The position numbers were made by a program, and so were the translations under genes. The notes below the pieces were generated by a model. It searched no databases. It had not been told where the DNA came from and was given only the letters and a program-made list of their open reading frames with translations. A DNA stretch of 64,000 bases from Leptolyngbya sp. SIO1E4 (GTDB lineage: Bacteria > Cyanobacteriota > Cyanobacteriia > Phormidesmidales > Phormidesmidaceae), in contig JAAHFU020000001.1 of the NCBI GenBank assembly GCA_010672825.2, forward strand, positions 2,356,001 to 2,420,000, given 5' to 3'. Position 1 is the stretch's first letter. Each line of letters begins with the position of its first letter. Positions 1-64,000 of this stretch are shown here, piece after piece.

Positions 1-1021
1 CTTTGAGAGCCACTGCCAAGGAGAGCAAAAATTCGCTATTTCTGCCGCCCTTGCCGCAGTCCCCGGTCACTGTGACGGTGGTTTCACCCCCCGATAGGAT
101 GACGCAAGGGGGAGCCACTGGCTGCCCGTATTTCACCACTTGCCGCGCAATGCCTGCATGAACAATGCCTACTTGTTGAGCTTCTCCTTCAATTGCGTTG
201 CCTAAAATCAGGGGGGCATAGCCCATTTCCTGCGCTAAGGCGGCAGCGGCGGCTAAAGATTGCTGGGGCGTTGCAATGAGATGGTGGGTGGTTGTCTTCA
301 GCCGAGGATCCTCTGGCGACACGACAGGGTTGGGGTCTTTTTCCAGATAAGCCTGCACTTCTGAGGGAACTGAGAGGTCGTATTTCTGGAGAATTTGCAG
401 CGCCGCTTGGGCCGTGACGGTATCACCCACGGTGGGGCCAGAGGCGATCGCCCTTAAATCATCGCCGGGCACATCAGAAATCAGCAACGACACGACCTGG
501 GCCGGATAAGCCGCTGCCGCTAACCGCCCGCCACTGGAACGAGACAGGTTCTTCCGCACTGCGTTCATTTCCCCAATGTCTGCCCCGCAGCGCAGCAGTT
601 GCCGGTTCAAATCGGCCAAAACTTCTAAGGAGATGTCTGGAGGGGGGAGGGTCAGCAGCGCTGACCCTCCCCCGGAAATCAAGCAAATGACCAGATCCTC
701 TTCACCCAGGGGCGTCACTGTTTGCAAGATCCGCTCTGCCGCAGCCATTCCCTGGGCATCTGGGACTGGATGTGCAGCTTCTAGCACGGTGATTGTCTGT
801 GTCTTGACGCTGTGCCCATAGCGGGTGACGACCACCCCCGAGAGATCACCCTGCCAGGCCTGTTCGACCGCATGAGCCATGGCGGCAGCGGACTTGCCCG
901 CCCCAACGACAACGGTTTTGCCAAGGGGTGGCTTGGGCAAAAATTCGGGAATGCGGCGATCGGGCTGAGCAGCGGCAACGGCAGCGTCAAAAAGCGCCTG
1001 CAGGATATCGGTGGGAGGCAT
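1..1021 (-). CDS. Glycerate 2-kinase (MOFRL family), partial
   Basis: Phosphorylates D-glycerate with ATP, giving 2-phosphoglycerate in this family; in a cyanobacterium it would feed photorespiratory glycerate back into central metabolism. My reading of the minus strand gives about 340 residues of open frame starting MPPTDILQALFDAA, with the family's N-terminal glycine-rich segment VVVGAGKSAAAMA, the LISGGGSALL loop, the SDVPGDD segment and, near the edge, LSGGETTVTV and GKGGRN. The C-terminal part lies outside the window. The ATG at 1021 has no clear ribosome site; an in-frame TTG lies three codons upstream. Family assignment is firm, the exact start is not. Confidence 0.88.
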   Translation of the reverse strand, partial: MPPTDILQALFDAAVAAAQPDRRIPEFLPKPPLGKTVVVGAGKSAAAMAHAVEQAWQGDLSGVVVTRYGHSVKTQTITVLEAAHPVPDAQGMAAAERILQTVTPLGEEDLVICLISGGGSALLTLPPPDISLEVLADLNRQLLRCGADIGEMNAVRKNLSRSSGGRLAAAAYPAQVVSLLISDVPGDDLRAIASGPTVGDTVTAQAALQILQKYDLSVPSEVQAYLEKDPNPVVSPEDPRLKTTTHHLIATPQQSLAAAAALAQEMGYAPLILGNAIEGEAQQVGIVHAGIARQVVKYGQPVAPPCVILSGGETTVTVTGDCGKGGRNSEFLLSLAVALK

Positions 1022-1182
1022 CGGCAGCAAGATTAAAGGTCGGTAGAGCGTTACAGCAAAAACTCAGGTGTTGTTTCCCGCCTACAGTACTGCATAGGAG
1101 GGTATCTGCAATGTATTGAGACTTAATCTAGTCTCATCCACCCTAGATCTATCTCCCTTGTCTAAACGCGCTTCTCTAATCT

Positions 1183-3780
1183 CTATGGCCGTGCTTTTGC
1201 CTCTAATTCCTCTAAACGGCTTTTCATTTCCTGGTTGGCCTTTTTCAGTTCCTCTAAATCCTTTTGTAGTTTTTCAACGGCGGCATCCTTTTCAATCGCC
1301 TTTTGCACCTTCTGCACTGCTTCTTCAGCCCGGCGTCGCACGCGACCATCATCAATATGGTCAGCAATGCCCTGCAAGACCCTGACCGCTCCCACATCTT
1401 CCATCATGCTGAGGGCAGCAATCACCGTCATTTGAGTCAAGAATTGAGGTTCTCGCGAGATTGCTTCCAGGCGTTCTAAGATGCGTTCAACATTCGGCTT
1501 ACTCTGACCGGTTGAAATCGCGCCTAAGGCTCGGACGGCGCCTAAGCGCAACATCGAGGGCACGGCGGGTTCGGTATATCGCAGAATCAGTGCTAAGGCA
1601 GGGCCGGAAGTTTTAAATTGACTAATGCCCCCTAACGCACCAGAGCGCACAACCTCGTTCCATCCTGCTCGCTCCCGGAGCACCGTTTCTAAAATGGCCA
1701 GCGTTTCTGCCTGATCGGGAATGCCGGGGAGCTGAGACGCTCCAATCTTGCCAAGGGAACGGGCGGCGGCTGCTTCCACATAGTAGCTGGCGTCTCCCTG
1801 GTTCACCGCCTCCGTCAGGGCTTGATAGCTGCTCGGTGTCTTCACGCTGCCGAGTGCCGTCATTACTGCACGGCGAACCTTGGGATGGGGATCGCGGAGT
1901 CCTTGAAGTAGGGCCGTCACTGCCTGATCTAGTTTTAGATCCGCCAGCTGCTCAGCAACCTCTGCCCGAACTCCCCAAAAGCGATCGCCTGTCAGCGCCT
2001 TTGCTAACGCTTTCACCGCCTCTAACCCGCCTTTTTGCGCGATCGCCTCGGCGGCATAAATCCGGGAAATCGGGTCGGGATCGTGCTGTAATTGAGCTTT
2101 GAGTTCAGGTAAGGGATACTCTAACTTCACTGTTTTGGTGTAGTGATTATCCACATCAAAGCTAATGAAGTCCGGTTTGTGAGCCAATGGGAAATAGAGC
2201 GCCTGCTCTTGCTCGTGGATGCGGATCGTCATTGGCTGTACCGTTACGGTTTCTCCTTTGACGTAACCGAAACCAATGGGAATTCGGAGGTCAAACAGAC
2301 CACTTTGACTCCCTTTATCGCCTGCTTTAGCCTGGGTTTGGGTAATCGTGACTTTGGCCAGGCTGCTGTCAGCATCCCATTTGTAGGTCACCTTAAAATC
2401 TGGATGGCCGCCTCGATAGACATACTGGTCAAACAGGAAGCGCAGGTTACGCCCGGTTGTCGCTTCAATCGTGCGGATCAGATCTAAGGTTTCGACTGTT
2501 TTGTGTGCAAACGTGTTCACAAACCCCTGGATTGCCTGCCAAAAGAGGTCGTCCCCCAGCTCTGTACGGATCATGTGATAAACACAGGCACCCTTTTCAT
2601 AAATATGGCGGTCGTACAGCTCAATCGGTTCTCGATAGACATGGGTCACCATGGGACGCCGATATCGAGTTTTGTCTTCGGATAGATAGCTGCGCATTTC
2701 TCCCAAACGATAGTAAGCAGCTTCTTCCGCTCCATACTGATTGTGCGTCCACAGCACTTCGGAGTAGGTTGCCATGCCCTCTTTGACCCAAGCGTGGGAC
2801 CAGTGGTTAATCACCAATAAATCGCCAAACCACTGATGAGCCAGCTCGTGGGCGACAAGCATTTCAGAATTTGTGTTGTCCAGGGCTGCCCGTTCGTCGA
2901 GTAAGCAGCGATCCGTGAGCAGGGTGCAAGAGGTGTTTTCCATGCCGCCGAAGGTAAAGTCGGTGACGCATACCTGGGCGTATTTGGGAAAAGCGTAGCG
3001 GTAGCCAAAGCGATCGCTAAAGAACGCAATCATGGCGGGGGTCTTACCCATGGTGCGCTGAGCATCTGCCTGACGCCCTCTCTGGGCGTAATAGGTCACC
3101 GGGATGCCATCCCACTCGTCGCGAATCTCATCGAAATCTCCCACTGCCAGGGTCATTAGGTAAGTCGGATGTACCTGCTTTTGTACCCAATGGAAAATCT
3201 TGTTGTCTCCCTCGGCAATGGTCTTTACCAGTTCCCCGTTGGAGATGGCCTGGTACTGTTTGGGTACCCGGACGCGCACCTCGCTAGTCGACAGCTGACC
3301 GGGATAGTCAAAACAGGGAAACCAATAGCGGGAATCTTCATCTTCTCCCTGGGTCCATACCAACACGGGCTTGTTTGGTTGATGCTCAGTGGGCGCAACA
3401 AAATACAGCCCCCGCTGGGGGTTTTCGCTGCGATAAGCGATCGTAAGCTCGATGGATTGCCCTGCAGTGGTGGGGTGGCTGAGGGTCACATGCAATGCTT
3501 CTCCATCGTGGTCAAACGCTTGGGACAGGTTGCCAATCATGACCGACTCGATGTGAAGTGTGACCGCATCCAAGGTGAGATGGGTCAGCCCGCTACGTAC
3601 CGGCTTCAGGCGAATCTGACACGTGCCCGTGTAGCGCTGTTGAGGGATATCCAATGACAGATCCAGGGCAATATGCTCAACCTGACCTGGGCGATCAGGG
3701 GTGTAGTGGGGTCTGGCTCCTGGGAGTTCAAAAGACTTATGTTTAGGGGCTTCGGTGTCAAATCGAGAGAAGTACGACAT
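1183..3780 (-). CDS. M1 family zinc aminopeptidase with C-terminal HEAT repeats
   Basis: Removes N-terminal amino acids from peptides in the cytoplasm. The 865-residue product has the exopeptidase motif GGMEN (278-282), the zinc site HELAH (311-315) and the third zinc ligand, the Glu in KEGMATYSE (E334), so the catalytic core looks intact. From about residue 560 it changes to alpha-helical HEAT/PBS-lyase-like repeats (YAAEAIAQKGG, RRAVMTALGSV, MLRLGAVRALGAI), then a charged coiled coil over the last 50 residues (LQKDLEELKKANQEMKSRLEELE). The HEAT segment suggests protein partners. It reads toward the glycerate kinase gene with about 160 bp between them and is probably transcribed alone. No signal peptide is visible. 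Confidence 0.93.
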   Translation of the reverse strand: MSYFSRFDTEAPKHKSFELPGARPHYTPDRPGQVEHIALDLSLDIPQQRYTGTCQIRLKPVRSGLTHLTLDAVTLHIESVMIGNLSQAFDHDGEALHVTLSHPTTAGQSIELTIAYRSENPQRGLYFVAPTEHQPNKPVLVWTQGEDEDSRYWFPCFDYPGQLSTSEVRVRVPKQYQAISNGELVKTIAEGDNKIFHWVQKQVHPTYLMTLAVGDFDEIRDEWDGIPVTYYAQRGRQADAQRTMGKTPAMIAFFSDRFGYRYAFPKYAQVCVTDFTFGGMENTSCTLLTDRCLLDERAALDNTNSEMLVAHELAHQWFGDLLVINHWSHAWVKEGMATYSEVLWTHNQYGAEEAAYYRLGEMRSYLSEDKTRYRRPMVTHVYREPIELYDRHIYEKGACVYHMIRTELGDDLFWQAIQGFVNTFAHKTVETLDLIRTIEATTGRNLRFLFDQYVYRGGHPDFKVTYKWDADSSLAKVTITQTQAKAGDKGSQSGLFDLRIPIGFGYVKGETVTVQPMTIRIHEQEQALYFPLAHKPDFISFDVDNHYTKTVKLEYPLPELKAQLQHDPDPISRIYAAEAIAQKGGLEAVKALAKALTGDRFWGVRAEVAEQLADLKLDQAVTALLQGLRDPHPKVRRAVMTALGSVKTPSSYQALTEAVNQGDASYYVEAAAARSLGKIGASQLPGIPDQAETLAILETVLRERAGWNEVVRSGALGGISQFKTSGPALALILRYTEPAVPSMLRLGAVRALGAISTGQSKPNVERILERLEAISREPQFLTQMTVIAALSMMEDVGAVRVLQGIADHIDDGRVRRRAEEAVQKVQKAIEKDAAVEKLQKDLEELKKANQEMKSRLEELEAKARP

Positions 3781-4020
3781 GATGCGGATTCCTTGGAGCG
3801 TTAGACGATTTCAGGCATGTGATGGGTTGAAAGAACAGCCCAGACAGGGTCAGCACAGTCTTGGCCGGAGCTGCTCCGAATTGTATAAATTAAATCCTGT
3901 TTACCAGGGTAGCGCTTGCGTTTACTTAAAGACTGCTAAACTTCCCTCGAATTGCGGGATCCTCAGCAAGTTTGCAAGACTAATGGTCGTATCCCTGAGT
4001 TGATCAAGAAATAGCAGCCA

Positions 4021-4803
4021 TTAACGAAACCAGTCAGCGATTTCTGCGACGCCTGTGATCTCAGCATCGGGTTTCACGGCCAGTTGCTCAACGAGGTGAG
4101 GGCGGTATTTCCCACTTTTTACCAAAATACCTTTCATTCCTACCGCCTGGGCACCAGCAACGTCGGCTTCAATATCATCTCCGATCATCGCAATTTGGGC
4201 AGCGGGCAGTTCTAGGTCTGCGATCGCATTTTGAAAAAAGAAAGAATTAGGCTTGCCCGCCACGATGGCCTGCTGATCGGTGGCATATTCTAGCCCGGCC
4301 ACAAAGGCACCAATATCTAGCTGCAGTCCGGCTTCCCATTGCCAAAACTTGCCTCGGTGTAGGGCGATCAATCGCGCTCCCTGCATCATCAGGCGAAAGG
4401 CCCGGTTCATGAGGCGATAGTCCCAGGCATCTCCCATATCCCCCAAAACGATTACATCGGCCTGGGTCTCAGACATAGGAAATTCAGCAAAATCCTGCTG
4501 CGCATCTTCTGTCAACAGGGGATAAATGGTTGGGGTTCCCATCTTTCGCAGGTGCAAGACAGCCGCATAGGCAGCGCTGATAATTTCTGACGGCTCAATT
4601 GGCAGATCCATGGCCTTAAGGCTTTGGCTCATGGTTTGCGTGGACTGGGTCGTATTGTTAGTGGCATAACGGTAGGGTAGCCCACTTTTTTGAATGGCTG
4701 CGATCGCCTCCATAGTGCCTGGCAAGGTGCGGTGGGCGACATAAAAAACACCATTGAGATCCAATAACAATCCCTTCACGTCCGTTAGCGCATCGGGTAG
4801 CAT
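4021..4803 (-). CDS. HAD-superfamily IIA phosphatase
   Basis: Cytoplasmic haloacid-dehalogenase hydrolase of the NagD/LHPP-like class IIA. The product starts MLPDALTDVKGLLLDLNGVF: motif I is D-L-N-G-V, with Asn where DxD members have the second Asp, as in several LHPP-type relatives. Motif II is the ATNNTTQS segment, motif III the Lys in VAGKPNSFF, and motif IV is MIGDDIEADVAGAQ, so three of four motifs are canonical. I prefer the start at 4803 over an in-frame one 20 codons upstream, because GAGAGGG sits six bases before this ATG. The substrate cannot be read from sequence. It diverges from the aminotransferase gene that follows. Confidence 0.85.
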   Translation of the reverse strand: MLPDALTDVKGLLLDLNGVFYVAHRTLPGTMEAIAAIQKSGLPYRYATNNTTQSTQTMSQSLKAMDLPIEPSEIISAAYAAVLHLRKMGTPTIYPLLTEDAQQDFAEFPMSETQADVIVLGDMGDAWDYRLMNRAFRLMMQGARLIALHRGKFWQWEAGLQLDIGAFVAGLEYATDQQAIVAGKPNSFFFQNAIADLELPAAQIAMIGDDIEADVAGAQAVGMKGILVKSGKYRPHLVEQLAVKPDAEITGVAEIADWFR

Positions 4804-4971
4804 GAATTCCCTCTCTGTTGTCGTGCTGCCTACTTTCCAGAAGCGTACTGATATCTCGCTCAAGGAAGTGGCTTAGCCTTTACCGTTCTGCGATCTTACT
4901 CGTCAGGGCTTGTGGATAAAGCCTGGGGTGAGCCCATCAGCAGTCGGCATCGATTCTTAGGATTTGCGGTA

Positions 4972-5796
4972 ATGTCCTCGGTTTCCCAGCCTCCGTGTTA
5001 TTGGTACGACGGTCAGCTCTTTTCTGAGAGCACCCTATCGCTGCCTATTCAAGAGCCGGGTTTGCTCTACGGGGCTACGGTTTTTACGACAGTTCGTGTG
5101 TATGAAAAAGCCCTTTCTCACCCCTGGACGGCTTGGCCAGCCCATATAGACCGGATGACGCAATCGCTGCAAGCATTTGCATGGCCCTTGCCTGACTGGG
5201 GTCAGATACGACAAGGTGCAGAGGGGCTGGCCCAGAGGTATCCAATTCTGAGGGTAACGGTGTTCTCCGATGGGCGATCGCTGATTTTGGGGCGATCGCT
5301 GCCGACTAATCTCACTACCCTCCAGGCTGAGGGCGTGACCGCTTGGGTGGCTGACTCCCCTGACTACAGCCGTCCTTTACCTGGGCACAAAACCGGCAAT
5401 TACCTCAGCTGTTGGCTCGCGCGTCAGGTAGCCCAGCGGGTGGGTGCCCAAGAAGCGATTCTCATTAACGAACAGGGCCACTGGTTAGAGACCAGCACAG
5501 GCAATCTGTGGGGCTGGGCAAACGGCGCTTGGTGGACACCGCCATTAGCCACCAGGATTTTGCCAGGGATCTTGCGATCTCGCCTTGTGCAAGGTTTACA
5601 AGCTCAAGGGCACACTGTGATGAGAATCCCGTGGACGCCAGAACAGGTGACCCAGTTTACCTGCTTGGCTTACACCAACAGCGTTGTAGAAGTCATCCCC
5701 ATCCGGTCAGTTCTGCGAGGTGCTGCTTCCGTGAACTACAATCCAGATCATGGGAAATTGCGATACCTCGATACTGCCTGGCGATCAGCAGGCTAG
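4972..5796 (+). CDS. Class IV PLP aminotransferase/lyase (PabC- or IlvE-like)
   Basis: Fold-type IV PLP enzyme of about 275 residues. It has the N-terminal YDGQLFSESTLSLPIQEPGLLYGATVFTT block typical of the family (split here: YDGQLF..., then EPGLLYGATVF), the PLP-lysine region GHKTGNYL, and the C-terminal LETSTGNLWG and LPGILRSRL blocks. In cyanobacteria this size and divergence usually mean 4-amino-4-deoxychorismate lyase (folate pathway), but branched-chain or D-amino-acid aminotransferase cannot be excluded. An in-frame start 20 codons upstream exists; ATG 4972 is preferred because conserved sequence begins there, with AGGA about ten bases upstream. Confidence 0.82.
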   Translation: MSSVSQPPCYWYDGQLFSESTLSLPIQEPGLLYGATVFTTVRVYEKALSHPWTAWPAHIDRMTQSLQAFAWPLPDWGQIRQGAEGLAQRYPILRVTVFSDGRSLILGRSLPTNLTTLQAEGVTAWVADSPDYSRPLPGHKTGNYLSCWLARQVAQRVGAQEAILINEQGHWLETSTGNLWGWANGAWWTPPLATRILPGILRSRLVQGLQAQGHTVMRIPWTPEQVTQFTCLAYTNSVVEVIPIRSVLRGAASVNYNPDHGKLRYLDTAWRSAG

Positions 5797-5954
5797 CTAA
5801 ATTCCGAAGTGAATTCTGAAGATGAGTTAACATTATTTAATACTTGTCGTAATCTCTTGGCTTTATCTGCTCTACAGCGATTAGCTCTTAAGACTCTGAT
5901 TTGAGAAGTTGTAAAGACAATCAACCGTTCTGACGTGTTTGGAGGAATAACTGC

Positions 5955-7802
5955 GTGAACAAGCGGTGGAGAAATGCAGGGCTATACGCACTACTTGTCG
6001 TAGTCGTCATCGCACTTGCTACAGCAATTTTTGACAATTCGGGCCAAGAAACCCAGACTTTGCGCTATAGCGATTTCCTAGGTGCAGTCAATGACGGCAG
6101 CATTGAGCGTGTCAGTATCAGTGCTGATCGGTCACGGGCGCGTTTTACCAATCCCGACCCTGATGTCGGTGGTCAGGCAACTGTCAACCTTCCCAACGAC
6201 CCCGACTTAATCAGCATTCTCGAATCCAACAATGTTGACATTGTTGTCTTTCCTCAAAACGATGACAGTGTTGTAGTGCGCCTGTTCAGCACCTTACTCA
6301 TTCCGATTTTGCTGCTGGTAGTGCTCTTTTTTGTTCTCCGCCGAGCTCAAAATGGTCCCGGTAGCCAAGCCATGAACTTTGGGAAGTCGAAGGCACGGGT
6401 ACAGATGGAGCCTCAGACTCAAGTCACCTTCGGCGATGTTGCAGGCATCGAGCAGGCCAAGCTGGAATTGACTGAGGTGGTTGACTTCCTCAAGAATGCT
6501 GATCGCTTCACGGCTGTGGGTGCCAAGATTCCTAAAGGGGTATTGCTTGTTGGACCTCCGGGAACGGGTAAGACGCTCTTAGCACGTGCAGTAGCTGGAG
6601 AAGCAGGCGTACCATTCTTCTCCATTTCAGGTTCTGAGTTTGTTGAAATGTTCGTAGGGGTCGGTGCGTCTCGGGTCCGTGACCTGTTCGAACAAGCCAA
6701 GAACAACGCGCCTTGTATTGTCTTCATTGATGAGATTGACGCAGTCGGACGGCAGCGAGGGGCTGGACTTGGCGGTGGTAACGATGAGCGGGAACAAACC
6801 CTCAACCAACTCTTGACTGAGATGGACGGGTTTGAAGGTAATACTGGCATCATCATCATCGCAGCGACTAACCGTCCAGATGTCCTGGATGCAGCCTTGC
6901 TCCGCCCAGGTCGATTCGACCGTCAGGTCGTTGTTGATCGCCCCGACTTTGCGGGCCGTTTAGAAATCCTGAAGGTTCATGCCCGTGGCAAGACCTTCGC
7001 AAAGGATGTAGACCTTGAAAAGATTGCCCGCCGCACCCCTGGCTTTACTGGGGCAGACCTTTCTAACCTACTGAATGAGGCTGCGATTTTGGCGGCGCGC
7101 CGTAATCTTACCGAAATCTCCATGGATGAGGTGAATGATGCCATTGATCGCGTTCTGGCCGGGCCTGAGAAGAAAGATCGCGTGATGAGCGAAAAGCGCA
7201 AAGAACTCGTCGCTTATCATGAAGCCGGTCATGCTCTGGTGGGTGCTTTAATGCCTGACTATGACCCTGTTCAGAAGATCAGCATCATCCCTCGGGGGCG
7301 TGCTGGAGGGCTTACCTGGTTTACCCCGAGCGAAGAGCGCCTTGAGTCTGGTCTGTACTCTCGCTCCTATTTGCAAAATCAGATGGCGGTTGCCCTAGGG
7401 GGTCGTCTGGCTGAAGAGATTATCTACGGCAATGAAGAGGTCACAACTGGGGCCTCTAATGACTTGCAGCAGGTTGCACGGGTCGCACGTCAAATGATTA
7501 CCCGTTTTGGGATGAGCGAGGCGTTGGGACCGGTTGCGCTAGGGCGTCAGCAAGGCAACATGTTCTTAGGGCGTGATATCTCAGCTGAGCGAGACTTTTC
7601 TGAGGAAACGGCTGCCACTATTGATGAAGAAGTCCGTAAGCTAGTTGACCAAGCCTATCAGCGAGCCAAGCAGGTTTTAGTGGAGAACCGCGCGGTGCTG
7701 GATAAGCTTGCACTCATGCTAGTAGAGAAGGAGACCGTGGATTCTGAAGAGTTACAGAACCTCTTGAACACCAACCCTGTCAAGATGGCTCCTTTGGTAT
7801 AG
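5955..7802 (+). CDS. ftsH: ATP-dependent zinc metalloprotease FtsH (FtsH3-type)
   Basis: Membrane-anchored AAA+ protease that extracts and degrades membrane proteins; cyanobacterial homologues act in photosystem II repair and iron acclimation. The 615-residue protein has transmembrane segments at about 10-26 and 108-128, Walker A GPPGTGKT (200-207), Walker B with the FIDEID signature (257-262), the second region of homology ATNRPDVLD, and the zinc motif HEAGH (422-426). The N-terminus [14 protein letters not shown] and the segment [20 protein letters not shown] match what I recall of the essential FtsH3 type of Synechocystis (slr1604). The start is GTG, preceded by GGAGGAA at a good distance. 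It is followed by a strong terminator and looks monocistronic. Confidence 0.97.
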
Positions 7803-7840
7803 CAAAGACCTTTGTTGGCTTAAGGTCATTATCAAGTGAA

Positions 7841-7868
7841 AAAAAAGGCTCCTGCGGGAGCCTTTTTT
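7841..7868. terminator. Intrinsic terminator after ftsH
   Basis: A six-base-pair stem GGCTCC/GGAGCC (7847-7852 with 7857-7862) and loop TGCG is flanked by six A and six T, so it can work in both directions. It lies 38 bases after the ftsH stop codon. Confidence 0.88.
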
Positions 7869-8153
7869 AATGGATGAGTAGCGTACAAATGGCTTTTCTC
7901 CATGACAGCCATGGGTTCAGCTTGCGCTTGAATCGCTGTGCAACAGCTATAGCAGCCGCATTTGTTTTAACGCGGTCCAGATAACTCAACCGCTCTCTCA
8001 TCAAGCGTTTCTATTCATCCTTCTGCCTTTTGCTATATCACTGGATGGCGCTGACGTCAGCCATTATGAATTGCCGAAAGCTTTTAGATTCCGTAGGGAT
8101 GGGCACTGCTTATCGACGCTAAGTCAGTGCCATTCAGCTTGCTTAGACGCTCG
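7869..8153. other. Intergenic spacer with 12-bp palindrome
   Basis: No credible gene. The one notable element is the perfect palindrome GCTGACGTCAGC at 8050-8061, about 90 bases past the 3' end of the response regulator gene. It could be an operator remnant or chance. Confidence 0.4.
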
Positions 8154-8684
8154 CTACTTCAGCTTTTGCCGGATGAATGCCAGAATCTTCGCGACTTGTC
8201 CCTTGAGTTGAGCGACCTCGGTTTCTAATTTAGCCACTTGAGCCTGAAGCGCTTGAATTTCTGCCGCGTCTCCACCACCAGCAGAAGCGGCTGCCTTTGG
8301 TCGAGGTTTCCGCGCTTTGACCATTGCCCCTTTGATGGCTTCGATCAGCTCTTTTTGCTCAAAGGGTTTTTGAATAAACTCAAAAAACTCAAAAGGTTCG
8401 GATATTTTCTCCGTGACTTCCTCTTTCCGTCCAGACATCAACACGAGAGGAATATGTTGTAGGTCGGGCTGCCCCTGAACTTCCTGAAAGACTTCCCAAC
8501 CGCTCATTCGGGGCAGCAAAAAGTCGAGCATGATGAGATTAGGGCGTTGCTCACGGATGGCGTTCAAACCTTCGACCCCATCTTGGGCTTCTAAGACTTC
8601 AAAATTGCCTTTGGGCAGCATGTCCCGTACGCGCATACGAATAACGCGACTGTCATCAATGACTAGGATTTTGTGCGTTGCCAC
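8154..8684 (-). CDS. Single-domain response regulator with C-terminal coiled coil
   Basis: CheY-like receiver for two-component signalling. The receiver (about 4-121) has the acidic pair in VIDDSR, the phospho-acceptor Asp in LIMLDFLLPR, the Thr/Ser position in VLMSGRK and the conserved Lys in FIQKPFEQ. Instead of a DNA-binding domain there is an Ala/Gly linker and a heptad-repeat coiled coil (LQAQVAKLETEVAQLKGQVAK) ending in a basic tail, so the output is probably by protein contact or oligomerisation. No histidine kinase gene is near, so the partner is unknown. Upstream GAGGAG stands close to the ATG at 8684. Confidence 0.9.
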   Translation of the reverse strand: MATHKILVIDDSRVIRMRVRDMLPKGNFEVLEAQDGVEGLNAIREQRPNLIMLDFLLPRMSGWEVFQEVQGQPDLQHIPLVLMSGRKEEVTEKISEPFEFFEFIQKPFEQKELIEAIKGAMVKARKPRPKAAASAGGGDAAEIQALQAQVAKLETEVAQLKGQVAKILAFIRQKLK

Positions 8685-9117
8685 AATTAACTCCTCTACG
8701 GTAATGATGCAATTGGCTAGGATACGCCTTCCAGGCAGCTCTAGCAGACACAGCTACTCTTTGATGCTGCCGCCTTATTAAAGGCTACCAAGTGCCGATC
8801 ACGTCCAGACATGGATTTGACAGCTCAAGCAACAAAGCTTGTCAGGCAAATGGTAACGAAGTTTTGGGCAAGCGGGGCAAAACACCTCAGAATTTTGCAG
8901 ATACATCTGAGCAGTATCCTATGAAGAATGCCTGCTAAGACAACGAGTCGCCATATAGGCGCTTTTCTGAGTTAGGCAGATCTGCCCGATCAGGACGAGT
9001 TTGGCCTTTAGAATTGAGATACTTACCTAGCTCGGTGGTTAGTGTACCCACACGCCATCCTGCGTTATCGCTCTCAGCTTTCTAGCGTTTGCTGTAGCCT
9101 TCGTTATTCCGGGGAAT
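8685..9117. other. Divergent spacer, response regulator / lipA
   Basis: A 433-base region between divergently read genes, presumably holding both promoters. I found no credible ORF, RNA gene or convincing operator. GGGGAA immediately before the lipA ATG is the probable ribosome site. Confidence 0.4.
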
Positions 9118-10005
9118 ATGCCTCAATCGACCTCTGAGTTTGTTAACTTACCTGCCTGGTTAAGACCGTCTATTGGCCGGGCCAGTGATCTCTCAACGGT
9201 TCAACGCATTATTAAGCAACGGGGCATTCATACCATTTGCGAAGAGGGTCGGTGCCCTAATCGAGGCGAATGCTATGGCAATAAAACCGCTACATTTTTG
9301 TTGATGGGGCCAACTTGTACGCGGTCTTGTGCTTTCTGCCAGGTTGATAAAGGCCATGCCCCCATGCCGCTTGATCCTACAGAGCCTGAGAAAGTTGCTG
9401 ACTCGATCGCATTGTTGGGGTTGCAATATGTGGTGTTAACTTCTGTGGCTCGGGATGATTTGCCTGACAAAGGAGCTAGCTGGTTTGTCCAAACGATCGC
9501 GGCCATTCGCGCTCGTGCTTCCAATACCCAGGTAGAAGTCCTAACACCAGATTTTTGGGGTGGGGAGCAAGCTGCCCAACGCCAGCGTCAGCGAGTTGCA
9601 ACTGTTGTTCAGGCTCAACCTGCCTGCTATAACCACAACGTTGAAACGGTGAAGCGGTTACAAAACCCTGTGCGGCGAGGCGGTCGCTATGATCGCTCAC
9701 TGGCCGTGCTGCGCTATGTCAAAGAACTGAATCCTCAAATTCCTACAAAATCAGGGCTGATGCTTGGCCACGGCGAGACGGAGGCTGAGATCATTGAAAC
9801 TTTACAAGATTTACGAGCCGTTGACTGCGATCGCGTCACCCTGGGGCAATACATGCGGCCCTCTTTAGCCCATTTACCCGTACAGAAATATTGGACGCCA
9901 GAGGAGTTTGACCATTTGGGGGCGATCGCCCGTTCCCTAGGATTCTCCCATGTGCGCTCTGGCCCGTTAGTTCGCAGTTCTTACCACGCTGGGGAAGCAC
10001 CTTAA
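9118..10005 (+). CDS. lipA: Lipoyl synthase
   Basis: Radical-SAM enzyme that inserts two sulfurs into protein-bound octanoyl groups to make lipoyl cofactors for 2-oxoacid dehydrogenases and the glycine cleavage system. It has the auxiliary-cluster cysteines C41, C46 and C52 ([12 protein letters not shown]), the radical-SAM CxxxCxxC at C67, C71 and C74, and the C-terminal serine motif RSSYHA that ligates the auxiliary cluster. At 295 residues it is full length. The partner octanoyltransferase lipB is at 55.4 kb in this window, not in an operon with it. Cyanobacteria often carry two lipA copies; whether this genome does cannot be seen here. Confidence 0.96.
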
Positions 10006-10223
10006 GTATCGAAGCAGCCCTGAGGTGATGGGATGGATAACAGGGGCATTGGCTGTGCTACCCACCGCCGTGAGTCTGGATGTTTAGATTTGGCTGTCTA
10101 AATTCTATCTCTGTTACTTCTGAGGTACTTCTGACCCTGCCTTAAAGGCCTTCTCTTACCCACTCCCCACTCCGCTCTCTCGACGATAGAATCTAGAAGT
10201 AATTCCCTTGTAGGAGGCTGGTT

Positions 10224-10946
10224 TTGCCAACCCTGGGTGTCAATATTGACCATATCGCAACCATCCGGCAGGCTCGCCTTACCGTTGAACCTGATCCTGT
10301 GGCGGCAGCAGTGCTTGCTGAACTCGGGGGGGCAGATGGTATTACCGTCCATCTCCGAGAAGATCGCCGTCATATTCAAGAAAGAGATGTCCGCCTCTTG
10401 CGACAAACCGTCCGCACCCATTTGAACCTGGAGATGGCAGCCACCCCAGAAATGGTAGACATTGCGCTGGATATCAAACCTGACTATGTGACCCTGGTGC
10501 CAGAAAAGCGTGAAGAGATCACGACCGAAGGTGGTTTAGATATTGCTGGCCAGTGCGATCGCATTACTCAAGTTGTCTCAACCCTCCAGGGAGCAGGCAT
10601 TCCGGCGAGTCTATTTATTGATGCTGAACCGGAGCAGATCGCAGCGTCTGCCCAAACGACCGCTAAATTTGTGGAACTGCACACTGGGCGCTATGCCGAA
10701 GCCCATGGTGAGGCTGAGCAAGCGGAAGAATTGAATTATCTGAAAGTGGCGACACAGCAAGCGATCTCGGCAGGGTTACGCGTCAACGCGGGTCATGGCC
10801 TGACCTATTGGAATACATATCCCATTGCCTGTATTGAGGGCATGGAAGAACTCAATATTGGCCACACAATCATCAGCCGAGCGGCGTTGGTTGGGATGGA
10901 ACGAGCTGTGCAAGAAATGAAGCAGGTGATTCGGGGGGTACTCTAA
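10224..10946 (+). CDS. pdxJ: Pyridoxine 5'-phosphate synthase
   Basis: Condenses 1-deoxyxylulose 5-phosphate with 3-amino-2-oxopropyl phosphate, the last ring-forming step of DXP-dependent vitamin B6 synthesis. The 240-residue TIM barrel carries the diagnostic N-terminus [15 protein letters not shown], the HLREDRRHI segment, the Glu-rich VPEKREE loop and the terminal ISRAAL. The start codon is TTG at 10224: AGGAGG lies eight bases upstream and no ATG falls in the conserved N-terminus. The next gene begins 90 bases downstream on the same strand. Confidence 0.96.
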
Positions 10947-11036
10947 GCCCTGGCATCCCTTCAAATCTCTTAGTATTTGCTCCTAATCGTTCTGTGGCAC
11001 AATTCTGAGTTCAGGTCACCGTTTAACACCAGTTCA

Positions 11037-11366
11037 ATGAAAACCTATTACTACGTTCTTGCCAGTCAGCGATTCTTGTTAGAAGAAGAGCCCCTCGATG
11101 AAGTGCTTCGTGAAAGACGCCGTCATTATCAAGAGCAAGAAAAAGAGATCGATTTTTGGCTCGTCAAACAGCCTGCCTTCCTAGAGGGTGATGGGTTGAG
11201 CGAAATCAAGGCTCGCTGCCCTCAACCTGCTGTTGCCATAATTTCTACGGACCCCACCTTTGTCACCTGGCTCAAGCTGAGACTGGAATATGTAATCACG
11301 GGACAGTTTGAAGCGCCCTCAGACTCTATTCCTGAACCCTTAGCTTCCTTAGAAACGGTTCATTAG
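11037..11366 (+). CDS. ycf54: Ycf54, accessory subunit of Mg-protoporphyrin monomethyl ester cyclase
   Basis: Small soluble protein needed for assembly or activity of the aerobic cyclase that makes the fifth ring of chlorophyll; it binds the AcsF/CycI di-iron subunit. The 109 residues match my recollection of the family throughout: YYYVLASQRFLLEEEPL, then RERRRHYQEQEKEIDFWLV, CPQPAVAIISTDP and WLKLRLEYV. The ATG at 11037 is preferred over a start 20 codons upstream because conserved sequence begins there. It is family DUF2488, confined to cyanobacteria and plastids. No acsF lies nearby. Confidence 0.93.
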   Translation: MKTYYYVLASQRFLLEEEPLDEVLRERRRHYQEQEKEIDFWLVKQPAFLEGDGLSEIKARCPQPAVAIISTDPTFVTWLKLRLEYVITGQFEAPSDSIPEPLASLETVH

Positions 11367-11621
11367 CGGTTGGTGAAGCAGGGCAAGGCAGAGGGGAAGC
11401 CGCAGAAAAAATCAGGGATTTTGAACCGAAAAGTGGAGAAATTCGGCAAATTCAAAAGTATGAACTCGAAAGTTCATTTACCCTTTCATGTGTCTACCTG
11501 CCTTCTCTGACGTATAAAGAGACTCTACGAATCACAGCGATTGGGTGTGGGTATGTCAATATAGGGAGCTAGCAGAAATGCTGCCTGGCTCAAGCTACTC
11601 TGTTGTGCTGTTCTGTCTGGT

Positions 11622-12401
11622 GTGTCAATGTCTTGGATGCAAACGCTTCGATGCTGGAGCCTGGTGGTGATGTTGATCGGGAGTGGCGCGATCTCCCCAC
11701 GTGCTGCTGCCGACGAATTTCCCCCCTGCCCACCTCCAGCCGCAAATGAGTATCTGTTATTGGTGAGAGGAGAGACCGTAGAGTCTCGGGATCGCATTCA
11801 AAACCTTTTGCCCACCACCACCGATGTCGCCGTATGTCGATACCTGGACAATATTGTGGTACGGGCTGGCGGCTTCACAAGCTTGGAAAATGCTAATGCT
11901 TGGGCACAATATTTGACCGAGGTTGAAGGGGCACAAGCGTTTGTGGCTCGGCCTGCTAACCCTGGTGAAACGCTACCTGCAGATAACCCAGTTGCTGCAG
12001 AGCCCGTAGAGCCTATCCCTTCAGTTCCTGAAGATGCTCCGGCCACGCCTGAAGACCCTACTCTATCCGAATCCCCTACTCCATCCGAAGACCCTACGCC
12101 GTCAACTACAGCTACGCCACAGGCAACCGTTGGTTATGCGCCGCAATTGTTAGGCGAAGGATATGCCGTTTTAGTGGACTATGGCAACAACCCCGAGGTT
12201 GCCAAACAACTGCAACAATCTTTGAATCAACCCATTGGGCTAGCTGTTTATGAACAACGACCTTTCCTGTTAGCTGCCCAAAGCTCTGATGCACAGGCTG
12301 CAGCTCAGATCTTGCAAACTCTGAGCAATAATCGCTTTGGTGCTTTTATTGTCGATAGTAGCGAAGTTATTCTGTTATCTTCTGGGGTTGCTACTCCATA
12401 A
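11622..12401 (+). CDS. Secreted protein with two SPOR-like lobes, unknown function
   Basis: Not recognised as a named family. The N-terminus has a typical signal peptide (WSLVVMLIGSGAISPRAAA, cleavage around residue 30). Two segments of about 75 residues resemble each other in outline: the first begins ANEYLLLVRGETVESRDRI, the second GEGYAVLVDYGNNPEVAKQL. Each has a beta strand, a helix and further strands, compatible with SPOR-like peptidoglycan-binding folds. They are joined by a low-complexity Pro/Thr/Ser/Glu linker (PTLSESPTPSEDPTPSTT). The export signal and architecture suggest a periplasmic or cell-wall protein. The domain match is inference from pattern, not a search. Confidence 0.7.
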   Translation: MSMSWMQTLRCWSLVVMLIGSGAISPRAAADEFPPCPPPAANEYLLLVRGETVESRDRIQNLLPTTTDVAVCRYLDNIVVRAGGFTSLENANAWAQYLTEVEGAQAFVARPANPGETLPADNPVAAEPVEPIPSVPEDAPATPEDPTLSESPTPSEDPTPSTTATPQATVGYAPQLLGEGYAVLVDYGNNPEVAKQLQQSLNQPIGLAVYEQRPFLLAAQSSDAQAAAQILQTLSNNRFGAFIVDSSEVILLSSGVATP

Positions 12402-12450
12402 AAGCCGAAATTTCGTTGAAGATATTGAATTTTGCAACCCACGGGTTCTG

Positions 12451-12514
12451 TCAAAATGTGCTGAACTTGTAGAGTCCTATTCAATTGAGTTCAGCTGAGT
12501 TCAGCATATTTTGA
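12451..12514. repeat. 17-bp inverted repeat with 30-base loop
   Basis: TCAAAATGTGCTGAACT (12451-12467) pairs with AGTTCAGCATATTTTGA (12498-12514) with one mismatch. The loop carries a further GAGTTCAGCT copy beside the right arm. It lies 50 bases after the stop of the secreted-protein gene, so it may stabilise or end that transcript, but there is no T run. Confidence 0.6.
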
Positions 12515-12676
12515 TTGAGGCAGGGGCTAGGGGTAGGGCTGATTCATTCAGCAGAGAAAAACGCCCTCAATATCTGCTGAGATGACTAACCTCTGCCAAA
12601 CTTCCCATGACTCAACCAATAGTCAGCTGGAACCAACCGTTCCATCCACCTCACCACCCTCTCTTTTCCGCGAGGT

Positions 12677-12732
12677 CCAGGACGGCGGAACGTCCTGGTT
12701 CACGGGGTCTGGGGGTAGCGAAATACCCCCAG
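12677..12732. repeat. Tandem perfect hairpins, REP-like element
   Basis: Two perfect stems stand side by side: CCAGGACG/CGTCCTGG (12677-12698, loop GCGGAA) and CTGGGGGTA/TACCCCCAG (12709-12732, loop GCGAAA). The paired GC-rich hairpins with purine-rich loops look like the REP-type interspersed palindromes common in filamentous cyanobacteria; membership of a repeat family needs a genome search. Confidence 0.6.
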
Positions 12733-12878
12733 TCAACCTCACAACGCGTCACCAGAATCGTCGTCTTACCGCCCTGACCGAAGCAGTTATCTATACTCTC
12801 TAAGCTGGTGCAATATAAGTGTCTGCGCAATCTGCCCGTACTGGTATTTGATTAACGAGAAAACCCCTTAATTGATGT

Positions 12879-12925
12879 GATGCGGCCTATAGAGACATGA
12901 CACACCATGTCTTTATGGCCGCATC
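12879..12925. terminator. 20-bp near-perfect hairpin downstream of membrane-protein gene
   Basis: GATGCGGCC...GACATG (12879-12899) pairs with CATGTC...GGCCGCATC (12906-12925), with one bulge, one wobble and a six-base loop. It lies 22 bases past the stop codon of the minus-strand gene at 12948, the right place for a terminator or 3' stabiliser, but it lacks a clear T run. Confidence 0.55.
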
Positions 12926-12947
12926 TATGAGTAACACAAGGAGTAAC

Positions 12948-13607
12948 TTACAAGGCGGAATCTGCAACGGAATTCAGTCCAACGATGTCTTCATAGGCCG
13001 CAACGACCGCACAGACTGTCCATGGGATGGTCACTAACAACCCGATACCCAGCAGCAGGGCACCCGCAATATTGAGAAAGCCTAACAAAATCAAAAAGAC
13101 GAAGAATGAAAACCAATTCTTAGAGACTAGTTTTCTGCTGGTTTCCAATGCGGGCCAAAAATCAAGACTCTTGTCAAGTAGTAGGGGAAGCCCAAACACA
13201 TAGGAAACGGCAAGATATAGGCCTGGGATAATCAACAAAATGAACCCAACCAAGATTAATATACTGCTCACAATTGAATACAGAAGAATAGGCAGAAAAC
13301 GATTAAAGCCTTGAAAGAAATCACCAAACGCTTTAGGACGATTACGGGCGATCTGAAAAGCGACAATATAGTAACCTGCGCCTAAGATGGGAGACAAAAT
13401 GTTGGCCACAATATTCCCACCACCCTGTTCTCCAGTGCCCAAGGGGAAGGGTAAAATAAAAGACATGGCTCCAAAAATAACGACCAGTAAGAGCGTGAAG
13501 CCCACGAATGGAAGCGCATAGGAATTAAAGATTTCCCAACCCCGACCGAAATATTGGCCCATTTTAAACTGGTAATCTCGGCCACTGATATTGTCAAGAT
13601 TGCTCAT
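12948..13607 (-). CDS. Polytopic membrane protein, unknown function
   Basis: About 219 residues, very hydrophobic, with five or six predicted membrane spans (for example ALPFVGFTLLLVVIFGAM, FLPILLYSIVSSILILVGF, FFVFLILLGFLNIAGALLL). The C-terminal IPWTVCAVVAAYEDIVG resembles the end of small DUF975-like integral membrane proteins. Charged residues are confined to loops and no catalytic motif is seen. The start at 13607 is preferred to one ten codons upstream because GGGAAGG stands five bases before the ATG. It stands alone between the repeat-rich spacer and a 351-base upstream region. Confidence 0.75.
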   Translation of the reverse strand: MSNLDNISGRDYQFKMGQYFGRGWEIFNSYALPFVGFTLLLVVIFGAMSFILPFPLGTGEQGGGNIVANILSPILGAGYYIVAFQIARNRPKAFGDFFQGFNRFLPILLYSIVSSILILVGFILLIIPGLYLAVSYVFGLPLLLDKSLDFWPALETSRKLVSKNWFSFFVFLILLGFLNIAGALLLGIGLLVTIPWTVCAVVAAYEDIVGLNSVADSAL

Positions 13608-13958
13608 GATACCTTCCCAATAACGGTGAATCCTCATAAAGCGAAGATATCGAAGAACGGTTAAATTGGCAGAAACCTTTAGAAAAGTTTTGGTTTATAC
13701 CGTTTTGAGAAGAGATTACTTTTGCTAACGTTTATTACTTATTGAAAACTGACATTGCTAGAAAACTTTAAGAAGTTGACATCTTAATAAGACTATTAAG
13801 ATGTACCTGCCTGTCAGAGACTGGCTGAGTTCAATACTCCCCTGAAGCTGTAAGCGCTGAAACTGTGAACGGATTATCATGGTCCCCTCTAAAGCTGTGT
13901 TTTCTGGCTTAGGCGCAGAATTTCTGGGGATTTCAGTCGTGGCCGGATTTGAAACAAG
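13608..13958. other. Upstream spacer with 11-bp hairpin/operator
   Basis: 351 bases between two minus-strand genes. A perfect inverted repeat ACATCTTAATA/TATTAAGATGT (13779-13789 with 13794-13804, spacer AGAC) lies about 170 bases upstream of the membrane-protein start. It is AT-rich and symmetrical, so it could be a regulator site. Nothing else is evident. Confidence 0.5.
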
Positions 13959-14879
13959 CTACCCTTTTACGGACCCTGCCAGGAGACCCCGGACAAAATA
14001 ACGCTGGAGCGCAAAAAATACCCCCAAGGGCACGATCATGCTGATGAAGGCCCCAGCAGTCAGCAGGTGCCAGTCTTGCCCCCGTGACCCGACGATGTTG
14101 GTGAGCTTAAGGGTGACAGGAGCTACATCGGGTGTACCGCCTAAATAGACAAGTGCTACCAATAAATCATTCCAGACCCAGAGGAATTGAAACACCGCGA
14201 AAGAGGCGATCGCAGGCATCGACAAGGGCACGATTAAGCGCGTGAAAATTTTTAAATGGGAGGCGCCATCTACAGAAGCTGCTTCAATCAGATCCCTGGG
14301 CAGCGAGCCAATGTAGTTGCGTAACAGGTAAATGCCTAGGGGCATGCCATAGCCAGTATGCGCCAGCCACACCGCCCAAAAACTGCCTGCCAACCCCAGA
14401 GCGCTGTAGGTGCGCAAAATAGGGATAAAGGTCATTTGCAGGGGCACGACCAGCAGCGCCACGACTGTAATAAACAAGAGTTGGCGGCCAGGGAAAGACA
14501 TCCACGCTAAGGCATAGGCTGCAAAGGTGGCGATCGCAATTGGGATAATGGTGGCTGGAATTGAGATCGTCAAGCTGTTCAAAAAAGACTGACCCATACC
14601 TTCACTCGTAAGCACAGTCAGGTAGTTCGCCAGGGTTAACTGGGTAAAGTCAAACGGATGCTGAAAGACAGACCACCAACCATTGGTGAGTACATCATCC
14701 CGAGGGCGCAATGAGCTGATGAGCACTCCCACGCTGGGCAGCGTCCACACGACAGAAATGACCACTAATGCTATATGAACCGGGAGTTTCTTCAAAAAGT
14801 TTTGTAGGCGCTTAGCCTGGGCCTTTGGCCCTGGGGGCGATTGTCGATAGCCTTTTTTCTCGTAGCGAATAACAGTCAT
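13959..14879 (-). CDS. ggtD: ABC transporter permease, GgtD/AglG (MalG) type
   Basis: One of two membrane subunits of a carbohydrate or compatible-solute importer. The 306 residues give six membrane spans and the EAA coupling motif EAASVDGASHLKIFTRLIVPL, which docks on the ATPase. The C-terminus, NIVGSRGQDWHLLTAGAF followed by QRYFVRGLLAGSVKG, is the form I know from alpha-glucoside (AglG) and glucosylglycerol (GgtD) permeases. I infer an osmolyte or glucoside substrate; the symbol is a best guess. The partner permease lies upstream on the same strand, separated by 217 bases. Neither a binding protein nor an ATPase gene is adjacent. Confidence 0.8.
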   Translation of the reverse strand: MTVIRYEKKGYRQSPPGPKAQAKRLQNFLKKLPVHIALVVISVVWTLPSVGVLISSLRPRDDVLTNGWWSVFQHPFDFTQLTLANYLTVLTSEGMGQSFLNSLTISIPATIIPIAIATFAAYALAWMSFPGRQLLFITVVALLVVPLQMTFIPILRTYSALGLAGSFWAVWLAHTGYGMPLGIYLLRNYIGSLPRDLIEAASVDGASHLKIFTRLIVPLSMPAIASFAVFQFLWVWNDLLVALVYLGGTPDVAPVTLKLTNIVGSRGQDWHLLTAGAFISMIVPLGVFFALQRYFVRGLLAGSVKG

Positions 14880-15096
14880 ATAGCCATATAGCCTTGTTTC
14901 GTTGGGTGCGGTACATCTGGGTTAAGACGAGGCTAGGGTTTGGGGATAGGGCGTCCTTGATCCTAAGGAAAACCGCTATTGGTTCTGAAAGCTAGCCTTG
15001 GTGATGGTACGAGTGCCGTTGGTGTTAATGGAGACGGTAGGATGCTTCTGCTGCTGGTCCGAGGTTTGAATGAACAGCAAGTTGTATCAGTCTTGT

Positions 15097-16077
15097 TTAA
15101 CGAATAGCTTCTTGTTCTCGGAAGCGACGGATGTTCGTGACCATAACTGGGATGATGGCAATCAAAAGGATGACCGCGATCGCGCTCCCCCGTCCATAAT
15201 CTCGAAAATTGAACATTTCTTTGATCATGCGACTGGCGATGACCTCAGTCCCCTGGTTGCCGGCAGTCATGACAAAAACAATGTCAAACACTTTTAACAC
15301 CAGAATAATGACCGTAGTCGCGACGACCACCAAGGTAGAGCGGATCATCGGGATAATTACGCGCCAAAAAATCTGCACCTCGTTAGCTCCATCCATCCGA
15401 GCCGCCTCCAAGATTTCTTGAGGGATGCCCTTAACTGCTGCCGACAAGAGCACCATGCAGAAGCCCGTTTGCAGCCAAATCATGATGGCAATCAGCGCCA
15501 AGTTGTTGATAGAGCGCTCGACCAGCCAACCTACAGGCTCAACCCCTAGACTGACCAACAGCGCATTCAGAAGGCCGATTTGGGCGGTATCAGCTGGCCG
15601 ATAATCATACACGAACCGCCAGATAACACTAGCTCCAACAAAGGAGATGGCCATGGGTAAAAAGATTAACGTCTTGGGTACCTGCTCATAGCGAACGCGG
15701 TCTGCTAAAACCGCGATCAGTAGGCCCAAACTGACGCTGATACCGGTGACTAGCACCAACCACAAAATATTGTTACGAAAAGCTTCCCACATTACCTTGT
15801 CGGTGAGGAGACCCACATAGTTAGCAATCCCAACAAAGTTTTGCGATCGCTGATCAAAAAAGCTGACGTAGAGAGTCAGCACCGTTGGCAGTACCAAATA
15901 AGCAGTGAGTACCACCATGGCAGGGGCTAGATACACCCAAGGTAAAACCCGTTGCCTGGCTCGGCTGGGGAAGGCTTTTTCAATAATGAGGTTAGCAAGA
16001 TAAAACAGACCGATGACGCCGCCACACCCCAGGAGAATGGCGATCGCTGCATTCAGGATGCTGACCAAAGCAGACAT
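15097..16077 (-). CDS. ggtC: ABC transporter permease, GgtC/AglF (MalF) type
   Basis: Partner of the downstream permease, forming the transmembrane channel of a sugar or glucosylglycerol importer. The 326-residue protein has an extra N-terminal membrane segment (IAILLGCGGVIGLFYLANLI), the MalF-type core beginning YLAPAMVVLTAYLVLPTV, and the EAA loop EAARMDGANEVQIFWRVIIPM. Its VFVMTAGNQGTEVIASRMIKEMF segment is typical of AglF/GgtC relatives. The family is clear; the substrate is inferred. A strong hairpin lies upstream and isolates the gene from petE. The absence of substrate-binding and ATPase genes suggests they are encoded elsewhere, or that a shared MsiK-like ATPase is used. Confidence 0.8.
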   Translation of the reverse strand: MSALVSILNAAIAILLGCGGVIGLFYLANLIIEKAFPSRARQRVLPWVYLAPAMVVLTAYLVLPTVLTLYVSFFDQRSQNFVGIANYVGLLTDKVMWEAFRNNILWLVLVTGISVSLGLLIAVLADRVRYEQVPKTLIFLPMAISFVGASVIWRFVYDYRPADTAQIGLLNALLVSLGVEPVGWLVERSINNLALIAIMIWLQTGFCMVLLSAAVKGIPQEILEAARMDGANEVQIFWRVIIPMIRSTLVVVATTVIILVLKVFDIVFVMTAGNQGTEVIASRMIKEMFNFRDYGRGSAIAVILLIAIIPVMVTNIRRFREQEAIR

Positions 16078-16133
16078 GGTAAACAGTCACAAAAGAAGAG
16101 CTGTTTCCTTAACCTACCAATGAATCTGTAATT

Positions 16134-16178
16134 CATGGGAAAAGCCTCTCCCAAAATTTGAGAGAGGCTTTTCCCATG
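16134..16178. terminator. 17-bp terminator between petE and ggtC
   Basis: CATGGGAAAAGCCTCTC (16134-16150) pairs perfectly with GAGAGGCTTTTCCCATG (16162-16178). It sits 30 bases after the petE stop on the minus strand and before the ggtC start. The AAAA/TTTT part of the stem suits intrinsic termination; it should keep the abundant petE transcript out of the permease genes. Confidence 0.8.
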
Positions 16179-16208
16179 GCTAAACTTTTCAATTACATCG
16201 CTAAGGCT

Positions 16209-16625
16209 TTAGCCTTCCAGGGTGATTTTGCCAACCATTCCTGCACCGCGATGGGGGGCACAGAAGTAAGTGTAATCACCAGCAGGCATGTCAGCGGAAA
16301 AGGTGGTGGAGTAGGATTCACCCGGTGCAAAAGTCAACTGGTCATGGGAAATTTTGGTGGCCAGATCCTTATCACCCGGCATTTGATTTTCATCGAAGAT
16401 GACGTTGTGAGGAGCCATTTTGTTATTGACCCAGGTCACAGTATCGCCCGCTTTAACCGTGAGGTTGGCGGGTTCAAATACCAGCAGACCGGAGTCAGAT
16501 CCCATCTTCACCTCATAATTCGCTGCAGATGCAGGCGCTGCAGCCGTCACGAGAGTGGCAACCACCATAGCTAAAGCCAGACAAGCTAGGCTAAACCTGC
16601 CAATCACGTGTGCAATCTGTCTCAT
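16209..16625 (-). CDS. petE: Plastocyanin precursor
   Basis: Copper protein of the thylakoid lumen carrying electrons from cytochrome b6f to photosystem I. The precursor has 138 residues: a signal peptide ending PASA (1-34), then mature [12 protein letters not shown]. All four copper ligands are present: H73 (APHNVIF), C122, H125 and M130 (CAPHRGAGM). The ATG at 16625 is chosen because AGAGG lies five bases upstream and a twin-hydrophobic leader begins there; a longer frame upstream adds a Cys-rich tail with no homology. It is bounded by terminators on both sides, so it is probably monocistronic and, by analogy with relatives, copper regulated. Confidence 0.96.
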
Positions 16626-16990
16626 AGGAACCTCTAAACAGCTGAATCTTAAGTCATTATGCAATATCTTACTCTGAAATAAGCAACAGCACATGATCCA
16701 TTAGCAGAAAATTCCAATGGATACTTGACTATATGATTGAGTTTTTTAGGTTCCCTGTACAGCTACACGAAACTGTGCAGCAGCTAGCTTGACCTTTTTT
16801 GCTCCAATATGTACTCGACGATGGCTTCAAGGATTATAAATCTCCAGTAACAGTATAGTTGAAAATCTCCAGCTAGGGGAGATTGCTGGCATGTTAATAG
16901 CTAAAAAGCCTCCCAGAGCTGGATAGAGACTCTGGAAGGCTTTTGAGAAACAACCCGTGAAATGGTTGCCGCTAGCGTGACTTAGGCAAA
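16626..16990. other. petE promoter region and psbV 3' region
   Basis: 365 bases without a gene. The part next to 16625 must hold the petE promoter, though I cannot point to a regulator box. The direct repeat AAATCTCCAG occurs twice near 16837-16873. The psbV terminator is listed separately. Confidence 0.4.
16904..16944. terminator. Terminator after psbV
   Basis: AAAAGCCTCCCAGAG (16904-16918) pairs with CTCTGGAAGGCTTTT (16930-16944) with a single internal mismatch and an 11-base loop. It lies about 47 bases past the psbV stop on the minus strand. Confidence 0.75.
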
Positions 16991-17506
16991 CTAAACCTCT
17001 CCGGCACCCGGAGCGGAATAAGTGCTCTTACCGCCACCCCAAAGGGGGCCAATTACTTTGGGCTGCAGCAAAATATGACCTGAGATTGCCACCAAGTCTT
17101 CTTCCGTTAGGCTACGCATCTTCGGAAAAATATCAGTACTTTTTAAACTAGGGTGAAGCTGGGCAATTTCAGTCAAGCCGTCATAGGTAGTGGGATTCTT
17201 GATGTAGTCCACCAAGGCTTCCAGGTTATCGCGGCGAGGCAGTGCCCCAGCCAAACTGTCTGGATCTAAGCCCACGGTGGGGTTTGTCTTAGTGATCCCA
17301 GCAGCATGACAGGTGCCGCAAGCGTAGTTAAACTGCTTCCGACCTCGCGCAACTTGCTCTAGGGATAAAACATAGGTGTCACCCTGTTCATTGAGCTTGA
17401 TGGTACGAGTTGCCTCATCTAGCTCTGCTGCGACAGCGGGGCCAGCAAATAGTTGGCTGATGACCAATACCGCGATCGCAGCTAGCCAAATGCATCTTTT
17501 AAGCAT
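16991..17506 (-). CDS. psbV: Photosystem II cytochrome c550
   Basis: Extrinsic c-type cytochrome of the lumenal face of photosystem II that stabilises the oxygen-evolving cluster. The precursor has a signal peptide ending AVAA, then AELDEATRTIKLNEQG. Haem attachment CGTCH is at residues 63-67, and the distal ligand is likely His in AQLHPSLKS. The block KNPTTYDG...DIFPKMRSLTEEDLVAISGHIL is diagnostic. The ATG at 17506 is chosen over a TTG four codons upstream because GAGGAGAA precedes it. After the usual near-terminal WGGGK the protein continues about ten residues (STYSAPGAGEV) instead of ending in a short Tyr tail. PsbV2 is the alternative, but the body matches PsbV better. Confidence 0.92.
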   Translation of the reverse strand: MLKRCIWLAAIAVLVISQLFAGPAVAAELDEATRTIKLNEQGDTYVLSLEQVARGRKQFNYACGTCHAAGITKTNPTVGLDPDSLAGALPRRDNLEALVDYIKNPTTYDGLTEIAQLHPSLKSTDIFPKMRSLTEEDLVAISGHILLQPKVIGPLWGGGKSTYSAPGAGEV

Positions 17507-17892
17507 GATTCTCCTCAACGGTTCTCCTCAAAGTATTTATGGCTAGCCATCACACAACACAGCAGACTCAGACCACTAGCGGCAAAAAGCCGATACCTTC
17601 AGGCAGCTAAAAAGACATCCGCTTAATCCACCCTCTTGTTTTAGAGAGTGGGTCACTAAAGGCGTTGAGTCCTTCTCGTATTCAATATCATGCCACCGAA
17701 TGGGGGATTCCCAAAGCGTTTTCATTCAGCTCTAGAAATTAAGCACTTTCTGTCACGTCTCTTTCTGATTCGGTGTCCATCTTTGGTTGTGTCGGGCCTA
17801 TCTACGGACAAACACCTGCTGAAAGAGAAATTTTGGAGGTGCCTGACCTGAGACAACTCACTGAGGTATCTCAGGTGATTGAAGCAATTGAT
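17507..17892. other. Spacer between psbV and accD
   Basis: 386 bases. A 64-codon plus-strand frame (17773-17967) runs into the 3' end of accD, has no ribosome site and no recognisable product, so I do not call it. The psbV promoter should lie in the left part. A weak hairpin surrounds 17630-17650. Confidence 0.4.
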
Positions 17893-18810
17893 TTAAGAGA
17901 GCGTCACGTGAGAGCTAGAGGTTATGTGGGATGGCTGGATCGGAGTTGTCGGGATGGGCTGATGTAAGCGAACCAGCTTAGCAAGGGTTGCCTTCAATTC
18001 TGTGCGAGGCACGATGGCGTCTACAAAGCCATGATTCAGCAAATATTCTGCGGTTTGGAAATCGTCTGGCAGTTTCTCTCGCAGGGTTTGTTCTACGACC
18101 CGCCGCCCAGCAAAGGCAATGGTGGCTTGTGGCTCTGCCAAAATAATGTCTCCTAACATCGCAAAACTGGCTGTGACTCCGCCTGTTGTGGGGTGAGACA
18201 ACACCGGAATGTAGAGTAAGCGGGCCTGACGGTGACGTTCTAAGGCACCTGAAATCTTGGCCATTTGCATCAGGCTAAGCATGCCTTCTTGCATGCGAGC
18301 ACCGCCTGAAGCGCAAATAATGATGACGGGTAAATGGTGATGGGTGCTGTGCTCAATCAACCGCGTGAGCTTTTCGCCAACGACTGATCCCATGCTGCCA
18401 CCCATAAAGCGGAAGTCCATGACGCCCAAGCCGATGGGCAAGGTTTCTAGTGCCCCGATACCGGTTTGTACCGCGTCTGTGAGCTGTGTCCGAGTTTGCA
18501 TATCGCGGATGCGATCGCTATAGGCTTTGCGATCCTGGAACTTCAACGGATCTTGAGGAACAATATGAGCGTCTAACGGTTGCCAAGTACCCTCGTCAAT
18601 GAGCTGCTGGATGCGATCGCCACTAAACACACGGTGGTGGTGACCGCACTCTGGACAAACGAATTGGTTAGCGTTCAAATCTTTGGTATAGGTCATGACG
18701 CCGCAGGCGGCACATTTTGTCCATAGGCCGTCTGCGATTTCGCGTTCTTGTCGCTCTTGGCTAATAGGACCTGATTTCCGGCGATTTGCAAACCAATCAA
18801 ACAGAGACAT
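17893..18810 (-). CDS. accD: Acetyl-CoA carboxylase carboxyltransferase subunit beta
   Basis: Transfers the carboxyl group from biotin to acetyl-CoA to make malonyl-CoA for fatty acid synthesis, together with AccA. The 305-residue protein has the N-terminal zinc ribbon (C33, C36, C52, C55) and the carboxyltransferase core with [24 protein letters not shown] and the [13 protein letters not shown] acyl-CoA loop. Length and motifs are normal. accA is not in the window, as is usual in cyanobacteria, where the acc genes are dispersed. The gene stands alone. Confidence 0.97.
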
Positions 18811-19117
18811 GCTTCTGAGAAGAATTCCAAAGGGCAGAGAACTGAACCGTCTATCTAAGTAGACTGCATTTAATCCTATCGGGTTTGGTTACGACCACGC
18901 GAGTAGGGAATGCAGCTCTGTAAGATAAACGTTACTTGGAAGGGTTATAGACTTCTTTAAAGTCACAACCAGTCAGGCAGCCATAGCGTCGTTACAAACC
19001 ATTGGAAATAGGGAGTTTCAGGGCTTCGTAAGTTTGTCCGAACTGCCTACATATTCGGGTGGATGGAACCAGGCTATCGCTAAATGTCGCTGACTAGGCT
19101 GCGGGCAAATTATCAGG
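18811..19117. other. Divergent spacer upstream of accD
   Basis: 307 bases between accD (minus) and the squalene/phytoene-synthase-like gene (plus), presumably with both promoters. I see no ORF, repeat or RNA gene. Confidence 0.4.
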
Positions 19118-20167
19118 GTGTTTCACAAAATGATGAAGATTTCTAAAGAGGTCGCCTCTTCTGAATATGATGCGATCGCGAACGATGCTCTCAAAGATGA
19201 AGACAACGGTGTTTGGTTAGCGAGTCTACCTAAAAGCATTCAGTCAGTATGGATAGAACGATTTTATTGGATTCGCTGGGTCGATCGGCTGGCTGAGCAA
19301 GATCAGCTTGTTCAGCCTGGGGGGCAACAGTTCCCAGCTTTTTGTCAGGCCTGGCAGCGATTACGGCAGCAGAGGCAGCTTTCACCCCCTGATCGATCTT
19401 GGGTCGTACTCCAGCAGATTGAGGCCTGCTGGTTCCGGGGGGATAACTATGGCAGCTTCCATCAAATGGAAATCGAGGCTTGGGATTGTTATATGGCAGC
19501 CATTTTGGATTATCATCAGCCAACGCTTACGCTAGCAACTTTAGAAGACTATGAGATCATGCTAGACCGGTTGGCAGGAGCCTGTTTTCGACTGCTACCT
19601 TTTTTGGAAGACCACCAACGGGCGATCGTCGGCGGGTTTGGAATCATTGACCAGTTTTACAACAACCTTCGGGATTTGTATGAAGATTCTCGCCGAGGAA
19701 TTTGCTATTTCCCGACGGTCTTGCTGAATCGGTTTGGGGTTTCCCGACAGGAAATTTTAGATTTGAGCTGCTTCAACAATCCCGGGTATATCGTGCTGAT
19801 GAAGTATTGGGTAGACACCTATTTGCCCCAGTTACAGCAGCGACATCTTGCCAGAATTTCGGTGAAAGATTTTCATCCCGTTTGGCAACACTTAATGGCC
19901 TGGTTCATTTACCGATACCGTCGACTGGAGCGCATTTTGCGGGCGTGTCAATACAATTTTGAGACATTTGCAACCCGTTACTGGCAGGTGGTGCAGCAAG
20001 ATTTGAGGCAGCAGGCTGCCGCTAACCAGCCATTTCCATTGCAGCCGCAGACGCTAGTAGAGGCGCCTAATCTGGCTATCTTTTTCAACCCCAATTCGTC
20101 TGACCTGGCTGCGTCAGAGCCCCTACAGCTTGCCTCGACAACTGCTTTAGTCCAAACGTTTGGTTAA
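19118..20167 (+). CDS. Squalene/phytoene synthase-like protein with degenerate first Asp motif
   Basis: All-alpha protein of 349 residues resembling head-to-head prenyl synthases. The second metal motif is well kept: FYNNLRDLYEDSRRGICYFP (180-199) matches the NxLRDxxEDxxxGRxYLP pattern of phytoene and squalene synthases. At the expected first motif the sequence is WIRWVDRLAEQD (51-62): one Asp is kept (D56) but the adjacent Asp is Arg. The enzyme could have altered activity, or be a non-catalytic relative; I cannot tell which. The last 40 residues are low-complexity. Its stop abuts the stop of the convergent prepilin peptidase gene with no base between. No carotenoid or hopanoid genes are adjacent. 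Confidence 0.7.
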   Translation: MFHKMMKISKEVASSEYDAIANDALKDEDNGVWLASLPKSIQSVWIERFYWIRWVDRLAEQDQLVQPGGQQFPAFCQAWQRLRQQRQLSPPDRSWVVLQQIEACWFRGDNYGSFHQMEIEAWDCYMAAILDYHQPTLTLATLEDYEIMLDRLAGACFRLLPFLEDHQRAIVGGFGIIDQFYNNLRDLYEDSRRGICYFPTVLLNRFGVSRQEILDLSCFNNPGYIVLMKYWVDTYLPQLQQRHLARISVKDFHPVWQHLMAWFIYRYRRLERILRACQYNFETFATRYWQVVQQDLRQQAAANQPFPLQPQTLVEAPNLAIFFNPNSSDLAASEPLQLASTTALVQTFG

Positions 20168-21004
20168 CTAAGCAGCAAAAGGAAAAAATAGCTGTAAATA
20201 TCCGTTAATTAAGCGATCGCCCCAAAAAAGGGCGATCGCGGCCCCGAGGGCTAAAAAGGGGCCAAAGGGAATCGGGGTTCTGCGACTGAGGAGACCCAGA
20301 AAGATGGCGCCACCACCAATAAATGCCCCTAACGCGCATGCCAGGAAGCTACTCAGCAACATTCCCTGCCAGCCTAACCAAGCTCCCAATAAGGCCGCGA
20401 GTTTGCCATCTCCCCCACCCATCACGGTTTGCCCCATCAAGAATGAGCCAATACCGCCAATCAGGTCGAAGATCCAAAGCCCTAACACGGCCCCCACCAC
20501 CGCGGCCATTAACCCTTGTGCTCCTGCAGATATGGTCCAGGGTTCCCCGGGGGAAACGACAATCGTTTGAACAATCAGGCCAAGCAGAAGGCCAGATTGA
20601 GTCAATGGGTTAGGTAAGGTCAAGGTGTCTAGGTCGATAAATGTGAGGGCCAGCAACCAACTCAGCAAAAGCCAGGCGCTGACAGTCGCCCCTGCTAAGC
20701 CAAACTGCCAAAAGGCCGCAAGAAATAACCCGCCAGTAATTGCCTCAATGAGCGGATACCGGGCCGCGATCGGGGCTCGACAGTAGCGGCAGCGACCCTG
20801 CAGCCACAGCCAGCCTAAAACCGGCACGTTGTCATAGGGCCGGAGGCGATGGTGGCAGTGGGGGCATCGTGAAGGCGGGTGTAGAAGTGAGAGCCCTGCT
20901 GGGATACGGTAAATGACCACATTGAGAAAGCTGCCTACCGATGCCCCAAACGCAAAGATAAGCAGTGAAGCTAGGCCGTCAATCCAAGAAATCGATAAAC
21001 CCAA
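20168..21004 (-). CDS. pilD: Prepilin peptidase (type IV leader peptidase/methyltransferase)
   Basis: Inner-membrane aspartyl protease that cleaves and N-methylates type IV prepilins, required for piliation, motility and competence. The 278-residue protein has an N-terminal membrane segment, the cytoplasmic zinc domain (C47, C50, C72, C75), then several membrane spans with the two catalytic Asp regions FIDLD (D124) and GGGDGK. All hallmarks are present. No pilin or pilus-assembly gene is near, as is usual for pilD in cyanobacteria. Two HIP1 octamers in the 3' end form a perfect hairpin (20213-20239). Confidence 0.95.
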   Translation of the reverse strand: MGLSISWIDGLASLLIFAFGASVGSFLNVVIYRIPAGLSLLHPPSRCPHCHHRLRPYDNVPVLGWLWLQGRCRYCRAPIAARYPLIEAITGGLFLAAFWQFGLAGATVSAWLLLSWLLALTFIDLDTLTLPNPLTQSGLLLGLIVQTIVVSPGEPWTISAGAQGLMAAVVGAVLGLWIFDLIGGIGSFLMGQTVMGGGDGKLAALLGAWLGWQGMLLSSFLACALGAFIGGGAIFLGLLSRRTPIPFGPFLALGAAIALFWGDRLINGYLQLFFPFAA

Positions 21005-21132
21005 AGAGATCGCCCGTAAACAAAAACCTACAGGGACACGGTTAAGATATCGCCATTCCCCCCATTCATAGGGAACCTGTAGAATCTGGCTAACCTCACC
21101 CCAAAGCGTGGTTGAGGCTTCATCCCAATCCC

Positions 21133-21411
21133 TTAATGAATATCAGGCTCGATCTGATTGAGGGGGATAAAACATTCGCTGGGTAATAGAACCGGGCGAT
21201 CGCCAAAAATGAGTTTGCCGCGTCGGGTTTTGCGGCTAATGGCCACTCCAATGGGGCGCTGCATGTCATCAGGATGCACCTCATAATAGGTGCGATAAAT
21301 GTGTCGCGCTGCCTTCAACAATGCTGGGTTGAATATGGCAGCAGCCCCCGGGATCGCATCTGCTTTGGGCAACCTTGGTGCCGGTGGGAGCGGCTGATGA
21401 TAGCTTTGCAC
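21133..21411 (-). CDS. Small hypothetical protein
   Basis: 92 residues, soluble, not recognised. The middle (LLKAARHIYRTYYEVHPDDM) is helical and basic; the end (KLIFGDRPVLLPSECFIPL) looks like beta strands. Protein-like composition and codon use, and a position upstream of pilD on the same strand with 128 bases between, support a real gene, but there is no family identification. It could be co-transcribed with pilD. Confidence 0.5.
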   Translation of the reverse strand: MQSYHQPLPPAPRLPKADAIPGAAAIFNPALLKAARHIYRTYYEVHPDDMQRPIGVAISRKTRRGKLIFGDRPVLLPSECFIPLNQIEPDIH

Positions 21412-21506
21412 AGCTCAGGAACCCCTAGTCATTTTAATCAAAACGTTAACCGAATATAGCAAGACTGTAATCGATCTCCCGGGCGGCGGCAAATTCGCAA
21501 AACTTC

Positions 21507-22589
21507 TTAAGCAAGGGCTTTTAACAAAACATCCCCCATTTCCTGACAGCCCACAGCAGTCATGCCGTCAGCCATGATATCTCCAGTTCGGTAGCCCTGA
21601 TCTAAGACCTTGATCACAGCTGTTTCAATCTGACCTGCTGCTTCAGGCTGGTTGAGGCCGTAGCGCAACATCATCGCAGCGCTGAGCACCTGTGCAAGGG
21701 GGTTGGCTTTATCTTGCCCGGCGATGTCAGGAGCAGAACCGTGGACGGGTTCAAACACGCCAGGGCCATCAGCACCCAAACTGGCCGAAGGCAACATGCC
21801 AATGCTGCCCGTCAGCATAGCTGCAGCATCTGACAAAATGTCTCCAAATAAGTTGCCAGTCACGATAGTGTCAAATTGTTTAGGCCACCGCACTAGCTGC
21901 ATAGCCGCATTATCGACATACATGTGCGACAGCTCTACATCAGCATAATCCGTCGCGAGGTGGGTGATGCGATCGCGCCAAAGCTGCGAGACTTCTAACA
22001 CATTAGCCTTGTCTACAGAGCAAAGCCGACCCTGGCGTTTCTGGGCGGTCTCAAATGCGACCCGACCAATGCGATCAATTTCGCTGTCTTTGTAACCCAT
22101 GGTGTTGACACCGCGCTTCTCCCCCGTTTCAGCTTCAAAGATGCCTTTGGGTTGTCCAAAGTAGATGCCACCAGTGAGTTCACGCACCACCATGATATCT
22201 ACCCCTTCAACCACTTCTCGCTTCAGGGAGGAGGCATCAATGAGCTGCGGCAGAATGGTTGCAGGGCGGAGATTGGCAAAGAGTGCAAGTCCAGCTCGTA
22301 ACCCCAGTAGTCCGGTTTCGGGGCGCAGATGACGGGGCAATGTGTCCCACTTGTAGCCTCCGATCGCAGCCAATAGCACCGCGTCGCTCTGGCGACAGGC
22401 TGCCAGGGTGGCATCAGGTAGCGGCACCCCTGTCTCATCAATTGCTGATCCCCCAATTAAGGCTTCCTGAAAATCAAAAGCGAGATTCAGCTGGCTGCCG
22501 ACTTGTTTCAGTACCTCGACTGTTACAGCAATGATTTCAGGCCCGATGCCGTCGCCTGGGAGTAGGGTAATGCGGAAAGTTTGCGTCAT
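21507..22589 (-). CDS. leuB: 3-Isopropylmalate dehydrogenase
   Basis: NAD-dependent oxidative decarboxylase of the leucine pathway. The 360 residues include the N-terminal [13 protein letters not shown], the substrate-specificity helix [13 protein letters not shown], the catalytic region with [11 protein letters not shown], the Lys/Asp block [13 protein letters not shown], and the NAD signature [16 protein letters not shown]. Length and residues are typical. Other leu genes are absent, so it is a single-gene unit. It diverges from the esterase gene; the two starts are about 140 bases apart. Confidence 0.97.
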
Positions 22590-22725
22590 AGATTTGCGGG
22601 ATCAGTCAGTAGCAGCAGCGGGTTCTAGGATAGAGCGAAGGCGAACCCAAGGGCGTATTATCCTACTTCTGGGTCAGGTCGCTCAACCGTTTACCCCGCC
22701 GGGATCATTACACACATTGCCTTGC

Positions 22726-23376
22726 ATGGACTATCTCTATTTCCATGGGTTTGCCTCTAGCCCCCAATCAGCAAAAGCCCAATTTTTAAAGACTCGATTT
22801 CAAGCGCTTGGGCAACCCCTGCATATCTTGGATTTGAACCAGAATGATTTCATGCATTTAACCCTGAGTCGACAAATTCAACAGGGGGTAGAGTGGATCG
22901 TGGGGCGGGATCAGGTCACGCTAATCGGCTCTAGTTTTGGAGGCCTGACTGCTGCGTGGATTGCCCAACAGCCTTCGGTGAACAATCAAATTCAGCATTT
23001 GGTACTCTTAGCACCAGCTTTTCAATTTTTGGCCCAATGGCTTCCTCGGCTAGGGGCAGAGACCGTTACCCACTGGCAAACTGAGGGTTACTTAGCGGTT
23101 TATCACTACGGGATGGCGCAGAAGCTTCCCCTCGCTTATACCTTTGTGGTAGATGCTCAAGGCTATGACGAGGCGCATCTCAAAACCCCGATCCCCACGC
23201 TAATTCTCCACGGGCGTCATGATGAAGTGATTGATGCGCAGGCCAGCCGAGACTATGCAGCCCTGCGTCCCTGGGTGCAGCTCACAGAATTTGATAGCGA
23301 CCACAGCCTTGCCAATGTTCATCAGCCCATTTGGGACGCAATTCAGACGTTTTTAGCACTCCCTGCTCCGAGTTAG
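22726..23376 (+). CDS. YqiA-like alpha/beta hydrolase (esterase)
   Basis: Small cytoplasmic esterase-type hydrolase of about 216 residues. It starts MDYLYFHGFASSPQSAKA, the pattern of the YqiA/UPF0227-type family, with nucleophile elbow GSSFGG, acid in LHGRHDEVID and histidine in FDSDHSLAN, giving a full Ser-Asp-His triad. The ATG at 22726 is preferred over a frame 65 codons longer that overlaps leuB on the other strand and has no conserved sequence. The physiological substrate is unknown. It is followed by hisC 77 bases downstream on the same strand. Confidence 0.85.
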   Translation: MDYLYFHGFASSPQSAKAQFLKTRFQALGQPLHILDLNQNDFMHLTLSRQIQQGVEWIVGRDQVTLIGSSFGGLTAAWIAQQPSVNNQIQHLVLLAPAFQFLAQWLPRLGAETVTHWQTEGYLAVYHYGMAQKLPLAYTFVVDAQGYDEAHLKTPIPTLILHGRHDEVIDAQASRDYAALRPWVQLTEFDSDHSLANVHQPIWDAIQTFLALPAPS

Positions 23377-23453
23377 TTGAATGCCAGACGGTGTGTCAAA
23401 CATCAGGAGATGGTAAGCGATAATAAAGCCTTGTTGCTTGCTACCTTGCCTTA

Positions 23454-24578
23454 ATGTCTGTGTTTATCCGGCCAGATTTACTGGCATTTGCCGCCTACAG
23501 CGCCCACCCTCAGGCCGCGGACGCCGATCTGCCTGACGTGATTGATTATTTAGATACCAACGAGTGCTCCTATGATTTGCCACTCGCGTTGAAGGAAAAG
23601 TTAGCGTGGCAATACCAAAGGACGATTGCGGCTAACCGGTATCCCGATGGCGGGCAGGGGAAATTAAAGGCCGCCATCGCTCAGTATGTAACGACTTCTG
23701 CCTCTCTTGCGGCTCAGGCGATTACGGCTAAACACGTCTCCGTCGGCAATGGCTCAGATGAGCTGATCCGATCTCTCCTCATTGCCACCTGTGCCGGTCG
23801 ATCTGGTGCAGTTCTGGTTGCAGCTCCCACCTTCTCAATGTACAAAATCTTGGCCCAAACCTTAGGGATTCCTGTGGTGACGGTGGGGCGTGATGAGCAG
23901 ACATTTGAGGTCGATTTAAACGCGGCTCAGGCAGCTATTGAAGGGAACTCAGACCCCATCCGCGTGGTCTTTATGGTGTCGCCTAATTCCCCTACAGGCA
24001 ATGGATTAACCACAGCAGAGTTAGCCTGGCTGCGACAGTTACCCCAAAATGTTTTGGTGGTCGTCGATGAGGCCTATTTTGAATTCAGCCAACAAACCAC
24101 GGTGGCTGATGCGATTTCCCGTCCTAACTGGGTGGTAACCCGTACCTTCTCAAAAGCGTTTCGATTGGCGGCCCATCGGGTTGGCTATGCGATCGCGGCC
24201 CCCAGCCTTGTGCAAGTACTCGAGAAAGTTCGACTACCCTACAACCTACCCAGCTTTTCCCAAGCAGCCGCCCAGTTAGCCCTAACTCATTATCAGGAAC
24301 TTTTAGGAATGATCCCAGAAGTCCAGGCAGAACGCGATCGCCTGACCGCAGCGATGGAGGCATTATCCGATTTTCAGGTATGGCCGAGCGCGGCTAACTT
24401 TCTATACTGTCGTCCCACGAAGGCCAGGGCAGAGCGTGTTTTTATACACCTCCGACAGCAGGGCACTTATATTCGTCAGACAGGCGGTGGATTAAGAATC
24501 ACAATTGGCACACCCGAGGAAAACTCCAGAACCCTTACACACCTAAAACACGCTTTAGATGCAGAGACAGAGTCCTGA
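23454..24578 (+). CDS. hisC: Histidinol-phosphate aminotransferase
   Basis: PLP enzyme of fold type I for the seventh step of histidine synthesis. The 374 residues carry LDTNECSYDLP at the N-terminus, NRYPDGGQ, GNGSDELI, SPNSPTGNGL, the DEAYFEF Asp that binds the PLP nitrogen, and the Schiff-base Lys in TRTFSKAFRLAAHRVGY. C-terminal RITIGTPEEN is typical. Some cyanobacterial homologues also act on other phospho- or aromatic substrates, so the name reflects closest family rather than proven specificity. The weak hairpin after the stop (24595-24611) may be its terminator. Confidence 0.9.
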   Translation: MSVFIRPDLLAFAAYSAHPQAADADLPDVIDYLDTNECSYDLPLALKEKLAWQYQRTIAANRYPDGGQGKLKAAIAQYVTTSASLAAQAITAKHVSVGNGSDELIRSLLIATCAGRSGAVLVAAPTFSMYKILAQTLGIPVVTVGRDEQTFEVDLNAAQAAIEGNSDPIRVVFMVSPNSPTGNGLTTAELAWLRQLPQNVLVVVDEAYFEFSQQTTVADAISRPNWVVTRTFSKAFRLAAHRVGYAIAAPSLVQVLEKVRLPYNLPSFSQAAAQLALTHYQELLGMIPEVQAERDRLTAAMEALSDFQVWPSAANFLYCRPTKARAERVFIHLRQQGTYIRQTGGGLRITIGTPEENSRTLTHLKHALDAETES

Positions 24579-24594
24579 GGATGAGATTGATAAA

Positions 24595-24611
24595 AGCCGT
24601 TTGAAACGGCT
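24595..24611. terminator. Possible weak terminator after hisC
   Basis: AGCCGTT/AACGGCT with loop TGA, 17 bases after the hisC stop and between convergent genes. It is GC-rich but followed only by a short A run, so termination is tentative. Confidence 0.4.
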
Positions 24612-24683
24612 GATCAAAAATGATTGAAAATGTGCGCCTAAAATCAGCCCTTATGAAGTTAATCGCAGAGTAACAGGTGTGAA

Positions 24684-25157
24684 CTACAGATTATGTCGGG
24701 CTTGGCGCACGGTATGAGGGAAGACGCCAACAAGTAATGAAAAGGCCTCATCAGGTACGCTGTCTAAAATTGACTGATCGAAGTAGGTCTTAAACTGCTC
24801 AAGAATCATTTGAGCTCGCTCAAGTGGAACTGGCTTATCGGTAAAATTCTGAGTCAGGCGCACCCATTGGAGCCGGATCCGAATCGCTTTCTGTTGCTCC
24901 TCATAAGACCTGGGTTCAACCAGAGAAAGATTGCCTAAGGCCGTTATTTGTGTGCAGGCAGTGTCTAGTACACCACCGACTGCCGCCCCAGGCCCTGCAA
25001 ACTCGGCATGAAACTTCTTATAAACAACAATTCCGTTGCGACGGCGACTATTGACAATCCATAATTTGCCGTCATTGATTTGATCTAAGACCACATCCGT
25101 TTCAGGTTGCTGCTTCACAGGGGACTGGATCACATCGTCTCGATAGGTCGGAAGCAT
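24684..25157 (-). CDS. Conserved-looking hypothetical protein
   Basis: 157-residue soluble protein, not recognised. An N-terminal part with beta character (DGKLWIVNSRRRNGIVVYKKFHA) is followed by an alpha-helical C-terminus (RAQMILEQFKTYFDQSILDSV...FSLLVGVFPHTVRQARH). The mixed, ordered composition makes a real gene likely. It has no signal peptide or membrane span. It is convergent with hisC; upstream lies a gene-free stretch of nearly 1 kb. No function can be proposed. Confidence 0.65.
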   Translation of the reverse strand: MLPTYRDDVIQSPVKQQPETDVVLDQINDGKLWIVNSRRRNGIVVYKKFHAEFAGPGAAVGGVLDTACTQITALGNLSLVEPRSYEEQQKAIRIRLQWVRLTQNFTDKPVPLERAQMILEQFKTYFDQSILDSVPDEAFSLLVGVFPHTVRQARHNL

Positions 25158-25487
25158 AGTAGCAAATTGGTGCCTTTGAAGCTTGGTGGTTTTTCGAAGA
25201 TTGCCTGTAACCTACGTGAACTCCACCGAAGAATTGGGTAGGCATCAATGGGGCAAGTGGAAGAGCATGCAGTTTCCTGATTTCAATTTCATTTTAGGGG
25301 AACGATCCTGATAAAAACGATTTTCTCCACAGGTCTCTCTAAAGCTCTGGTAAAGATCTCAGAGAACCAAGATGAGATCTTCATAAACCCGGTTCATAAA
25401 GCTTCACCCCGGTGCTTTAAGAATACCCGTGCGATTGCTGAGATATCAGGAGGATCCTTTTTATTGATTGTTGTAAGTTCTCAAAAA

Positions 25488-25583
25488 AGAAGGTTCTAAC
25501 TTGCGTTTCCTCGCTATGCTAGGGGTACAGCATTCTTGAGCTTATTCGCAAAACTCATGAATCCTATAGGGCTAGAACCTTCT
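25488..25583. ncRNA. Candidate structured RNA: three nested stems
   Basis: Outer stem AGAAGGTTCTA (25488-25498) with TAGAACCTTCT (25573-25583), middle stem TTGCG (25501-25505) with CGCAA (25547-25551), inner stem ATGCT (25516-25520) with AGCAT (25529-25533, loop AGGGGTAC). All are perfect and correctly nested. No matching RNA family comes to mind; the strand is unknown. Confidence 0.35.
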
Positions 25584-25607
25584 GCAATTCTGCCCTCTGC
25601 AAATACT

Positions 25608-25729
25608 GATGAACGGGAGTCCGTTTCAGTCTTCACTGACGCTCCTGATTAGGCATCAAGCAAAGGGTAACTGACGCCTCAAGATCGTTCATGCTGGCAT
25701 CAACCTCGGTTGCCAGGTCAGATATGAAC
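25608..25729. ncRNA. Candidate structured RNA: two further nested hairpins
   Basis: First hairpin: GGAG (25616-25619) with CTCC (25642-25645) encloses TCAGT (25626-25630) with ACTGA (25635-25639), loop CTTC. Second: GTTCAT (25687-25692) with ATGAAC (25724-25729) encloses TGGC (25695-25698) with GCCA (25712-25715) and AAC/GTT around CTCG. They may belong to one RNA with the preceding element. Confidence 0.3.
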
Positions 25730-25920
25730 CATGCGCAGTTCATAGAAACAGATTGGCTCTATCAAATCTGTTCCGGAGAAGGCCTAGATACCGATGGAAC
25801 AACTGTAGGCAGAGTATTTAGCGAACATCTCAAAAAAACTGCGAATCCGATAGAGAATGTCTGATCTCGAATCGGGAGTTCTCTGATCTGCCCAAAATAG
25901 GCGGGTGAACTAAATGCCTG

Positions 25921-25998
25921 CTCCTGTAGGAGACGGTAGAGTCTGAGTCGTCAGTTTAGAGCGATGAGATCGCCTGCAGCCTCAATCGGGATCGCTCT
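25921..25998. repeat. Adjacent inverted repeats upstream of lipoprotein gene
   Basis: CTCCTGTAGGAG (25921-25932) is a small perfect hairpin. AGAGCGAT (25958-25965) pairs with ATCGCTCT (25991-25998). They lie 130-200 bases before the lipoprotein start and could form part of its leader. Confidence 0.4.
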
Positions 25999-26124
25999 TC
26001 CTCCACAGGTTGGGCGTAGCCATGAGGGCCGAGTGTGGGCGATCGCAAATAGCGAGAATGACCCATGAGTCATTCGCAAGCCATCTCATTTTGTTGGTAA
26101 TGGGGACGTTGGAGACTTAGCCAG

Positions 26125-26790
26125 ATGAAAAGGAAACAAACCTGGCAAACTTTGAAACTAGCAACTGTTGGTCTCGTGATGTTAGGGCTAAGTGGGTGCC
26201 CAGAGCCTTCTAGTCCGACGCTGTCTCATCCAGTATCAGCGACAGAAGCGATCCCGGTTGCCCAGGCCGCGACATCCCCTGCGGTCGGAGGGGATGCTGG
26301 GCCTCAGTCAGTTAATTTTGAGGTGTGTGGTTATTTGCCTGATTGGGAACGGCCCGACCTTGAAACCCAAACTGCTGAATTGAATAATAATCCTCGTTAT
26401 GCCGGAGAGCTTGATGAAGACCCCTTAAAAAGCCTATCTGAGAAATTCTGGAATGAGTTTATTTTTACCTTTACGACCTATGGCTTAAGTGCTCGGGTAG
26501 AGCCGACATATCTCAGTGGCGTCTGGACTGCGATTGACGGTATGGAGGCGTGTCATGGAGGCGATCGCCCAGAAGCGATTAATCAAGGGCAGTGGGCAGA
26601 GATGTGGCTCATTGGGCACCAGGTTCTCTCAATAGAATGGTCTGGGGATCACTACCAAATTACGGTAGAATCCACCCCTCGAGGTCTCCAGTTCGTTCAA
26701 TTTGAGCGTTTTGAGACCAATGGAACCCTGCCCATCGTCGTCGTCGAGATCAATGGGACAGAGGTTGCAGCAATTTCTGGAGACGGCTGA
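26125..26790 (+). CDS. Putative lipoprotein, unknown function
   Basis: 221 residues with an N-terminal lipoprotein signal: basic start, hydrophobic core ATVGLVMLGL, lipobox LSGC (Cys at about residue 25). After a Pro/Ala/Ser-rich tether, an ordered domain starts near residue 62 (VNFEVCGYLPDWERPDLETQ) with conserved-looking aromatic residues and a second Cys (ACHGGDR) that could pair with the first in the periplasm. I do not recognise the fold. It should be anchored in the periplasm or outer membrane. A strong terminator follows. Confidence 0.7.
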   Translation: MKRKQTWQTLKLATVGLVMLGLSGCPEPSSPTLSHPVSATEAIPVAQAATSPAVGGDAGPQSVNFEVCGYLPDWERPDLETQTAELNNNPRYAGELDEDPLKSLSEKFWNEFIFTFTTYGLSARVEPTYLSGVWTAIDGMEACHGGDRPEAINQGQWAEMWLIGHQVLSIEWSGDHYQITVESTPRGLQFVQFERFETNGTLPIVVVEINGTEVAAISGDG

Positions 26791-26864
26791 TGGATAGCGC
26801 GAGTCGTTTTGATTAAGGGAGCCAGCGCCACCCTGATACGTCGCACAGCATCATAATGCTCTGC

Positions 26865-26906
26865 GACAATGCCCTAAGCGAGTCGATAACCGCTTAGGGC
26901 ATTGTC
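26865..26906. terminator. 16-bp perfect hairpin after lipoprotein gene
   Basis: GACAATGCCCTAAGCG (26865-26880) pairs perfectly with CGCTTAGGGCATTGTC (26891-26906), ten-base loop. It stands 75 bases after the stop codon. The T run is short, but stem strength makes a terminator or processing site likely. Confidence 0.65.
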
Positions 26907-27068
26907 TTACCTGACACAAGTGGGAACGTTTATAAGCTGGAAAAATAGAACCCTCGCAGGACAGTTGCCGGGATTCTTGAGTCCTGCAGACAGTCTTGAC
27001 TCTGTGCAGTTAGAGGAAATTAAAGGTAAAACCCTAGGAGAAGCTACCCTGAACGATTCAAGGGGCCT

Positions 27069-27296
27069 TTAAAGCCAGCCAGCACTGATAACGACCGTTA
27101 AACCCATAAAGAGCACTGTCAATGTCCAAGTTGCTCTGTTAAGGGTCGTTTCAGCACTCTTTGTGCTGGTAAACAGCTGTGCCTGTCCACCCAGAGCACC
27201 CAGGCCATCCCCTTTAGGACTATGGAGCAAAACTAACACGGTCAACCCGATGGCAGAAATTGCCCAGATAGCCTTAACTATGGTGATTGCAGTCAT
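27069..27296 (-). CDS. secG: Protein-export membrane protein SecG
   Basis: Small auxiliary subunit of the SecYEG translocon. The 75 residues contain two membrane spans (IVKAIWAISAIGLTVLVLL and TLTVLFMGLTVVISAGWL) joined by the family's Gly-rich loop HSPKGDGLGALGGQAQLF. It lies 113 bases downstream of gpmI on the same strand, an association I recall from other cyanobacteria, so the two are probably co-transcribed. Confidence 0.93.
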   Translation of the reverse strand: MTAITIVKAIWAISAIGLTVLVLLHSPKGDGLGALGGQAQLFTSTKSAETTLNRATWTLTVLFMGLTVVISAGWL

Positions 27297-27409
27297 AAAA
27301 TCAGCCTCTCATTGCGCTTCAATCACTGTTGGCCTGAAGCAGCCTTAAAAAATTCCATTCCAGTATCCTAACGTGGAATATACCCGTATCCACAGTTTCG
27401 CTATCGAGC

Positions 27410-29008
27410 TTACAGGCTCAGGCGTACGGGGGTGCGGTTAGGGCGAACCTCAATTGAGGCTGACTGTAGCATTGAAGCACCGGTCATCTCTTTAGGTTGA
27501 GGGAGATTGAGGATCTCTAAAATCGTGGGAGCAATATCTGATAACCGACCATCTGACCGCAGTGCAACGTCTGCACCATGGCCAGGAACCTTTAACCGCT
27601 CGCCTTCAACCAAGATGAACGGTACGGGGTTGGTGGTATGTGCTGTCCAGGGTTTATGGTTCTCATCCCACATGCATTCAGAATTGCCGTGATCCGCGAT
27701 GATAATCGCGCTGCCCCCAGCTTGTCCGATACCTTCCAATAGCCTGCCGACTTCGTGATCGACTGCTTCTAGGGCTTGAATGGTGGCTTCCATGTTGCCT
27801 GTGTGGCCTACCATATCAGGGTTGGCATAGTTAATCACGACGAGTGAATAAATGCCTTTCTGGATGGCCGCGATCGCCGCATCTGTAACTGCTGCCGCCG
27901 ACATTTCAGGGGCTTGGTCATAGGTGGACACTGCTGGGCTCGGGATCAACTCTCGGTCTTCCCCTTCGAAGGGATCTTCGAGACCTCCATTAAAAAAGTA
28001 AGTCACATGGGCATACTTCTCAGTTTCTGCCGTGCGAAACTGCTTGAGCCCATGATGGGCAATGACTTCACCCAAGATATTGCTGAGATTTTGCGGAGTA
28101 AAAGCAACTTTGACCGGTAAGTGAGCATCATACTGGGTCATCGTGACAAAACTGAGATCCTCAATCAGGGAACGCTTGAACCCATCGAAGTTAGGATCAA
28201 CAAAGGCCTGAGTCAGCTGTCTTGCCCGATCTGGGCGGAAGTTAAAGAAGATAATGCCATCTCCAGGATCTACAGTGCCTGGGGCAATGCGTACGGGCTC
28301 CATAAACTCATCGGTGATCCCAGTGTTGTAGGCTTCCTGCATGATCTCAACGGCTGAGCGGCCATCCCCCTCGCCGTCGTTGGTCATTGTCTGGTAAACC
28401 TTTTCAACGCGATCCCAGCGATGATCGCGATCCATCGCAAAGTAGCGGCCGCTAAGGGTTGCGATACGCCCGATCCCCTGGTTCTGAACATAATCTTGAA
28501 TGGCTTGAACCGAGCGGTACCCTGCGGTGGGTTTGGTATCTCTACCGTCTGTAATAACGTGAATGCAAACTTCTTCAATATCCTGAGTTTTGGCCATGTC
28601 CAATAAGCCAAACAGGTGGTTTAGGTGGGAATGTACCCCGCCCTCAGAACACAACCCAATTAAATGCAGCTTACTTTTGCGATAGCGGACGGCTTGGCAA
28701 ACCTCTAGAAAAGCACTATTTTCTTGTAGACTTCCGTCTTCAACTGCATCAGAAATCCTAACGAGTTCTTGAGGAACAACTCGGCCAGCTCCGATGTTTA
28801 AATGACCGACTTCAGAGTTACCCATTTGACCTTCGGGTAAACCCACATCTTTGCCGGAAGTTCGAATTAGCGTGTGAGGGTAAACTGTCCAGAGGGTATC
28901 CATCACAGGCGTTTTAGAGGCAGCAACTGCGTTACCATCTGTATCTGCTCGATGCCCCCAACCATCTAAGATAATGAGCACCATAGGTGGGACAGGCGCT
29001 TGAGTCAT
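27410..29008 (-). CDS. gpmI: 2,3-bisphosphoglycerate-independent phosphoglycerate mutase
   Basis: Interconverts 3- and 2-phosphoglycerate in lower glycolysis using two manganese ions and a phosphoserine intermediate. The 532-residue protein has VLIILDGWG with the first metal Asp, the catalytic Ser in PEGQMGNSEVGHLNIGAG, VITDGRDT, the Asp/His block VNYANPDMVGHTG, and IIADHGNSECM. ATG 29008 is chosen instead of a TTG ten codons upstream, because conserved sequence starts soon after it. It is the upstream gene of a probable gpmI-secG unit. In cyanobacteria this step is a control point for carbon flow through the PirC-PII system. Confidence 0.96.
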   Translation of the reverse strand: MTQAPVPPMVLIILDGWGHRADTDGNAVAASKTPVMDTLWTVYPHTLIRTSGKDVGLPEGQMGNSEVGHLNIGAGRVVPQELVRISDAVEDGSLQENSAFLEVCQAVRYRKSKLHLIGLCSEGGVHSHLNHLFGLLDMAKTQDIEEVCIHVITDGRDTKPTAGYRSVQAIQDYVQNQGIGRIATLSGRYFAMDRDHRWDRVEKVYQTMTNDGEGDGRSAVEIMQEAYNTGITDEFMEPVRIAPGTVDPGDGIIFFNFRPDRARQLTQAFVDPNFDGFKRSLIEDLSFVTMTQYDAHLPVKVAFTPQNLSNILGEVIAHHGLKQFRTAETEKYAHVTYFFNGGLEDPFEGEDRELIPSPAVSTYDQAPEMSAAAVTDAAIAAIQKGIYSLVVINYANPDMVGHTGNMEATIQALEAVDHEVGRLLEGIGQAGGSAIIIADHGNSECMWDENHKPWTAHTTNPVPFILVEGERLKVPGHGADVALRSDGRLSDIAPTILEILNLPQPKEMTGASMLQSASIEVRPNRTPVRLSL

Positions 29009-29416
29009 TGGCTTTAAGAATCCCTGCAAACTAGACAATTACCAAGGCGATCATATCACCGCAATTTAAGACATAATTGCGGCTTATAACGAGGAACTTG
29101 TTTATGGAAAAAGAATTGAAATTGACTTCTATGTGCGGACTGAACCGCTTTTTCAAGAGCTTATCAGCAAGACCGTCAATCTGAACAGACTATTTGCAGA
29201 AATGAAGTGAGCTTAGGATTTTCTTATGAAAGATTCTAAGAAATTTCATACTCTTTCTTGCGGCTCATCTCTGCAAAGCAAGGGCAGCGGTGATTCCTCG
29301 GAAAAGATCCAGCGATTATCGTTACGATACTTTCACCCTGAAAGTAACACCCTGAAAAGAAAGGCGTAAAAGATTCCCTAAGGCTCTGGGAGGGCTGCTG
29401 CCAACAGAAAAAGTAG
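29009..29416. other. Spacer between gpmI and the ABC-F gene
   Basis: 408 bases. A plus-strand frame of about 25 codons starts at the ATG near 29104 after GAGGAA; it is too short to support as a gene. CACCCTGAAA occurs twice (29334-29343 and 29348-29357). The gpmI promoter should be in the left half. Confidence 0.4.
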
Positions 29417-31144
29417 CTAAGTTCGGGAAGCTTTACGAGCAGATGCTTTAGCTTTCTGTTTTTCTCGCTGCTTTTGGCGCTTTGCAGCCCGCTTCGCAGC
29501 TTGCTCTGCTTCGAGTCTTGCCCGTCTGGCTTCCTCCTTTTCAGCTTCGAGCTTTTCTAGGTAGTAGTGATAATCACCCCGATATAGGTGTAATTCGCCA
29601 TCTCGAATTTCCACAATCTTGTTGGCGACTTGCGAAATGAAATAGCGGTCGTGAGAAACCAATAGAACAGTTCCATCATACTGACGCAGAGCAGCCTCCA
29701 GAGTTTCCTTGGCCGGAATGTCTAGATGGTTAGTGGGCTCGTCCAGAATCAGCAAATTAGCCGGTTGTACTAGCATGCAGGCTAGGGCTAAACGAGCCTT
29801 TTCCCCGCCACTCAGGGCCTCTACCCGTTTAAAGACCATATCGCTGCTGAAGAGAAACTGCCCAAGGAGCGTCCGCACTTGCTCAGTTTTCCAGTCGGGG
29901 ACGATGTTTTGCAGGGTTTCCAGGACAGTTTTACACAGATCTAAGGCTTCAGCCTGGTTTTGTTCGAAATACTGAGGGAGCACATTGTGTTTGCCTAGCT
30001 GGATGCAGCCTTCTGCGGGCTGCTCACGTCCCAGAATGAGGCGTAGCAATGTGGATTTACCAGAGCCATTAGGCCCAAGGAAAGCGATGCGATCGCCCCG
30101 TTCAATGAGTAAATTAGCGCCCAGAAATAATATTTGGTCGCCATAGCAGTGAGTCATATCGGTAATGGCAACCACTTCCTGACCACTGCGAGGTGCCGGG
30201 GGAAATTGAAATTTCAACGTTCTCACATCAGCATCTGGGGCTTCAATCAGCTCCAGTTTGCCAAGTTGCTTTTCACGGCTCTTGGCTTGAGTACTGCGAG
30301 TGGCGCTGGCGCGAAAGCGCTCCACAAAAGCCTGTTGCTGTGCGATTTCTTTTTGCTGGCGTTCATAAGCACTGAGCTGTGCAGCGCGATTTTCAGCCTT
30401 TTGCTGTAAGTAAGTGCTGTAATTGCCTAAATAGCTAGTGGAAACTCCCCGCTCTGTTTCCACAATTTGGGTACAGAGGCGATCTAAAAACTCACGGTCA
30501 TGGGACACGATGACCATAGGGGTATTGACCTTTTTTAGATAGGTCTCCAGCCACTCGATGGTTTCTAAATCCAGGTGGTTAGTGGGTTCGTCTAGCAGCA
30601 AGATATCGGGGTCATGGAGCAAGACCTTACCAAGACCCATGCGCATTTGCCAGCCGCCGCTGAATTCACTGACTAAGCGATCCCCGTCGCCGGGCTCGAA
30701 GCCCATGTCAGGAAGTATCTTTTCGATACGAGCATCTAAACCATAGCCATCCAATGCTTCAAACTTACGCTGCTGACGATCTAGTTGATGGATCAAGGCT
30801 TCCAATTCGTCGGGATCAGCAGACTCCATCTGATGGGGAATATCAATCAGCTGCTGATGAACCTGATTTGCTTCTTGAAAGACTGTCCAAAACTCGTCTT
30901 TCACGCTGCGGTCATTGTCTACCTCAAATTCTTGATTGAGATAACCAATTCTTAAACTCGCTGGGCGAACCACACTACCACTGGTGGGCTCGATTTCGCC
31001 CTGAATAATCTTGAGTTGCGTAGATTTGCCCGCACCGTTGACGCCGACAAGACCGATGCGATCGCCCGGTTTCACTTCCCAATTCACATCTCTCAGGACT
31101 TCCCCTGTCGGGTAGATTTTGCTGATGTTTTCCAGGCGCAGCAT
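29417..31144 (-). CDS. ABC-F family ATPase (ribosome-associated, EttA/Uup group)
   Basis: Soluble protein with two ATP-binding cassettes and no membrane domain, a class that acts on ribosomes as translation or antibiotic-protection factors. The first cassette has GVNGAGKST and FSGGWQMR with LLLDEPTNHLD; the second has GPNGSGKST, LSGGEKARLALA and LILDEPTNHLD. Between them is the linker helix rich in Gln and Arg that reaches the peptidyl-tRNA site (YERQQKEIAQQQAFVERFR). The C-terminus is a basic coiled coil of about 50 residues as in Uup-type members. Which of the several cyanobacterial ABC-F subfamilies this is cannot be settled here. Confidence 0.93.
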   Translation of the reverse strand: MLRLENISKIYPTGEVLRDVNWEVKPGDRIGLVGVNGAGKSTQLKIIQGEIEPTSGSVVRPASLRIGYLNQEFEVDNDRSVKDEFWTVFQEANQVHQQLIDIPHQMESADPDELEALIHQLDRQQRKFEALDGYGLDARIEKILPDMGFEPGDGDRLVSEFSGGWQMRMGLGKVLLHDPDILLLDEPTNHLDLETIEWLETYLKKVNTPMVIVSHDREFLDRLCTQIVETERGVSTSYLGNYSTYLQQKAENRAAQLSAYERQQKEIAQQQAFVERFRASATRSTQAKSREKQLGKLELIEAPDADVRTLKFQFPPAPRSGQEVVAITDMTHCYGDQILFLGANLLIERGDRIAFLGPNGSGKSTLLRLILGREQPAEGCIQLGKHNVLPQYFEQNQAEALDLCKTVLETLQNIVPDWKTEQVRTLLGQFLFSSDMVFKRVEALSGGEKARLALACMLVQPANLLILDEPTNHLDIPAKETLEAALRQYDGTVLLVSHDRYFISQVANKIVEIRDGELHLYRGDYHYYLEKLEAEKEEARRARLEAEQAAKRAAKRQKQREKQKAKASARKASRT

Positions 31145-31329
31145 CGTTAGGATCTCTATATGTATAGATCAGTGTTTTTGGAAGAAATTTCAGGCAAACA
31201 GACAGGTTTGCATTTCTGCAACCACCATCTTGGTGCACTTTAACAAATGTTACGCCGTCATCGCATATTCTCTTTCTCCAGAAGACTTTGAATCTGGGTT
31301 AGGATCGAGCCACGTTAGCTCCACTATCT

Positions 31330-31623
31330 ATGAAGACGCTTCTAATTTGGGGCATTCGGGGGTATCGCACCTTGATTTCCCCGTTATTCCCCCCAACATG
31401 CCGTTTTCAACCGACCTGCTCTCAATATGCCCTAGAAGCAATCCGACGATTTGGGGCACTCAAGGGAACGTGGCTGGCATTGCGGCGCATCATTCGCTGT
31501 CACCCATTTAACCCAGGCGGATATGACCCAGTCCCAGAGCCTCTCTGGATGATTGGTCAGACCTCACTAGAGGAGGTCATTCTTTCCGCTGACTCATCCG
31601 ATACCTTCACGAATGAAGAGTAG
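31330..31623 (+). CDS. yidD: Membrane protein insertion efficiency factor YidD
   Basis: 97-residue amphipathic protein that assists the YidC insertase at the membrane. The family core is complete: [48 protein letters not shown] and PGGYDPVP (split here to keep motifs short). The three Cys spaced around [10 protein letters not shown] and RCHPF are conserved. It is usually linked to rnpA-yidC; here it is separate, next to an ABC-F gene on the other strand. Confidence 0.94.
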
Positions 31624-31767
31624 TGGTTAGCTATGAATCAGGGCACACTTAAGTCCAGACACTATCTAGAAATTGCGAATTTGATGATTCTGTAAGTTCT
31701 TTTCAAGGTTATCAGTAACCTGGAGGCGTTGATTGAGTACTTAGACAAAAACTAGGCAAACTAAATT

Positions 31768-32049
31768 ATGCAAGCAGTTATTTTAGCAGTCGTTTTACTG
31801 GGGGTTCTCTGGTGGTGGCTGGGTCGCAAGCGTTGGTCATTTGGTCAGTTCGGTGCGTCAGGCAGAGGGCGATCGCACGCTGCTAAAGCCATTCCTGCTC
31901 ACCTAATGAGAAAGCTTGACCGCTTAACCCGGGATCGACGGTTATCAGAACGTTTAATTGAGCGCATTGAGTTTAATAATCCAGGTCGTTCTAGGCGCTG
32001 GTGTGTTGAGAAAGCTATCTACGATATTCAGCGGGATCGTCGTAGCTAG
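31768..32049 (+). CDS. Small membrane-anchored hypothetical protein
   Basis: 93 residues: an N-terminal membrane span (AVILAVVLLGVLWWWLG), a Gly/Ser-rich basic linker, then a helical basic domain (LMRKLDRLTRDRRLSERLIERI) ending CVEKAIYDIQRDRRS. The order membrane anchor, linker, helical domain suggests a real protein with the C-terminus in the cytoplasm. No family recognised. It is 144 bases after yidD on the same strand. Confidence 0.68.
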   Translation: MQAVILAVVLLGVLWWWLGRKRWSFGQFGASGRGRSHAAKAIPAHLMRKLDRLTRDRRLSERLIERIEFNNPGRSRRWCVEKAIYDIQRDRRS

Positions 32050-32133
32050 TGGGTATTGATTAGATATTAGATCAAACGAACTCTATAAGTCCGCTTTACT
32101 TTTATTAGGGGTGAATTAAAAAAAGATTTGTTA

Positions 32134-32169
32134 GTTTGAGAGCGCAATCTTGGTTTGAGAGCGCAATCT
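32134..32169. promoter_or_regulatory. 17-bp tandem direct repeat upstream of phosphatase gene
   Basis: GTTTGAGAGCGCAATCT occurs twice, identical, at 32134-32150 and 32153-32169 (period 19). The copies lie 78-113 bases before the phosphatase start. Two identical sites nearly two helical turns apart suggest cooperative binding of a regulator, but the protein is unknown. Confidence 0.5.
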
Positions 32170-32246
32170 ATTAAGAGCAAAATGCTTAATCTAGCCGAAT
32201 GCCTATGTAGTTACTAGTCGTCCCTTGCATGATAGTTGTTTAGCCC

Positions 32247-32981
32247 ATGTCCCGTCGTATTTTCATTGGAGATGTTCATGGCCACTATGATGGCTTGATG
32301 TCTCTGCTCGAAGCGATCTCGCTGACCCCTGAAGACCAACTTTACTTTGTTGGTGATCTGATTGATCGAGGGGCTCAAAGTGCTCAGGTGGTGGATTATG
32401 TTCGCCACCAGGCACATGCCTGTGTGTTGGGGAATCATGAGCAACTTTTGCTCAACGCGCTGGCGAAAGAACGATTGAATGGGCAAGCACTGCATGGCTG
32501 GCTTTACAGTGGTGGGCAAGCAACGCTTGCTAGCTATCACAATAACGAAGATTTGCTAACTCAACACTTAGATTGGTTTCGCTCGCTTCCCCTATATCTT
32601 GATCTCGGGGATATTTGGCTGGTTCATGCAGGGCTTGATCCGGCGCTGCAAGTGTCAGAACAAACCGTAGAAGAATGCTGCTGGATTCGGGACCTTTTTC
32701 ATAGTGACCCGAACCCCTATTTTTCCGATAAGCTCATCATCACGGGGCATACGATCACCTTCACCTTCCCAGATACTGCACCGGGTCAACTCGTTTCAGG
32801 CCCCGGATGGCTAGATATTGACACAGGCGCCTATCATCCCAAGAGCGGTTGGTTGACAGGGTTAGATATCGACAATGAACTGGTTTACCAGATCAATGTT
32901 TTTGAATCTACGCATAGAGTACGTCCTCTGCAGGAAGCCTGCAGCCCTTTTACGCGCAGCCGAGAGCGCGCCATGATCTGA
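32247..32981 (+). CDS. PPP-type metallophosphatase (Ser/Thr phosphatase or Ap4A-hydrolase-like)
   Basis: 244-residue calcineurin-like enzyme with the three PPP signatures in order: GDVHGHYDGL (from about residue 8), GDLIDRGAQS and LGNHEQLLL, which supply the dinuclear metal site, plus the C-terminal His segments VHAGLDP and ITGHTI. The size fits bacterial PrpA/PrpB or symmetrical Ap4A hydrolases. It may reverse Ser/Thr kinase signalling, and the window also carries two such kinases, but the substrate is not readable. It stands alone, preceded by direct repeats. Confidence 0.88.
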   Translation: MSRRIFIGDVHGHYDGLMSLLEAISLTPEDQLYFVGDLIDRGAQSAQVVDYVRHQAHACVLGNHEQLLLNALAKERLNGQALHGWLYSGGQATLASYHNNEDLLTQHLDWFRSLPLYLDLGDIWLVHAGLDPALQVSEQTVEECCWIRDLFHSDPNPYFSDKLIITGHTITFTFPDTAPGQLVSGPGWLDIDTGAYHPKSGWLTGLDIDNELVYQINVFESTHRVRPLQEACSPFTRSRERAMI

Positions 32982-33085
32982 TCTCTTTTGATTTCTAGCG
33001 ATCTCTAGTGTCTTTGCGGCATGCATGCATCTGAACGCATTGCACGGAGGATACCTTACTTCGCCTTCGGCAAATCAGGGATGTC

Positions 33086-35089
33086 TTAAAGGCTGCGCGT
33101 GTAAGCAGGGGCGATTCCAGGGGGAGATTGGGGCTTGGTGAGCAAAACATCTCGTAAGAAACGGGCTGCTGCTCGCTGGGTTAAGGTGCCAATGATCCGC
33201 TGTCCCATTTCGCGAGTTTCAGATTTGGTCAGGACTTGGGGGAGCTGACGGGCGACTAACGTGGCATCGAACCCTTTGGTCTGTCTCAAGATATCCACAA
33301 TCCGTAGAATCCGTGCCATGTTGCTGTCGCTGTCGGATGAAGACGCATGGGAGGCTACGGTAGGAGCGGTTGACGATGTTGCGGCTGAATCACTCAGGCC
33401 TAATCGCTGTTGAATGTTTTGCTGGACGGTCTTCACCATGTTCTGCCCGAAGTTGTCTAATTCCTTAGCTACTTCATCTGCGATGCGATCGCGAATAAAC
33501 TCTCCTCGTTCTGAAAAGAGAAAGTCTAGGGTTTGATTCAAGACCCGCTCCATATCGTAATCATCGCTATCCCGCGCATTTCTCAGCAGATTCTCTAAAC
33601 GATTCCAGCGAAATTCACCCCCCTTGAACAGCAATTCTTGCAGAGAAGTTCGTAGCTCAGGAGCCGAATCGGTCAAGAGTCGTTTAGCAACATACGGATA
33701 TGCCTTGCTGAGCACCTTAAAGTCTGGGTCAACGTTAATGGCGATCCCCTCTAGGGTGACGAGCGATCGAATAATCAGCGCATAGTAAGCGGGTACCCGG
33801 AAAGGATACTCATACATGAGTGCAGAGAACTCGTCGGTAATGCTCTTGAAGTTCAGTTCTGCGACACTGGCTCCTAGTGCATTGTTAAAGACTTCAGCCA
33901 GTGCTGGAATAATCGGAGTCAGATTTGTATCTTGGGTCAAAAACTCGAGCTTGACGTAGTCATGGGCGAGGCCTTCAAAATCCCGATTGACCATATGTAC
34001 GACAGCTTCTATCAGGCCGTAGCGCTGATAGGGTTTAACCTGACTCATCATGCCAAAGTCCAGGTATGCCAACTTGCCATCGGGCATAGCTAGTAAGTTG
34101 CCAGGGTGGGGATCAGCATGAAAAAAGCCATGCTCTAGCAATTGCCGTAAAGAACATTGAACCCCCACGTCAATGAGATAGGTAGCGTCGATGCCTTGTT
34201 GCTGTAGTTTTTCTAAATTGGTGAGTTTAGTCCCATCAACCCATTCCATCGTGAGGACGCGCCGAGCAGTATAGTCTAAGTAAATACCCGGAACATAAAT
34301 ATCTTTAAGATGCCCATAGAGGTTAGCGAAGCGAATGGCATTCTCTCCCTCATGGGTATAGTCCATCTCTTCAAAGATGCGGGCCCCGAACTCGTCCATG
34401 ATGCCAACGAGATCGCTTCGAATTCGAGAGATGTTGCTGGTTGCCCATTGGGCTAACTGTCTCAGAATATAAAGATCTAGAGTGATGCGTTGAGCCAAAC
34501 CAGGTCTCTGAACCTTAACGGCAACCGCTTCCCCCGTTTTTAAACGGCCTTTGTAAACTTGACCCAGCGAAGCGGCGGCTACTGGATTGGGCGACAGCTC
34601 TGCGTAGATCTCTAAGGGAGAAGCGCCCAATTCTTCCTTGATATAGCGGAAAGCGACCTCGTTTGGAAACGGTGGCAGTTGATCTTGTAGACGCGTCAAC
34701 TCTTCTAAATAGATGGGAGGCACTAAGTCAGGACGCGTCGACAGAGCTTGACCGATTTTGATATAGGCTGGCCCTAAACGGGTTAACAGCTCCCGTAATC
34801 GCTCCGCTTGCCGTCGCTGTGTTTTTTCTGAAATGTGGCCTTGTCGATTCCACCAGGTTTGCAGAAAAAATAAGCAGAAAGGGCCAATAACCGTCAGCAG
34901 GCGGCCCAGGACTCTGAAAGGGCGTCGCTTGTAGTAAGCAAGAATGGCCTCAGGATCGTAAGATAAGCCTTCGAACGGATCAAACCGATGAGGAGCCTGG
35001 GTTGACGCCAATCTAGAGACTTCAGGGGTAACTTGAGGGAGGGGATTAGCAACTGCTGAAGTATCGAGTGATGTCGTAGTCTGGGTCAC
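33086..35089 (-). CDS. ABC1/AarF/UbiB family atypical kinase
   Basis: 667-residue protein of the UbiB/ADCK family, linked to quinone, prenyl-lipid and membrane homeostasis; plastoglobule members occur in plants. It has the Ala-rich nucleotide loop (AAASLGQVYKG), the signature region KIGQALSTRPDLVPPIYLEEL, the catalytic-type FHADPHPGNLLAMPDG and the metal site LDFGMM. C-terminal helices follow. The start is GTG at 35089, with GAGG about eight bases upstream. Just before it a 65-codon frame ends inside this ribosome site. Cyanobacteria carry several paralogues; which one this is cannot be told. Confidence 0.92.
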   Translation of the reverse strand: MTQTTTSLDTSAVANPLPQVTPEVSRLASTQAPHRFDPFEGLSYDPEAILAYYKRRPFRVLGRLLTVIGPFCLFFLQTWWNRQGHISEKTQRRQAERLRELLTRLGPAYIKIGQALSTRPDLVPPIYLEELTRLQDQLPPFPNEVAFRYIKEELGASPLEIYAELSPNPVAAASLGQVYKGRLKTGEAVAVKVQRPGLAQRITLDLYILRQLAQWATSNISRIRSDLVGIMDEFGARIFEEMDYTHEGENAIRFANLYGHLKDIYVPGIYLDYTARRVLTMEWVDGTKLTNLEKLQQQGIDATYLIDVGVQCSLRQLLEHGFFHADPHPGNLLAMPDGKLAYLDFGMMSQVKPYQRYGLIEAVVHMVNRDFEGLAHDYVKLEFLTQDTNLTPIIPALAEVFNNALGASVAELNFKSITDEFSALMYEYPFRVPAYYALIIRSLVTLEGIAINVDPDFKVLSKAYPYVAKRLLTDSAPELRTSLQELLFKGGEFRWNRLENLLRNARDSDDYDMERVLNQTLDFLFSERGEFIRDRIADEVAKELDNFGQNMVKTVQQNIQQRLGLSDSAATSSTAPTVASHASSSDSDSNMARILRIVDILRQTKGFDATLVARQLPQVLTKSETREMGQRIIGTLTQRAAARFLRDVLLTKPQSPPGIAPAYTRSL

Positions 35090-35099
35090 CGTTACTGCC

Positions 35100-35297
35100 T
35101 CAGGGTGAGTTTTCTTTGTTAACTATTGTAATAAATCGTTCCCAAAATTCTCTATGACGTTGGAGGGAGAGTTTGCCGAACTGTAGTTCAGGTGTTCTTG
35201 ATTGTGGTAGCGTTTGGATACTCTCTTGACTGTGATAGCGTTTGAGTGACCTCAGGGAATGAGCCAATTTCGGAAGACTCAAGTCTGTGGAAGTCAC
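35100..35297 (-). CDS. Possible small ORF upstream of UbiB-family gene
   Basis: 65 codons from a GTG, ending ten bases before the UbiB-family start, with its TGA overlapping that gene's GAGG ribosome site, an arrangement compatible with translational coupling. The product (starting MTSTDLSLPKLAHSLRS, basic and helical) is not recognised. The frame contains the 21-bp direct repeats, whose period of 28 is out of frame, which argues that the DNA rather than the peptide is under constraint. I give it low confidence. Confidence 0.25.
   Translation of the reverse strand: MTSTDLSLPKLAHSLRSLKRYHSQESIQTLPQSRTPELQFGKLSLQRHREFWERFITIVNKENSP
35196..35244. promoter_or_regulatory. 21-bp direct repeats between UbiB-family gene and recN
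   Basis: TCTTGATTGTGGTAGCGTTTG (35196-35216) and TCTTGACTGTGATAGCGTTTG (35224-35244) differ at two positions, period 28. They sit in the divergent interval, 107-155 bases from the UbiB-family start and about 150 from recN. A regulator site is plausible. Confidence 0.45.
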
Positions 35298-35389
35298 GCA
35301 GTCCTTTGGAGATTCGTGTCATAGTGTTTCTGGGTAATTGATGGCTCCTGTATCGTTTCTGTTCTGCCTATTCATGAGTTCCGCGTTGA

Positions 35390-37150
35390 ATGCTGTGTTC
35401 TCTGAAGATTGAAAATTTTGCGCTGATTGATCGTCTGACGTTGGATCTGCAGTCTGGGTTAAACGTATTGACTGGGGAAACAGGGGCAGGCAAGTCGATT
35501 GTGCTAGATGCGCTGGATGCTGTCTTAGGGGGACGGGTCAGCCAGCGTATGGTGCGCTCTGGGGAGAAAAAAGCCCTTATAGAAGCGACCTTTAAAATCA
35601 ACGATCGCATTGAAACCTGGCTTAAAACACATGATGTGCCCGTAGAGGGCGATCTGCTATTGTGTGCTCGAGAACTCACCGCCGGGCAAAATACCGTGCG
35701 CAGCCGGTCTCGTTTGAATGGGGTGGCTGTTACCAAGCCGCAAGTGGAGTCTTTGCGGTTGCAACTGGTCGAAATAACTGCCCAAGGGCAAACCCTGCAG
35801 GTGGGGGATTCCCAGATGCAGCTAGCCTGGTTAGATGGGGTTGGCGGAGAGCCAGTGGCGAAACAGCGACATATAGTGGCTGTTAGCTATGCTGCGATGG
35901 CTGAGGCTAAAACCCAGCTAGAAAGGCGACGCCGTGCCGAGCAACAGCGTCAAGAGCAGCTGGACCTGTTTGACTATCAGTGGCGGGAACTCAGTGCTGT
36001 GGGGCTAGAAGACCCGGAAGAACTGGTGCAACTTGAGCAAGAGCAACAGCGGTTGAGTCATGCGGTAGAGCTACAGCAGCAAAGCTATCAGGTGTATCAG
36101 ACGCTCTATGAAAATGATCAAAATGCGCCTGCCTGTGCGGATCTCCTAGGGACAGCGACTCAAACCCTGGAAGACATGCTGCAGTATGACGATTCTGTCG
36201 AGCCAATTTTAGACATGGTGAACGATGCCCTGGCTCAGATTGAAGAAGCCGGGCGACAAATTGCAGCCTATAGTGAAGGTATTGAGACAGATCCTCAGCG
36301 GCTGCAGATGATTGAAGAACGCATCAGTCAACTCAAGCAGCTGTGTCGTAAATATGGGCGATCGCTGCCTGATTTAATCGAGTACGCCCAAGAAATTCAA
36401 GCATCGTTAGATCTTTTAAATGGTGAGGGGCAGTCTCTCGAATCCCTAGAAGCTGCTCATCAGGCCAGCCTCAAAACCCTAGGGCGTGACTGCCAGAAGT
36501 TAACGAAACTGCGTCAGCAGGCAGCCAAAAGCTTGGAAACCCGCTTGATTGAAGAACTAAAGCCGCTGGCGATGGAGCGCGTACAGTTTCAGGTCAAAAT
36601 TTCACCGATTGACCCTACGATCACTGGGGCCGATCAGATTCAGTTTTTGTTCAGTCCTAACCCAGGGGAACCGCTACAGCCTCTGGTAGAAACTGCCTCT
36701 GGTGGAGAAATGAGTCGTTTTCTGCTGGCGCTCAAAGCCTGTCTCTCTCAGTTAGACGTTGTCAGTACGCTGGTATTTGATGAGGTAGACGTAGGGGTCT
36801 CGGGTCGCGTAGCCCAGGCGATCGCGGAAAAACTCCATGAACTAGGGCGATCTCAGCAAGTGCTGTGCGTGACTCACCAACCGATGGTCGCCGCTATGGC
36901 AGATGCCCACTTCCGGGTGGGCAAAGAAGTGATTGAGCAGGCGAAGACGACCCCGAAGAGAAAGCGCAAGTCTCAAAAAGAGTCAGGAACAGCGACAGCC
37001 GAGCAAGTGCGGACAGTTGTGCGCATTACACCTTTAGATAGAGGGATGCGCCGGGAGGAACTGGCCCAGCTAGCGGGTGGTCAATCCCATCAAGAGGCGT
37101 TGTCTTTTGCAGATGCGCTACTACAGCAAGCCGAGTCTCTCCGCCAGTGA
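35390..37150 (+). CDS. recN: DNA repair protein RecN
   Basis: SMC-like ATPase that acts early in double-strand break repair, tethering DNA ends for RecA. The 586 residues start with the canonical LKIENFALIDRLTLDL, Walker A TGETGAGKSIVLDAL, a long central coiled coil (LEQEQQRLSHAVELQQQSY and others), and the C-terminal signature SGGEMSRFLLALK with Walker B LVFDEVDVGVSG. Near the C-terminus a short basic insertion (TTPKRKRKSQKESG) precedes the last 60 residues. recA is 16 kb away. No LexA-type box was evident directly upstream. Confidence 0.96.
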   Translation: MLCSLKIENFALIDRLTLDLQSGLNVLTGETGAGKSIVLDALDAVLGGRVSQRMVRSGEKKALIEATFKINDRIETWLKTHDVPVEGDLLLCARELTAGQNTVRSRSRLNGVAVTKPQVESLRLQLVEITAQGQTLQVGDSQMQLAWLDGVGGEPVAKQRHIVAVSYAAMAEAKTQLERRRRAEQQRQEQLDLFDYQWRELSAVGLEDPEELVQLEQEQQRLSHAVELQQQSYQVYQTLYENDQNAPACADLLGTATQTLEDMLQYDDSVEPILDMVNDALAQIEEAGRQIAAYSEGIETDPQRLQMIEERISQLKQLCRKYGRSLPDLIEYAQEIQASLDLLNGEGQSLESLEAAHQASLKTLGRDCQKLTKLRQQAAKSLETRLIEELKPLAMERVQFQVKISPIDPTITGADQIQFLFSPNPGEPLQPLVETASGGEMSRFLLALKACLSQLDVVSTLVFDEVDVGVSGRVAQAIAEKLHELGRSQQVLCVTHQPMVAAMADAHFRVGKEVIEQAKTTPKRKRKSQKESGTATAEQVRTVVRITPLDRGMRREELAQLAGGQSHQEALSFADALLQQAESLRQ

Positions 37151-37240
37151 TGATCTCGCCAGCCACCTCACGGTGGAATGAGCTGCTCAGACAATGGATT
37201 TCCCTAGATCCCACATCGGTGTCTGGGAGTCAATACGCTA

Positions 37241-38893
37241 ATGTTTGATTGGCATTCTGTTCCAAATCTCGATTCTATGTACTTTCCCTTATTTTTGACG
37301 GAGACAGCGCTGAATGATCCCTTTATTGAAGAAGGGCTCCGTAAGTTTTTGCTGGTTCTGTCGGTGTCTTTGGGGGTCGCGACGCTCTCTAGAGCCTTGA
37401 GTTGGTTACGCAACATTCCCTACACGTTGCTGCTGTTGCTGGTTGGCCTGGGGCTCGCAACCCTAGACGTCCGCTTAATTAACCTGTCTCCAGAGTTGAT
37501 TCTCTTCATTTTCTTGCCACCTCTGCTGTTTGAAGCAGCTTGGAACATTAAGTGGTCAAACCTGAAACGAGATTGGTTGCCGATTTGCTTATTTGCCATT
37601 GTCGGCGTTGTGATTTGTATTGGAGGGTTGTTTCTAGGGTTGCAGCAGTTTGCTGGGGCCTCTTTAGCGACGGCATTATTGGTTGGGGCAGGGTTATCGG
37701 CTACTGACCCGGTGTCAGTGGTCGCGCTCTTTAGAGAACTGGGCGTCGATAAGCGTCTGACTACTCTTATGGAGGGAGAAAGCCTCTTCAATGACGGTGT
37801 TGCTGTGGTTGCTTATAACTTGCTGTTGGGGCTGGCATTGGGGATCGAGCAGTTCGATATCCCTGTTACCATCTCCCAATTTCTAGTATTTGTTGGCATT
37901 GGGGTCAGTGTGGGGGGCCTCATTGGGTTTGGCATTTCCTTTTTGACGCAACGATTTGATCTGCCTCTGGTTGAGCAATCCCTGACGTTAGTGTCTGCCT
38001 ATGGAACTTATCTCGTTGCAGAAGAATTGGGGGGATCAGGGGTGATTGCCGTTGTCACCACAGGGCTGATTCTTGGGAATCTCGGATCTCGCATTGGTAT
38101 GAGCCCCCGTACCCGGCTGTCAGTGTCCGAGTTCTGGGAGTTTGTGGCATTCTTTGTCAACTCCATTGTGTTTTTATTGATTGGGGATCAGGTCATCTTT
38201 GATGGATTGATTGACAACATCGACATGATTCTGGTGGCCATTTTGGTCATGATTTTGGCGCGGGCGATCAGTATCTTTAGCTTAAGTACACTTAGCAATT
38301 GGTGGGAGCGTTCAGATATTAGCTGGCAAAGTCAGGTGGTGTTGTGGTGGGGAGGATTACGAGGCTCCGTGTCAGTGGCCTTAGCATTAAGTGTGCCTGA
38401 GACGTTGCCCCAGCGAGAAGAAATTATCTCTATTATTTTCGGGGTCATGTTGTTTACCCTGATCGTTCAAGGCCTGACAACGAAGCCTTTATTAGAGACC
38501 TTAAACTTACTAGGCGATCAACCCCTGCGCCAAAATTTCATTCAGAAAATTGCCCGGCGAGTGGCACTCAATCGCGTGATTGAAGAACTCCAAGAAATTA
38601 AGAGTCGGAATGCAATTGATGCTGAGTATTGTGATTATCAAATTGCCCTGGTAGAAGGCCAACTTGAGGAAATTCAAGAACAAGTAAGAGTGCAACAGCG
38701 AGATCACCCTGAACTGGCAGCGCTGTTGATTAATCAGGTCAACGAAAGCCTGATCGCGATCGAAGCAGATACCTATGCGGAGTTTATTCGTGCAGGATAT
38801 CTGAAGGAAGAAATCTCGCCTCTTTTGGAATCCTTGCTGGAGCAACAGAAAGAACGGGAGGAACGAGAGGAAAAGGTGGAAGAATTGGCCTGA
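37241..38893 (+). CDS. CPA1-family Na+/H+ antiporter (NhaP-like)
   Basis: Membrane antiporter exchanging sodium for protons, important for salt and pH tolerance. The 550-residue protein has about twelve membrane spans and the CPA1 core: the ion-site motif GLSATDPVSVVALFRELG and the following MEGESLFNDGVAVV. The C-terminal cytoplasmic tail of about 120 residues is helical and strongly acidic/basic (LESLLEQQKEREEREEKVEELA), as in relatives where it regulates activity. The first ATG is used; a second at residue 13 is possible. It lies 90 bases after recN on the same strand but has no functional link to it. Confidence 0.92.
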   Translation: MFDWHSVPNLDSMYFPLFLTETALNDPFIEEGLRKFLLVLSVSLGVATLSRALSWLRNIPYTLLLLLVGLGLATLDVRLINLSPELILFIFLPPLLFEAAWNIKWSNLKRDWLPICLFAIVGVVICIGGLFLGLQQFAGASLATALLVGAGLSATDPVSVVALFRELGVDKRLTTLMEGESLFNDGVAVVAYNLLLGLALGIEQFDIPVTISQFLVFVGIGVSVGGLIGFGISFLTQRFDLPLVEQSLTLVSAYGTYLVAEELGGSGVIAVVTTGLILGNLGSRIGMSPRTRLSVSEFWEFVAFFVNSIVFLLIGDQVIFDGLIDNIDMILVAILVMILARAISIFSLSTLSNWWERSDISWQSQVVLWWGGLRGSVSVALALSVPETLPQREEIISIIFGVMLFTLIVQGLTTKPLLETLNLLGDQPLRQNFIQKIARRVALNRVIEELQEIKSRNAIDAEYCDYQIALVEGQLEEIQEQVRVQQRDHPELAALLINQVNESLIAIEADTYAEFIRAGYLKEEISPLLESLLEQQKEREEREEKVEELA

Positions 38894-38934
38894 TACTTAA
38901 CCTCCCATACTTAACCTCCCATACTTAACGTCCC
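38893..38934. repeat. 14-bp tandem repeat, three copies
   Basis: ATACTTAACCTCCC, ATACTTAACCTCCC, ATACTTAACGTCCC stand head to tail, from the antiporter stop codon into the last codons of the convergent kinase gene. The array fills the entire space between two convergent genes and includes the kinase stop codon. Confidence 0.85.
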
Positions 38935-40859
38935 AATTTGTTCCGTATTTGTTGACGTAGGCTCTGAGCATCCGCGTAGTTGGGGTTTAAGGCAATTGCC
39001 TGATCGATGGATGCAATGGCCTCATCAAAGCGCCGCAAATTCCACAGTGCGGCTCCTCGGTTACTCCAGGCTTCTGCTAAGTCGGCCTGAATCTCAATGG
39101 CTCGATCAAATGAATTCAGGGCTTCCTCAGGCCGCTTTAACTGCATGAGTGCGGTTCCTCGATTATTCCAGGCTTCTGCTAAGTCGGGCTGCAGGTCAAT
39201 TGCCTGGTCAAAGAGTGTTAACGCTTCTCCATGGCGCTGCTGCTGCTGTAGGGCAACCCCCTTGCTGGAGAAAGGTCTGGGATCATTCCCGTCTAACGCG
39301 ATCGCCTGATCACAGGCTGCCAGCGCTAATTCTGCTTGCTGGAGCTGGTTCAAACTGTAGCAGCGTCCCCAGTGGGCGGTGGCAGATTCTGGGTGATGTG
39401 CGATCGCCTGGTCATATATGTCCAGAGCTTGCTGATGCTGATTGCCTTTCCGCAGCTCTTCGGCCTGTTTTAGAAGGTCGGTTGCAGTTGGAGATGCCTC
39501 TGCAGGGGGGGCTGCGTCTGCAGGATCAGCGGTTTCGGCAGGATCGGCTGCTTCGGCAGGTGATGGGGCCTCCTCTTCAGAGGGTGACGGAGCCTCCGCA
39601 GAAGAGGGGATGGCCACGACCGGAGTCTCAGGGTGTAAAAATGAGAAGGACTTGACCATAAATAGCAGCGCTCCTAAACCAATCAGCCCTGCCAACAGCC
39701 ACCGCCGCCGCTCGGGTAGCCCCTGCAGCACCGATGCAACAGCCAGCGTTGAGCCTTTGGGTTTTTGGGAAGTGCTGAACTCTCGGGTTGGAGAGCGTCC
39801 CCCAGCTGCTAACGTCGCTTCGCTGAGATGGTAAGGCTTGGTCAGGGTTTGCCCAGACTGGGCTGATGCTGAATTTTCAACCGCCAAAGTAGAATCGTAG
39901 GCACCATCAAATTCTTGAGTTGGGAACGGTATATCCGGGGGACTTAGCGGAGCTGTCCCAGGCAAGTACCAGCGCTCGGGGATCTTTGCTTGCAGCTCTG
40001 AGGGCAGTTCTTGTAATGCTGCTAGCGCTTTGGCAGCCGTTGGGTAGCGAGCTCGAAAGTCGTAGCACACCATGCGATCAAGCACTTCAGCAAACGCTTC
40101 ATCGACCATCGGGGCATCTGTACGCCAGTCAAGCTCACTCGTGTGGGGATCTTGGCCCAAGTGTTTAGGCTGAACACCGGTTAATGCCTGAATACCGATA
40201 ACACCTACCGCGTATACATCACTACTGAAATGAGGGGTGCCTCCGAGTTGCTCATTCGGCATGTAGCCCTGGGTGCCAATGGAAATCGTTAAATTGGTAC
40301 GGCCAGTTTGAGGATTAAAGAACTGGGTGTTGACTTGTTTAACGGCCCCAAAATCAATGAGAACAATGCGGCCATCGTGACGGCGGCAAAGCAGGTTGGA
40401 AGGTTTGATGTCGCGGTGGATTACATTCTGCTCATGGACAAAGGCCAAAACCTGAAACATGTCTTGCAGAAAAGCAATCACTCGCCCCTGCGACCAAGGT
40501 TCTCCATTGGCTAACACCTGATTGAGCGGTTCTCCGTCAATATATTCCTGGGCGAGATAAAACTCCTGATCTTCCTCAAAGTGGGCCATGAGGCGAGGAA
40601 TTTGGTCGTGATTGCCCAATGCGTATAGTACTTTTGCCTCTGTATCAAAAAGGCGTTGGGCGGTTTTTAGGCTGGCTTCATCGCTGACCTGCGGCTTGAA
40701 CTGTTTAATCACGCAGATAGGATGGCCAGGTAAATGGAAATCTTGCGCTAAAAAGGTTTGGCCAAATCCCCCTTTTCCCAGCTGCTGAATAATCTGGTAT
40801 CTGCCGCCGAGGGGGGTATCTGACGGCTTTACTGGCAACTGTTTTAAGAAATTCAACAC
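38925..40859 (-). CDS. Ser/Thr protein kinase with TPR tail
   Basis: Pkn2-like kinase of 644 residues. The kinase domain (about 20-285) is complete: GKGGFG loop (29-34), ATP-binding K52, catalytic HRDIKPSN (148-155) and DFG (169-171), with an activation loop TISIGTQGYMPNEQ. A single membrane span (RRRWLLAGLIGLGALLFMV, about 388-406) follows, then a Pro/Glu/Ala-rich tether and four TPR units (QALDIYDQAIAHHPESATAHWG, ...AWNNRGTALMQLKRPEEAL). TPRs imply extracytoplasmic or lumenal protein binding as the sensing part. It is a paralogue of the next kinase upstream, with catalytic motifs at identical residue numbers. Confidence 0.95.
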   Translation of the reverse strand: MLNFLKQLPVKPSDTPLGGRYQIIQQLGKGGFGQTFLAQDFHLPGHPICVIKQFKPQVSDEASLKTAQRLFDTEAKVLYALGNHDQIPRLMAHFEEDQEFYLAQEYIDGEPLNQVLANGEPWSQGRVIAFLQDMFQVLAFVHEQNVIHRDIKPSNLLCRRHDGRIVLIDFGAVKQVNTQFFNPQTGRTNLTISIGTQGYMPNEQLGGTPHFSSDVYAVGVIGIQALTGVQPKHLGQDPHTSELDWRTDAPMVDEAFAEVLDRMVCYDFRARYPTAAKALAALQELPSELQAKIPERWYLPGTAPLSPPDIPFPTQEFDGAYDSTLAVENSASAQSGQTLTKPYHLSEATLAAGGRSPTREFSTSQKPKGSTLAVASVLQGLPERRRWLLAGLIGLGALLFMVKSFSFLHPETPVVAIPSSAEAPSPSEEEAPSPAEAADPAETADPADAAPPAEASPTATDLLKQAEELRKGNQHQQALDIYDQAIAHHPESATAHWGRCYSLNQLQQAELALAACDQAIALDGNDPRPFSSKGVALQQQQRHGEALTLFDQAIDLQPDLAEAWNNRGTALMQLKRPEEALNSFDRAIEIQADLAEAWSNRGAALWNLRRFDEAIASIDQAIALNPNYADAQSLRQQIRNKLGR

Positions 40860-41335
40860 GCCTCAACCTACATGGGAAAGGGACTCATAATTCCAACAAT
40901 CACTGTGGATGCAGATGCCCTACTCATCCTCAGCCCTGAAATGACTCACATCGTCTGAGAGGTTTAGGGCAAGATCCCCTGGTGGCTCTGCCTAGGGCCT
41001 TAGCCACCACTGCGGTTAAGAGATTCATTAAGACATTTAGGGATAGTCAGAATCTCCCTTTGACGGCGTTCGGGCATGTTCTGAGAACATGGGGACGACG
41101 TTAGATGAATGGTCTAAACTGGCTGGCAAGGGGCTACTTTAACCGCGTGACGAATGAGTCTTCGGTATGCCAAGACGGTGCTTTTGAGGAGATGTTCCTA
41201 GGCCACGATGCATCGGGCTTTACGATGAACACGTTACCGTTTGATCTGGAAGGTATTGTGAAATTACTGCGTCTCCGTGTCCTTGGTGTGGGTGCTTCTA
41301 CCCAAACGTCAGGAGCCTGAAATCCAGACGCCCGG
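40860..41335. other. Spacer between two kinase genes, with operator-like palindrome
   Basis: 476 bases. The plus-strand 71-codon frame at 41105-41320 has no recognisable product and is not called. The 17-base palindrome at 41075-41091 is listed separately. No terminator for the upstream kinase is evident. Confidence 0.45.
41075..41091. promoter_or_regulatory. 17-bp perfect palindrome
   Basis: CATGTTCT-G-AGAACATG is perfectly symmetrical around one base. It lies about 215 bases upstream of the TPR-kinase start. The form is typical of a dimeric regulator site, but I cannot assign the protein. Confidence 0.5.
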
Positions 41336-43150
41336 CTATCGAGCTTGAATTACGCGGACAAAGGCTGACGCCACAATCCTCGGCTGGCCGTTGATGAGCT
41401 GCACTGTGAAAGTGCGTTCCTCCTGTTGGGTAGAGCCGTCGCTGTAGACATAGGTATTTTGTCCCAATAACTCCAGGGTGTTTGCCGTTTGGGTCGTAAC
41501 CTGCAAATTGTCCACAGAGACCTGCTGAAACTGCTGGAAGAAATTAGGGTCAAACTGTTGGGCTAAATCACCCGCGGATAGGGCTTGGGCAGCGTCCCAT
41601 GACTGATTCGACACGTGGCTATAAAAGGCTGAAACAGTGGTTTGGGCGGTGTCTGGCGTCAGGGCACCGTCGGCTTCGCCACCGATGAAAGTATCTTCAG
41701 ATTGTGAAGTAGCAGGTGCTTCTGCCGGGGACGGCGAGATAGCTTCAGGGGCAGATTCCGGGGAGAGGGTTTCTGAGAGCGGCGGCGAGATGGGGGCTGC
41801 TTCTGGCGAGAGGGATTCATCTGAAATCTCAGGGGCTGGAGCGGCGGCTGTATTCGGTAAAGGCGTCTCGTTAGCGGGAGGAGCGGCTCCGTCTGGGGCG
41901 GTCGTGGCAGTGTCAATGGTAGGGGCAGATGTGCAAGCCCGCCAGGTGAGCAGCCCCATTCCAAAAACGGCGACGATCGCCACCATGGCTGCAGGTAAAG
42001 CGCGCTTCCGGGGCGGCGCTGGTGGCCGCACCATTTCAGTGGCCATAGAGCTTTTGGTTGTCCTACTGGAGGCCGCCACGGGCGCGTGGGGATGTCGCCC
42101 TAGAACGGGAACCGTCTGGCTCGTGTGTGAGGCAGGAAAGGGGGGGGAGGATGCGGGAGGGGCTGGTGTAGGAGCTGGCGTGGGTGTGGGTGCGGGCGCA
42201 TAGGCCTGGGGCGATCGCTGAGGAGATTGGGGAGAAGGGGGGCCCAGATCTACCTTTACTGCCGTCAAGGGTGGGATGAATCGGGCCAGCTCATAGGGGA
42301 GCGTTTGAAGCGCAGATAGGACTTCCCCTGCTGCGGCATACCGTTCTCGGTGGTCATATCGCACCATGTAATCTAGCAGGGCGATCAGGTTGGGATTGGC
42401 CTGCGGCGCGTAGACGTGCCAATCAATTTCGTTCGTGTAAGGATCCAGGGGAAGCTTTTTAGGGTGGCGTCCTGTCAGCGCTTGAATACCCATGATGCCA
42501 ACAGCGTAGACATCGCTACTGAACTGAGGTCGACCTGCCCGTTGCTCATTGGGCATGTAGCCTTGGGTGCCAATGGAAATGGTATGGCTAATGCCAGGAT
42601 CGGCAGTTGCTAGCTGGGTGCTAGCCTGTTTCACGGCACCAAAATCAATGAGCACAATCCGGTTGTCTTTGCTGCGGCGAATCAGATTGGAGGGTTTCAG
42701 ATCCCGATGAATGACCCGGTGCCCATGGACAAAGGCTAAGGTTCCTAAGATATCGCCGAGAAACGCCACCACATTCTCGTCTCCCCAAGGCGTGGCTGGG
42801 GCAAATTCTTCGGTTAGGGAATGGCCTTCGATAAATTCCTGGGCCAGATAAAATTCTTTACTGTCCTCAAAGTGAGCCAACAGCTGTGGAATTTGAGGGT
42901 GGGAGCCTAACTCGTATAACACTTGAGCTTCTGTATCGAAGAGCCGCCGGGCGACTTGTAGCCCTTGGGTGCCACTGACCTGAGGCTTGAGCTGTTTGAC
43001 AACACACACGGGTTGCCCCGGCAGGTGCAAATCTTGGGCGTAGAACGTTTGGCCAAAGCCACCGGCCCCCAACTGCTGAATAATTTTGTAGCGTCCTCCC
43101 AGAGGTTGATCTGATCCTGGTCGGAGAGACCGAAGAAAATTCAGTTCCAT
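41336..43150 (-). CDS. Ser/Thr protein kinase with membrane span and C-terminal NTF2-like domain
   Basis: 604-residue kinase, complete catalytic domain with K52, HRDLKPSN (148-155) and DFG (169-171), the same numbering as its neighbour, so the pair arose by duplication. After the kinase come a Pro/Ala/Thr repeat region (PAPTPTPAPTPAPPAS), a membrane span (ALPAAMVAIVAVFGMGLLTW), a second Pro/Glu/Ser-rich linker and a C-terminal domain of about 100 residues (AVSAFYS-type start: TVSAFYSHVSNQSWDAAQAL, ending RIVASAFVRVIQAR) resembling NTF2-like/ARC6-type folds. It probably senses something outside the cytoplasm. It is 159 bases downstream of the channel gene on the same strand. Confidence 0.94.
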   Translation of the reverse strand: MELNFLRSLRPGSDQPLGGRYKIIQQLGAGGFGQTFYAQDLHLPGQPVCVVKQLKPQVSGTQGLQVARRLFDTEAQVLYELGSHPQIPQLLAHFEDSKEFYLAQEFIEGHSLTEEFAPATPWGDENVVAFLGDILGTLAFVHGHRVIHRDLKPSNLIRRSKDNRIVLIDFGAVKQASTQLATADPGISHTISIGTQGYMPNEQRAGRPQFSSDVYAVGIMGIQALTGRHPKKLPLDPYTNEIDWHVYAPQANPNLIALLDYMVRYDHRERYAAAGEVLSALQTLPYELARFIPPLTAVKVDLGPPSPQSPQRSPQAYAPAPTPTPAPTPAPPASSPPFPASHTSQTVPVLGRHPHAPVAASSRTTKSSMATEMVRPPAPPRKRALPAAMVAIVAVFGMGLLTWRACTSAPTIDTATTAPDGAAPPANETPLPNTAAAPAPEISDESLSPEAAPISPPLSETLSPESAPEAISPSPAEAPATSQSEDTFIGGEADGALTPDTAQTTVSAFYSHVSNQSWDAAQALSAGDLAQQFDPNFFQQFQQVSVDNLQVTTQTANTLELLGQNTYVYSDGSTQQEERTFTVQLINGQPRIVASAFVRVIQAR

Positions 43151-43309
43151 AAGAGAACTCCACGCAAAAACTGCCTCACTGTACGGGTGGATTGGGTTAA
43201 GCGCTTCTCAGTTACATCAATGATCTACTCCATCAGTGATCTACAGAGAACCGTTGCCTGCAAAATTCACCCTACCCCTTGGATCCTGTTTTCGTTCTGT
43301 GCTTAAGCG

Positions 43310-45487
43310 CTATGGTAACCCTATCTCAGTGATATCTTCATTTAATGTCATTGACTCTGACCTGGAGGCATGATCTGGGGTCAGATCAGCAGAGCGATCT
43401 CGATAAAATTGATAAAAATCGTCTCCTGCTTCAAAGTCTTGGGTGTGCATAACGCCATGAATCAGCCCTTTTTGGAGGAGCCATTGACCCACTAAAATAG
43501 CGCCTTCTCGCGTGTAGTCTCGCTGTTTTACCAGCCACTCTACCGCTGCTGACCCTGTAAAACAAGCTGAATAGACGTTGGACTCGTCATGATAGTCGTG
43601 CACGTCAACACCCTCTTCTCCCTGCATGGCTTCAGCAAGCGCTTCTAAATCGAGATTGGCCAAGATGTCGGCAGCAGGCGAGGTTATCTGTGATCGGGCC
43701 TCAGCGGGTTTTGCTAGAGGGGTAACCGTGGGTGGCTGGGGCGAGGGTGAGGGTGAATGGGTGAAATGAGCCGTGGAGACGCCCATTATCCGATGCTTGA
43801 GGAGGCCAACAAGTTCGTCTAACTGTGGCGATCGCAAGTGTAAGTCTCTTTGAGGAAAGGGAATCTCAATACCGTACCGGCGGAGACTGGCCTCGATTTC
43901 ATAGTTCAAATCGCTCCTCACGCGAAATTGCTTGCGTGGCTCTCCCGTCCAGACCATCAGTTCAAAATTCAGCGAACTTTCTCCAAAGCCCTGAAACCAG
44001 ACCTCTGGCTCCGGCCGCAGCAATACTTCGGGATGCCGCCTGATGGCTTCTAATAGGGCTGTTTTAACCAACGCAATATCGGAGCCATAGGCCACACCAA
44101 CGGGCACCCGCAAACGAGACACGGGGCTGCCGTGGCTCCAGTTGATGACCTCGCTCTCTAAAAATCGGGAGTTAGGAACGATAATTGTGACCTGATCTAG
44201 GGTGCAAATTTCAGTGCTGCGGGCTCCGACCCGTTTCACAATACCCACTAACTCGCCAACATTGACGAAATCGCCGACCTGGATAGGGCGCTCCAGGGTA
44301 ATGATGAAGCCACTGATGAAATTATTGGTGATATTCTGTACGCCAAAACCAATTCCAACCCCCAGTACGCTTGCCAAGATCGCTAGGGAGCTAGCATCAA
44401 TCCCCCAGATTTGCAGCAAAATAATCGCCCCTAAAAAGATCAGGGCGTACTGGATTAAAACGCTGAGGATATCTTGAATGCGCTGATCGACCCTGGCTCG
44501 GCTCAGAACGTAGATCCGAAAGAGCTGGGCGATTGCGTTGGCCACGAACCAAAGCCCCACGGTCAACCCCAGCAAGAGCAGCAGCTCTAGTGCCGAGTAG
44601 CGATCGCCCCCTAAATCAAAAATCTTGGCCGTCAGAAAATTAGAAATGGTGTAGCGCCAGCTGCGGGCCTGAGGAAAAATATCTGTAACGTAAAGAAAAA
44701 CGGTAAGCCATAGCCCGACCTTGAGGCCCAGTAACGCTAACTGCCAAAACAGCCTGATCGGTTTTTCCCATTCGGTGAAGGGGTTGGCGGTGTACTCAAG
44801 CCAGCGGTTCAAATATCGGGAGCCCAAGCGCCCCACAATCCGCAGTATCAGGTGAATCGCGATCGCACCCCCCAGCAGAATCAGGCTGTAGAGGGTCGCT
44901 TGACGAAGATAGCTGGGGGTGCGTTCGAGTTGTCCCTGACGGAGAGCGGCCTCGAGTTCCTCGGCCCAAAGCTGCGCTTGTCGCTTGGGCTGACGCCCTG
45001 GCGTAATCACATCGGCTCGCGTAATCGTGACCAGAATTTCTTCACTATGCTGGCTCTGAAGATAAACCAGAGCATCGCTTTGCACGACCTTGACGACTGT
45101 CGGGTCAGTTAACTGCACCTCCTGCTTAAGCTCATTATTAATTTGGCGAGCCCGCTCCGCTGCCGTTAAATTCTCTGTCCCATTGATGGCAAAAACAGTG
45201 CGACCATCCACCACAATCGAGGCCTCGCCAACCGCAGTCTCCCCAACCGCAGTCTCCCCAACCGCAGCTTCCCTATTAGGAGCGGGCGGGGTGAACTGGG
45301 ATTGGGCGGGTTGCGACCCTAACCCCCAGGTCAAACAGGTCAAAACCAACAGGGCCAAGCATAGCCCGCCCCATTGCAGTAGCCGACGGGGCCAGCGCTT
45401 AAACCTACGTCGTCGTGGTGAGGATTTCAAGGGGCCCAACCTCTGCGCCAAAGTTCTCGATAGACGATTCAGGAGATGGAGGCTCAA
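43310..45487 (-). CDS. MscS-family mechanosensitive channel fused to C-terminal DEP domain
   Basis: 725-residue membrane channel. After an N-terminal basic segment and signal/anchor span (about 38-54) comes a periplasmic part with a short AVGET repeat (74-88). Membrane spans near 200-218, 245-268 and 300-322 lead to the MscS pore and beta domain (340-555; QYALIFLGAIILLQIWGIDASSLAIL broken here as QYALIFLGAIILL..., ASVLGVGIGFGVQN, PIQVGDFVNVGELVG). After a Pro linker, residues 625-697 form a DEP domain (SACFTGSAAVEWLV, ILVGQWLLQKGLIHGV, FYQFYRD). DEP domains bind membranes or signalling partners, so gating may be coupled to signalling. The 5' end overlaps the FHA gene by about 83 bases. A TTG at 45430 with AGAGG upstream is a possible alternative start. 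Confidence 0.9.
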   Translation of the reverse strand: MSLHLLNRLSRTLAQRLGPLKSSPRRRRFKRWPRRLLQWGGLCLALLVLTCLTWGLGSQPAQSQFTPPAPNREAAVGETAVGETAVGEASIVVDGRTVFAINGTENLTAAERARQINNELKQEVQLTDPTVVKVVQSDALVYLQSQHSEEILVTITRADVITPGRQPKRQAQLWAEELEAALRQGQLERTPSYLRQATLYSLILLGGAIAIHLILRIVGRLGSRYLNRWLEYTANPFTEWEKPIRLFWQLALLGLKVGLWLTVFLYVTDIFPQARSWRYTISNFLTAKIFDLGGDRYSALELLLLLGLTVGLWFVANAIAQLFRIYVLSRARVDQRIQDILSVLIQYALIFLGAIILLQIWGIDASSLAILASVLGVGIGFGVQNITNNFISGFIITLERPIQVGDFVNVGELVGIVKRVGARSTEICTLDQVTIIVPNSRFLESEVINWSHGSPVSRLRVPVGVAYGSDIALVKTALLEAIRRHPEVLLRPEPEVWFQGFGESSLNFELMVWTGEPRKQFRVRSDLNYEIEASLRRYGIEIPFPQRDLHLRSPQLDELVGLLKHRIMGVSTAHFTHSPSPSPQPPTVTPLAKPAEARSQITSPAADILANLDLEALAEAMQGEEGVDVHDYHDESNVYSACFTGSAAVEWLVKQRDYTREGAILVGQWLLQKGLIHGVMHTQDFEAGDDFYQFYRDRSADLTPDHASRSESMTLNEDITEIGLP
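45227..45271. repeat. 15-bp in-frame tandem repeat in channel gene
   Basis: Three near-identical 15-base units (plus-strand core CCAACCGCAGTCTC) encode AVGET-AVGET-AVGEA in the periplasmic segment of the channel. The period is a multiple of three, so copy number can vary without breaking the frame. Confidence 0.8.
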
Positions 45488-46007
45488 CCTGAGGGCGAGC
45501 TTGGTCGAGTAAGGCCCGCGCTGCGGCCCATAGCCCCAATCCCATCAACAAGAGAATGCCACCTCCAACCAGCCAAACCAAGATAGTGTTGGGATTAGCC
45601 CCTGTCCCCGGTTTAGCGAGGTGACTCCGATCCTGATTCAATTCGGTGGCGTCCGCTTCGCCATCATTCACAACGGCTGCGGTAATTTTGAAGGGGCCAA
45701 TTCTGAGGGTATCTTTGGGTGTAAAAATTTGCCCATCTTGTCGGATGGGTCGTCCATTGAGAAAGGTTCCATTGGCACTTTTGTCAGTGATATGAAGCTG
45801 TCGATTGACAACAGTCACTAAGGCGTGCCAGCGAGAAACCTGTTTATGAACCAGTTCCAAATGAGAGACGGGTTGATTGCCCAACTGTTCTGGCATTCTG
45901 GCTGATTCGCGTCCAATGGCAATGGGCGCTTGAAGGGAAGAACGATGGGATTGTCCTGTTACAGGATCCTCCCAACTCAGTTGGATAACGACAGGCTCAC
46001 CTGACAT
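45405..46007 (-). CDS. FHA-domain protein with C-terminal membrane span
   Basis: About 200 residues. The N-terminal FHA domain, a phospho-threonine reader, shows IAIGRESA, SRWHALV and KSANGTFLNGRPI, the core phosphopeptide-binding residues (GR, SxxH, NG). A charged linker leads to one membrane span (NTILVWLVGGGILLLMGLGLW) and a short acidic tail. ATG 46007 is chosen: AGGAG lies five bases upstream. Its 3' end overlaps the start of the DEP-channel gene, so the two are almost certainly co-transcribed and perhaps translationally coupled. The natural reading is that it docks phosphorylated partners, possibly of the nearby kinases, at the membrane. Confidence 0.9.
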   Translation of the reverse strand: MSGEPVVIQLSWEDPVTGQSHRSSLQAPIAIGRESARMPEQLGNQPVSHLELVHKQVSRWHALVTVVNRQLHITDKSANGTFLNGRPIRQDGQIFTPKDTLRIGPFKITAAVVNDGEADATELNQDRSHLAKPGTGANPNTILVWLVGGGILLLMGLGLWAAARALLDQARPQVEPPSPESSIENFGAEVGPLEILTTTT

Positions 46008-46201
46008 AGGCACTCCTGCTACAGCAGAACATCGGAAGTTTTCACTCAGACTTTAACCCAACCGCTGTCGAGGTTGTCAAATGGGTCATGCCCGACGTCC
46101 TGAGCCATGATCCCGACTCATCAGCGCGTCACCACACCTCAAGCAGCCCTACAGTGGGGAACCTTATTATGCCAAGGCACAGACCTCCCCGCAGCAAGAA
46201 A

Positions 46202-47419
46202 TTACTCGACTGTAACCAGTTCGGCGCTGGCTTTGAGCTGAAAAATTCGTTCGATGGCGGCTTCAACGGCACGATCAGGGGTAGATGCTCCGGAGGTGAC
46301 GCCCACGGTAATCGGCCCGGCCGGTAACCAGTTGTCGGTAACAGTCAAGTCACCATGTAGCGGTTTATGCTCAATGCGATTGCCGGGGCCAATGCGGTCA
46401 GGGCCATCAATGTGGTACGAAGGAATATCGCGCTCGATCGCAATTTCTTGCAGGTGAGTGGTGTTTGAAGAGTTGTAGCCACCAATCACGAGCATCAGAC
46501 TGACGGTCTCATCAACCAGCTCAAACATGGCATCTTGGCGTTCTTGAGTCGCATCACAAATAGTGTTGAACGCTAAAAAATGATCATTCAAGGCGTGTGG
46601 CCCATATTTTTGAATCATCGTACGTTCAAACAGTTTGCCAATGGCCTCTGTTTCGTCCTTGAGCATGGTAGTTTGGTTGGCAATCCCTACATGTGCCAGG
46701 TCGCGATCGGGGTCAAACCCTTCAGAGTAAGCATGTTTGAATTTGGTTAGAAATGCTTCGCGATCGCCCCCCTGCAAAATGTAATTAGCCACATATTGGG
46801 CTTCATCCAGGTTTAGCACCACTAGATACGTCTGGGCAAAGGAACTCGTTGCTACGGTCTCCTCATGCTTGTACTTCCCATGAATGATGGAGGTATGGGC
46901 CTTTTTCTTATGCTTTTCCACCGTATTCCAAACCTTGGAAACCCAAGGGCAGGTGGTATCCACAATGGTGCAGCCTTTATCGTTGAGCAACTGCATTTCC
47001 TGCACGCTAGCGCCAAAGGCGGGCAGAATAACGACATCGCCTGTCTCGACGACTGAAAAGTTTTTTTGCCCCTCGACGAGTTCTATGAAATGGACATTCA
47101 TTTCCCGCAGGCGCTGATTGACGCCAGGGTTATGAATAATTTCATTCGTAATCCAAATGCGCTCACGGGGAAAATGCTGGCGGGTTTCATAAGCCATGGC
47201 CACGGCTCGTTCTACGCCCCAACAAAAGCCAAAGGCCTTCGCCAGCTTGATAGTGACATTCCCTTGGGTCAGGGTGTAATTGTTATCACGGATTTTCTGA
47301 ATCAGGCTGCTCTGATACTCAGTTTGCATCTGGTCGGCCACGTCTTCATCGTGACCAAAACCCTTACGAAAATAATTTTCTGAGTGGTGCAGCGATCGCT
47401 TAAATGCTTTAGTATCCAT
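46202..47419 (-). CDS. ispH: 4-Hydroxy-3-methylbut-2-enyl diphosphate reductase
   Basis: Iron-sulfur enzyme of the last MEP-pathway step, making isopentenyl and dimethylallyl diphosphate. About 405 residues, the cyanobacterial/plant length. The three cluster cysteines are visible in [23 protein letters not shown] and [17 protein letters not shown] 47419 ([17 protein letters not shown]) follows AGGAG at good distance and is preferred over a frame 57 codons longer that runs into the next gene. It is a single gene; about 195 bases separate it from the FHA gene downstream. Confidence 0.95.
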
Positions 47420-47579
47420 GACACTCCTAGAGGTCACCAGCTTCACCTTAACTAGAATAACGGTTTGGCGACCCTCCGCTGAGGGATCAGCATTCAGAAG
47501 ATCAATGGTGAAACTAGGAAATGCTGGATAGAGCGGCAATGTCCCCCTCCTCTGAACCGGTTGAGGCTGGAGACATTGT

Positions 47580-48413
47580 TTAGTCTTCAAGTTCGGTGGT
47601 GAGCAACATGGCGATCGCGGTTCGCCATACTAGATAGCCCTGCTCATTCAGGTGCAGGCCATCCGTCGTAAACTCTTGGTGCAGAGCACCCTCGCCATTG
47701 GCAAACAGGGGATAGAGGTCGAGAAAATAGGCGTCATGGTCTTCTGCAATGTCTGCTAACGCCTCATTCACGGATTGAATCCGATAATTGGGAAGCAGCA
47801 GCAGGCGATCGCGCCCTTCCCAGGTCGCGTTTTCAGCACTGTGGGGCAAGATAGACTGCACAACAATGTGGGCATCAGGATGTTGGGTTTTGAGATAAAT
47901 CACCGCCTCTTCAATGTTGGCAATAACTTGCTCATCGGGCTTGCCTGCGATTAAGTCGTTGATCCCAATCATCAAGAAGAAACTCTCAACCTGGGCCTGA
48001 TCTAACACTGTCAGCCGCTGCCGTAGGGCGTCCGAATGTTCGCCAGAAATTGCCTGGTTAAGCCAGGTGCGCCGTCCAGGTAGAAGTTCGCGGGGAAACC
48101 ACAAACTAATCGAATCCCCAAGCAGGACGGTTAAGCGAGGGGCATTTTGGGCGGCCCTGGCTTCTTGACTGAGAAGGCTCACCCATTGCTGGTAATTGAG
48201 GTATTGGCGTTCGCCCATTTGGGGAACCCAATCAGAGGGCGCCTCCTCTGAGGTAACCGAGGCACTGGCCTGGGGGAGTACAGAGCCGTTCTGAACCTGA
48301 GAAGGTTGATTGTTACGCAGACCAACAATGACGGCTAGAAACAGTAAGCCATTCATGGCCAGGGAGAGCAACATCCAACTGGGTATCGTTCGCAACCGTT
48401 CCAGCACTATCAT
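47580..48413 (-). CDS. SGNH/GDSL-family hydrolase, membrane-anchored
   Basis: About 277 residues with an N-terminal signal anchor ([19 protein letters not shown]), then an SGNH esterase domain: block [12 protein letters not shown] (nucleophile Ser), block [11 protein letters not shown], block [13 protein letters not shown] (oxyanion Asn) and block [11 protein letters not shown] (Asp and His). It should act outside the cytoplasm on an ester such as a lipid, acetylated polysaccharide or peptidoglycan; the substrate is unknown. ATG 48413 is taken rather than a TTG 13 codons upstream, but neither has a good ribosome site. Its 3' end is about 160 bases from ispH. Confidence 0.88.
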
Positions 48414-48498
48414 GAAAAAGAGGAGATGCGGAATTGGCTCAAATTGTATCAAGCAGTTCTAGAGCCTGCTGCTTTCCTGAAGACTTCTTCTGGATCAT

Positions 48499-49590
48499 CT
48501 ACACGTTGAAGCGGAACAGCAGCACGTCGCCTTCCTGTACAACATAGTCTTTTCCCTCGCTACGAAGGAGACCCTTTTCTTTCATGGCATTCATAGATCC
48601 CCCTTCAACGAGGTCTTGATAGGCGACCGTTTCCGCTCGAATAAAGCCCCGCTCAAAATCCGAATGGATGACCCCTGCAGCTTGGGGTGCCAGCATGCCT
48701 GCTCTGATTGTCCAGGCACGGGTTTCTTTGGGGCCTGTGGTGAAGTAAGTGCGCAGCCCCAGCAGGTCATAGGTTGCCTGAATCAGGGACTGTAGGCCCC
48801 CTTCTTCGACGCCCAAAGCTGCCAAGAAGTCGGCGCGTTCTTCTGCCGATAGCTCAATTAGTTCTGCTTCCACCTGGGCAGAGACAATTACCACTTGTGC
48901 CCCTTCCCCGGCGGCAATGACTCGAACCTTTTCCACCCACTCATTGCCAGTGGCCAGATCATCTTCATTGACATTGGCGGCATAAATAACCGGTTTACGA
49001 GTCAACAAACCTAAGGGCCTGATCAGCAGCTCTTCCTCTGCCGTCAGATCTACTGTGCGGGCCGTTTTGCCTTCATTGAGTACGGGCAACAACTTCTCGA
49101 GGACGGTGACTTCGGCCTGGATTTCTTTATCTTTTTTGGCTTGTTTGCGAGCCCGCTCCAAGCGCTTTTCAACTTGCCCTAAGTCAGACAGCGTCAGCTC
49201 TAGGTTGATGATTTCGGCGTCGCGCATTGGATCAATCGATCCTGAGACGTGGATGATGTCATCGTTTTCAAAACAGCGCACGACATGAACGATCGCATCG
49301 ACTTCCCGAATGTTGGCCAAAAACTGATTGCCTAAGCCTTCGCCTTGGCTGGCACCCTTGACCAGCCCAGCAATATCGACAAACTCCACTCGGGCCGGGA
49401 TGATTTCTTGGGAGTCAGAAATTTTGGCCAAGACCTCTAAACGATGATCCGGCACAGCGACCACCCCAACGTTCGGTTCAATGGTGCAAAAGGGGAAGTT
49501 GGCAGCCTGGGCTTTCGCGTTGGCAACGACGGCATTAAAGAGGGTTGATTTTCCAACGTTGGGCAGCCCGACAATTCCGGCTCTGAGCAT
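48499..49590 (-). CDS. ychF: Redox-regulated ATPase YchF
   Basis: Obg-family P-loop protein that binds ATP in preference to GTP and associates with ribosomes and stress responses. The 363 residues have G1 GLPNVGKSTLFNAV, the FPFCTIEPNVGVV switch, G3 FVDIAGLVKGAS, the altered G4 region and a C-terminal TGS domain ending KDYVVQEGDVLLFRFNV. The gene stands apart from neighbours and is about 86 bases from the SGNH hydrolase start. Confidence 0.97.
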   Translation of the reverse strand: MLRAGIVGLPNVGKSTLFNAVVANAKAQAANFPFCTIEPNVGVVAVPDHRLEVLAKISDSQEIIPARVEFVDIAGLVKGASQGEGLGNQFLANIREVDAIVHVVRCFENDDIIHVSGSIDPMRDAEIINLELTLSDLGQVEKRLERARKQAKKDKEIQAEVTVLEKLLPVLNEGKTARTVDLTAEEELLIRPLGLLTRKPVIYAANVNEDDLATGNEWVEKVRVIAAGEGAQVVIVSAQVEAELIELSAEERADFLAALGVEEGGLQSLIQATYDLLGLRTYFTTGPKETRAWTIRAGMLAPQAAGVIHSDFERGFIRAETVAYQDLVEGGSMNAMKEKGLLRSEGKDYVVQEGDVLLFRFNV

Positions 49591-49848
49591 GGCGATCTTA
49601 CTGACTAGGTGATAGACCTATACCAGCATAGTGGATGTTTGAAAGCGCAACATTTTCTCAATTAGAAGAGCGCCCCAATCAGGCTTCTGATGAATTCGGA
49701 AAAACCTTGAGAGTGCGCTGTCAGCACAGTTCCCCTTCCCCGGAGAAATCTGCGAATCCAAAACGTACCGGGGTGAGAGTTTCATATGCCTCAGCCCCTG
49801 AGCAGAAATTTTTTGTGAATGGAACGTTATTGGGGCGCGAAAAAGTGT

Positions 49849-50067
49849 CTAACCCTCCTCCAAGGTTTCGATTAGCAAGTCCACTTGTGCTTGTCTGGCC
49901 TGCAGAAAGGTTTCACACTGACGCAGATGCGCGATGGCTTGCTCAAATTGGTCAAACACCTCTGCTAAAGGCAGTTCTCCTTGCTCAAGGGAGGCGACAG
50001 TGGCTTCAACTTCTGCCACGGTGGCTTCATAGGACCAGGTTTCAGCAGACTTGGGAGGAATGGACAT
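49849..50067 (-). CDS. xseB: Exodeoxyribonuclease VII small subunit
   Basis: 72-residue helical subunit that wraps the large subunit of the single-strand exonuclease. It shows the family pattern [46 protein letters not shown] stands seven bases before the ATG at 50067. It is about 277 bases downstream of xseA on the same strand, so the pair is likely an operon. Confidence 0.9.
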
Positions 50068-50344
50068 AAGGGTTCTCCTGTGGATTTTTTAGCGGGTAGA
50101 CATGATTCATGATTGTTGAGACACCCCCTCTTCGAGCGATGCGCTGCAGATACAGGGAGAGTTGCTTCAAATTTGCCTCTATTCGTTCCTCCCATTGGCT
50201 CAGCTGTCTATCGATAAGCCGTTTGCATTCGGATAAAGTACACCCTAAACTCCAAACCCCAGCCCCTGTCTTGATCAAGATGCTCTGGATCTAGATGGAC
50301 TCGACTCCACTCAACCAGGCCCGATGTCCAAAAGCGAGGCAGCT

Positions 50345-51622
50345 TCACGGCGATAGAGGTTGCCCAATGGGTTTCTGCTCGGTGTTGACGCTCAATACCT
50401 GAGCTGCGATCTCGCCTTCAGCCAGCTGAATGTGAAGGGTATCGCCCACAGCGACAGTTTGAGTCGAGTGCAGGACTTGATCGCCATCAGCACGCACGAC
50501 TGCATAGCCTCGTTTCAGGACTGAGGCTGGATCAAGCGTTCTCAAGGTTTGATGGAGGTGTTGGCACTGCTGCTGGGCGCTTTGGAGGCGATACTGCACG
50601 GTCTGCTTGAGCTGTTGTTGTAGCCACCTCAGGCGCTGATCTTCTTGCTGCAAAGTCTGATCTAGGCGCAGCTGCTCCAATCGCCGCCGGATATCGGCGA
50701 CGCGCTCGTAGTGCATTTGCACCGCTGACTGTAAAGCCCCTTTCACAGCCTGAGTGCGAGTGCGATGTTCTGCCCAGAGGTCTGCCAGATGGGGAACGGC
50801 CTGCTCTGCAGCGGCAGTAGGGGTATGGGCACAGAAATCAGCCGCCAGGTCGGCTAACGTTTCGTCACATTCATGGCCAATGCCCGTCATGACCGGTATC
50901 GGGCAGGTGGCAATGGCACGCACGACCCGCTCATCATCAAAGCAGTCTAAATCTTCACGGGCACCGCCCCCCCGCGCCAAAATCACCAAGGCTGCTCGTC
51001 CGTCAGTGGCGACTCGCTTTAAGGCTGCCACAATCGATTCAGGGGCTTGAGCCCCTTGCACAATGGCTGGAGATAGCAACACTTTTAGCCCGGGCTGCCG
51101 CTCCCGCAAAGTTCGCTGAATATCTGCCCAAGCGGCCGCTTGGGTAGAGGTGACCACCGCAATCTGATCTGGATAGGCTGGGAAGGGCCGCTTGAGGTCA
51201 CTATCAAATAGCCCTTCTGCAGCCAATCGTTGCTGCAGCTGTCGGCGTCGCAGGGCCTGCAGCCCTTTTCCAGCAGGCAAGATTTGTACCGCATTAATTT
51301 GATACTGGCCCCGTTGAGGGTATACCCGAATTTGCCCCAACAAAAAAATCTGCTCTCCCGGTGTCGGGTCTGTGGCTAGCTGATCCCGGCGCGATCGCCA
51401 GACAACTGCCCGAATTGAGGCGCTGCCATCGGGCTCTTGCAGCGTAAAAAAGAAATGTCCATGACGCTCACTGGCGCTAGACACCTCCCCAACTACCCAG
51501 ACCCGATGCAAATGCGGGTCCTGCTCGAGGAGTGATTGAATATAGTCTGTCACGCCTGCAACGCTAAGTGCGTCATCAGGAACCTCAGGCAACGGGGATA
51601 CTGCAGAGAAGACCATGGGCAA
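50345..51622 (-). CDS. xseA: Exodeoxyribonuclease VII large subunit
   Basis: Catalytic subunit of exonuclease VII, degrading single-stranded DNA from both ends in mismatch and recombination repair. The 425 residues hold the N-terminal OB fold (HRVWVVGEVSSASERHGHFFF), the catalytic domain with RGGGAREDLDCFDDERVVRAI and TGIGHECDETLADLAADFCAHTP (split: TGIGHECDETLAD, AADFCAHTPTAAAE) and a long coiled coil. It lies divergent to recA with the recA promoter between, and upstream of xseB. In the 277-base xseA-xseB interval there is a 78-codon frame that overlaps xseB and that I reject. Confidence 0.95.
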   Translation of the reverse strand: MPMVFSAVSPLPEVPDDALSVAGVTDYIQSLLEQDPHLHRVWVVGEVSSASERHGHFFFTLQEPDGSASIRAVVWRSRRDQLATDPTPGEQIFLLGQIRVYPQRGQYQINAVQILPAGKGLQALRRRQLQQRLAAEGLFDSDLKRPFPAYPDQIAVVTSTQAAAWADIQRTLRERQPGLKVLLSPAIVQGAQAPESIVAALKRVATDGRAALVILARGGGAREDLDCFDDERVVRAIATCPIPVMTGIGHECDETLADLAADFCAHTPTAAAEQAVPHLADLWAEHRTRTQAVKGALQSAVQMHYERVADIRRRLEQLRLDQTLQQEDQRLRWLQQQLKQTVQYRLQSAQQQCQHLHQTLRTLDPASVLKRGYAVVRADGDQVLHSTQTVAVGDTLHIQLAEGEIAAQVLSVNTEQKPIGQPLSP

Positions 51623-51671
51623 TTTTCATTCCTGAGACCGATTTCCGGCACCGCCTGCCTGTAGAATTTTA

Positions 51672-51685
51672 GTACAGGTGTATGT
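51672..51685 (+). promoter_or_regulatory. LexA-like box upstream of recA
   Basis: AGTACAGGTGTATG matches the cyanobacterial LexA consensus RGTACNNNDGTWCB with one mismatch (T for C at position 13). It lies 107 bases before the recA start and near the xseA start, where it could act on both genes. SOS control is not universal in cyanobacteria, so this is tentative. Confidence 0.4.
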
Positions 51686-51791
51686 ATGATAAAAGGGGAA
51701 AAATCATCAATTTTATCGCTAGACTAAACTCTGATCTTGCTTCAGCTCCAGCCGTGAGCGATCGCCTGCATTCGACCACTTAAAGGACAGT

Positions 51792-52850
51792 ATGGCTAAG
51801 ACCACTACCGGCAACACCGAGAAAGATAAAGCATTGAGCATGGTGCTCAATCAAATTGAGCGTAACTTTGGTAAGGGTTCCATTATGCGCCTCGGTGATG
51901 CGAGCCGCATGAAAGTGGAGACGATCCCGACTGGAGCGCTGACTTTGGACTTGGCGCTAGGGGGTGGGTTGCCGAAAGGTCGAGTTATCGAAATTTACGG
52001 CCCCGAAAGCTCGGGTAAAACGACCCTTGCCCTCCATGCCCTGGCCGAGGTGCAAAAACAGGGGGGAACCGCTGCCTTTGTGGATGCTGAGCATGCCCTT
52101 GATCCTGAATATGCTCAAGCCTTGGGCGTCAATATTGAGGATCTACTCGTTTCTCAACCGGATACCGGAGAAGCTGGCTTAGAGATTGTGGATCAGCTGG
52201 TGCGATCCTCTGCGATCGACGTGGTCGTCATAGACTCTGTGGCCGCCTTGGTTCCTCGGGCAGAAATTGAAGGGGAAATGGGGGATGCCCATGTCGGTCT
52301 CCAGGCGCGCCTGATGAGCCAGGCACTACGAAAGATCACAGGCAACATTGGGAAATCAGGCTGTACCGTTATTTTCTTGAACCAGCTCCGGCAAAAAATT
52401 GGGATTGTCTACGGCAACCCAGAAACGACCACGGGGGGTAATGCGCTGAAATTTTACTCGTCGGTCAGGCTAGATATTCGCCGGATTCAAACCTTGAAAA
52501 AGGGCAGTGAGGAATATGGCATTCGAGCTAAAGTCAAGGTGGCCAAAAACAAAGTGGCTCCTCCATTTCGCATCGCTGAATTCGATGTGATTTTTGGTCG
52601 AGGAATTTCAACCTTAGGCTGTGTTCTCGACTTGGCAGAGCAGAACAACATTATTGTTCGCAAGGGTGCCTGGTATAGCTACAAGGGCGAGAACATCAGC
52701 CAAGGTCGCGATAACGCCATCAAGTTGATGGAAGAAAAGCCTGAGTTAGCTCAAGAAGTGGAGGCTCAGGTCAGACAGAAACTCGAAATTGGCCGAGATG
52801 CAACAGCGAATGGAAAAGCTGAGGCTGGGGCGGAAGACGCTGACGCGTAA
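51792..52850 (+). CDS. recA: Recombinase RecA
   Basis: ATP-dependent strand-exchange protein of homologous recombination. The 352 residues are standard: Walker [16 protein letters not shown], Walker [13 protein letters not shown], loop L1 with [22 protein letters not shown] (broken: [21 protein letters not shown]), loop L2 region [20 protein letters not shown], and an acidic C-terminus ([10 protein letters not shown]). GGACAG precedes the ATG. No intein or insertion is present. Confidence 0.98.
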
Positions 52851-52901
52851 AAAATTCAAGGCTAACTGAAACCCTGTGAGCTTAGCAGCATGCTTGCCAG
52901 T

Positions 52902-53636
52902 TTAGTCTTGGCTGAATTCAGACGATTGATGCATAAAGTGCAACGTCTTCTCCAAACTGACGGAGCTGATGTCTTCTGCTGAATCCAAAGCATCATGGGC
53001 CTTAGGTGACAGCGGTGTCTCCATCGGGGCAGTTGGATGTACGGTAACCGCGTTTAACTGCTGCACGATATCTGGAGCCGGAGGCCCAACGCGGCGAAAT
53101 TCTGACCCGGTAAAAAAGCCAAAGTTCAAGCTGCCTAGACGTACTAGATCGCTATCTTGCAGAATATAACTCTCACGAACCCGAACCCCATTTACATAGG
53201 TTCCGTTAGTGCTGTTTAGATCGTAGAGAATAAACCCGCAGGTGTCGTCATAGCGGATAGCTGCGTGGCACCGAGAAAGCCGTCGATCGCGAATGGGTAG
53301 AGAGGTCTTATTCGGGTCACGGCCAATTGTCCAGATTTGGTCGTAGAGGTTGGGCTGCAGAAAGATCTGCGATCGCTCTTCCGATAAGTTGGTAATTAAC
53401 AATGCCTGCTTATCTGTCACTAAGCCCAGCACGTAAGAAAAATTACCGGGTCGAACAGGCATCTGTTTGTCTACAGCTGCCAGACTCAGAATTTCATTTA
53501 GCAGGGCTGGATTCTGTTCATACAGCCGCTTAAAAGTTTGAAACAAATTCAAACTGTTCTGGATATCTTCATGGGAAGACTCCATATTTGAGAGCGCGTA
53601 TTCACTTAAAGCCTTGGGATCAAACATTATCCCCAT
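52902..53636 (-). CDS. FHA-domain protein
   Basis: 244-residue soluble phospho-threonine-binding protein. An N-terminal helical part (DPKALSEYALSNMESSHEDI...LFQTFKRLYEQNPALLNEIL) is followed by the FHA domain at about 100-175, with WTIGRDPN, SRCHAAI and NSTNGTYVNGVRV, all binding residues present. The C-terminus is Pro/Thr-rich and could itself be phosphorylated. Unlike the FHA protein at 45.4 kb it has no membrane span. It is convergent with recA, with 51 bases between the stops, and has no obvious operon partner. Confidence 0.9.
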   Translation of the reverse strand: MGIMFDPKALSEYALSNMESSHEDIQNSLNLFQTFKRLYEQNPALLNEILSLAAVDKQMPVRPGNFSYVLGLVTDKQALLITNLSEERSQIFLQPNLYDQIWTIGRDPNKTSLPIRDRRLSRCHAAIRYDDTCGFILYDLNSTNGTYVNGVRVRESYILQDSDLVRLGSLNFGFFTGSEFRRVGPPAPDIVQQLNAVTVHPTAPMETPLSPKAHDALDSAEDISSVSLEKTLHFMHQSSEFSQD

Positions 53637-54210
53637 CTCAACTCTCTCAAACTAATGAACCCAGTCACACGAGCTTGCCCTAGGACAAGGCTTTTGCGGA
53701 TCTTTGACACCATTTCGAACCTGCTTCAGGAGGGAGAGGCCGAAAACTCTCGCAGTCGTGTGCCGTACGGTCGATTGGGATATGATTGCACAGCGCTCTT
53801 TAGAGAATTTGTATCCCCAGTCTACCCACATGGTTGAGAGAGATTTCAGGCAGTTGGTCAAGAGTCTGTTGAGTCATCTACCTGAGTGCCTCCCATCCTT
53901 AACCTTTTCTCGACAAGGAGCAAGCAAGCGCTGCTCATGTTGGGAGACTAAACGCACACATCAAACCGTCGTGTTTGAAAGATCCCCTCAAGCGTGAACC
54001 TGACTCAGTATTGCAGCTCCATCTTGGCTCTTTATGAACAGCTCCTTATGAACAAAAGGCCCCGCCTGCACCCGTTACCATGGCCTCAGCATCCATTGCT
54101 AATATCAGCATATTAGTCAAAAGACTGACTGGCTTACATGACCGCTAAAGCTTGCCTAAAACGTTAGGATATCGTAAGGAATTCTTAAAATTTGTTGAGG
54201 TTTTAACCCT
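53637..54210. other. Spacer upstream of grxC
   Basis: 574 bases. Several overlapping short frames on both strands (for example 53704-53997 plus) show no protein-like sequence and are not called. CTAATAT/ATATTAG (54099-54116, spacer CAGC) is a perfect inverted repeat about 95 bases before grxC and may be a regulator site. Confidence 0.4.
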
Positions 54211-54483
54211 ATGCCATCTCCCAAAGTAGAAATCTACACTTGGAGTCGCTGCCCCTTTTGTATCCGTGCGAAAGCGCTGTTAGACCGTAAGGGAGTTGAG
54301 TATGTGGAATATTGCATTGATGGAGACGAAGACGCCCGAGCAGACATGGCCGAACGGTCAAATGGTCGCCGCTCTTTACCCCAAATCTTTATCAATGATC
54401 AGCATGTGGGCGGCTGCGATGACCTCCATGACTTAGAGGGACAAGGCCAGCTAAATTCAATGCTGGATATGAGTGCTGTATAA
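54211..54483 (+). CDS. grxC: Glutaredoxin 3
   Basis: Small glutathione-dependent thiol oxidoreductase. The 90 residues have VEIYTWSRCPFCIRAK with the dithiol active site CPFC, and the glutathione-binding elements SLPQIFIND and GGCDDLHDLE. A single-gene unit. It may serve ribonucleotide reductase, methionine sulfoxide reductase or protein deglutathionylation, as in Synechocystis. Confidence 0.95.
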   Translation: MPSPKVEIYTWSRCPFCIRAKALLDRKGVEYVEYCIDGDEDARADMAERSNGRRSLPQIFINDQHVGGCDDLHDLEGQGQLNSMLDMSAV

Positions 54484-54598
54484 GTCCTGCCTAAGCCGAG
54501 CTTAGGGCCGCTCTGCTTCTCGGCTAAATTTCAATGCTCCCTGAGATTTGTCGAGACAGCGCATAGGCTTGATAAAAGCAACCGGTTTAACGACTTTC

Positions 54599-54650
54599 AA
54601 AAACCCCAGAGATGTGTCAGAAGTTTGATACATCATCTGGGGGTAGTTTT
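54599..54650. terminator. Terminator between convergent grxC and hpf
   Basis: AAAAACCCCAGAGATGTGTCA (54599-54619) pairs with TGATACATCATCTGGGG plus TAGTTTT (54627-54650) with two or three mismatches and a short loop. It lies between convergent genes and ends in T runs on both strands. Confidence 0.65.
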
Positions 54651-54679
54651 GTGAAGTCTTGGGTAAAGCGAGTTAAGGC

Positions 54680-55312
54680 TTAAACCACAGAGGCGGCTGT
54701 CTGAACATGACCATTGGTGACCGCTTGCCCGTTTTGTCGGGGTTGCAGCAGTCCATATCCGCCATGATTGCGCTCGTAGATGACGTTAATTTCTCCGGTG
54801 TCGGCGTTGTTGAACATATAAAAGTCATGGTCGACAAGCTCAAGCTGCTCCAAGGCTGCTTGAATGGTCATCGGCGGCATGGAGAAATATTTCGTTCTCA
54901 CAACCGCTTCCGGAAGCTGCGGAGACTTGGTTTCTAAAAGCTCAGACACATTAGCTGTAGGCGCATCTACTGCAACCAACGCATCGTTGGGCTTCACCGA
55001 TGAGAAATTGCGATCTTGTCGCTTTTCCTTGTATTTCCGCAACTGGCGGGTTATTTTATTTGCCACCATGTCGATGCTGGCATAAAGGTTTTCACTGCTT
55101 TCTTCAGCGCGAACAATGGCTCCATTAATGTAAAGTGTGACTTCTGCAGATTGTTTAGGGTTAATCCGAGCGTTTCTGGCAACGGACAGATTTACATCTA
55201 CCTCATGGGTTAAGTGCTTAAAGTGGTTGACGGACTTGGAGATTTTCTGATCTACGTAACTGCGGATGGCATCTGTGATCTCGATGTTCTTACCTTGAAT
55301 CACGAGCTTCAT
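54680..55312 (-). CDS. hpf: Ribosome hibernation promoting factor, long form (LrtA)
   Basis: Binds the 30S decoding centre and dimerises ribosomes in darkness or starvation; the cyanobacterial form is the light-repressed LrtA. 210 residues: the N-terminal S30AE domain ([20 protein letters not shown] to about residue 105) and the C-terminal dimerisation domain ([41 protein letters not shown]). The length is that of long HPF. It diverges from lipB. By analogy expression would rise in the dark. Confidence 0.95.
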
Positions 55313-55456
55313 GGAGCAGCCTCCGTAAGATATTGCCTTATATTTTCACCCTAACACCTTGTATTTTGGACGACAGTTGCGTTTAGGATCTTTTGCATCG
55401 GTTGATAATTCTTGATGCTCCACTTAGGGAAAATCAGTGTAAAGGGGGCGCGTTTG

Positions 55457-56173
55457 ATGCCACTATCCAATGCATTTGAGAAACCTCCCACCCTGGATGA
55501 GCTTTCAACAGAGGCTGCTTGCTGGCTCTACCGGCTTGGGATCGTTCCCTATCTAACGATTTGGCAGTGGCAAAAACAGTTAGTTGATGCCCGTCGCCAC
55601 AGGGCAGATTTACCGGATGTGTTGATGCTGTTAGAGCACCCTCCTGTGTACACCCTAGGGCAGGGAGCCAGGGAGCAGTTTATTAAATTTGCGCCTACTG
55701 CCTCAATGCCGCCTGTGGTCAGGGTCGAGCGAGGGGGGGAGGTTACATACCATTGTCCAGGGCAGCTGGTGGGCTATCCAATTTTGAATTTGCGGCGGCA
55801 TTGCCCAGATTTACATTGGTACTTACGCCAGCTTGAAGAAGTTTTGATTAGAACCTTACACAATTTAGATATTCCAGGAGAACGACTCCCTGGTCTGACG
55901 GGTGTTTGGGTCAATGGGCGGAAAGTTGCTGCTATTGGGATCAAGGCGAGCCGCTGGATCACGATGCATGGATTTGCCTTGAATGTATGTCCTGATTTAT
56001 CTGGGTTCCAGCATATTGTGCCCTGTGGCATTGTCGATAAGCCTGTTGGTAGCTTGCTTCAGTTCAACCCCAACATCACCCTCGATCACGTGCGCGCCAC
56101 GCTAGAGCAGGAGTTTTCTAACGTCTTTCGCTGTCAGCTACTCCCTCAAAGCCAGCCAAATTTCCTGCGCTAA
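55457..56173 (+). CDS. lipB: Octanoyltransferase
   Basis: Transfers octanoyl from acyl carrier protein to lipoyl domains, the substrate for LipA. About 238 residues, with [23 protein letters not shown] (broken: [17 protein letters not shown]), [18 protein letters not shown], the catalytic Lys region [18 protein letters not shown] and the catalytic Cys in IVPCGI. ATG 55457 is taken over one 15 codons upstream because the AAAGGGGG stretch lies just before it. lipA is in the same window 46 kb away, so the two steps are not co-transcribed. Confidence 0.94.
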
Positions 56174-56608
56174 GGGGTCAGGGCTTTTTGACAATCGAAC
56201 GGGTGATGTCGGCTGCTGTTGCGGAATGATGTCTCTATGTTGTGAATAAAAAGTGTAAATAAGTCTCTCGTCGAGCAAGTTTTTGCGCTGTAGTGCCTCT
56301 GAAATCGCCGTCTTGAGGGGATAATCTCATTCTGACCAATTTCCTAAAGTTTCCCTTTAGTTTATGGAATAGGGGGTCTGACCCCTCATTAAAGGCGCGA
56401 TCGCACGCTACAGTGAAAATACTATGAGGTAAGGAACTCGCCTGAAACGCGCGCTAATTTTGAAATTCCTGGAAAAATCCCTGATCCTGGGTTGAGACAA
56501 CCCTTGATTCTTCTGAGCTTTTCTCTTCACTTCAGGTGCTGATGCTTGGCATAGCTCGTGAAGGCCGCAACGACTCTCCCGATTTTGTTCGCATCTTCCT
56601 TTGAATCT
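56174..56608. other. Spacer with GGGGTC/GACCCC hairpin
   Basis: 435 bases. GGGGTC-T-GACCCC (56373-56385) is flanked by CCTTTA/TAAAGG-type arms (about 56354 and 56394), so a longer imperfect stem can form. It may terminate or process the lipB message. No ORF is credible. Confidence 0.4.
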
Positions 56609-56995
56609 ATGACACAAGGGTTAACCAGACAGACCCAGAACGACGCTTTTATTAAAGGGTTAGTGCACCATAGTCCACGCTCTCGTAACCCGGTAAAATC
56701 GTTTCGCCCATTTGCGAACCCTCAAGACGTTTCTGTTCATCCGGTGAACCCCCCATTGCGAGATGCTGCCTTACCTGGCTCTGGTGTCGTTGAACGAACG
56801 TCTGCCAGCCTAGATATCGAGCATGCGAGTCCTTTGACTCCGCTGCGACAACGGGATGCCAGAGCTCTTGATGAATTCTTTAAGGACGAGCGGATTCAAG
56901 AGATCACTTTAGACATTCACCGCAATTTAGCCCGCATGTATCCAGAACCCTGCTGGGAAGATGAACCCTATGACTTTTTACATGGGTACATCTAG
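56609..56995 (+). CDS. Small hypothetical protein
   Basis: About 128 residues from the preferred ATG at 56609 (MTQGLTRQTQNDAFIKGLV); a start 17 codons upstream is also possible. The first 80 residues are disordered and rich in Pro, Arg and Ser. The last 50 are ordered and acidic (ARALDEFFKDERIQEITLDIHRNLARMYPEPCWEDEPYDFLHGYI split: LDEFFKDERIQEITLD, RMYPEPCWEDEPYDF). I do not recognise it. The ordered tail makes a real protein likely. A large inverted repeat follows the gene. Confidence 0.6.
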   Translation: MTQGLTRQTQNDAFIKGLVHHSPRSRNPVKSFRPFANPQDVSVHPVNPPLRDAALPGSGVVERTSASLDIEHASPLTPLRQRDARALDEFFKDERIQEITLDIHRNLARMYPEPCWEDEPYDFLHGYI

Positions 56996-56999
56996 CGAG

Positions 57000-57104
57000 T
57001 TTAAATGCGATTGCTGATTTAGGGGATGAACCGGTCTAGAACCGTTGCTATTCAACGGCCCCTCCTATCTAAAGTCATCCCGAGGATCAGCAATGCCGTT
57101 TAAA
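57000..57104. repeat. Long imperfect inverted repeat with inner hairpin
   Basis: TTTAAATGCGATTGCTGAT...GGGATGA (57000-57029) pairs with TCATCCC...ATCAGCAATGCCGTTTAAA (57075-57104); inside it CCGTTG/CAACGG (57042-57058, loop CTATT) forms another hairpin. It lies between the hypothetical gene and ssb, convergent. It could be a bidirectional terminator or a small non-autonomous repeat. Confidence 0.6.
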
Positions 57105-57169
57105 TAAATAGTTGCAAGTCGCTGCTTCCTGCGCTGAGACCCAGCTAAAGCCCTAAACCTTACCCTCGG

Positions 57170-57631
57170 TTAAAAAGGAATATCATCGTAATCGACTTCT
57201 GGTTCAGCGGTAGTAGGGGCTGTTGCCGCTGGTTGAGGGGTCGAGGGAGCCGGAGCAGAAGGCGCTGGTGCCGTCGTAGAAGGGCTACCTGCTGCTGCAG
57301 TCGGCTGAGGAATCGATAAGGAACTTAGATCGGAGAGACGGTGAAGTTTCTGAGCTGTCAACTCTGCTTGCTTTTCTTTGAACCCTTCAGGGCGATCAAC
57401 GGTATTCATCGACAGACGACCTTCGATTAAGACGCGATCACCGACCTGATAGCGCTCTTGAATCTCCTGCGCGAGGTTTCCCCAGCCAATAACTTTCATT
57501 TGCTGGGGCGCATCTTCAGCCCGTAACCCTGGAAATGAGACGGTCAACTCAGCGATTGCGGTCTGATTATCTTGGGTATACCGTAGCTGTGGTGCCACGA
57601 TAATCTCAGCCATGAGCATACAGTGGTTCAT
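57170..57631 (-). CDS. ssb: Single-stranded DNA-binding protein
   Basis: 153-residue OB-fold protein with MAEIIVAPQLRYTQDNQTAI-type N-terminus, VIGWGNLAQEIQERYQVGDRV (broken: VIGWGNLAQEIQE, YQVGDRVLIEGRL), a Pro/Ala/Ser/Thr-rich linker and the acidic protein-docking tip DYDDIPF that recruits repair proteins. The ATG overlaps the TGA of the nucleotidyltransferase gene in an ATGA, and AGGAG lies eight bases upstream, so translation is probably coupled to that gene. The family has paralogues in cyanobacteria; this one keeps the tip and may be the main SSB or a secondary one. Confidence 0.88.
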   Translation of the reverse strand: MNHCMLMAEIIVAPQLRYTQDNQTAIAELTVSFPGLRAEDAPQQMKVIGWGNLAQEIQERYQVGDRVLIEGRLSMNTVDRPEGFKEKQAELTAQKLHRLSDLSSLSIPQPTAAAGSPSTTAPAPSAPAPSTPQPAATAPTTAEPEVDYDDIPF

Positions 57632-60171
57632 GATGCAGTCTCCTGAGGCGCTTGGTGAATTCCTTGCTCCTGCTCGATAAAAGCCTGGACACGCATGCGA
57701 TACTCGCGTAGTTGCTTCTCCGCCCAGTCTCTATCTTCGCTATTGACAAAGATGTGGACTAAGGGTTCCCCAGCATCGGGGATGATCAGCAGCCAGCTAT
57801 CTCTCGCATGATTCAGAATTTTAACGCCATCGATCAGTTCTAACTGCTCTGGGGGGTGGGTTTCGACCAGGTGGCGCATCAAAGCCCCTTTTACCGTCCA
57901 AGGGCAGCGTAAGGTCTGGAACCGATGAGAAATGCGAGGCAGTTCTGACCAAATTTGACCTAACGTATGCTCTTGCACCGTCAGCATTTCAATCACTTTA
58001 GCAATGCAAAACATGGCATCAAAGCCGGGGTGCAGCTGTGGAAAAATGAAGCCCATGTCGCTGCTGCCACCCAGAACAACATTGCTGTTCTCTTGACAGG
58101 CTTCCATCAGCGCGGTGGGGTTTACCTTCGTGCGAATCACTTGCCCATCGTGGCGACGGGCAATATGCTCGATCGCTCCAGTGGCTTGCACTGGCACCAC
58201 AACGGTTCCCCGAGGATTAGCCGTCAATACCATATGGGTCATGAGAGCCGTTAGGGTCTCACCCCGAATAGGGGTTCCGACTTCATCCACCAGGATGAAT
58301 TGCTCTCCGTTGGCAGAAACTTGTACGCCGAACGTTGCCTGCAGAGCTTGAACGACCTGCCCTAATTGTCCTAGCATCGCCTCTCTTTCTGGGGTTGAGG
58401 GGGCAGTTTGGCTCAAACTCGCATTCAAGACGACTGCATCACACCCAAATTTGCCCAATAGCCGAGGCAGGACGGCCCCTGAAACGGCATACACATAATC
58501 GATGACAACTTTTGATTTGCTGTTGCGAACCGCTTCAACGTTGAGGTGGTGTTCAAAAGCGGTTGTGTAGGTATCGATGACTCGGCTTGGATAGGTGACC
58601 TGACCAATTTCATGGATCTGCGCTCGCCGTAAGTCTTCTTTAAAGTAAGCGCCTTCGATTTTCTTTTCTTTACCTTTGGGAATATCAATACCTTTACTGT
58701 CAAAAAATTCGATGAGGATATGGTCGGCTCGTTCAGGGTGGAGGCGAACATGGATGCCTCCGGCAACTCCTAGGGTCGGGATGACAGCACGGGCAACCGG
58801 AATCGCTGTAGCTTCCAGGTTCTGGATGTTAACCCCGACGGACATTAGCCCTGAAATCAGCGATCGCGACACCATCCGAGCAATACTGCGCTGGTCACGA
58901 GAAACGGTGACATGGGAACCTGGTTTTAGAGTTGACCCATAGGCAGCCCCCAGCTTGACGGCAAACTCTGGTGTGATGTCAATATTGGCCAAACCAGAAA
59001 CGCCCCGTTGGCCAAATAAGTTGCGTTGAGCTGTATTGCCCCAGATGAGATTAATGTTCAAGGTTGCTCCCGACTCGATTTGTTTGCTGGGCCATACCCG
59101 AACCTTCGGGCTAATTTGAGCCTCTTCGCCTACCGTAGAAAGTGCTCCAATCACAGCGCCTTCCAGCACATGGGCACGTCGATCAACCCGAGTGCCTCGG
59201 GAAATCACACAGGCCCGCAGGTGGGCTTCTTCCCCAACAATGGCTCCGTTCCAGATAATAGGCCGTTTCAAGTCGGCATCGTTGCTGACCGTCACGTTGT
59301 CCCCAATAATTGTGCCGGGTTCGATGTTGACGCGGGCTCCAATCCGGCAGTTGCTGCCAATCATGACAGGTGGCTGAATCTTGGCCGTTGGATCAATTTC
59401 TGTATTCTGTCCGACCCAAAAACCGGGGGATTTTTCAGTGTAGTAGTCAAACGTTGTGTTGACCTTGCGGTCTAACGCATCATATTGCGCTTCCCGGTAA
59501 GCATCTAAGTGACCGACATCACACCAGTAGCCCTCAGCGACATAGCCGAACATCGGCTCACCCTTCTCAAGCAACAGTGGAAATAAATCCTTGGAGAAAT
59601 CGCTTTCTTGGTCGCTTGGCAGATAGTCCAATACTTCTGGCTCTAGGATGTAGGTGCCGGTGTTGACCGTATCTGAAAAGATTTCACTCGTTGAAGGTTT
59701 TTCTAAGAACCGTTGAATACGTTGCTCGTTATCGGTGATCACCACTCCGAACTCAACTGGATTCGGAACATGGGCTAAAACCAGTGTTGCCTTGGAGCCC
59801 TTGGCTTTATGAAATTGAATCGCAGCTTGCAGATCAATATCTGTGACTCCATCGCCGCTAATGACCAAAAAGGTTTCGTCTAGCAGGTCAGCGATGTTTT
59901 TGACGCATCCTGCCGTCCCCAGGGGCTGCTCTTCTTCTACGGCGTAGGTCATTTGAACGCCAAAGTCTCTGCCGTCCTGGAAATAATCTCGCATGACATC
60001 GGGCAGATAGTAGAGGGTGGCGATGACCTCGTAAATGCCATTGCATTTGAGAAGATTGATGATGTGCTCAGCAATGGGACGGTTCAGGATGGGAACCATA
60101 GGTTTAGGCAAGTCACAGGTTAGCGGTCGTAACCGCGTGCCAGAACCGCCTGCCATTAACACTGCACGCAT
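57628..60171 (-). CDS. Sugar-1-phosphate nucleotidyltransferase fused to degenerate phosphomutase domain
   Basis: 847-residue three-part protein. Residues 1-240: nucleotidyltransferase with MAGGSGTRLRPLTCDLPKPM, GTAG and FLEKPS motifs, all intact. About 250-390: left-handed beta-helix (hexapeptide) repeats. About 395-840: phosphomannomutase/phosphoglucomutase-like fold. In that third part the catalytic-serine motif TASHNP is replaced by HVRLHPERAD (at 471-483) and the metal loop DGDxDR by SANGEQ (619-624), so mutase activity is unlikely. It probably makes an NDP-sugar (for example GDP-mannose type) for glycans, with a regulatory third domain. ATG 60171 follows GAGGAGGA. It is coupled to ssb by overlap. 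Confidence 0.88.
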   Translation of the reverse strand: MRAVLMAGGSGTRLRPLTCDLPKPMVPILNRPIAEHIINLLKCNGIYEVIATLYYLPDVMRDYFQDGRDFGVQMTYAVEEEQPLGTAGCVKNIADLLDETFLVISGDGVTDIDLQAAIQFHKAKGSKATLVLAHVPNPVEFGVVITDNEQRIQRFLEKPSTSEIFSDTVNTGTYILEPEVLDYLPSDQESDFSKDLFPLLLEKGEPMFGYVAEGYWCDVGHLDAYREAQYDALDRKVNTTFDYYTEKSPGFWVGQNTEIDPTAKIQPPVMIGSNCRIGARVNIEPGTIIGDNVTVSNDADLKRPIIWNGAIVGEEAHLRACVISRGTRVDRRAHVLEGAVIGALSTVGEEAQISPKVRVWPSKQIESGATLNINLIWGNTAQRNLFGQRGVSGLANIDITPEFAVKLGAAYGSTLKPGSHVTVSRDQRSIARMVSRSLISGLMSVGVNIQNLEATAIPVARAVIPTLGVAGGIHVRLHPERADHILIEFFDSKGIDIPKGKEKKIEGAYFKEDLRRAQIHEIGQVTYPSRVIDTYTTAFEHHLNVEAVRNSKSKVVIDYVYAVSGAVLPRLLGKFGCDAVVLNASLSQTAPSTPEREAMLGQLGQVVQALQATFGVQVSANGEQFILVDEVGTPIRGETLTALMTHMVLTANPRGTVVVPVQATGAIEHIARRHDGQVIRTKVNPTALMEACQENSNVVLGGSSDMGFIFPQLHPGFDAMFCIAKVIEMLTVQEHTLGQIWSELPRISHRFQTLRCPWTVKGALMRHLVETHPPEQLELIDGVKILNHARDSWLLIIPDAGEPLVHIFVNSEDRDWAEKQLREYRMRVQAFIEQEQGIHQAPQETAS

Positions 60172-60555
60172 TAGATCCTCCTCATATTGCAAGGGATAGC
60201 ACCCAACTCACACGAGAACACCCTTCATCCTGCTTGGGTCTTTGCTGAAAGCCCAAATTCAAGTGCGAAGGTGTCATCGCCTATCTTTACCATCCATGAT
60301 TTGACGTCGCAGTTGCAAGCAATATCTATCAAATAGCATAGATAGATGCTGCCCTCAGTCACTATCAAACGCTGCCTACATATCCCCTGTCTACCGCATG
60401 AACTTTATCGATGAAAGTTATGAGGGACACGGAGGGGATGGACTAAATTTCACTTCATATGAATTCAGATGAAGTCTTCAAGAACACTCTGCAGCCAACG
60501 TTGCTATTCTAAGAGGTAGAGAGACTGGTTACTGAAACGGATCAGATTTAAGACT
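60172..60555. other. Spacer upstream of the nucleotidyltransferase gene
   Basis: 384 bases between divergent genes. TATCTAT/ATAGATA (60323-60329 with 60338-60344) is a short perfect inverted repeat about 150 bases before the nucleotidyltransferase start. No ORF or RNA gene is seen. Confidence 0.4.
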
Positions 60556-60738
60556 ATGGCAAAGCTGCTTTTGATTGCGTTAGTGATTGCCTATGGAGTT
60601 GGCGCTTGGCGTTTTTGGCAGGGGTTTCATCGTACTAACTTTAGTCAGGGTAAAGTCTGGCTAACCTTGCTGTGGCCCGTTTACTTGATTGCAAATAAGT
60701 CTTACCGTGAGAACTTTAACAGGGCGCTCAAGGGCTAG
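60556..60738 (+). CDS. Small membrane protein, unknown function
   Basis: 60 residues with two hydrophobic stretches (LLLIALVIAYGVGAWRFW and VWLTLLWPVYLIANKSY) and a basic tail. The composition and the aromatic positions suggest a genuine small cyanobacterial membrane protein, but the family has no known role that I can name. The methyltransferase gene begins 47 bases downstream on the same strand. Confidence 0.7.
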   Translation: MAKLLLIALVIAYGVGAWRFWQGFHRTNFSQGKVWLTLLWPVYLIANKSYRENFNRALKG

Positions 60739-60784
60739 CATGGCAAGGCATCTGTCTTTTTAGCGTTCCTTCATTTCTGAATTT

Positions 60785-61465
60785 ATGGCCTCTAGTACTT
60801 GGGCTGAGCGTTTCGAAACTGTTGCCCAGCGATACGATCGTGAATATCGAGGGGAAACGGTCGAGGTGCCGGAGTCGGTTGAGGCGCTGCCTGTTTTCCA
60901 AGACTGGGTGGCGGGTAGTTTGGCTGCTCGAATTACGTCTCCTTTCTGGGAGATTGCCCAGCCAAAGAAGCGGCAAACCTGTTTAGACCTAGGATGTGGC
61001 GGCAGCTTTTTGTTTTATCCCTGGCGCGATTGGGATGCTCGCTTTTATGGTCAAGATATCAGCCCGGCAATTTGCCAAATGGTGAATGCCCGTGGCTCTC
61101 AGCTCAATTCCAAGCTGTACAAGGGCATGCGACAAGCGCCTGCCCATCAGCTTGATGGGTATGAACCGGGACAATTCGATCTGGCGATCGCCACTGGCGT
61201 GAGCTGTTATTATCCCTGGGATTATTGGGACATCGTGTTGTCAGCGGTCAAAAAGGTGCTGAAGCCAGAGGGTGCCTTCGTCTTTGACGTGATTAATCCA
61301 GAGAAAGAGCTGGCTGAGGACTGGGCCATTTTAGAGATGTATCTGGGGGCAGAGGTCGAACTGATGCCGTTGGCTGACTGGAAAAAGTCTCTGAAAGCTG
61401 CAGGGGTCAAGGTTAAAAAAGAGAAGGAAGGCGAGCTATTTCATCTCTTTAAAGTGGTGTTTTAA
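60785..61465 (+). CDS. Class I SAM-dependent methyltransferase
   Basis: 226-residue soluble enzyme with the Rossmann motif I CLDLGCGGSFLF, the acidic post-I residue in FYGQDISPAI, motif IV-like FDLAIATGVSCYYPWDYW and post-III VLKPEGAFVFDVINPE. The substrate is not evident. The N-terminal FETVAQRYDREYRG is typical of small-molecule methyltransferases. It precedes cobK by about 51 bases, but a corrin substrate is only a guess; the CbiE/CbiT/CobL signature is absent. Confidence 0.85.
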   Translation: MASSTWAERFETVAQRYDREYRGETVEVPESVEALPVFQDWVAGSLAARITSPFWEIAQPKKRQTCLDLGCGGSFLFYPWRDWDARFYGQDISPAICQMVNARGSQLNSKLYKGMRQAPAHQLDGYEPGQFDLAIATGVSCYYPWDYWDIVLSAVKKVLKPEGAFVFDVINPEKELAEDWAILEMYLGAEVELMPLADWKKSLKAAGVKVKKEKEGELFHLFKVVF

Positions 61466-61516
61466 GACAGTGGCGTTTTAAGACGGTTGTGCTTTAAGAC
61501 CAGAGGGTTTTTAAAG

Positions 61517-62356
61517 GTGAGTCTTGAGGGGCGGCTATGGCTGATTGGCGGCACCCAAGAGAGTCGATGGCTTGTGCAAAGAATTGTAAAGGGTTCTGCC
61601 TTCGCCCTGCGATCCGCGGATCGGTTGCCGTTTTTGATCTCGGTGACGACGGCGGCGGCCAGACAGCTTTATCCCGAGGTTGCTGAGGCGTCTGTTTGGG
61701 TAGGGCAGCTGACTGCGGATCAGGGAGATGCGTTTATTGCGTCCCATCAGATTGCGGCAATTTTGGATGCTTCTCATCCCTTTGCGACTGACATCTCTCA
61801 CTTGGCGATCGCTTTGGCCCAGCGTCATGGGCTGCCCTATTTGCGATACGAAAGGGCGCTGCTCAGCGAGCATGCTGAGACCCCATGGCAGGATGCTGCA
61901 GGGCGGCCTGGCAATGTGCTGTTGCCGCAGTTGACCGATGTGTTGACGGGTAACTATTTGAGGGGGGAGCGGACCCTGCTGACGGTGGGATATCGGATGC
62001 TGTCTTGCGTTGAGCCTTGGCAAGCCCAAGGGACGTTGTTTGCCCGCATTTTGCCCTCACCCCCAGCCCTAGCCGCTGCCCTAGCGGCTGGATTTACCCC
62101 AGATCGCATCATTGCGTTGCGTCCGCCGATGAGTGCCCCGTTGGAAAAAGCCCTATGGCAACAGTGGCGCATTACCCAGGTTGTCACCAAAGCCTCGGGT
62201 CTGGCGGGTGGAGAAGACCGGAAGCTGGCGATCGCGGCTGAGCTGGGTGTCCGCCTAATTCGATTGGCCCGTCCGCCGGTGTGCTATCCAGCCCAGACGG
62301 ATTGCCTGGAGGTAGCGACTGAGTTTGCCTTGAACCCCATCAGCAAGGATGGTTGA
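61517..62356 (+). CDS. cobK: Precorrin-6A reductase (CobK/CbiJ)
   Basis: NAD(P)H-dependent reductase of cobalamin ring synthesis. About 280 residues with the family N-terminus RLWLIGGTQESRWLVQRI, LDASHPFATDISHLAI, LRYER and the C-terminal VVTKASGLAGG. The start GTG at 61517 follows AGAGGG by nine bases and places the conserved GGTQES at the usual distance; a TTG ten codons earlier is less likely. No other cob gene is present, as usual for dispersed cyanobacterial cob genes. It ends before a cluster of hairpins. Confidence 0.9.
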   Translation: MSLEGRLWLIGGTQESRWLVQRIVKGSAFALRSADRLPFLISVTTAAARQLYPEVAEASVWVGQLTADQGDAFIASHQIAAILDASHPFATDISHLAIALAQRHGLPYLRYERALLSEHAETPWQDAAGRPGNVLLPQLTDVLTGNYLRGERTLLTVGYRMLSCVEPWQAQGTLFARILPSPPALAAALAAGFTPDRIIALRPPMSAPLEKALWQQWRITQVVTKASGLAGGEDRKLAIAAELGVRLIRLARPPVCYPAQTDCLEVATEFALNPISKDG

Positions 62357-62414
62357 TAGGGAACGGCTTGGTGCACGATAAAGCTGCCTGGTGCAATTGT
62401 AAAAATTCCTTTGA

Positions 62415-62439
62415 GATTACCAGGATACCCCTGGTAATC
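62415..62439. repeat. 10-bp perfect hairpin after cobK
   Basis: GATTACCAGG (62415-62424) with CCTGGTAATC (62430-62439), loop ATACC. It precedes the GC-rich terminator and may slow or process the cobK message. Confidence 0.6.
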
Positions 62440-62499
62440 GACAGAGGGCTTTGAGCAGACCTCTTTGGGGGGATTGACTAGCATTCCCTGGGGTAAAAA

Positions 62500-62523
62500 G
62501 ACCCCCAAAAAAATGGGGGTTTT
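62500..62523. terminator. Intrinsic terminator after cobK
   Basis: ACCCCCA/TGGGGGT stem (62501-62520) with a six-base A loop, ending in TTTT. It lies about 145 bases after the cobK stop and before the phosphatase promoter. Confidence 0.75.
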
Positions 62524-62549
62524 CCACCCTCCGAATCTATGCGATCGCT

Positions 62550-62593
62550 TTCAGTGGGTAATGCTATGCTTAATCCCCAATATGCCCACTGAA
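62550..62593. repeat. Inverted repeat in leader of PP2C gene
   Basis: TTCAGTGGG (62550-62558) pairs perfectly with CCCACTGAA (62585-62593), 26-base loop, 48 bases before the phosphatase start. It could be an RNA leader hairpin or an operator. Confidence 0.45.
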
Positions 62594-62640
62594 TTACTGA
62601 ATACGGTGGGTGCAAATGCAGCCGTGCTTCTGGAGCGCCC

Positions 62641-64000
62641 ATGACCGCACTGCCTATACCGCCTGGCTCATCAAATTCGTCGGGTCAGGAGACCCGACCG
62701 GAAGCAACCCCGGCGTTTGCGCTTAAAGAATTGGTTGCTCGTCTCCAGCGTGAACAGTTCAAAATTCAAGATCTCCTGAGCTCCCTTGGATTTGCCCTGC
62801 GGAGCCTCAATAACTTAAATCAGTTTCTAGAACTCATCCCGATGATTGCGAGTCGGGTGACTGATGCTACCGGGGGGGCGCTGATTCTATTTCGTCCAGA
62901 TGGTCAAATACGCCTTGAGAGACTGCACTGCCAAAGCGATGAGAGTTGTCAGGAAGTCAAAATGGCTTTAGAGGCTGCGACCCGGCAAGTCACAGCAGCG
63001 TTTTCCCCTTCTGGTAGTGAAGTTGCGATCGCCCGAACGGCGATGCTATCTCTGGATCGCTACGTTCATCGCTATCTTGGCGCTAGCTTTCAAATCTTTG
63101 GCACCGCCATTATTGTGCAAAACACAGAGCGGGGCCGTCTTTATGTGTTTAGTCGAGAAGCGGATTACGCCTGGACGGATACCCGGCAGAAGCTGGTGCG
63201 CTTGGTGGCTGACCAGACGGCTGTGGCCATTGAAAATGAAGAACTCACGGTGGCGCTTCGGAAGAAAGAGCGCTTAGGGCGAGAGCTCGAGATTGGCTCT
63301 GAGATTCAACTGCAGCTGTTACCTCGAACGTTTCCCAATATTGATGGAGTCGATTTAGCGGCGCGATGTCAGACTGCGAATCAGGTTGGCGGTGACTACT
63401 ATGACTTTATCCCGACGACCTATGAGCAAATTCGCCATCCAGAGTCCCAAGAATCGGGCTTATCTCCCTGGAGTTTCGCCGTTGGGGATGTGATGGGTAA
63501 AGGAGTGCCTGCTGGGTTAATCATGACCATGCTGCGAGGGATGCTGCGGGCTGAAGTCATGCATAGTTATTCAGCGGCCCAAATTTTGCATCATCTCAAC
63601 CATGTCATGCATATCGATTTGGAAAACTCCAGTCGTTTTGTGACGTTGTTTTACGGTGAATACAACCCGAAGACGCGCACGCTGTCATACAGCAATGCTG
63701 CCCACAACCCGCCCCTGCTCTGGCGAGCCGCGACTAACGCCGTTAGCCGGTTAGATACGGTCGGTATGTTGTTGGGGTTAGATATCGACACGTCTTACTA
63801 TGAAGAGCAGGTTCAGCTCAATCCTGGGGATACCATCCTCTACTACACAGATGGGTTTACCGATGCTGCCAATGCTAAAGGCGCGCGCTTTGATGAAGAC
63901 AATTTAATCAATGCCCTCAAGTGGGCCTGTCGGAACCGCAACTCTGCCCAGGAGATTTTGGACTATCTGTTTGATATGCTGCAGCGTTTTGTGGGCCGCG
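62641..64000 (+). CDS. PP2C/SpoIIE-type Ser/Thr phosphatase with GAF domain, partial
   Basis: RsbU-like phosphatase that in other bacteria controls anti-anti-sigma partner-switching. My reading gives 453 codons to the window edge without a stop. A coiled coil (LVARLQREQFKIQDLLSSLG) leads to a GAF-like domain (about 60-200) and then the PPM phosphatase domain with GGDYYDF, VGDVMGKGVPAGL, NAAHNPPLL and YTDGFTDA, which supply the metal-binding Asp. Start ATG 62641 follows GGAG. The 3' end is missing. Partner anti-anti-sigma genes are not in the window. Confidence 0.9.
   Translation, partial: MTALPIPPGSSNSSGQETRPEATPAFALKELVARLQREQFKIQDLLSSLGFALRSLNNLNQFLELIPMIASRVTDATGGALILFRPDGQIRLERLHCQSDESCQEVKMALEAATRQVTAAFSPSGSEVAIARTAMLSLDRYVHRYLGASFQIFGTAIIVQNTERGRLYVFSREADYAWTDTRQKLVRLVADQTAVAIENEELTVALRKKERLGRELEIGSEIQLQLLPRTFPNIDGVDLAARCQTANQVGGDYYDFIPTTYEQIRHPESQESGLSPWSFAVGDVMGKGVPAGLIMTMLRGMLRAEVMHSYSAAQILHHLNHVMHIDLENSSRFVTLFYGEYNPKTRTLSYSNAAHNPPLLWRAATNAVSRLDTVGMLLGLDIDTSYYEEQVQLNPGDTILYYTDGFTDAANAKGARFDEDNLINALKWACRNRNSAQEILDYLFDMLQRFVGR

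Follow-up and report, generated by a model that had tools for sequence, protein, structure and literature searches.

The mycobacterial PknB - FhaA - MviN system offers a case in which an FHA protein is recruited to a phosphorylated membrane protein, and GarA and OdhI are FHA switches under the control of a phosphorylated threonine located in a flexible segment. Bacterial MscS channels are usually portrayed as physical valves. We report here on a cyanobacterial locus in which genes for a membrane-anchored FHA protein, for an MscS channel with a C-terminal DEP domain (MscS-DEP), and for receptor-type Ser/Thr kinases lie side by side. The main finding, which is well supported, is that the genes for the FHA protein, the MscS-DEP channel and a receptor kinase are conserved together as one genetic module. 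Regulation of the channel by the kinase through the FHA protein would be the most economical reading of this module, and on the strength of the sequences we see about an even chance that some form of kinase-to-FHA-to-channel circuit operates in the cyanobacterial membrane.

The module resembles PknB - FhaA - MviN in combining a receptor Ser/Thr kinase that bears an extracytoplasmic sensor, an FHA reader and an integral membrane effector. It differs in that the effector is an MscS channel with DEP, that the FHA protein has a transmembrane (TM) helix of its own, and that the kinase tail consists of TPR repeats or is of unknown family (CHASE2 in the distant family f16 described below), where PknB has PASTA. 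With GarA and OdhI it shares an FHA fold with pocket residues and a threonine, T121, in a disordered segment beside the FHA domain; in the module, however, this threonine is C-terminal to the domain, a TM helix is present, and T121 is a candidate phosphosite. As for the channel, it has the beta and C-terminal vestibule domains of MscK, MscM and MscS, and both sequence comparison and Foldseek ranking place MscK closest to it among solved structures; unlike MscK, it carries a DEP domain at its C terminus, its periplasmic part is different and smaller, and its length is 709 aa versus 1120 aa. According to a table entry in PMC2246266, bacterial mechanosensitive channels with a cyclic-nucleotide-binding domain exist; as far as that entry goes, these are likewise channels with an added regulatory domain, which in the module is DEP instead and is accompanied by adjoining FHA and kinase genes. 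PMC9330825 presents animal GPR155 as a transporter with a C-terminal DEP domain, that is, a membrane transport protein built in this respect like the module channel, but of an unrelated transporter family. Among the matches listed from the open-licence literature, no title or beginning of an abstract concerned an MscS-DEP protein or an FHA gene beside MscS.

The window, by which we mean the whole stretch of DNA analysed, comprises 64,000 nt of Leptolyngbya sp. SIO1E4 (GCA_010672825.2, JAAHFU020000001.1, positions 2,356,001-2,420,000). The genome that holds it is 8.2 Mb long, with 25 kinase domains above the Pfam cut-off and two DEP matches, both within MscS-type proteins. An initial annotation had described a run of genes at 38925-46007 for two paralogous transmembrane kinases, an MscS channel with DEP and a membrane-spanning FHA protein, and this description holds: the ORF list contains four minus-strand frames in a row, Pfam recovers FHA in one, MscS and DEP in another and Pkinase in two, the kinase domains are 62% identical with one hydrophobic stretch in each kinase, and hydropathy places a single hydrophobic stretch C-terminal to the FHA domain. 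The FHA-TM gene (45405..46007; all features given here are on the minus strand) encodes, according to Pfam, hydropathy and AlphaFold2, an N-terminal FHA domain, a disordered linker, one TM helix (45507..45587, from AlphaFold2 and hydropathy) and a short tail. Its start is placed at ATG 46007 (200 aa), with 'caggag' just 5' of it; GTG 46013 is also possible. The channel gene (likely 709 aa, 43310..45439) contains the MscS beta and C-terminal, cytoplasmic vestibule domains at 43862..44335 (Pfam), and its DEP-matching segment lies at 43406..43603 (Pfam, AlphaFold2 and solved relatives). Kinase 2 (41336..43150, 604 aa) consists of a catalytic domain (42332..43090, with HRDLKPSN and DFG), a TM segment and a tail of unknown family, and kinase 1 (38925..40859, 644 aa) of a catalytic domain (40047..40799, with HRDIKPSN and DFG), a TM segment and TPR repeats.

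The FHA and channel genes do overlap, as had been noted, but the extent of 83 bases holds only for the first TTG (45487), which would give a 725-aa channel. The internal TTG 45439, from which the channel has 709 aa, aligns with the start TTG of all four close relatives (L033-L036), where the overlap is 32 bases; because of this match, the true overlap in the window is likelier to be 35 bases. Kinase 2 is separated from the channel by 159 bases and kinase 1 from kinase 2 by 476 bases, and a single transcript for all four genes is therefore not implied. Scanning for promoters and terminators yielded fewer matches than shuffled sequence did, and Rfam at the gathering threshold gave zero matches in the window. 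At the stop codon of kinase 1, GGGAGGTTAAGTAT is repeated in tandem (window 38895-38930), as two exact copies and one near copy.

Conservation was surveyed in 388 genomes of the class. Frames were ORFs of at least 80 aa retained under a simple non-overlap rule, and because of this rule they include small false genes. A DEP match was present in 73 of the 388 genomes and an FHA-TM profile match (E <= 1e-15) in at least 124, most of the latter, judged by the length of the frame and the range matched, representing no more than the FHA domain of a longer protein. FHA-TM matches of 165 bits or more occurred in at least 20 genomes, and a DEP match adjoins in 19 of the 20 listed, the exception being G075, where the FHA gene is mid-contig, apart from the channel. 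In G002, G015 and G033 the DEP match lies beside FHA-TM, though it is sub-threshold for Pfam (28.7-32.3 bits). At the 23 loci of named relatives (L093-L115), the FHA gene adjoins MscS-DEP in 22, and the remaining one is ended by its contig. After removal of duplicates (13 of these 23 are genomes already counted, and were entered once), 29 cyanobacterial loci were counted, and in all 29 MscS-DEP is the next gene downstream of the FHA gene and shares its strand. Measured between frames, the two lie -107 to +168 nt apart, so that their closeness is conserved and their overlap is not. Organisms with the module include Leptolyngbya sp. PCC 7375, Coleofasciculus sp. LEGE 07092, Adonisia turfae and Moorena bouillonii. 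Left out of the counts were DEP hits in a frame without an MscS match (L075, L079, L081, L085, L086), a channel split in two frames (L048), and MscS proteins without a DEP match (L049-L051). L110, whose contig stops about 400 bases past the FHA gene, is outside the 29, and L061 and L062 (G075), with FHA gene and channel on different contigs and the channel at a contig end, are outside both the 29 and the 24 FHA-less loci considered below.

Nineteen of the 29 FHA-linked loci have a kinase gene at most four frames away, versus 2 of 24 FHA-less MscS-DEP loci (Fisher p 2e-5, common descent ignored), the 24 being a retrieved subset, in some members of which (L044, L074, L078 and L083 among them) a contig end falls inside these four frames, and the count becoming 3 of 25 with L062. 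Ten of the 29 have no kinase within four frames: a contig end truncates one side of L036, L040, L104, L105 and L109, flanking frames are few in L103, and L038, L064, L065 and L106 show no such truncation. Placement of the kinase varies. It is divergent and upstream of FHA in 14 loci, among them L039 and L056 (a small doubtful frame between) and L053 (the kinase broken into two frames), and the two Moorena loci have a divergent kinase with an aminotransferase-type gene between (domain tested in L114). It is downstream, on the strand of the channel, in 7 loci including the window, at a distance of 2.9 kb in L035; L033, L034, L035 and L053 have both divergent and downstream kinases, and both kinases are downstream in the window only. 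The gene order described in the initial annotation is thus kept by relatives in its core, FHA plus MscS-DEP at every counted locus and a kinase at 19, but the exact co-directional four-gene order is found only in the window among the 29, the TPR-type kinase elsewhere being usually divergent. A more distant FHA-TM family, f16 (144-163 bits, at least six genomes, two of them Gloeomargaritales, L116 and L117), has a co-directional kinase gene immediately upstream of FHA-TM in 6 of 6 loci (L066-L071), with zero MscS matches within six frames in all six. Both f16 kinases tested carry an N-terminal CHASE2 domain, so that the FHA protein is partnered by a sensor-bearing kinase even where the sensor is of another type.

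This variable proximity bears on an alternative in which the FHA protein and the channel are the functional pair and the kinases are more loosely attached, the FHA domain reading sites made by any kinase and the nearby kinases serving other substrates. We judge it unlikely, though not negligible: the pairing of FHA and channel in 29 of 29 loci, set against a kinase in 19, and the supply of kinase domains in the window's genome agree with it, but kinase proximity tracks the FHA gene, being common with it and rare without it, and persists in the f16 loci where there is no channel.

The FHA domain of the window protein scores 43.7 bits against a Pfam cut-off of 20.7. Residues R33, S58, R59, H61 and N79, which we take to be the phospho-threonine pocket of the FHA domain, are invariant in all 26 FHA-TM proteins aligned, some of them near copies. 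Equally invariant in the 26 is T121 (codon 45645..45647), in the consensus D-x-N-A/S-T-E/Q-L/I-N; residues 117-137, which include it, have AlphaFold2 pLDDT below 50 and lie in the disordered linker between FHA and TM helix, where T121 is a candidate phospho-acceptor. In seven longer FHA proteins, the T121 column holds Thr in three (L122, L126, L127), Ser in two and Lys in two; since three share the threonine, T121 is perhaps not special to the FHA-TM family, and the site may be a wider feature. Outside cyanobacteria, FHA-TM profile matches (L128-L135) span only part of the FHA domain. Solved relatives of the profile include GarA, OdhI and TB39.8, the last being FhaA.

Such relatives, the invariant threonine in a disordered linker and the channel-free FHA-kinase pairs of f16 are all consistent with another alternative, namely that FHA protein and kinase are a self-contained switch of the GarA/OdhI type, in which phospho-T121 would occupy its own FHA domain and the output would not be gating, the channel being co-transcribed to meet a common need, for instance under osmotic stress. 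It seems to us rather improbable, as the FHA gene is nevertheless directly upstream of the channel at all 29 loci (G075 differs), which argues for contact or for a need for matched amounts, and as the threonine, shared with some longer FHA proteins, may not be family-specific.

For regulation of the channel through the FHA protein, the reading we prefer, the channel itself has to be considered. It belongs to the MscS superfamily according to Pfam (PF00924, 73.8 bits; PF21082, 76.6 bits), and hydropathy gives five or six hydrophobic stretches. Its closest solved relatives are MscK, MscM and MscS; searched with the AlphaFold2 model, Foldseek ranks MscK first (E 2e-18, with MscS at E 1e-14), at TM-scores that are low across the whole model (0.2-0.25 by query). 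This model (39 rows) has a mean pLDDT of 77.4 and a pTM of 0.49, with pLDDT of 80-96 in the DEP region (601-680) and of 54-66 in the pore region (about 351-390). The DEP domain scores 46.6 bits against a Pfam cut-off of 32.7, and solved relatives of the tail by sequence are the DEP domains of P-Rex1 (E 2.5e-9) and DEPTOR (E 4e-7), and also IML1. Phosphorylation of the DEP tail by a kinase, as initially suggested, would have little sequence support, because the channel-to-DEP linker has zero threonines at 70% conservation or more in the channel alignment, and T643 inside DEP (709-aa numbering), 90% conserved in FHA-linked channels, is also 74% conserved in the others. T121 in the FHA linker therefore appears the better candidate phosphosite. 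Threonines such as T381, T418 and T498 (709-aa numbering) were set aside as phosphosites: they differ between FHA-linked and FHA-less channels, but lie within the channel part and are maybe clade marks only.

Three observations concern MscS-DEP proteins more generally. The FHA-linked channels of the Leptolyngbya/Adonisia branch (G002, G015, G023, G033) have a far more divergent DEP (28.7-35.5 bits) than the second, FHA-less MscS-DEP copies of G000, G015, G033 and G038 (80.8-91.4 bits), which suggests a changed partner or relaxed constraint in that branch. The second MscS-DEP gene of G002 (L048, G002:C5:2741521-2743342) is apparently in two overlapping frames, and in G033 and G015 the related genes each occupy a single frame. 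In G028 (L047:8700-17010), an FHA-less MscS-DEP gene adjoins a GGDEF-EAL gene, followed by recN and an ABC1 kinase-like gene; recN and ABC1 genes also lie a few kilobases from MscS-DEP in the window (33086-37150).

In the channel tree, FHA linkage needs 2 changes versus 13.4 in shuffles. The FHA-linked channels are nearly one clade, with the FHA-less L076 and L084 (one family) nested, and may have had a single origin; 16 FHA-less MscS-DEP channels, including the second copy of the window's genome (L042), form a separate branch. In this tree and in that of the kinases, L062 is labelled FHA-linked although its FHA gene sits elsewhere. Because the loci share descent, the 29-locus counts are not independent. 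As a neighbour control, proteins encoded within seven frames were compared all against all (E 1e-15, half of the shorter protein covered): the only families to exceed two of the 16 lineage labels are the channel (16), FHA (16) and the kinase (9), the labels consisting of 9 family labels of the search tool and 7 assigned to named records, and the three Symploca labels perhaps representing one family. That proximity merely reflects descent or transfer, with no functional meaning, is disfavoured and in our view quite improbable; the near-single clade and the shared descent of the loci would accord with it, but other neighbour families are common to at most two lineage labels, and proximity is kept though the kinase may be divergent, co-directional or one gene away.

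Both window kinases retain the glycine loop, the lysine, HRDxKPSN and DFG. With a PF00069 match and one hydrophobic stretch between kinase domain and tail, they are Hanks-type receptor Ser/Thr kinases; they do not classify as PASTA (PknB/Stk1) kinases, NCBIfam NF033483 reaching 117 and 107.5 bits against a cut-off of 450, over the kinase part only. Two juxtamembrane columns, those of T340 and T371 in kinase 1, are occupied by threonine in 87% and 78% of 23 kinases, and were set aside as phosphosites since these regions look variable. The kinase 1 domain was searched in 20 genomes, 19 besides the window's own. The most similar kinase is the cluster kinase in 12 of these 19, and in G075, G097 and G258 the cluster kinase ranks second, 3.7-6.1 bits behind the best, the second-ranked kinase of G075 being the one that adjoins the channel. 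The closest kinase lies outside the cluster in G016; G054, G083 and G350 have no equally close kinase (321 bits or less), their best match being outside the cluster. In the kinase tree, a single group of 33 rows unites 23 of the 30 cluster kinases with 10 other paralogues, and the remaining 7 cluster kinases are those of f16; the cluster kinases thus do not make up an exclusive clade. The branching order of the downstream kinases (L062, L063, L037, window, L035, L033/L034) matches that of the channels, several of the forks behind this match being weakly supported. In G374 (L053:1-7000), both module kinases look broken, kinase 1 being in two frames and kinase 2 having 154 aa; FHA and channel are nevertheless each in one frame.

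That the kinases are anti-phage proteins of PD-T4-6 type, which the PADLOC matches of both (best 318 and 309 bits) might indicate, was rejected as very improbable, since the control, three module-free cyanobacterial kinases from other places, matches the best model just as well or better (321-346 bits), so that the models catch the kinase family in general, and since FHA and channel have no PADLOC match at E 0.001. PD-T4-6 models matched ordinary cyanobacterial receptor-type kinases at 309-346 bits in 6 of 6 tested, and may over-call defence kinases in cyanobacteria.

We return to regulation of the channel by a kinase via the FHA protein. One or two receptor-type Ser/Thr kinases would sense something outside the plasma membrane through the TPR, CHASE2 or other extracytoplasmic part, given a topology that we infer beyond hydropathy, and would phosphorylate threonines on the cytoplasmic side. 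The membrane-tethered FHA protein would read a phospho-threonine, most likely in its own T121 linker, or on the kinase, and would pass this phospho-state to the neighbouring MscS-DEP channel by a contact in which the cytoplasmic DEP domain is the likely docking part. In its most specific version, the receptor kinase would set the phospho-T121 state of the FHA adaptor, which would bind the DEP tail and shift MscS gating; we put this version forward tentatively, as possible though doubtful in its details.

If true, an external chemical or wall signal would be coupled to turgor release. With this module, phospho-signalling to a mechanosensitive channel can be put to the test in bacteria, and both bacterial DEP domains and membrane-anchored FHA proteins would gain a role.
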